A DNA stretch of 23,503 nt from a virus, in the IMG/VR virus record IMGVR_UViG_3300025325_000140, positions 1 through 23,503 of that record. One strand, written 5' to 3'. A program made the position numbers and the translations under genes. Below, piece after piece: positions 1 to 23,503 of the stretch (positions are counted from its first letter, which is position 1; every line of letters starts with the position of its first letter). The notes beneath the pieces were generated by a model. It had not been told where the DNA came from, ran no database searches, and saw nothing but the letters and a program-made list of their open reading frames with translations.

Positions 1-109
1 TAACATAATCATCTTCAAGTTTTTGTTTGATTTCAGTTACTTCTCCCCTAATATAGGAAATGTCTTTTGCCATTTCGGCCAATTGTACTTCGGGTGATTT
101 CTTTACCAT
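1..109 (-). CDS. Small coiled-coil protein, XhlA/holin-accessory-like (3' end outside window)
   Basis: Thirty-six codons are visible from an ATG at 109 down to the window edge, beginning MVKKSPEVQLAEMAKDISYI. The visible part is charged and has heptad-like spacing of hydrophobic residues (L10, M13, I17, I20, V24, I27, L31), as expected for a short coiled coil. Small phage proteins of the XhlA type start with such a helix and end in one transmembrane segment that helps lysis; that end is outside the window, so the family is inferred. The ATG lies 4 nt after the U-tract of the terminator at 114-144, so expression from the upstream promoter would require readthrough. No Shine-Dalgarno sequence is visible. 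The reading frame is clear; the function is uncertain. Confidence 0.6.
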   Translation of the reverse strand, partial: MVKKSPEVQLAEMAKDISYIRGEVTEIKQKLEDDYV

Positions 110-113
110 AATT

Positions 114-144
114 AAAAAATGCCAGCATCAAAATGGTGCTGGCA
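114..144 (-). terminator. Intrinsic terminator/attenuator of leader element 1
   Basis: On the minus strand an 8-bp stem TGCCAGCA/TGCTGGCA (arms at 144-137 and 127-120) with a 9-nt loop is followed by six T (119-114). This is a textbook Rho-independent terminator. It follows the gene ending at 198 but also lies between a candidate promoter (165-194) and the start at 109. It could therefore end the upstream operon, attenuate the downstream gene, or both. Its left arm shares TGCC (144-141) with the neighbouring AGCAC hairpin, so the two stems cannot form together. Confidence 0.8.
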
Positions 145-153
145 GTGCTTGCC
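141..153 (-). promoter_or_regulatory. AGCAC-loop hairpin, leader element 1
   Basis: The minus strand reads GGCA-AGCAC-TGCC: a 4-bp stem with an AGCAC pentaloop. The same loop on a differently sequenced but equally paired stem occurs at 11166-11178 and 18569-18581, each time between a TTGACA box and an intrinsic terminator. Directly 5' is ATGCTTA, loosely like a boxA sequence. I interpret it as a structured RNA element of a leader; its ligand or partner is unknown. Confidence 0.55.
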
Positions 154-164
154 TAAGCATTTTA

Positions 165-194
165 ATGGAATCAAACCAGCAGCCATTTTGTCAA
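165..194 (-). promoter_or_regulatory. Candidate sigma70-type promoter for leader element 1
   Basis: On the minus strand TTGACA (194-189), an 18-nt spacer and TTCCAT (170-165). The -35 box is perfect but the -10 is weak (3 of 6). Support comes from comparison: four other intergenic sites have TTGACA, TGGT or TAGT ten nt later, and a T-N4-T hexamer after 18 nt. Here the spacer carries TGGTTTG, giving an extended -10 TG. The -35 starts 3 nt after the stop codon of the gene at 198-1067. Confidence 0.45.
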
Positions 195-197
195 CCC

Positions 198-1067
198 TTA
201 ATATCGAGTTACAAAGTTAGTTCCTCTTTCTTTCATCAATTCATCTAATATCGCGGCATATTCGTTCATTACACTTGCAAGATTAGACGCATAAACATCT
301 CCTGCGTTAGGATTTCTTTTTGAAACAGGTCCTGCATACTTGTTTGAGTACCACTTCAGGTCTTCTCCCTGTCTGAAGGGTTCATAAATCATTGAGTTAT
401 GAACTTGTCCTGGGTCAAATCCCGCTTCAGCAGTTCTTCCTCCAATTGCCGAAATAAAATCAATTATTGCCTGGTCTATGTCCTTGGGATTATAAGTTGG
501 AACAAAAACTCCCCAGCCGAGGGCTTGTTTTGGTTTATTTACCAATTCTGGTTGCTCTTCAAAGTCTCGCAATCCCCGCGACTCCAAATGAGACTGTGCT
601 ACGGTCAAAAATGGATACTTTTCATAAATTGGATATTTCATTTGTTCTTCTATTATTTTGGCTGCATATTTTGAAATGGGAGCTCCTTTTGAGCCTTTTT
701 CAAGTGCTTTTATAAGCTCTTCTCTTGTTGGATTGCCAGGGACTGGTGTAGGAGTCGGAATTCTGGTTGGAACGGCCGTAGGGGCTGCTGTAGGAAGCCT
801 GGTGGGCACTACTGAGGGCGTAGGGGAAGAAAGTGGCCGACCATAGTAATCATAACCAAATTTCTTCTCTAATGCCCCCCTAACGTCTCTTGGTTTATTT
901 GCCCATTCGTTTGCTCTATCAAGGGCTCCAACAATCTTAGTTTCAACTGTTTTGGGAATTGTCTTCAGAAAAGGAACAAAAGACTGGGCCTGAGTCGCAA
1001 TGTTTTGCGGGGAATAATTACTTAAAGTCTTTATGTTTTTTAGTGCTTGTTGAAATGCTGATTCCAT
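198..1067 (-). CDS. Virion-associated protein with probable C-terminal muralytic (glucosaminidase/lysozyme-like) domain
   Basis: A 289-residue protein. Residues 1-75 are helical. Residues 81-113 form a Pro/Thr/Val linker with repeated PTP and VPT units. The C-terminal domain (about 120-289) has a lysozyme-superfamily look: FLTVAQSHLESRG around residues 153-165, with Glu162 where the catalytic acid would sit, followed by GWGVF (184-188) and the helix FISAIGGR (204-211). That resembles phage hydrolases that open peptidoglycan locally. It is last in the block with the 2707-residue protein, so a role in cell-wall passage during DNA ejection is plausible. I start at ATG 1067, 1 nt after the upstream stop (TAATATG). 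An in-frame ATG at 1157 would overlap the previous gene by 89 nt and add an atypical Arg/Gln/His-rich leader. The enzyme class is an inference. Confidence 0.7.
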   Translation of the reverse strand: MESAFQQALKNIKTLSNYSPQNIATQAQSFVPFLKTIPKTVETKIVGALDRANEWANKPRDVRGALEKKFGYDYYGRPLSSPTPSVVPTRLPTAAPTAVPTRIPTPTPVPGNPTREELIKALEKGSKGAPISKYAAKIIEEQMKYPIYEKYPFLTVAQSHLESRGLRDFEEQPELVNKPKQALGWGVFVPTYNPKDIDQAIIDFISAIGGRTAEAGFDPGQVHNSMIYEPFRQGEDLKWYSNKYAGPVSKRNPNAGDVYASNLASVMNEYAAILDELMKERGTNFVTRY

Positions 1068-1068
1068 A

Positions 1069-1770
1069 TTAGTAAATTGTTGCTCCCTGAACATTTGGAG
1101 TTTGCGGTCTGATTGTTGATGTGGTTGCAGTCTGTGGTGACGGTAACCTGTATGCACTAGCTTCGTACCCTGACGTTAATGGTGCCCTGCCCAACCCACC
1201 GAGTGCCCCAAAGGCTGCCTGTCGTTCTCCTCGCAATAGTTGAGAAAGAAATCTTTGTGCCATTTCTTTTTGAAGCTTTTCCGTATTCTCAAGAAAAGTT
1301 CGGTAGCCACCTGGCCCTGCAGATGTTCCTCCTCCTCCAGCTGGAGACGGACCATAGAATTTGGTACTAGCAGGAGGTAATAGCGCGGGAGCACCAATAC
1401 CAGGAGTTGTGGGCATTCGTGGAGCCAGAATTTTGTTCACATAATTAGCTAATGCAAAAGCTCGATTGGCGGCCGTTCCCATTTGGTTGGCAGGAATGGC
1501 CATATGAAGAAGCAAGTCTCTTAACGTATTTAACGTTCCACCATTTACAACCCCAGCGCTTGCCTCTTTCCTTTGTGCTGCCTGAATTTTTTTAGAAGGA
1601 GTTGAAATTTTTTCTTGTCCTGTTGTTCTTAACATAAGCCCACCAGGAAGTGTGGCCACTGAATAGTCTCGTATTTGACTTTGGGGAACAGGGGCCCTGC
1701 TGATTTTCAAATTAATCAACTTATTAAAAGTTTCCCTTGCTTGTTCTATTGCGCTTTTTATTTGTGCCAT
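1069..1770 (-). CDS. Hypothetical virion-associated protein (ejection-module)
   Basis: A 233-residue protein I do not recognise. The N-terminus MAQIKSAIEQARETF is helical and resembles the start of the preceding giant protein (MATFKSALEEALGF), suggesting a shared docking helix. A central helical part (about 75-120) is followed by a Pro/Gly/Ala-rich flexible stretch with a GGGG run near residue 145, a second helical part (about 158-200) and a Gln/Thr/Pro-rich tail. There is no signal peptide or clear membrane span. It is coupled to both neighbours by 1-nt gaps (TAATATG). The GGAAG at the end of the giant gene may serve as a weak Shine-Dalgarno. A structural or ejection role is inferred from position only. 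Confidence 0.75.
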   Translation of the reverse strand: MAQIKSAIEQARETFNKLINLKISRAPVPQSQIRDYSVATLPGGLMLRTTGQEKISTPSKKIQAAQRKEASAGVVNGGTLNTLRDLLLHMAIPANQMGTAANRAFALANYVNKILAPRMPTTPGIGAPALLPPASTKFYGPSPAGGGGTSAGPGGYRTFLENTEKLQKEMAQRFLSQLLRGERQAAFGALGGLGRAPLTSGYEASAYRLPSPQTATTSTIRPQTPNVQGATIY

Positions 1771-1771
1771 A

Positions 1772-4700
1772 TTATCTTCCTAATTGACTGATTGTCATCG
1801 GCATGGTTGCCTTTGGTAATGCTATTTCTGACAAACTTGGTAATTTCAAACTCGCTCCATATCTATTTGGGATAACAGACGCAGGTATATCGGGAATACC
1901 AGTTGTCAACGCCCTTAATTTCAAAGGAGCAATATCGCTGACCCCAAGTTTAATTCGAGCTTGTTTTGCCTGCTCCAAACTCGGTATCTTAAGACTTATC
2001 TGTTTTTCATAAGGAGCAAATCCACCGTAACCTTCGGTAGGAGAAAGCCCCAGCTCTGCCCGAGCCATTTCGGTTTTCGCAGCAGTTGCTTCGAAGTATG
2101 CCTTTACATCAGGGTTTGCATTTACATATCGGCTTCTTGCCCCAGTTCCTTTTGGAAGAGTATTAAAGTAATCTAACTTTGCTTGTAAATCTGGATTCGG
2201 TTCAAGAAAGTTTTGGTTGGTCATGTGGCTATTTACCTCTTCGACTGTCCACCCTCCTCCTTCTGTTTCGTTTAAGATTTTAGCAATTTGTACTGAATCA
2301 TAAGTTCCATGCAAGAATAGTTTCTGAACGCTTTCCATTCTCTTCTGGGCATTTTCTCCCTGTGCCTTGTCTTCAAAAACACCAAGACGAATCATTTCTT
2401 GTTGCCACTGCTTGGTTTTATCCCAATACTCAGGAAGCCAATCCATGCGCTTGTCTCTTTCTACCTTATATTGTGGGTCTCCAGGATAAAATGTTTTTAG
2501 CAACAAAACGCCGAACTGCTGGTCTGGCGTCAATGTATAGAAGGGGGCAATGGGGGTTCCTTGTTCCTGCGCAGATTTGATTGCAGCTTCTGTTTCCGCT
2601 CGAACAATATCAGGATGTGCAAGTCTATCTAATGCATTAGCCATTGCGCTTCTTTTGTCATAAACAACTAACCCGTCGTCTTCGTCAAAGAAATATCCAC
2701 CCTGTTTATGTAATTTGTCCCAAATTGCCTGGTCTTCAGAAGAAAGAGTTCCCCGAACTTCCTTCAAATTCTCATAGAAATATCGGGACTGCAAAGATTT
2801 GCTTTCATAAAACCTTGTTGGGGCTTCGAGGGCTTCAAGCATATTTTGATAGTCTGGTCTCTTTTTATATTCGACTCCCCAAACATTCGCATTTGTAGAA
2901 TGAAACAGCGCTTCTATCCACGGATGATTATACTGAAGGGCAATATATATAGCAGATTTCTTACGTCTTACTTCTGGCGTATCGTCATCTGCAAAAATTT
3001 TTCTGCCGAAATAATCGCTATTTGTAGCAGCATCAAATACAGGGCGAATCATGAAAGAAAGAAGATTTTTTCCCGTCTCAGCCATCTCTTGTGTGTCCCA
3101 TTGTCTGGCCGCATCTAAGAAACCAAGTCCATATCGAACGACTGTTCCTGTAGATGGGAACAGAGGTATACCAAGAGTGTATCCATCATTTAATGGAATC
3201 AAAAGCTTGTCCTTTGTTTCTGGAGGATTTTCTTTCAACCTTCTTCCTGTTAACGCATAGTTAAGCATATTGTAGGCTGCCAGTACAAAGATACTTCCTA
3301 ACATTAGATTAAAGTTAGTTCTATTTTCCAGTGACAAAGGATTATTCAACCTAATTTTTCCCCCCTCAACCCTAACGGGCAAGGTTGACGTTAAGGTATT
3401 TAACCACGACCTCACCATTGTCTCCCTGTAGTGGGGAGCAAAGAAAAATGTTGTTAAAACGTCATTCATTACCTTACTTCTTAGCGCTCTGTCTTTGGTG
3501 TCTACAATTCCATAAAACTTTTTAACAGCATCCGCCGCGACATCTGCTGCCTGTGTAGAAGTATATCCTTTATGAAGTGCAGCCTTTTCAATCTCATTAA
3601 ACATGCTTATTTGAACCAGTGGCATGAACTTTCTGAAGGTTGCATCAAAGATTGCCTTTTGCCATGTTCCCCTGAATCCTTTCCCAACAAACTTGTTTTT
3701 GAAGGAAGGGTTCATTAGGTCTTCAAGAGTATAAGTGTGTCGAAGCGGAATATTTCTTGCCACCATCTTCTTGATTTGGCCAAGGTTATTCTTAAAGAAT
3801 TTAGTTGATTGTCCTGGAATTAATGGACGCAAAGTGCTCCCGACCAGTGAAGTCATTCTTTTTATTGAATAAAGGGGAGAGGTTAATAATCCACCAATAT
3901 TTGCAACGGTTTCTCGATAAAGTTGCCCGAATGTCCACGCATTAAGTGGTGTGTATGGAATACCCCCAGAAAGACCCAGGTCCTGCATGGCACTTGAAAC
4001 TTGAGCAATTGCGCTCATGCCTTTTTCAAATGCCCCCGTTGGTTCTTGTGGAGAAAATACTTTATTTAGTGTGGCCGCAATAGTTTTGGGAGCATAATAG
4101 TCTCCTGCAACCATTCTTTTGTCCCCAGTTGTGGTATCAACTGAATATGCTCTTCTTATTCCTGGGGCGACAACGGGCATGTATCCTGGTAACTTTCTTG
4201 CTTGTGGATAAGGAACCAAAAGTCCAGTTTCTCGCATTGATTTGAAAGCTTCAATGTTTGCTATGGTTTGATATAGTTTTCCAGCGTACTGGGCTATGAT
4301 TGGGGCAGGATGAGTGAACTTTGGTTTAAGCCCCATTGCAATACCCTCTTCATAAGTTGGAATAATTCTTTCGTTTGCAAATCGGAACTTAGTCTTCCAT
4401 TGTCGATAGGCGCTTGCCACGTCCTCCATCTTTCCCTCCCAAATGTGGGTGATGTAGTTTTCAAGATAACCAATATCAATTTCAGGAGTATCTTTTGCCA
4501 CTTGATAAAGTTGGTCAAAAAGCACCTTTATTCTTTGAACATGCTCGTTAATTACTGGGTCTTCTGAACCACCAGCCTCGACCGCACGGATTACATCCAT
4601 CCCTTTTTCTTCTGGAATATCAAGGAGTTGTTCTGCTAATTCAGTTGCAGTTATTTGAGCTACGTCGTGTTGGCCAATCATCCAAGACAAAATCGTGTTA

Positions 4701-7700
4701 AATTTGTCTTTATCGTTTCTGGACGTCAAGTCTGCAGGAAGACCTTCGACTTTTGCTTTATTTCTGAAATCTGTCTGTGTTTCCTTTTGTGCCTCTTCAG
4801 TAAATCCTTCTGGCCCTTCAGGGGGGGCAGGCGGAGGCGCATTTCGAGGTGGTTCCGCAGGTGGTACTGCTGGTGGGGGCGCCACCGCCTCTCCCTGAAT
4901 CAGCCTAGTCTCTCGGTTTTTTTCTAATGCCTGCATTGCCAACTCCTCATTTGTTGGCGCAGGTTTCTCTACCGCAATTGTTTCAGTTTGTAGTCCTTTA
5001 ATTTCTTTATCAATTCCCTTGACTAAATTGGCCAATTCTTTCTTCAGGGTCGTAAGCTCTTTTTTATACATCAACTTCCCAAACCTCTTTGTGTAGAAAT
5101 CGTAATTTCGAGAGGCATCCTCGATGTCGCCAATTTGTTTTACAAACTCGGCTCTTACATCATTAAGGTGATTAATTCGTTCCATTGCCTCTGGAGCAAT
5201 TCTTTCAATTGTCTCTGGGGCAACTGGTTGATATCCTCGATACTTTGCCAGAGCTTCCATACCCAGCTCTTCCTCGGTCATTTCGGTTGGAGTTTTGAAC
5301 ATATCGACATGGAATCCTCTGAATTTTCTTAGGTTTCTCATTGCCAACCAGAAATCTTCCGTGTTTTCGATGCTTTCTTCAATTTTGGGGGCCTTCTTTT
5401 CTACACGGAACGCCTCAACCGCCTTTTTGTCTTTGTCAGTTATTTTAGTCTCCCACCATGAAATTCCTTGCTCATCCTCTACTTCTTTTAGGTCTGGTCT
5501 AAGTTTTCTTAAAAACTTAGGATATTCTTCTTGGTATCGGTCATAAATCGTTTGTTGTTCTTCGGTCAAATTTGCCGCATCAAAATCTTCAACCATTCCC
5601 TTTGACAATTGTTCCGTGTACGCATCTGGGCGAAGAACAATAATCTCGTCCCCCACGGCATAGTAGCTTTGTCCTGTGTCATCAGACCACTTCTGTGCAA
5701 ACGCAAGGGGGGTAGGATATTCTTTTCTTAGGTCTTCATCAATTACCTCACGTAGTTTTTCTTCCAAATCTTGACGATTATTTTTGATATAGGTAACTGG
5801 GTTTTCTCGATATTTAGTCATTTCGCCGACAGGAAGAACTGAATTAATCATTCGACTTAAATCCATATCAACTACGCTATCTGCGCTAAGATGGTCGAAT
5901 TCATATACAATCCTGTCCTGAAAACCATTTTCTATTTCCTCGTCAACAGCAGTCTCCCAGTTAAATTCATTATCGATTTCATAAGAAGATACGGCAGTTA
6001 CTGTGTCACCAAAATCTTCAAGAACTGTCCAGTCTTCTCCCCCATACTCAAAAGTATCTCCTGGAACTGCATCCTGTGGCACAACTCCACTACCGACATA
6101 TCCTTCAATCCGCGAAATCGTTTCCCCTGTTGGAATTTGAATTTTGTCTTTTCCGTCCGTGGCTGCTTTTGCAATTTCTTCCTTGAAAATTCTTTCAAAC
6201 CACACGTTCCTGTACGGCCGTATTAACTTCTCCATCGTAACCCCCTCTGCGGGAGGGTCGGGAAGTAAACTAATAACTTTTTGATAGAATTTATTTCTCT
6301 CTTGAAGTTCGGGGATATATTCCTCTCTTTTGGCAATATTTTCTTCATCCATCCTAATATAAGTTTGGTATTCTTCTCTCTTCTCCTGCGTTAAAGTTTT
6401 GTCTTCAAGATTTCTTTTAAAAACCTCAAGTTCTTTTTGCCAGTCCGCTATTTGCCCCTCTGAGTAAGTAATTCTTCTTTCTCCCTCGTCAATGTATCCT
6501 TGGATTTTTCCCGCATGCCTTTTGTCCAAAAAAGTTTCCTTCACAATATCTTTGGTTCGTTTAGTTGCATTTTTTATTCCTTCAATTGAATCAAGCTCAG
6601 AAGAGGTAACCAATTCGTAAAAACGATTTAATGACTCAGGAGAAACAAACTGTCGTTCAAAATCCTCTGTAGGAATCTGGAAAAGGTCGGACTGAATTTC
6701 AATTAATCGTCTGGTTCCGCCAGTTTTTGCTCCATATGGATGCAAGTCGTCAGTAAATTCACTCATGTCATCCATGTCCTCCACCCGCACATGGGCAAAG
6801 TAATTGGGGAAATTTCTGAAGTGTCGTCCCATCTCTGTTGGGAAGGGAGACGAATAAATTCTTTCTCGGTAATCATAGACGCCACCCCGTACTTCGTCAG
6901 GAAGAACAATATTCTCCCAGCTGGTTTCTGTTCCAGCCTCAAGTGGAAGCAAGTTTCGTCTATATTCTTTTGCAAATTCGGCAACATTAACTTTGCCGTC
7001 TACTGCTAAGCGATTAGCAATATTTCTTGCCAAATCTCTTTCCGCCTGTTTCAACCCGCCCCTGTTGGTTAGATTCTCAATATGTTGAACGGAAGTCACT
7101 CCTTCTTCTCCGCCCTTAACTTCGTTTATCAATGACTGGATTATTTTAGAGGTAAGGTTGGGTTGATGAACTCCCATTACAGATACCCCTGGGGCATCCC
7201 TGTAAGAAAGAGCAAACTGTCCAGACCGAACACCCCTTGCTCTTTTCTTTGCAAGCATCTCTTGATAAATTGTCTGAACCTGGTTCCTCTTTCCAATTAA
7301 TCCTTTTAGGTTGTTCCATAGCCAATCAAAGAATTGCTGAATTTTTCCAGCCACTCCAGTTTGCTTGTTCTGCATCCAGGTCGCAAAGTTTTCTGCAAGA
7401 GCTTCCTCTCCCGCCTTGTCTTCTTTTATTGACAGCTCCTCCTTTATTTGTTTCAGGGCGTCCTGATGAAGCTTTTCATCCGCAAACATGTCTACATACG
7501 CATGGAATGCCTCATGATAGACGGTTTGGTCTTGAACTTTTCCGTCTTGTTCTACTGCTTGAATAAGAGCTGAAGTATATTTTCCTGCTGCAATTTCTCC
7601 TGTTGAAGTCACAATTGTGCCAGGGTCATTTGCCATAAAGGCAATTTCACCTTCGTCAAAAAATTGACCAAGAGTATTTAAAACCTCTGAAGTTTCAAGG

Positions 7701-9895
7701 TTGTATGGAGATTCTTCTACTTGGACCCTGTAGCCCTCTGTGGGTGGAACGAAACTTCTAAGTTGACTGTAGTCTCTGGTTGCCCCATCCTCCTCGCTGC
7801 CTCCGACCAAGAGGCGTCTTGCGGCCCAAGCCACCGTGATTTCGGGTTGTATTTCTTGACTAAGGCTTCCATCTCTTTTTGTGTATAACCCTCTGATGGC
7901 TTCTTCAATTTGGTTTGCTTCGATAATGAATTGCTCATAATCTTTAAACTTGCTTATATTATACAACAAAACTCCCGAATTGTCACTATGGAAAGTTGAA
8001 CCTGCAAGACCCAAACTTTGAATTTTATCAGAAATAATCCTTTGTTCTGTGTTGGTTAGGGGTCTTGAAAATCTGATGTTTTTCTCTGGTTCAAAAGTAA
8101 ATCCACTCGGTAATTCTTTACCATAAACTTGACTCTCGGGCAATGCAGAAAAAGTTTCAGAGAAATGAACGGTTCTCTGGCCCCATGTTTCTGCAACGTT
8201 AGAAATTCTTTTTATAAATTCTGCTTCAGATTCTTTTGGCATTGTTGCTTTTACTATTAAGGTTGGTTCAGACTCGCCAAAATAGGTTGAGTGGCTTAGT
8301 GACACATCTAGTTTTATGTCGAGGGTGTCTGCGAATGCGTTGACCAAATCATTTCGTCCCTGCTCCAAAAGTTGCTGTCTCACTGTTGCTGCCTGCTGGT
8401 AATTTCCAGCTGTCCATGCCTGGTTGTATTGGTTGGTTAAATCAAAATAAACAGTTCCAGTCATGGCGGGGTTGGTTGTAGCTGGAGTAATTCCAACACT
8501 TCTGGAAATTTCTTCGGGAGCAACTTGGGGTTCAACTCTGAATTGTTCTTCTGGCCGCTCTTCTTCTGCCACGGTTGTTTCAACTGGCGTAATGTTCGCC
8601 ATACTTCCCTGGAAAGGAGCCATTCCTACATTTGCAAATCCGCCCAGCAATGTGCCAAAAATTCCTGCTTCTGGGACACCAGCCATTAATCCTGCCAAAC
8701 TTCTGTAATTTTCATCATAAACTGCTTTTCCAACATTAGATACGATTTCCTGTATTGACTCCTGGACACCCTCTCTAAAAACTGCGTCTTTAACAAATTC
8801 ATACGCATGTTGCTGTATCGACTTTTGAACCGCCGCTCTTGTTAGGTCATCCAACTTTGCCATAGGGAAAGCTCTTTCCAGATAAGCATTTACAATACCA
8901 ACACCAATTCCAATTGTCCTTGCTGTTGGTTCTGGAACATTATCTGCAAGAGCGTCTGTGTAAGAAGTTCCACCCTCTAATACGAAAGCCGTTCCCAATG
9001 CAGCATTTCCTGCCAAGACAGGATTTTTTGTCACAAGGAAGGTTCCAACGGCTGCAGCCAAATTAAAAAACAATGAAGGAGCGTTAAGTAAAAGTCCTCT
9101 TGCTACAAATTCTGGGTCACTAAATTTCTGTTTTAATCCCCATTCTGGATTATCTGCCTCAATGGCATTCTGCTGAAGAAAATCTTCTACCTTCTGTTTG
9201 TCTTCCAATGCTGAAGTAGACAATCCTTTTGCCCAATAGTCATACACCCGCGCGTATTGTTCTCTTTCTTCTGGAGAATTAAAGTAATATGCAGGAGTAG
9301 CATATTGCAAAACCTTTCCCATTCCCTGTCCGCGCATTATGTCTGACACACTTCGAAGAGTCATCGCCGCAGTTCCTTTTGTTGCCAGTTTAAGCTGTTC
9401 GTCTATATATGGCCCATATTTGCTGACATATTTAATTGGGGTTTCGGTTTGCAATTTTACTAAATCCTGTGCCATTCTGGATTTCCAGAAACTTGGTCCT
9501 TGCTCAGCTAATTCAGGAGTGAAATATTGTTTTGGTCCAGCCCTAACGATATCGGCGGCGCTTCGAATATTTGCAGTAAGAGCCTTGCCAGCTTGAGAAA
9601 TGTCTTGGACTGGTCTGGTTTTTGATATTGTGGTTTGAATATCCCCAAGTCTCTGTGCGGTAGGGGTAGTCCAAAAACTTACTTTGCTTTCTGGTTTAAA
9701 ATAATCTTTTGCGTCACTTAAGAATCGACTGACGCTTTGTCGTCTTTTTCGTTCTTCCTCCTCACGACGACGAGTCCAGTTACTATAGTCACTTGTTAAA
9801 TTGGAGACACCAGAAGAAACAGCGCTTTTTGCGCCTTGAGCGACACCTTTTACAAAACCGAGAGCTTCTTCCAAAGCTGACTTAAACGTTGCCAT
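1772..9895 (-). CDS. Giant polyvalent internal-virion/ejection protein with HExxH metallopeptidase-like domain
   Basis: A 2707-residue protein without frameshifts. In order: a charged helical N-terminus (basic/acidic run near 43-53); a hydrophobic region at about 262-312, possibly membrane-inserting; EGVQESIQE near 376, a motif type I associate with large phage polyvalent proteins; a metallopeptidase-like domain with HEAFH at 794-798 and a possible third ligand in EEALAENFA (Glu831 or Glu835); a module with YFAHVRVEDM near 1030 and LIEIQSDL at 1064-1071, then a charged coiled coil (about 1090-1210) and PTGETI near 1255; further charged helical parts; a Pro-rich linker (about 1665-1700); and a C-terminal region of about 1000 residues with a hydrophobic stretch near 2190-2215. 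The HExxH and IEIQSDL modules match what is known of large polyvalent proteins carried in virions and injected with DNA. The role is inferred from that and from its neighbours. Start ATG 9895 has no Shine-Dalgarno. Confidence 0.9.
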   Translation of the reverse strand: MATFKSALEEALGFVKGVAQGAKSAVSSGVSNLTSDYSNWTRRREEEERKRRQSVSRFLSDAKDYFKPESKVSFWTTPTAQRLGDIQTTISKTRPVQDISQAGKALTANIRSAADIVRAGPKQYFTPELAEQGPSFWKSRMAQDLVKLQTETPIKYVSKYGPYIDEQLKLATKGTAAMTLRSVSDIMRGQGMGKVLQYATPAYYFNSPEEREQYARVYDYWAKGLSTSALEDKQKVEDFLQQNAIEADNPEWGLKQKFSDPEFVARGLLLNAPSLFFNLAAAVGTFLVTKNPVLAGNAALGTAFVLEGGTSYTDALADNVPEPTARTIGIGVGIVNAYLERAFPMAKLDDLTRAAVQKSIQQHAYEFVKDAVFREGVQESIQEIVSNVGKAVYDENYRSLAGLMAGVPEAGIFGTLLGGFANVGMAPFQGSMANITPVETTVAEEERPEEQFRVEPQVAPEEISRSVGITPATTNPAMTGTVYFDLTNQYNQAWTAGNYQQAATVRQQLLEQGRNDLVNAFADTLDIKLDVSLSHSTYFGESEPTLIVKATMPKESEAEFIKRISNVAETWGQRTVHFSETFSALPESQVYGKELPSGFTFEPEKNIRFSRPLTNTEQRIISDKIQSLGLAGSTFHSDNSGVLLYNISKFKDYEQFIIEANQIEEAIRGLYTKRDGSLSQEIQPEITVAWAARRLLVGGSEEDGATRDYSQLRSFVPPTEGYRVQVEESPYNLETSEVLNTLGQFFDEGEIAFMANDPGTIVTSTGEIAAGKYTSALIQAVEQDGKVQDQTVYHEAFHAYVDMFADEKLHQDALKQIKEELSIKEDKAGEEALAENFATWMQNKQTGVAGKIQQFFDWLWNNLKGLIGKRNQVQTIYQEMLAKKRARGVRSGQFALSYRDAPGVSVMGVHQPNLTSKIIQSLINEVKGGEEGVTSVQHIENLTNRGGLKQAERDLARNIANRLAVDGKVNVAEFAKEYRRNLLPLEAGTETSWENIVLPDEVRGGVYDYRERIYSSPFPTEMGRHFRNFPNYFAHVRVEDMDDMSEFTDDLHPYGAKTGGTRRLIEIQSDLFQIPTEDFERQFVSPESLNRFYELVTSSELDSIEGIKNATKRTKDIVKETFLDKRHAGKIQGYIDEGERRITYSEGQIADWQKELEVFKRNLEDKTLTQEKREEYQTYIRMDEENIAKREEYIPELQERNKFYQKVISLLPDPPAEGVTMEKLIRPYRNVWFERIFKEEIAKAATDGKDKIQIPTGETISRIEGYVGSGVVPQDAVPGDTFEYGGEDWTVLEDFGDTVTAVSSYEIDNEFNWETAVDEEIENGFQDRIVYEFDHLSADSVVDMDLSRMINSVLPVGEMTKYRENPVTYIKNNRQDLEEKLREVIDEDLRKEYPTPLAFAQKWSDDTGQSYYAVGDEIIVLRPDAYTEQLSKGMVEDFDAANLTEEQQTIYDRYQEEYPKFLRKLRPDLKEVEDEQGISWWETKITDKDKKAVEAFRVEKKAPKIEESIENTEDFWLAMRNLRKFRGFHVDMFKTPTEMTEEELGMEALAKYRGYQPVAPETIERIAPEAMERINHLNDVRAEFVKQIGDIEDASRNYDFYTKRFGKLMYKKELTTLKKELANLVKGIDKEIKGLQTETIAVEKPAPTNEELAMQALEKNRETRLIQGEAVAPPPAVPPAEPPRNAPPPAPPEGPEGFTEEAQKETQTDFRNKAKVEGLPADLTSRNDKDKFNTILSWMIGQHDVAQITATELAEQLLDIPEEKGMDVIRAVEAGGSEDPVINEHVQRIKVLFDQLYQVAKDTPEIDIGYLENYITHIWEGKMEDVASAYRQWKTKFRFANERIIPTYEEGIAMGLKPKFTHPAPIIAQYAGKLYQTIANIEAFKSMRETGLLVPYPQARKLPGYMPVVAPGIRRAYSVDTTTGDKRMVAGDYYAPKTIAATLNKVFSPQEPTGAFEKGMSAIAQVSSAMQDLGLSGGIPYTPLNAWTFGQLYRETVANIGGLLTSPLYSIKRMTSLVGSTLRPLIPGQSTKFFKNNLGQIKKMVARNIPLRHTYTLEDLMNPSFKNKFVGKGFRGTWQKAIFDATFRKFMPLVQISMFNEIEKAALHKGYTSTQAADVAADAVKKFYGIVDTKDRALRSKVMNDVLTTFFFAPHYRETMVRSWLNTLTSTLPVRVEGGKIRLNNPLSLENRTNFNLMLGSIFVLAAYNMLNYALTGRRLKENPPETKDKLLIPLNDGYTLGIPLFPSTGTVVRYGLGFLDAARQWDTQEMAETGKNLLSFMIRPVFDAATNSDYFGRKIFADDDTPEVRRKKSAIYIALQYNHPWIEALFHSTNANVWGVEYKKRPDYQNMLEALEAPTRFYESKSLQSRYFYENLKEVRGTLSSEDQAIWDKLHKQGGYFFDEDDGLVVYDKRSAMANALDRLAHPDIVRAETEAAIKSAQEQGTPIAPFYTLTPDQQFGVLLLKTFYPGDPQYKVERDKRMDWLPEYWDKTKQWQQEMIRLGVFEDKAQGENAQKRMESVQKLFLHGTYDSVQIAKILNETEGGGWTVEEVNSHMTNQNFLEPNPDLQAKLDYFNTLPKGTGARSRYVNANPDVKAYFEATAAKTEMARAELGLSPTEGYGGFAPYEKQISLKIPSLEQAKQARIKLGVSDIAPLKLRALTTGIPDIPASVIPNRYGASLKLPSLSEIALPKATMPMTISQLGR

Positions 9896-9937
9896 ACCAT
9901 ATCTGTATCAAATTTTTTAAAGCATTACCACCTGCTT

Positions 9938-11119
9938 TTAAATAAGACCCCTTCGTCTTAGTTCTTCTTCCGTATTTCCTGTGTTTCCTGCATACGGATT
10001 ATAAGAAAGTTGAGAGGTTGCTGCTGTTGATTGACCAAAGCCAATATTTATTTCAGACATGATTGGTTGGACGATTGCTGCTATTTCTTGTGGACTAAAC
10101 GACCTATTTTCAACCTTTTGTGCTTGCTCTACTGCAAACTGTGCTAGACCCATTCTAAATGCTTGCTCGTTGTTTTTGACAGACTGTGCTTGGTCTGCAG
10201 CGTTCTGAAGGGCTTGCAATTTCGCAGACGATTTATCTCTCTCAAGTTCATATCTTCGGCCAGCAATTTCATTCAATGCTGTTTGGAAATTGCCATTGAT
10301 TGTTCTAATTGCATCTTCTTTCCAAAGTTTAAGGTCATCCTTTTTCTTTGAAACATAGTTATTCAAACTATTTCTATTCTGCTCCGCCTGTTGAACACCA
10401 GCCATTTCTTGTTGGCCAAGTTTACCCCTAGTTCTTAGGAATTCTTGATTCACTAACTCCTGTACAGCAGGGCCCGCCGAAGAGCCAGCCCCAAACCTCG
10501 ACAAGCCCTGTTGGATAAGGTTATTATATGACCGTAATGCGTCTGCGTAAGCACTCCTTACAACTTCTCCCAATTTTCTTTCTTGTTCTGTAAGAGTAGA
10601 TTCTAATTCTCCCTGTTCTGTTCCAATCTGTTCTCCCCACACACCAGCCTTATTTTCTACTCCTGAAATATCTTCTGTTTGTGCCCCTCGAAGTGATTGC
10701 TCAAGTTGATTAAGATAATCGTAGCCAGGACCAAAAGCTTTTTCTATCTCAGCGTTAACATCGTAACCGCCCCCACCGCCTCCGCCACCACCAGTTTGTC
10801 CAGACTTCCACTTCGCTTCCCAGTCTGCCTGTGCTGCCGTTGGGTCCCAGCCAATGTATTTATCTGAAGGATAACTACCAGCACTACCTTGTTGTTGTTG
10901 AGGTTGCGAGGCGGGCTTTGCCGCTGGTTTTGTTCCTCCTGAAGTTGTTGCTGAAGAACCAGTCCCAGAAACCCAAGCCGACTGACCAGTGGGAGATTGA
11001 TTAGTATAAGTATCCCCTGGCCCATACTTAAAAGAACTAAGGTCATCTGACCCATATTGGAATTCGGGGACATCAGATTTAGTTCCGCCTCCTAATATAT
11101 TAGAAAGAAAGTTCCACAT
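9938..11119 (-). CDS. Coiled-coil internal virion (ejection/core-like) protein
   Basis: A 393-residue protein. The first 120 residues are low-complexity (Gly/Ser/Thr/Gln, a QQQQ run near 75 and nine consecutive Gly at 110-118), with a Trp-containing segment between (YIGWDPTAAQADW near 88-100). From about 120 to 350 it is almost entirely helical and rich in Gln, Glu, Ala and Lys, typical of coiled-coil core or ejection proteins of podoviruses. The C-terminus is charged (EEELRRRGLI). It is the first gene after leader element 2 and precedes the giant protein by 42 nt, in a position comparable to the small internal core proteins of T7-like phages. That homology is inferred from layout, not demonstrated. 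Start ATG 11119 has the AT-rich context ATACATATTATG. Confidence 0.8.
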   Translation of the reverse strand: MWNFLSNILGGGTKSDVPEFQYGSDDLSSFKYGPGDTYTNQSPTGQSAWVSGTGSSATTSGGTKPAAKPASQPQQQQGSAGSYPSDKYIGWDPTAAQADWEAKWKSGQTGGGGGGGGGYDVNAEIEKAFGPGYDYLNQLEQSLRGAQTEDISGVENKAGVWGEQIGTEQGELESTLTEQERKLGEVVRSAYADALRSYNNLIQQGLSRFGAGSSAGPAVQELVNQEFLRTRGKLGQQEMAGVQQAEQNRNSLNNYVSKKKDDLKLWKEDAIRTINGNFQTALNEIAGRRYELERDKSSAKLQALQNAADQAQSVKNNEQAFRMGLAQFAVEQAQKVENRSFSPQEIAAIVQPIMSEINIGFGQSTAATSQLSYNPYAGNTGNTEEELRRRGLI

Positions 11120-11133
11120 AATATGTATTCAAT

Positions 11134-11162
11134 AAAAAAGCGACCAATTAAATTTGGTCGCT
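11134..11162 (-). terminator. Intrinsic terminator/attenuator of leader element 2
   Basis: On the minus strand a 9-bp perfect stem AGCGACCAA/TTGGTCGCT (arms at 11162-11154 and 11147-11139) with a 6-nt loop runs into six T (11139-11134). It is the strongest terminator in the window and lies 14 nt before the start codon at 11119, downstream of a candidate promoter. A transcript from that promoter must read through it to express the ejection module. Confidence 0.9.
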
Positions 11163-11165
11163 CAT

Positions 11166-11178
11166 ATCGGTGCTCGAT
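11166..11178 (-). promoter_or_regulatory. AGCAC-loop hairpin, leader element 2
   Basis: The minus strand reads ATCG-AGCAC-CGAT. All four base pairs differ in identity from at least one of the other two copies, but pairing is kept and the AGCAC loop is invariant. It is separated from the terminator by 3 nt. Immediately 5' is AAGCTCAACA, which resembles boxA (GCTC...AACA). Confidence 0.6.
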
Positions 11179-11196
11179 TGTTGAGCTTATGTTTCA

Positions 11197-11226
11197 AGTA
11201 AAACAAACCATTCGCAAGCTTGTCAA
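11197..11226 (-). promoter_or_regulatory. Candidate sigma70-type promoter for leader element 2
   Basis: On the minus strand TTGACA (11226-11221), an 18-nt spacer with TGGTTTG at positions 11-17 (extended -10 TG) and TTTACT (11202-11197). The spacer motif and spacing match the other four sites of this set. Transcription would start near 11190, about 10 nt before the AGCAC hairpin. Confidence 0.5.
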
Positions 11227-11239
11227 CTACTAATTAATA

Positions 11240-11268
11240 ATAACATCAAATTAAAAGATATTTGTCAA
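11240..11268 (-). promoter_or_regulatory. Second, tandem promoter candidate
   Basis: On the minus strand TTGACA (11268-11263) directly abuts the TAG stop of the gene at 11269-11439. It is followed after 17 nt by TGTTAT (4 of 6 -10 matches). It lacks the TGGT spacer motif of the other sites, so it is either a different promoter or a chance TTGACA in an AT-rich gap. Confidence 0.3.
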
Positions 11269-11439
11269 CTATTTCCTTTTCGCAATCCTTCTCATGTTCT
11301 GTGCAAAAATTGCTTTCTTTGCCACCTTGCCACCTTTTTTCTTAGCGGCGGTAATTTTTTTAGAAGTTGCTTTTCCAAAAGAACCAAGGGTTCCTTTTTT
11401 CTTCATTTTAGCAACCGCTTTTTGAATCCACTTTGCCAT
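11269..11439 (-). CDS. Small Lys-rich basic protein
   Basis: A 56-residue protein beginning MAKWIQKAVAKMKKKG and ending RRIAKRK. Roughly a third of its residues are Lys or Arg, spaced with Ala, Gly and Thr in a manner reminiscent of histone-H1-like tails. It has no Cys. Nucleic-acid binding, for example with packaged DNA, is a reasonable inference but there is no diagnostic motif. I chose ATG 11439 rather than the in-frame ATG 11499 because AAGGGGGTG, a near-perfect Shine-Dalgarno, lies 6 nt upstream, and the longer start would overlap the amidase gene by 47 nt. It is last in its module, directly before leader element 2. Confidence 0.7.
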   Translation of the reverse strand: MAKWIQKAVAKMKKKGTLGSFGKATSKKITAAKKKGGKVAKKAIFAQNMRRIAKRK

Positions 11440-11445
11440 ACGGGC

Positions 11446-11454
11446 CACCCCCTT
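11446..11454 (-). promoter_or_regulatory. Strong Shine-Dalgarno deciding the start at 11439
   Basis: AAGGGGGTG on the minus strand, 6 nt before ATG 11439. It overlaps the TAA stop of the amidase gene. It is the only near-consensus ribosome binding site I see before an accepted gene here, and it implies the host ribosome can use Shine-Dalgarno pairing. Confidence 0.7.
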
Positions 11455-12268
11455 ATTGACCACCTGCTTTTTTCCATGCCCAAAACTTTTTCCAGGCAAT
11501 AGAGAATAAAGTTCGCCAATCCAAGTTTTCTGCTGTTTGTGACTTTAATGCTTCAATGATTGAATTAGCACTCTCCAACTGTGCCTGCCAAATTACCTCT
11601 TTTTCTGATACTGCCGATTCTACGGCCTGTTTTACCTTGTCGTCACAGCTGTTTTGACAATTGTCGATAATTCTTTTCTGGTCATTAATTGTTGACTTAA
11701 TTGCTTGAAGTTCCATAACCCCCCAGGGGGTCCCTAAATCAATTTTTGCTTGAGGGTTTGTGATAACTTCCGATGGAGGTGTCGGGGTTGGAGATGGTGC
11801 CAATAGAACTTTTGCTCTTTCAATTATTTTATTGACATCTAACGTCCCTGGACAAGCTGTTGCCGAATATTCATTGTGAATCCTTATGTGCTCTCTGTCT
11901 AAAGGAATTGAATGTCGTCTGCAAATATCTGCAATAAGCTGTGCAGAAGTTTCGTGGGTTTTGTCGGTCGGAACTTTTCTTGTTCCATCGTCCAAAAGCC
12001 ATCCCCCCTCGTGTTCAATGCCAATTGATTCTTGATTAATTGTCCAATTAGACGCATGCCAGGCAGTATCCTCTTCTTTAACATATTGATGGATTTCATC
12101 GTCTCCTATTCCGTAATGTGCTGAGGCTTTTCGGTCGGGATTAGCGAAGGTGGCGTCTGCACTTTCAAGAGTTCCAACAATCCAATGCATTACGACTTTG
12201 GAAATTTTCTTTCCGCCACGACCGACGGTGTAGTTGTTAGTATGAGCTCCTGTCCACTTTATATCCAT
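11453..12268 (-). CDS. Endolysin: N-acetylmuramoyl-L-alanine amidase (Amidase_2/PGRP fold)
   Basis: A 271-residue protein. The N-terminal 155 residues form a zinc amidase that cuts the MurNAc-L-Ala bond of peptidoglycan. Ligands can be placed by comparison with T7 lysozyme: His28 in VVMHWIV, His131 and Cys139 in HNEYSATACPG; Tyr52 in SAHYGI and Glu85 in IGIEHEG fit other conserved positions. The position matching T7 Lys128 is Thr137, as in many PGRP amidases. A Pro/Thr linker (about 158-166) leads to a helical, charged region (about 175-250) with a CQNSC pair, ending in a Trp-rich tail (FSIAWKKFWAWKK) that could bind wall or membrane. There is no signal peptide, so a holin would be needed for export. 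It starts 1 nt after the previous stop (TAACATG). Confidence 0.92.
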   Translation of the reverse strand: MDIKWTGAHTNNYTVGRGGKKISKVVMHWIVGTLESADATFANPDRKASAHYGIGDDEIHQYVKEEDTAWHASNWTINQESIGIEHEGGWLLDDGTRKVPTDKTHETSAQLIADICRRHSIPLDREHIRIHNEYSATACPGTLDVNKIIERAKVLLAPSPTPTPPSEVITNPQAKIDLGTPWGVMELQAIKSTINDQKRIIDNCQNSCDDKVKQAVESAVSEKEVIWQAQLESANSIIEALKSQTAENLDWRTLFSIAWKKFWAWKKAGGQ

Positions 12269-12269
12269 G

Positions 12270-12788
12270 TTATTGCATGGTAGGCATTTCGGGTTGTCCT
12301 CCCGCTGGTGGCCCCCCCGCTGGTTGTCCTTGCGGCATCATCGGAGCAGCTTGTTGAGAAGCACCTTGTTGTTGCGATGCCATTTGCTGCATTTGTTGTT
12401 GTGCCATTTGTTCTCCTTGTTTTTGGTCACGAGCAACCAACTGCGTCAACGCACTGATTAAGTTTCTAACCAATCGGATTGTTCCTGGGTCACTTGATGC
12501 AGAAATATACGCATGGAGGTTTTGAATTGCACCAAGAAGGGGTTTTGTATTATCTCCAGTTTTTCCTGGCTGAAGTTCTTCTGGTCCCATCATCACTTCT
12601 TCTCCCTGTCCCTGTATTCCTCCTTGCATCATTTGGCCAGTTGGGGCTGGCTGAGCGGGGGCGGCAGGCGCTTGCCCCTGCGCAAAAATACTGGCAAAAG
12701 GATTTTCATCCAAATTCAATGCTTGTCCTCCCTGCATTGCTGCTTGTTCTCCTTGGGCCATTCCTGGCATTTGCATTCCGTTTGGCAT
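12270..12788 (-). CDS. Gln/Met/Pro-rich hypothetical virion protein
   Basis: A 172-residue protein of biased composition. Residues 1-75 are rich in Gln, Met, Gly, Ala and Pro. A conserved-looking helical core (about 80-120, with LLGAIQNLHAYI and LVRNLISALTQLVARD) is followed by a Gln/Met tract and a Pro/Gly-rich tail. No signal peptide or membrane span. I do not know its function; low-complexity proteins around a helical core are common among phage structural accessory proteins. A TTGACA occurs 20 nt upstream of its ATG but has no matching -10 element. Confidence 0.75.
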   Translation of the reverse strand: MPNGMQMPGMAQGEQAAMQGGQALNLDENPFASIFAQGQAPAAPAQPAPTGQMMQGGIQGQGEEVMMGPEELQPGKTGDNTKPLLGAIQNLHAYISASSDPGTIRLVRNLISALTQLVARDQKQGEQMAQQQMQQMASQQQGASQQAAPMMPQGQPAGGPPAGGQPEMPTMQ

Positions 12789-12833
12789 ATTTAATTGGTA
12801 TCACGCTGTGTCAACCATTGCAACTGTCTTTTT

Positions 12834-13619
12834 TTATCTTCCGAAAACACGAAGACCAGACGCAACGCCGCCACTGGCATCAATATCCATTGTAAAAATA
12901 TTTCCTGGTGAAAAGTCTTTTGTCGCAATTGAGGCGGTTGATACATATGTGCCGCCCCCAGGAATTGTTAGTCTAAGATTTCCAAGAACAGATGTCATGT
13001 TTTTGTTAATATCGATAATCAATGAAGCACCTGAAGCAGGGGCTGATAAAACAGCCGTAAAATGAGTTAATGTTCCATATCTACTTACAGGAAAAGCTCC
13101 TCCCACCCGCGTCCCTGGAGTTCCTGCAGAATCTACAAACCAACTTAATTCTGTGGGTGTATTAAAACCGCTTATAGAAGCACCAGAAGCATATAAATGC
13201 CGAGTAACTATAAGGTCATTTGTATCCATCCCGTAATCAAATGTTGCCCATGAGTTAGTCACAATCTTTCCGCTTGAGTCATGACTTTCAGCAAAAGTAT
13301 CAAGAAAGTCTCCCCAGTGGGTTGTTGACCAAACTTCTTCTACCATTGCTCCAGCCGAATGGGCCTGGTTGGTCGAACCAGCCTTTCCCCTTACACATCC
13401 AGTAACCGAACTTCCTGAAACACCTGCAAAAGAAACATATTCACGGTTGTTGGGGGTGGCATTGTTATTTGAGTCCACTCTATCAATTACCAAAACGCCA
13501 GGATACTGAAGGTTTGAGGTTGAAACCAAATCAATCGTTTCTGCCGATGAAGTGATAGCAGAATTTAGCGTTGTTGTAAACGCATTGCTTGTTGCTGTTT
13601 TCCAAATATTTATTGCCAT
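12834..13619 (-). CDS. Tail fibre/receptor-binding-type protein with shared N-terminal anchor
   Basis: A 261-residue, beta-rich protein (Ser, Thr, Gly, Val). Residues 1-109 match the N-terminus of the protein at 15145-15810: LQYPG, DRVD, REY, TGC-RG, QAH--GA-VEEVWS-THW occur in the same order and spacing. The remaining 150 residues are unrelated to that protein and look like a beta-sandwich or fibre tip (VSRYGTLTHFTAVLSAP, then TIPGGGTYVS). This is the usual plan of fibres: a conserved particle-binding part and a variable host-binding part. It starts 4 nt after the collar-repeat gene stop. Confidence 0.75.
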   Translation of the reverse strand: MAINIWKTATSNAFTTTLNSAITSSAETIDLVSTSNLQYPGVLVIDRVDSNNNATPNNREYVSFAGVSGSSVTGCVRGKAGSTNQAHSAGAMVEEVWSTTHWGDFLDTFAESHDSSGKIVTNSWATFDYGMDTNDLIVTRHLYASGASISGFNTPTELSWFVDSAGTPGTRVGGAFPVSRYGTLTHFTAVLSAPASGASLIIDINKNMTSVLGNLRLTIPGGGTYVSTASIATKDFSPGNIFTMDIDASGGVASGLRVFGR

Positions 13620-13623
13620 ATTA

Positions 13624-14937
13624 TTAAGATGCCGCTAATGCAGCAAGTACGCTTGCCCCCATTGGGCCACCAATATATTGAATATAGGCTGCGGTTAGAT
13701 ATTCAGGCTCATTGCTTGAACTATCTCCTGTTGTGTTTGCACTAGCCCAGCTTACGGTGTTGGAATCTATAGAGCTAACGCTTCCGTGAGACCTATCTTT
13801 ATTCATAACTTCCCAGCTACCACCAACACCGTTCTGTCCCACGTCTCCGTTTTGGTCGTGTCTAAGGTTGGTTGAACTTGACGCACTGGAATGAGTATGA
13901 GACCCCCCTGTGTGCGTGTGCCCCTGCGCGGCATGAGTATGCGTATTTGACCCCCCAGTATCCCCTATTTCTCCAGAGTTAACTGCAATTTTTAACCACT
14001 TGCTTCTCATGTCTTGTGTTCCGTTTGAGCCATCACAAAGAGCCCATCTTCGAGGAACGTTGGCCAATGTTCCTAACCACATTCCTATTAATCCCAGGGG
14101 AACAGGTTTCGTTCCTCCACTTGTATTCTGGACGGCCTGCAATTTTTTATAGGCAGGCTCTACTGTTTCAGTGGTTGTAAGTTGAGCAGAACTTATACTC
14201 CCCGCAGTGTTGGCGTTTGCAGCATAATAGTGATAATGGTTCAAATTTGCCCTTCCTCCACTTGAGCCCTGTCCTCTACGGCCACCACCAGGTACTCCTC
14301 CAGACTCCTTTAACCACTGTGCGTGAGAGTGCGAACTCTCGGTGTGGGTATGGGTAAGGTCATGAATGTTTTGCGTAGAGCCACCTGTATCTCCAGCATC
14401 TGCTCCAGTTGCCGCCCCTTTGAGATATTTGTCGGTAAGGTTGGGTGTTCCTCCCGTTCCATTACAGTTAGTAAAACCAGAAGCAATTTCCGATTCATTA
14501 GACCACAGCCCCACCGCTTGGCTTGGTACTAGAGTAGGAGAATCTGCTTTTATAAAAATAACTTTATAATAGGGTGGGTCATTTGAAATACTTGCATAAG
14601 TAGAAGTAACACTTGATAACCCTCCATCACTTAATCCAGAGACGCTTGCTGCGTGGTAGTGGTTTGCAGTTAGTTCCGTTCCTCCACTGTCTGAATCATT
14701 TCCGTCTCCACCGCTATAAGGAAGATTGAAAATATGCGTATGTGAGGACATAGAATGAGAATGTGCTGATGAAGAATGGGAATGGGTTGAATTTCCACCC
14801 GTTTGGTTTGGATTAGTACCATCGGCGGTTGCTTTTGGATACTTTCCGTCAAGGGTCGTTTGTCTGGACCAACCACCAGGAATACTGGCATTAGTGCCTG
14901 TCCAAATTAAAATTATGTTTGTTGCAATTGTAGCCAT
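13624..14937 (-). CDS. Tail-collar-type fibre protein with three His-rich repeats
   Basis: A 437-residue protein made of three divergent copies of a collar-like domain, at about 5-131, 138-270 and 278-423. Each copy has a start such as GLWSN or GMWLG, a Gly-[KS]-Y/W-[PL]-K element (GKYPK 31, DKYLK 169, SKWLK 312), TGGS/N followed by HxH pairs (His52/54, 59/61, 66/68, 93/95; His196/198, 203/205, 234/236; His333/335, 340/342, 347/349), and an end with P-Y or E-P-x-Y (121, 260, 410). In T4-type fibres HxH pairs bind iron along a trimer axis, so a metal-stapled trimeric fibre with three such modules is a fair model. Coupled by 2 nt to the small gene before it. Confidence 0.8.
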   Translation of the reverse strand: MATIATNIILIWTGTNASIPGGWSRQTTLDGKYPKATADGTNPNQTGGNSTHSHSSSAHSHSMSSHTHIFNLPYSGGDGNDSDSGGTELTANHYHAASVSGLSDGGLSSVTSTYASISNDPPYYKVIFIKADSPTLVPSQAVGLWSNESEIASGFTNCNGTGGTPNLTDKYLKGAATGADAGDTGGSTQNIHDLTHTHTESSHSHAQWLKESGGVPGGGRRGQGSSGGRANLNHYHYYAANANTAGSISSAQLTTTETVEPAYKKLQAVQNTSGGTKPVPLGLIGMWLGTLANVPRRWALCDGSNGTQDMRSKWLKIAVNSGEIGDTGGSNTHTHAAQGHTHTGGSHTHSSASSSTNLRHDQNGDVGQNGVGGSWEVMNKDRSHGSVSSIDSNTVSWASANTTGDSSSNEPEYLTAAYIQYIGGPMGASVLAALAAS

Positions 14938-14939
14938 TA

Positions 14940-15137
14940 TTAAATAATTTCTTTCTCAATTATTTGACTTACTCTGTAAAACGGTTTTTTAAAAAGTCCT
15001 TTTGCTTTCGCAATAGCCTCATCTGATGTTTCCGCAATTACTTCATAACTAATTGCATCCACGAGAGTACCATTTTCTTGTTTCTCTTCGTAGCCCACGA
15101 CTACGAAAATAAAAAAACTTTTTATTTTACTATGCAT
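14940..15137 (-). CDS. Small hypothetical protein in the fibre cluster
   Basis: A 65-residue protein. The N-terminus is MHSKIKSFFIFVVVGYEE, then a polar stretch (residues 19-28), IAETSDEAIAKAKGLF and YRVSQIIEKEII. The pattern beta-beta-alpha-beta with EVIAETSDEAIAKAKG resembles small soluble alpha/beta proteins. FFIFVVVG is short and reads as a core strand rather than a membrane span. I chose ATG 15137 (CAAATATG context, 7 nt after the previous stop); a start at 15164 would run into the previous gene. Function unknown; a fibre chaperone or adaptor is possible only by position. Confidence 0.6.
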   Translation of the reverse strand: MHSKIKSFFIFVVVGYEEKQENGTLVDAISYEVIAETSDEAIAKAKGLFKKPFYRVSQIIEKEII

Positions 15138-15144
15138 ATTTGAT

Positions 15145-15810
15145 TTACATGTTCTGGCCTGCAATGAAACCGTCGTAATTGCCAGAAGAAACTACAATAA
15201 ACACAAGGACATCTATTTTGCCCGCTGTGGTAGTAAGCGTTGGTGCAACCGAATCTTCCCATTTAATTGTAGAAAACCAGGTACCAATTGTATGGCTACC
15301 AGCGCCACCTTGAATTAATCTAAGTACAAAAATCTGTCCAACCGTTGCATTTGAGATAGTCAGGGTTGGGTCCCCACTTAAAGTAAGCTGAAAAACGTTG
15401 CCTAAAGAAAGGTCAATATTAACCGTCGGTGAATAAGTCAAGGTTTCTACTCCCTTTGTATGCTCTCCCGTCGCTGAGTGCTCAGCTGTCCAAACAGTAA
15501 AAAAATCATTCCAATGAGTTACTGACCATACTTCTTCAACAACTGCGCCAGACCCGTGCGCCTGCTCACTTGACCCTCCTACCCCCCTGTCACATCCAGT
15601 GAGAGAATTACCAGATATTCCTGTGTAAGAAATATATTCTCTTGAGATTGGAGTAGCAACCCCGTTTGCATCAACTCGGTCTACAACAATTATCCCTGGG
15701 TATTGCAACCCAACAGTGCTTGTTAAATCAATGGTCGTAACTGAGTCCGTTATCGACCCATCGAGCGATGTTGTTATAGCGTTTTGAGTACCGACTTTCC
15801 AAAATGTCAT
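15145..15810 (-). CDS. Tail fibre-type protein, N-terminal anchor plus common fibre C-terminal domain
   Basis: A 221-residue protein. Residues 1-104 share the anchor module of the protein at 12834-13619. Residues 120-221 form the beta-sandwich found at the C-terminus of many phage fibres: LTLSGDPTLTISNATVGQ, then IGTW, IKWEDSVAPTLTTTAGK and a VF-type end with Gly-Asn-Tyr-Asp-Gly. Beta-strand residues dominate and there is no signal peptide. It is preceded by a TTGACA promoter candidate that overlaps the stop codon of the nozzle gene, so the fibre genes may have their own start site. Confidence 0.78.
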   Translation of the reverse strand: MTFWKVGTQNAITTSLDGSITDSVTTIDLTSTVGLQYPGIIVVDRVDANGVATPISREYISYTGISGNSLTGCDRGVGGSSEQAHGSGAVVEEVWSVTHWNDFFTVWTAEHSATGEHTKGVETLTYSPTVNIDLSLGNVFQLTLSGDPTLTISNATVGQIFVLRLIQGGAGSHTIGTWFSTIKWEDSVAPTLTTTAGKIDVLVFIVVSSGNYDGFIAGQNM

Positions 15811-15824
15811 ATTTTCTAATTATT

Positions 15825-15854
15825 ATGAAATCCCACTAACCATATCCCTGTCAA
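15825..15854 (-). promoter_or_regulatory. Candidate sigma70-type promoter of the fibre genes
   Basis: On the minus strand TTGACA (15854-15849) overlaps the TGA stop of the nozzle gene. After an 18-nt spacer with TAGTGGG at positions 11-17 comes TTTCAT (15830-15825). It matches the other sites in spacing and spacer motif, but no hairpin or terminator follows. The start codon at 15810 would lie only a few nt from the predicted transcript start. Confidence 0.4.
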
Positions 15855-17818
15855 GCGGTTACGTTCCAACTTGATGGACTGTTCCCCCTTGCCTGCGGGA
15901 TACCGACAATTTTTGCTCCAAGCAATTCATAGTCTGATGTATTTCCCGTTGTTCTTACTTCAATTTGTACAATTCGAGAAGATTTGTAAAGGAAAGCCCT
16001 CTTTGGAACCTCTCCCGCAAAAGAACTTGCATCATTTAATGTTCCTCCCATAATGGCTGTTCCCATTTGGTCTGTTCCTATTCCAGAAGTTCCTGAAACA
16101 CCACTTGAAGATGTAGAAAATGATTTTGCAATTGCGGTTACACCTTCACGGTCTTCGGTGTAAATATTGACGTTGATTACCCCAACGATATCTCTGAAGT
16201 TCATGAAAACTTCATTTATGGTCTTAAAGATAGTCCAGTCACCAAAATCTTCTCTTCGGGATTTAAAAATAGTATTAATTGCCGTACCCTTATCGTCTTG
16301 ATAGTTTTTGCCGAACTCAGTCACATATTCATCGTTAGAATCTATTGCAACCCATCTTTCTACTCCACCAGAGTCAACGTAGCTTGCCCATTGAGCAATT
16401 CCAAAAGGAGTTGTCCATGGACCAGTAAAAGAAAGTCTTTCTCTGTCAAATATGATTGATTGTCTTGAGTTAGGAAAAGAAAGCACGTATTTTTTGTCAA
16501 TATAGGCAGCGCTTGCAGAAATAAGGTCAGCGTCTGTCAGTCCCTCAAAAAATGGTCGAATTTTTGCCGAAATTTCGTTAGCGTTAATAACATTCAAAAG
16601 CTGTGGTTCATATCGAAGAATATAAATTCCTTTTCGATTTGAAAACATAATATCATTTTCCACGGGCTTAATAGACCTGTGTGAAGAGCATCCTTGTGAA
16701 CGAGTAAGTAATCTATATGTTGGCTCAAGAATTGTATATTGTCCAAAAGTAACAGTGCTAAGACGAAGCTCCCAAACAGAAGTTTCCTTGAATACAACTA
16801 TCGTTTGGGTTGAGGTTGATGACTGGTAGTAGGTTGCCAATCCAGTAACAATTTCCTCAGAGTCTGGTTCGATATAAATATATCCTCCACCAGCATACCA
16901 ATCAAATCTTTCCTGCTGGGGATACCTACCAGAAATTACAACCTTGCTTGGCTCACCAGGAATTCCTGCAAATACAAGTCTGTCCTGGAATCGAAGAGAA
17001 TATTTGGCCTTCAACCCCCCAGTCGAGTTGGCAAGAGGAACTGTCCTAAACGCATCTGTGGGCGTCTGGCCATAATCATCAAACTGAGTTGTTGTGTTAT
17101 CGGTACCTCCAATCCAGACCTCATCACCTGGAGACCCTCGGTAAACGTTGTAACCAGTTAAAACCCCAGAGGCGGTTGAGACAGGCGACCAGGTAACTCT
17201 TATTCTCGTGTCGGAGAGGGTTTGAGGAAGAGTCGCAAGGGAATAGGCGTCAGAACCAAGAGTTTCTCCTCCAGAATTAGAGTTTGCAGTGACCCTCCAC
17301 GACCACTGAGTTGTTCCCGTCGCAAGAGAAAGGTTTGTTGCAGTTAATCCTGCTGGAGTTGAAAGGGTAACAAAGCTAGTTAGGGTACTGAAATCGTATT
17401 TAACCATCTCTCGTGTTTCAGAAGTTATGTAAACTTTGTCTCCAAGTTGTATCCCTTCAACATAAGAAGCAGAAGGCCATGAAGCACCACCAATCATTGC
17501 GTAGGAGGCGCCAGATTTTTTAACAAGATATCCCCAGCTGGTCATTGAAAGAACCTCTCTATTTTCACTTGAATCCTTATATGCGCCAAGGAACCGACCA
17601 TATCCAGTAGGAGCGGAAAGATAGAAGTCTTGACTTCCCCATCTTTTTGTTGGAACACCAGAACCAATAAGCACAATATTGGTTGATTGGGTCATTTCGG
17701 CAGCATCAACCTCATTTTCTCGCAGAAGAGTATTGAGCCCTTTTCTCCAGGTGTTCCACGTTACAATAGCATCACGCGGAGGTTTGAATGGTGGTGTTTT
17801 AAGTTTTGCTAATGGCAT
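15851..17818 (-). CDS. Tail nozzle/stabilisation-type protein with inserted Fn3-like domain
   Basis: A 655-residue, beta-rich protein. The N-terminus has the layout of podovirus stabilisation or nozzle proteins (T7 gp12 and P22 gp10 type): a Trp-containing opening (TWNTWRKGLNT, 20-30), the 'membership' segment ENEVDAAEMTQSTNI (34-48) and the strand PTKRWGSQDF (56-65). Repeated short strands suggest a beta-propeller. An Fn3-like domain is inserted at about 154-250, with TPAGLTAT, TWSPVS and GYNVYRGSPGDE. The second half (about 270-500) returns to propeller strands such as NDIMFSNRKGIYILR. It follows the adaptor-like gene by 6 nt, matching adaptor-nozzle order in podoviruses. Assignment is by pattern and context. 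Confidence 0.75.
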   Translation of the reverse strand: MPLAKLKTPPFKPPRDAIVTWNTWRKGLNTLLRENEVDAAEMTQSTNIVLIGSGVPTKRWGSQDFYLSAPTGYGRFLGAYKDSSENREVLSMTSWGYLVKKSGASYAMIGGASWPSASYVEGIQLGDKVYITSETREMVKYDFSTLTSFVTLSTPAGLTATNLSLATGTTQWSWRVTANSNSGGETLGSDAYSLATLPQTLSDTRIRVTWSPVSTASGVLTGYNVYRGSPGDEVWIGGTDNTTTQFDDYGQTPTDAFRTVPLANSTGGLKAKYSLRFQDRLVFAGIPGEPSKVVISGRYPQQERFDWYAGGGYIYIEPDSEEIVTGLATYYQSSTSTQTIVVFKETSVWELRLSTVTFGQYTILEPTYRLLTRSQGCSSHRSIKPVENDIMFSNRKGIYILRYEPQLLNVINANEISAKIRPFFEGLTDADLISASAAYIDKKYVLSFPNSRQSIIFDRERLSFTGPWTTPFGIAQWASYVDSGGVERWVAIDSNDEYVTEFGKNYQDDKGTAINTIFKSRREDFGDWTIFKTINEVFMNFRDIVGVINVNIYTEDREGVTAIAKSFSTSSSGVSGTSGIGTDQMGTAIMGGTLNDASSFAGEVPKRAFLYKSSRIVQIEVRTTGNTSDYELLGAKIVGIPQARGNSPSSWNVTA

Positions 17819-17824
17819 AGTATG

Positions 17825-18517
17825 TTAATCTCTCCCTATCCTGAATCCCATCTTTCTTAAGGGAGCAGCTTGCACATACTGGGGGTTGCCATACGAATTG
17901 TACTTCGCCAGGTTGGCCGCCTCGACCATCTGCATAAGCTTTTCCCTCGCTTTTGCTTCCTGTTGTTGAAACCTGGGGTCAGAACGGGCTTCGAGAATAT
18001 AAGAAATTGTTCTGTCAATTAGGAACTGAGAATCAGAAGTTTTGGGCACCTCTGAAGGAGAAGCAAGTGATGTTGGGGTTGAATAGTATTGAATTTGAAT
18101 TGATGCGCCCGACGAAAGAGTTGCTGGGTGAAAAATCAAACTATGTCCATCTTGAAAGTTTCCAAGTTGGTATACATATTTGTCGGTAGTAGTATAAAGT
18201 CCTTTTTCCTCTTCAGGAATATCAGGAAATTCTTCACCTTCAGCCAACCCACTAACCACATAAAGGCGGGGAGCAGCAGCCATCTTTCTAAAATTTAGAG
18301 GAAGAGTAAGGGTTGCTTGGCTAGTTCCCGTCACTGCAGGATAAAAGTGTTCCCGAAGTTCTTCCCAGTCGTTGGATTCTGCCCATTCAAAATAAGACCT
18401 GTTTATAAATTTAAGCCACAAGTTGAACTCTGCTCCCCCTGAATCAGGTGCATCAGATTCCTGGTTTACGGTTGCAGCTATTGACTGCATTATTTCTTCT
18501 ACGGTTAGTCTTGCCAT
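17825..18517 (-). CDS. Head-tail adaptor-like protein
   Basis: A 230-residue protein. Helical N-terminus (MARLTVEEIMQSIAATVNQE), an aromatic helix LWLKFINRSYFEWAESNDWEEL cut by Asn/Asp near 34-55, then a beta-rich middle with LTLPLNFRKMA, YVYQLG and QIQYYSTPTSL, and a helical C-terminus (FLIDRTISYILEAR, KAREKLMQM). A helical bundle holding a beta insert, placed directly before a nozzle-like gene, is the plan of T7 gp11-type connector adaptors. It ends in a short basic tail (KMGFRIGRD). It is the first gene after leader element 3, with the terminator 18 nt before its start codon. Function is inferred from architecture and order. Confidence 0.68.
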   Translation of the reverse strand: MARLTVEEIMQSIAATVNQESDAPDSGGAEFNLWLKFINRSYFEWAESNDWEELREHFYPAVTGTSQATLTLPLNFRKMAAAPRLYVVSGLAEGEEFPDIPEEEKGLYTTTDKYVYQLGNFQDGHSLIFHPATLSSGASIQIQYYSTPTSLASPSEVPKTSDSQFLIDRTISYILEARSDPRFQQQEAKAREKLMQMVEAANLAKYNSYGNPQYVQAAPLRKMGFRIGRD

Positions 18518-18534
18518 AATAATCGCTTAGCAAT

Positions 18535-18563
18535 AAAAAACCCCACCTTTTAAAAATGGGGTT
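18535..18563 (-). terminator. Intrinsic terminator/attenuator of leader element 3
   Basis: On the minus strand a 7-bp stem AACCCCA/TGGGGTT (arms at 18563-18557 and 18545-18539) with an 11-nt loop runs into a T-tract (18540-18535). It can end the operon that finishes at 18637. It also lies between the promoter candidate at 18600-18629 and the adaptor gene. Confidence 0.8.
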
Positions 18564-18568
18564 CCAGC

Positions 18569-18581
18569 GGCGGTGCTCGCC
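18569..18581 (-). promoter_or_regulatory. AGCAC-loop hairpin, leader element 3
   Basis: The minus strand reads GGCG-AGCAC-CGCC, a 4-bp stem with the same pentaloop as the hairpins at 141-153 and 11166-11178. It is 5 nt before the terminator stem. TTTCTTTA directly 5' resembles boxA. Confidence 0.6.
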
Positions 18582-18599
18582 TAAAGAAACTGTAATTTA

Positions 18600-18629
18600 A
18601 CGATAGCCCACCAAAGATTAATTTGTCAA
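18600..18629 (-). promoter_or_regulatory. Candidate sigma70-type promoter for leader element 3
   Basis: On the minus strand TTGACA (18629-18624), an 18-nt spacer with TGGTGGG at positions 11-17, and TATCGT (18605-18600; 4 of 6). It begins 8 nt after the stop codon of the preceding gene. The predicted transcript start is near 18593, just before the boxA-like TTTCTTTA and the AGCAC hairpin. Confidence 0.5.
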
Positions 18630-18636
18630 TTGGGGC

Positions 18637-19833
18637 TTACACGGTTTGGTTTCTAATCCTTCTAAGGTGTTTTCCATAAGAACCTTGTGTTCTTGCCTCA
18701 GCCGTAGTTTCATCCCATGTTGAATTTGCAACAGAAGAAGGACTAACCAGTCCAGAAGTATCTAAATTTATGCCAGTTGCATCATTACTCGTGATTATAC
18801 CAACTCCTCTTAATATAAAATCTCCAGCAGTTATTGAACTTGCCAACTCAATTCTCCCCTGAGCAAAGTCAAAAACCGCCTTAGAAGAACCGCTTTTATT
18901 TGTGATTTTGATTGCACCAGAATAATTTCTCATAGCTAAAGCACCACTGTCCCCGTTCATGTTAATTTCTATTGCCCCAATTCCAACGCTTCCCTGATGA
19001 CAGTCTGTAAGTAATGCCTGCTCTGAAGAAGTACCCGCAACAGTTATGGTCCCCCCCAAACAACAAAATTCTGCGTGCCCCTTAAATCCACTTAAGTTTA
19101 ATATATCTACATTTCGTAATTTTGTACTTCCATCAAGAGTTCCCTGTAATTCACAGTCAAGAAATTCTGTTCCCTCCGTAGAACACCCACCCGTTACTGT
19201 AATTGTGCTCAATGTGGAATTTTGTCCGACAATTTCATATCCATCAATGTTTGCACTGGCCCCAAGGGTTATATTACCAAGAATATGTAACATACTTAGT
19301 CCTCTTTCTATCGCTATTGTTTGAGCATCAGCTAAATTATTTACAGGCTGTTCATAAGTTCCTATGGGGAAAGCTGTACCCGCAGTGCCGTTTGCCACAT
19401 CTATCGTAATCATGTTTTGAAAAGAACTAAATTGTATGGAAGACTGCTCTGATAATGTAGCTGAAGAAGAAGCAGTAATATTTGTATTTACATACTCAGC
19501 AGGAGTAATTGGTACTACATATTCCTGAGTAGTAGTGTTATAAGCAACAATGTTTCCACCCCTGATGTTACAAGTTACCCAGTCTGGGCCACCTCTGTCT
19601 GCAAATTTAATGGTCCAATCCCGCAAAGTAATTGTCATACCCACGGAATCAGTTCCGCCAAGAGGTTGCTTACCAGCGGCATCTAAAATATGGGGTATAT
19701 CCATTCCGCCTGAAGGAGAGGGTTCATCTTCAAAATCTCTTATCTGGTCAACTATTTCCTGAATCGTTATCTCCGTCGCTGGAAGGGCTACCTCCATCAC
19801 TCGGGTGTTCTTGTTGAATGTTAGGGTTGCCAT
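18637..19833 (-). CDS. Structural protein, probable beta-helix tail/spike component
   Basis: A 398-residue protein. The N-terminal part (1-115) has TFNKNTRVMEVALPATEITIQEIVDQIRDFE cut by its own turn near residue 20, a strand-helix opening seen in phage structural proteins. From about 152 on, GTAFPIGTYEQPVNNLADAQ introduces a long run of short strands with spaced Gly, Asn, Cys and hydrophobic residues (ILGNITLG, STITVTGG, GTEFLDCELQG, IEINMNGD), typical of a right-handed parallel beta-helix. A basic tail follows (KHLRRIRNQTV). Such folds form tail spikes and fibres that bind or degrade surface glycans; no active-site residues are identifiable here. Its first 86 nt overlap the upstream coiled-coil gene in another frame. 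AAAGGA about 12 nt before ATG 19833 is a weak Shine-Dalgarno. Confidence 0.75.
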   Translation of the reverse strand: MATLTFNKNTRVMEVALPATEITIQEIVDQIRDFEDEPSPSGGMDIPHILDAAGKQPLGGTDSVGMTITLRDWTIKFADRGGPDWVTCNIRGGNIVAYNTTTQEYVVPITPAEYVNTNITASSSATLSEQSSIQFSSFQNMITIDVANGTAGTAFPIGTYEQPVNNLADAQTIAIERGLSMLHILGNITLGASANIDGYEIVGQNSTLSTITVTGGCSTEGTEFLDCELQGTLDGSTKLRNVDILNLSGFKGHAEFCCLGGTITVAGTSSEQALLTDCHQGSVGIGAIEINMNGDSGALAMRNYSGAIKITNKSGSSKAVFDFAQGRIELASSITAGDFILRGVGIITSNDATGINLDTSGLVSPSSVANSTWDETTAEARTQGSYGKHLRRIRNQTV

Positions 19834-19978
19834 TGTATTCTGTTTCCTTTGCTAACATTTTATACTCTATAATTGTTTCTTTCAATTTAGCAATTTCGTC
19901 TTCAAACATCTGTATATTATTCTCCATATTTACGATGGCCTTGAGAAGCGCCTCTTTATCGTAAGTAGGTTTCTGCAT
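19748..19978 (-). CDS. Small coiled-coil protein with acidic Ser/Gly tail
   Basis: A 76-residue protein. Residues 6-48 form a charged helix with heptad-like hydrophobics (LLKAIVNMEN, FEDEIAKLKETIIEYKML). The last 20 residues are acidic and rich in Ser, Gly and Asp. I start at ATG 19978, 1 nt after the upstream stop (TAATATG); the earlier in-frame ATG at 20017 would overlap that gene. The end overlaps the next gene by 86 nt, unusual in a window where most junctions are 1-8 nt. Possibly a trimerisation or assembly factor for the neighbouring tail proteins; unproven. Confidence 0.6.
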   Translation of the reverse strand: MQKPTYDKEALLKAIVNMENNIQMFEDEIAKLKETIIEYKMLAKETEYNGNPNIQQEHPSDGGSPSSDGDNDSGNS

Positions 19979-19979
19979 A

Positions 19980-22481
19980 TTAGCTGATAATAGTATCAGG
20001 AGTTCTAATGGCGGCAATTGAACGCCCTGTTGCTGGGAAAGTTGAAGCCTGTGAGAACGGAAGTATCTTTGTCGCTGATGTTGACCTTCTTACACGAGCC
20101 ACAATATTTCTTGTTGATACATATACCACTATTACGTCTTCACTTGTACTTGAGGTAGTTGCGTCAATATAAGGTACATAAGCAGTATCACTTCCATCAT
20201 AACCACCTGCGTGAGATGAGCCGAGAGTAAATATACTACCCGACCAACCTGTATAAGCTATTCTTTCGTTAGCCGCCGCATCTCCAAACTTTACTATCCT
20301 TAAAATACCAGTTGACGGAGTATCATTAGGGATAGCTTCTTGAACTTCAAAAGTAGTATCCGCCGCACCATTATTTGTTGCGTGTGAAGTAAAGTAAGCA
20401 TCGTTTACCACTTCACTATTTGTTCCATCTGAAATTGCTACCATTACAGTATCACCAGAAACAAGGTTTGTAACCTCAATTGCCTGATAATTAGGAGGAG
20501 TATTAATATCTCCATCTTCATCGGTTAACTGATATGCCTGAGCATCCGCCGCCGCTACGTCTTGAATCCAAACACCTCTAGCTCCGAAGAAAACACCTCC
20601 AGCAAAAGTGCCAAAAGGAGATACTGATACTGGAGCATAAGTATTAGTGTCATCTTCATCACGATACGCCGCTAAATATTCTTGTCCGTCAAACACTTCT
20701 CTCCCCAAAGTAGAACCGCCCGTTAGCTCATACAAAGGATACATTTGTGTAGCATTTGTATCTCCTGTTACATATTTTAGATATTCGTAAAGCTCCTGGA
20801 CTGTTCTGCTATTCAAATCAGCAATTACATTGTAAGGCTGTGCGGTTTCATTTAAGAATTGTTTCGTTAAATTCTTATCAAGGGTTACTACCGAGGTTGT
20901 AGTAGAAGTACCACTTCCATTATCGGTAATTGCTTCAGCTGATTGCCATGCGGTTGAACCATCTACTATATTTCCAAGAGTTAATCTTGTTCCTGATGTT
21001 TTCTCTAATACCCAGCCAGTAGCGCCTGAAGTTCCACCTGTTACTTTCTTGCCTACCGTGAAAGTGGTGGTAGAAGTAACATCAATATAGCCATTTACAA
21101 ACCAAAGACCTATATCACCATATCCAGAAGATACTGTTGTTGAAGCATAAACACCATCTCCTACTCCCGCATTACCAGTAGCCCCAGAGGGGGTTTCTGA
21201 CAAAGCTTCAACTGTCGTATATTTCTTGTAGTAATCAACATCAACATCATAAGCGACATCGGCCATCAAAACCATCTTTCCTGTTGTACCGTCATCTTGA
21301 AGTCCCTTTATCTCTCTTTGGGCACCACTTGAGCCGCCGTTAAGAATAGAACCGACTGTGAAAGGACCAGTAGCTTCATCTGTATATGTAATATAAGTAT
21401 CGCCAAGAGTTCCGTTGGCTGTTACGCCAGAAGCACCTGTACCTGTTATTGCTTCTCCTGTTTGGAACACTCCTGTTACATTTCCTAATTCAAGTAAACC
21501 CTCACCTGTCCAGTCTGTAACTGCAATAACCTCTGCTGTTGCACCAGAAGTGCCTCCTGTAATTGTTGCACCCACGCTTGGGAGAGTTGTGTGAAGAACT
21601 AATAAGTAATGACTGCCCCCTGTGTTGTTAATATCTGTTTTAGTACCCAAAGCCACAGGTACCGAACCTCCACCAGTAAGGTCAGCAACAGAGTGTGAAT
21701 ACTCATCTGCGTACTGTCTTGCAAACACTGTCACAAACCCTGGTTCATAAGCTGAATTAGCAGTACCAATTAGAGTTCCCGCTCTTTTAACTTGAATAAG
21801 AACGTCAATTGCTCCTCTGTCCCAATTAGTTAGGGTTGACCACTCTGCAATACGAGAGCCATCTTGGAAGATATAAACCTGTGGACTTGGAGAGGTTGCC
21901 AAGGTACCAATTGTGTAAAGGTTAGTATACAGTTCTTCTCCTGTAGTTGATGCCGCAAGTAAATCATCTCCTCCACCTGTTCCCGCACCATTATCCAAAT
22001 CAAGAGCAGTTGAATCGTTAGCAAAAGTATCACCCGTATCATCTACTCTTACCCACCACCATCTCAAAGTATTATTGTAACCAAGCAAAGTTCCTGTATC
22101 GGAAGGTGTACCACCAGCATATCCAACTTCTCTACCAATATCTCCTGCTACCGCATTTACATAAGTAGCAGAATCAAACTTTAGAAGCCTAATACCATCG
22201 TTATAAATAGCGGCATCATAACCAACAGTATCAATAGAACCACCGCCAAGATACTTTTGAGCATAACTTTGAGGAGAAATATCAAGCCACCAACCATTAA
22301 TCATTCTGTATGCGTTAGGGGTCTGTGCTGACATTGGAACAAGGTCATCCATTCCACCAAGGTCGTCTAAAGCCTGAAGAACCGCTGTGTAAAGAGCTTT
22401 GACCGTATAAACAGTAGTACCAGATATATGTTCTATCTTACGAACATCGTAATTAATTTTGAAGTCATCTAAAATTGCCAT
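19980..22481 (-). CDS. Large beta-rich structural protein with internal GGTSGA repeats
   Basis: An 833-residue protein, very rich in Gly, Thr, Ser, Asp and Val and poor in Cys. The N-terminal domain (1-120) includes VKALYTAVLQALDDL and VPMSAQTP, followed by INGWWLDI (61-68). Between 300 and 530 a repeat of roughly 45-100 residue spacing carries VG-x-x-[IV]-x-GG[TS]SGA (309-315, 382-387, 482-488) followed by strand-rich segments, such as LELGNV and LTLGNI. The C-terminal module (about 698-833) is shared with the upstream protein at 22704-23503, including SHATNN and the identical end DTIIS. It is likely a tail or virion-surface protein. It starts 7 nt after the small coiled-coil gene, with the AT-rich context TAAAATATG. 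Confidence 0.78.
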   Translation of the reverse strand: MAILDDFKINYDVRKIEHISGTTVYTVKALYTAVLQALDDLGGMDDLVPMSAQTPNAYRMINGWWLDISPQSYAQKYLGGGSIDTVGYDAAIYNDGIRLLKFDSATYVNAVAGDIGREVGYAGGTPSDTGTLLGYNNTLRWWWVRVDDTGDTFANDSTALDLDNGAGTGGGDDLLAASTTGEELYTNLYTIGTLATSPSPQVYIFQDGSRIAEWSTLTNWDRGAIDVLIQVKRAGTLIGTANSAYEPGFVTVFARQYADEYSHSVADLTGGGSVPVALGTKTDINNTGGSHYLLVLHTTLPSVGATITGGTSGATAEVIAVTDWTGEGLLELGNVTGVFQTGEAITGTGASGVTANGTLGDTYITYTDEATGPFTVGSILNGGSSGAQREIKGLQDDGTTGKMVLMADVAYDVDVDYYKKYTTVEALSETPSGATGNAGVGDGVYASTTVSSGYGDIGLWFVNGYIDVTSTTTFTVGKKVTGGTSGATGWVLEKTSGTRLTLGNIVDGSTAWQSAEAITDNGSGTSTTTSVVTLDKNLTKQFLNETAQPYNVIADLNSRTVQELYEYLKYVTGDTNATQMYPLYELTGGSTLGREVFDGQEYLAAYRDEDDTNTYAPVSVSPFGTFAGGVFFGARGVWIQDVAAADAQAYQLTDEDGDINTPPNYQAIEVTNLVSGDTVMVAISDGTNSEVVNDAYFTSHATNNGAADTTFEVQEAIPNDTPSTGILRIVKFGDAAANERIAYTGWSGSIFTLGSSHAGGYDGSDTAYVPYIDATTSSTSEDVIVVYVSTRNIVARVRRSTSATKILPFSQASTFPATGRSIAAIRTPDTIIS

Positions 22482-22488
22482 ATTTTAA

Positions 22489-22644
22489 TTATTTACCCTC
22501 TAATTCCTTAATCTCTTTTTCAAGAATTTTAATCAAACTTTCAATTTGTTTTTTTTCTTTATTTTTTAACTTTTTATCCAAAAGAGATTTTTCAAGTGCC
22601 TTTATGTGCTTCTCCCTGGTTCCAACAGCATTTTTTATACTCAT
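22489..22644 (-). CDS. Very small coiled-coil protein
   Basis: A 51-residue ORF beginning MSIKNAVGTREKHIKALEKS and ending EKEIKELEGK. It is almost entirely charged helix, with Lys and Glu making up nearly half the residues and Leu/Ile at heptad-like spacing (I14, L17, L21, L26, I34, L37, I38, L41, I45, L48). It fills the gap between a promoter candidate and the 833-residue gene with a 7-nt spacer, which supports it being real. No Shine-Dalgarno is visible. It resembles the small coiled-coil protein at 19748-19978 in kind, not in sequence. Function unknown. Confidence 0.6.
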   Translation of the reverse strand: MSIKNAVGTREKHIKALEKSLLDKKLKNKEKKQIESLIKILEKEIKELEGK

Positions 22645-22660
22645 AGCAGTAATTAAATAA

Positions 22661-22690
22661 ATACTATTCTACCAAAAAACCAATTGTCAA
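22661..22690 (-). promoter_or_regulatory. Candidate sigma70-type promoter
   Basis: On the minus strand TTGACA (22690-22685), an 18-nt spacer with TGGTAGA at positions 11-17, and TAGTAT (22666-22661; 4 of 6). It is one of the two best -10 matches of the set, lies 13 nt after the stop of the upstream gene, and has no AGCAC hairpin or terminator behind it. It would drive the block from 22644 to 18637. Confidence 0.55.
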
Positions 22691-22703
22691 GAGGAGGGTT
22701 GTA

Positions 22704-23503
22704 TTAACTTATGATTGTGTCCTGTATTAAAACAGCCGTTACGCTTATATTTCCATCAATCGTTGCTGTAGTTTTATATGGAAAATATTTAGTTGTCCCT
22801 GTTGAAAGCCTTACTCTAATATCTACATCCATCTCACCGCCATAGTTATAACTTTCAGAAGCAATCCCTGACGCATTTGTTTCTTCATTCATTAAAGGAA
22901 CGGTTGCGGTATCTCCTGTCGCATAAGTCTTTGCTAATTTATGTATGGCATAATTTTTACTTGCCCAAGAAGCGTCCTCAGAAAGAGGGGTAGTTGTTAT
23001 TAAATTAGTAGCCTTTGATACAACTATTGCCCAATTATAAGGGCTGTCGGTATTGTAAATTGTATCTCCCTCCACAATATCCAAAGCCTCAACCCCCGTA
23101 TCAACTATTGTGGTTGAAGTCCCGCCACCTTCATCCGTTCCCGTAATAGCTGTTTTTAATGTAAAGGTACTACCGCTCTTTGCTAAATACCTATATGTCT
23201 GCTCTGTTTTACCAGCATTATCTTTTACTACCAACCAACCAGCAGTAGGATTATCGCCCTCTATTGTTTGAGTAATATCAAAAGTTAAATCTCCCCTTAC
23301 GTTATTTGTTGCATGAGAAGAATAAGGATTAGCAGGGTGTCCATATTCCGTTGTTTCCGAAGCTGATTTCTGAATATAAACCTGCGCTCCTTGAATTACC
23401 ACATTGTTCTCATCTTTAACGGTAACTGTTAAAGTTTTAGAGCTAACTATATTAGTAACTGAACTTGCCCCAGTATTCTTTACCGATATAGTTCCAACCC
23501 CCG
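22704..23503 (-). CDS. Beta-rich structural protein (5' end outside window)
   Basis: The frame is open from the TAA at 22704-22706 to the window edge, giving 265 visible residues. A GTG at 23402 could be a start, but the codons before it read on sensibly (TLTVTVKDENNVVIQGA), an Ig-like or carboxypeptidase-regulatory-like strand pattern, so the true start lies beyond 23503. The protein is rich in Thr, Ser, Val and Gly. SHATNN-x-x-GDLTFDI and the last 40 residues (RVRLSTGTTKYFPY ... DTIIS) are matched in the 833-residue protein downstream. It is probably a surface or tail component; the first half is unseen. Confidence 0.75.
   Translation of the reverse strand, partial: GVGTISVKNTGASSVTNIVSSKTLTVTVKDENNVVIQGAQVYIQKSASETTEYGHPANPYSSHATNNVRGDLTFDITQTIEGDNPTAGWLVVKDNAGKTEQTYRYLAKSGSTFTLKTAITGTDEGGGTSTTIVDTGVEALDIVEGDTIYNTDSPYNWAIVVSKATNLITTTPLSEDASWASKNYAIHKLAKTYATGDTATVPLMNEETNASGIASESYNYGGEMDVDIRVRLSTGTTKYFPYKTTATIDGNISVTAVLIQDTIIS

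Follow-up and report, generated by a model that had tools for sequence, protein, structure and literature searches.

Putative transcription-attenuation leaders with covarying antiterminators recur ahead of virion and lysis modules in a group of uncultivated phages

A recurrent leader element, made up of a TTGACA-type promoter, a short covarying hairpin and an intrinsic terminator, is found in a set of uncultivated phages. We propose, with a probability of about 70%, that each copy is a transcription-attenuation switch in which the terminator would be the default and a trans-acting factor would hold an alternative antiterminator fold. The source sequence is the window, by which we mean the whole stretch of DNA that was analysed (positions 1-23,503 of IMGVR_UViG_3300025325_000140). 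The architecture of the element, its recurrence, the covariation of its upper stem and lower helix, its conserved adenines, its overlap with the terminator and the relative stabilities of its folds were all computed.

Leader architecture in the window

The window contains three leaders on the minus strand (194-107, 11226-11117 and 18629-18515), each with a promoter, a hairpin, a terminator and an ATG. A preliminary description of this DNA had reported a shared minus-strand architecture for three intergenic regions, and it is present at all three positions, together with the hairpin sequences, the TTGACA-to-loop gaps of 39, 46 and 46 nt and the TGGT ten nt past TTGACA that were listed there.

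The promoter of leader 1 (18600-18629, minus strand) consists of TTGACA at 18629-18624, an 18-nt spacer with TGGT at 18613-18610 and the -10 element TATCGT at 18605-18600. In putative antiterminator 1 (18561-18590), the upper hairpin GGCG-AGCAC-CGCC (18569-18581), with an unpaired A at 18582 on its 5' side, is accompanied by a lower helix of GTTTC (18590-18586) and GGAAC (18565-18561), and GGAAC lies within the 5' arm of the terminator. Intrinsic terminator 1 (18530-18565) has a stem at 18565-18537 and then a T-rich tail. The gene 3' of the leader (17825-18517, minus strand, start at 18517) encodes a homologue of the SU10-type adaptor with a sub-threshold Pfam match.

Leader 2 is built in the same order on the minus strand. 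Its promoter (11197-11226) has TTGACA at 11226-11221, an 18-nt spacer with TGGT at 11210-11207 and the -10 element TTTACT at 11202-11197. Putative antiterminator 2 (11160-11186) contains the upper hairpin ATCG-AGCAC-CGAT (11166-11178), an unpaired A at 11179 on its 5' side and a lower helix of GCTCA (11186-11182) and TGAGC (11164-11160), the latter within the 5' arm of intrinsic terminator 2 (11131-11163; stem 11163-11138, then a T-rich tail). The next gene (9938-11119, minus strand) lies in the virion gene region and encodes a 393-aa protein of unassigned function that is common to 11 records.

Leader 3, also on the minus strand, has the -35 element TTGACA at 189-194, TGGT at 178-175 and a weak -10 element, TTCCAT, at an 18-nt spacer. 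The upper hairpin GGCA-AGCAC-TGCC (141-153) has an unpaired A at 154 on its 5' side and belongs to putative antiterminator 3 (137-159), the lower helix of which is formed by TGCT (159-156) and AGCA (140-137), with AGCA again within the terminator 5' arm. Intrinsic terminator 3 (114-144) comprises a stem at 144-120 and a U-tract at 119-114. The downstream gene starts at 109 and is truncated; by homology with G006 and G008, it is of a small lysis-region type.

A terminator follows each hairpin, as described earlier, and the distance from the U-tract to the ATG ranges from a few to ~18 nt. The ATG follows the U-tract so closely that there is no space for a second promoter, and therefore transcription has to cross the terminator. 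TTGACA alone and AGCAC alone are not above chance frequency in the window. Two other minus-strand promoters of the TTGACA type (15854-15810 and 22690-22644) have neither hairpin nor terminator and run straight into genes. The window also contains a 2707-aa open reading frame (1772-9895, minus strand) without a Pfam family, which by eye resembles a large polyvalent-type phage protein.

Recurrence in related phages

Searches with a 655-aa protein and with the adaptor led to relatives, some at 57-79% identity and others more distant. A fixed rule that combines a promoter, a hairpin with a 4-bp stem and a 5-nt loop, and a terminator identifies 30 units in 20 phage records (713 kb), whereas the same rule yields 0.8 per set on dinucleotide-shuffled sequence. 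The ordered promoter-hairpin-terminator combination is non-random. In total, 40 leader copies were collected from 12 phage records, with at most six per record. Thirty-two of them were curated, and eight were contributed by R1, a covariance model built only on the hairpin region, in which promoter, terminator and start codon play no part. The preliminary description had suggested such a search of relatives for more copies, and in all eight copies that R1 added, a promoter precedes the hairpin and a terminator stands between it and the start codon. Two more R1 hits of identical sequence (L062 and L063, E 0.59) are without promoter, terminator and start-codon context.

Copies ahead of the adaptor gene were located through that gene and not through the hairpin. 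Their hairpins are GGTA-AGCAA-TACC in L005, AGTC-AACAA-GACT in L006, AGTC-AGCAA-GACT in L007 and AGTC-TGCAC-GACT in L008; no TTGACA promoter was recognised for the L008 adaptor leader. L005 also encodes a long serine-rich protein with SPSAS/SESAS repeats (1-1617, plus strand), which ends just upstream of the leader.

Held-out phages were obtained by capsid and portal alignments, which brought ~35 further contigs. R1 has 13 hits in these contigs, and 11 of the 13 precede the portal gene by 75-150 nt. When the regions upstream of portal genes were all read by eye, whatever their R1 score, the unit was found in ~21 of 29 distinct regions and was absent from ~8. The portal leader set comprises 20 leaders with a clearly defined hairpin, chosen by eye, one of which (L098) duplicates a G012 copy; the outer terminator is present in all 20. 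A related phage, L093, carries a group I intron at 4685-4990 (plus strand; Rfam RF00028, score just above gathering).

The annotated relative MW202497 (24% identity) has no such leader. In the host search, GTDB contigs (A1) gave no match and MAG contigs (A5) gave distant relatives only, all without a unit of this type. Rfam covariance models have no match in the window up to E=1 and three matches in ten relatives, none of them at a leader, in line with the preliminary description, which did not recognise a known family. No phage system of this kind was found in the open-access literature, where most subscription journals fall outside coverage. In a distant group, L064 (G018; minus-strand offsets 1690 and 11064) and L071 (4295) have a promoter-leader-terminator layout with the hairpin GAY-WAYCAT-RTC and a GGC/GCC lower helix overlapping the terminator; these hairpins are possibly a second antiterminator family.

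Downstream genes and promoters

Among the genes 3' of the leaders are that of the adaptor, in about nine phages, and those of portal, tail or fibre proteins; others encode a small lysis-region protein and HNH endonucleases (G006 and G013). The proposed location of the promoter-leader-terminator unit before late modules holds in the window and in the relatives. The unit precedes the HNH endonuclease genes at G006 47465 and 52133 and at G013 1827, as if these mobile endonucleases carry or acquired the late-gene switch. T[AG]GT occurs 8-13 nt past TTGACA in 31 of 57 promoters, compared with 4.2 expected after shuffling. The spacing from the -10 element to the hairpin is tight, with a median of 19 nt.

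In three relatives, ThiF/E1-like, ThiS/ubiquitin-like and JAB-like genes lie near one another (G010 28076-31402, L049; G012 54178-57308, L053; G014 97255-98898, L059). The ThiF/E1-like assignment has a Pfam E-value of 5e-14 for one copy, the ThiS/ubiquitin-like assignment is below the Pfam cut-off, and the JAB-like assignment was made by eye with no Pfam match. This neighbourhood suggests a phage ubiquitin-like conjugation module.

Upper hairpin

The upper stem has 4 bp, and both sides change at all four pairs across the copies. The covariation counts are inflated, since pairing was the criterion by which most copies were picked; the gene-anchored copies, which were not picked in this way, show covariation too. 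Compensatory changes in the window had earlier been taken to suggest selection on RNA structure; the stems do covary across relatives, but the three window copies alone are too few for covariation. The loop, earlier regarded as constant, is AGCAC in those three copies, but relatives carry AGCAA, AACAA, AACAC, AGTAC, AAAAA, AGAAA and others, and the pentaloop consensus over the copies is A-R-N-A-M. Position 1 of the loop is A in 36 of 40 copies and position 4 is A in 35 of 40. The upper stem is flanked on its 5' side by an unpaired stretch that ends in A (one bulged A only in several copies), and the base immediately 5' of the stem (-1) is A in 37/40. These unpaired adenines are conserved on stems that otherwise vary freely, a pattern suggestive of recognition by a protein.

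Lower helix and terminator overlap

What is the role of the segment 5' of the hairpin? It can pair with the terminator's 5' arm, a complementarity that the preliminary description overlooked in likening the segment to boxA. Columns -20 to -2 are low in information and contain no conserved boxA sequence. The segment instead pairs and varies in step with the terminator 5' arm, as a strand of an antiterminator helix, and boxA/nut was dropped as the main reading because of this covariation. In relatives, the paired strands are GTTTCA/TGAAAC (L005), ATTTCT/AGAAAT (L006), GTCAA/TTGAC and GTTAAA/TTTGAC (G012), and GATTAA/TTAATC (L094). The lower helix is mostly 4-7 bp long, with only 2 bp in G009_13963 and G009_L045_11876.

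Since the register of the lower helix varies and MAFFT could not align it, permutation tests were used in place of an alignment count. The upstream half of one copy was paired with the downstream half of another, and the energies were compared. The copies' own pairings have a total energy of -339.7, compared with a permuted mean of -267.5 (sd 9.9), and none of 20000 permutations was as good. With swaps inside one phage, 5/20000 permutations were as good; the corresponding figures are 18/40320 for the eight held-out copies and 0/20000 for the 20 portal leaders. Most of the first 32 copies were selected by rules that took no account of the lower helix or the loop bases.

The antiterminator and the terminator have nucleotides in common in all 31 analysed copies, at least two in 30 of them, and some weakly overlapping copies sequester just 2-3 nucleotides of the terminator base. 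Because the terminator 5' arm doubles as the 3' strand of the lower helix, the two folds exclude each other. In 29/31 copies, the terminator has the greater stability, with a mean of -13.6 kcal/mol vs -8.1 kcal/mol for the antiterminator. Five of the 20 portal leaders (L094, L095, L098, L101 and L118) have a long outer terminator with a second, inner terminator in its loop, and the inner terminator lies outside the antiterminator overlap.

Proposed mechanism

In the proposed switch, RNA polymerase would start at the TTGACA promoter and make a leader of ~60 nt. The 5' half of the leader would fold first as the antiterminator, which is predicted to comprise a lower helix of 4-7 bp, an internal loop or bulge nearly always ending in an unpaired A, a 4-bp stem and the pentaloop. 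Unaided, the more stable terminator would prevail, and the virion or lysis module behind it would be off. A trans-acting factor may read the A-rich loop together with the unpaired A and thereby stabilise the antiterminator, allowing the polymerase to pass the terminator at every copy. From the greater stability of the terminator in 29 of 31 copies, we infer a stabilising factor, which is probably a phage RNA-binding protein and most likely would be produced before the late phase. Leader transcription, the default-off state, switching by a protein and the phage origin of that protein are predictions from the sequence. Whether one phage-encoded RNA-binding protein of an undescribed family reads the antiterminators before most virion and lysis modules, so that the late regulon would be turned on via many attenuators rather than via a single late promoter or a single processive antiterminator, we judge at even odds.

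Searches for the factor covered known families in records that may be incomplete. The NusG/LoaP model PF02357 is absent in 16 records, CAT_RBD of BglG/LicT (PF03123) and the ANTAR domain (PF03861) are each absent in 12, and the Q models PF06530 and PF03589 are absent in nine. Shared small basic open reading frames were screened for an N-like or RNA-binding factor and gave no assignable candidate; N proteins are short and fast-diverging. These negative searches weigh against the model, as do the copies with a 2-bp lower helix or an overlap of just 2-3 nucleotides, the inner terminators of five portal leaders and the ~8 portal regions in which the unit is absent. A ribosome-dependent leader peptide is disfavoured, given the leader length of ~60 nt and the presence of ATG or GTG in only 9/37 leaders.

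Alternative explanations

The preliminary description had left open antitermination at a nut- or put-like site, attenuation and small terminator-ended RNAs. Covariation of the supposed boxA segment with the terminator arm speaks for local attenuation through mutually exclusive folds and against the nut- or put-like version. We consider it unlikely that the pentaloop hairpin, alone or with an N-like peptide, modifies the polymerase for passage through this and later terminators, with the lower helix as the base of the element. The hairpin does stand immediately upstream of a terminator, loops such as AACAA are near the P22 boxB loop GACAA (PMC12550061), and the inner terminators beyond the antiterminator overlap in 5/20 portal leaders suit a processive mechanism better. 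However, the boxA-like segment is unconserved in sequence, terminator overlap in 31/31 copies is unexpected for a processive site, and a processive system needs no site before every module. Competition between the two folds at a set ratio, which would tune late-gene dosage as a fixed partial attenuator without any factor, is distinctly improbable. It would suit an antiterminator that forms first without need of a ligand, as well as the negative factor searches, but the conserved unpaired adenines (position -1 and loop positions 1 and 4) would be useless in a purely thermodynamic competition; the stems can vary freely, and these bases cannot.

The T[AG]GT element in the spacer could be the DNA site of a Q-like, promoter-bound factor that loads on the polymerase and carries it past the terminator, and a promoter with a terminator close behind is generally known as the lambdoid late-promoter layout. 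This explanation is nevertheless very improbable: the frequent T[AG]GT is present as well at window promoter 15854, where there is no leader, Q models are absent in nine records and the covarying RNA helices would be unexplained. A promoter and a strong terminator ~60 nt apart would also give small terminator-ended RNAs of ~60-70 nt, which might act in trans with read-through as an incidental event. Such RNAs would be a by-product of the proposed switch, but as the function of the units they have very little chance of being correct. Orthologous modules have the units directly before their start codons, a free small RNA would have no need of covariation between terminator arm and leader, and this account alone leaves the lower helix unexplained. 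Barely credible, finally, are DNA hairpins that act as single-stranded promoters in the style of the N4 virion RNA polymerase. Short covarying stems with fixed loop bases would fit them on general knowledge, but the fixed place behind a sigma-70-type promoter and ahead of a terminator, as well as the lower helix with the terminator arm, fit RNA, and no virion RNA polymerase was noticed in passing.

Comparison with known systems

The usual means of switching phage late genes are a new sigma factor or polymerase, activators, or a single processive antiterminator (Q). If the attenuation reading is true, a separate antiterminator switch at each virion module would represent a different regulatory logic for late genes, and the phages would provide a new RNA family, a predicted RNA-binding regulator in uncultivated phages and compact orthogonal transcription switches. 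With a promoter, a leader, a terminator and a covarying, mutually exclusive fold, the leaders would belong to the known antiterminator-attenuator class as a recurrent attenuation switch before virion and lysis modules. We class them as a new RNA family in an uncultivated phage group, without the defining features of RAT, ANTAR target, LoaP, nut boxA or Q systems.

Lambdoid Q acts from a single late promoter, where it binds the promoter DNA. The phage leaders resemble the Q system in that a late promoter is followed by a terminator to be crossed for virion genes, but they are many, have covarying RNA structure and occur without a Q model match in nine records. In the lambda N/boxB system, phage leader RNA forms a short stem capped by an A-rich pentaloop, and the loop type differs among phages (PMC12550061). 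The leaders share the short hairpin with an A-rich pentaloop; unlike nut, they have no conserved boxA or nut-typical spacing, overlap a local terminator and are repeated before each late module.

RAT antiterminators, which are targets of BglG, SacY and LicT, form a single imperfect stem-loop of ~30 nt with one or more internal loops that overlaps the 5' part of the terminator, and the two folds are exclusive (PMC3369931). The phage leaders likewise have an imperfect ~30-nt stem-loop overlapping a terminator, but they differ in fold and conserved bases and occur in many copies over the virion modules of one phage, with no CAT_RBD protein in 12 records. ANTAR target RNAs (of NasR, AmiR and EutV) consist of two hairpins, each with A1 and G4 in a hexaloop, and occur in several copies interspersed within one locus, as in eut (PMC3369931). 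The leaders resemble them in the short stem, the loop A1 with a fixed base 4, the terminator alternative and the multiple copies, but they have one hairpin, a pentaloop with A1 and A4 and a pairing lower helix, and the ANTAR domain is absent in 12 records. LoaP leaders of dfn and mln contain a small hairpin with a UNCG tetraloop in a 417-nt leader and require a NusG paralog (PMC12691694). The small 5'-leader hairpin upstream of an intrinsic terminator is common to both, whereas the loops of the phage leaders are A-rich pentaloops rather than UNCG and no NusG paralog was found in 16 records. By working principle, RAT and ANTAR target RNAs are closest to the phage leaders, and by layout, LoaP leaders are closest.
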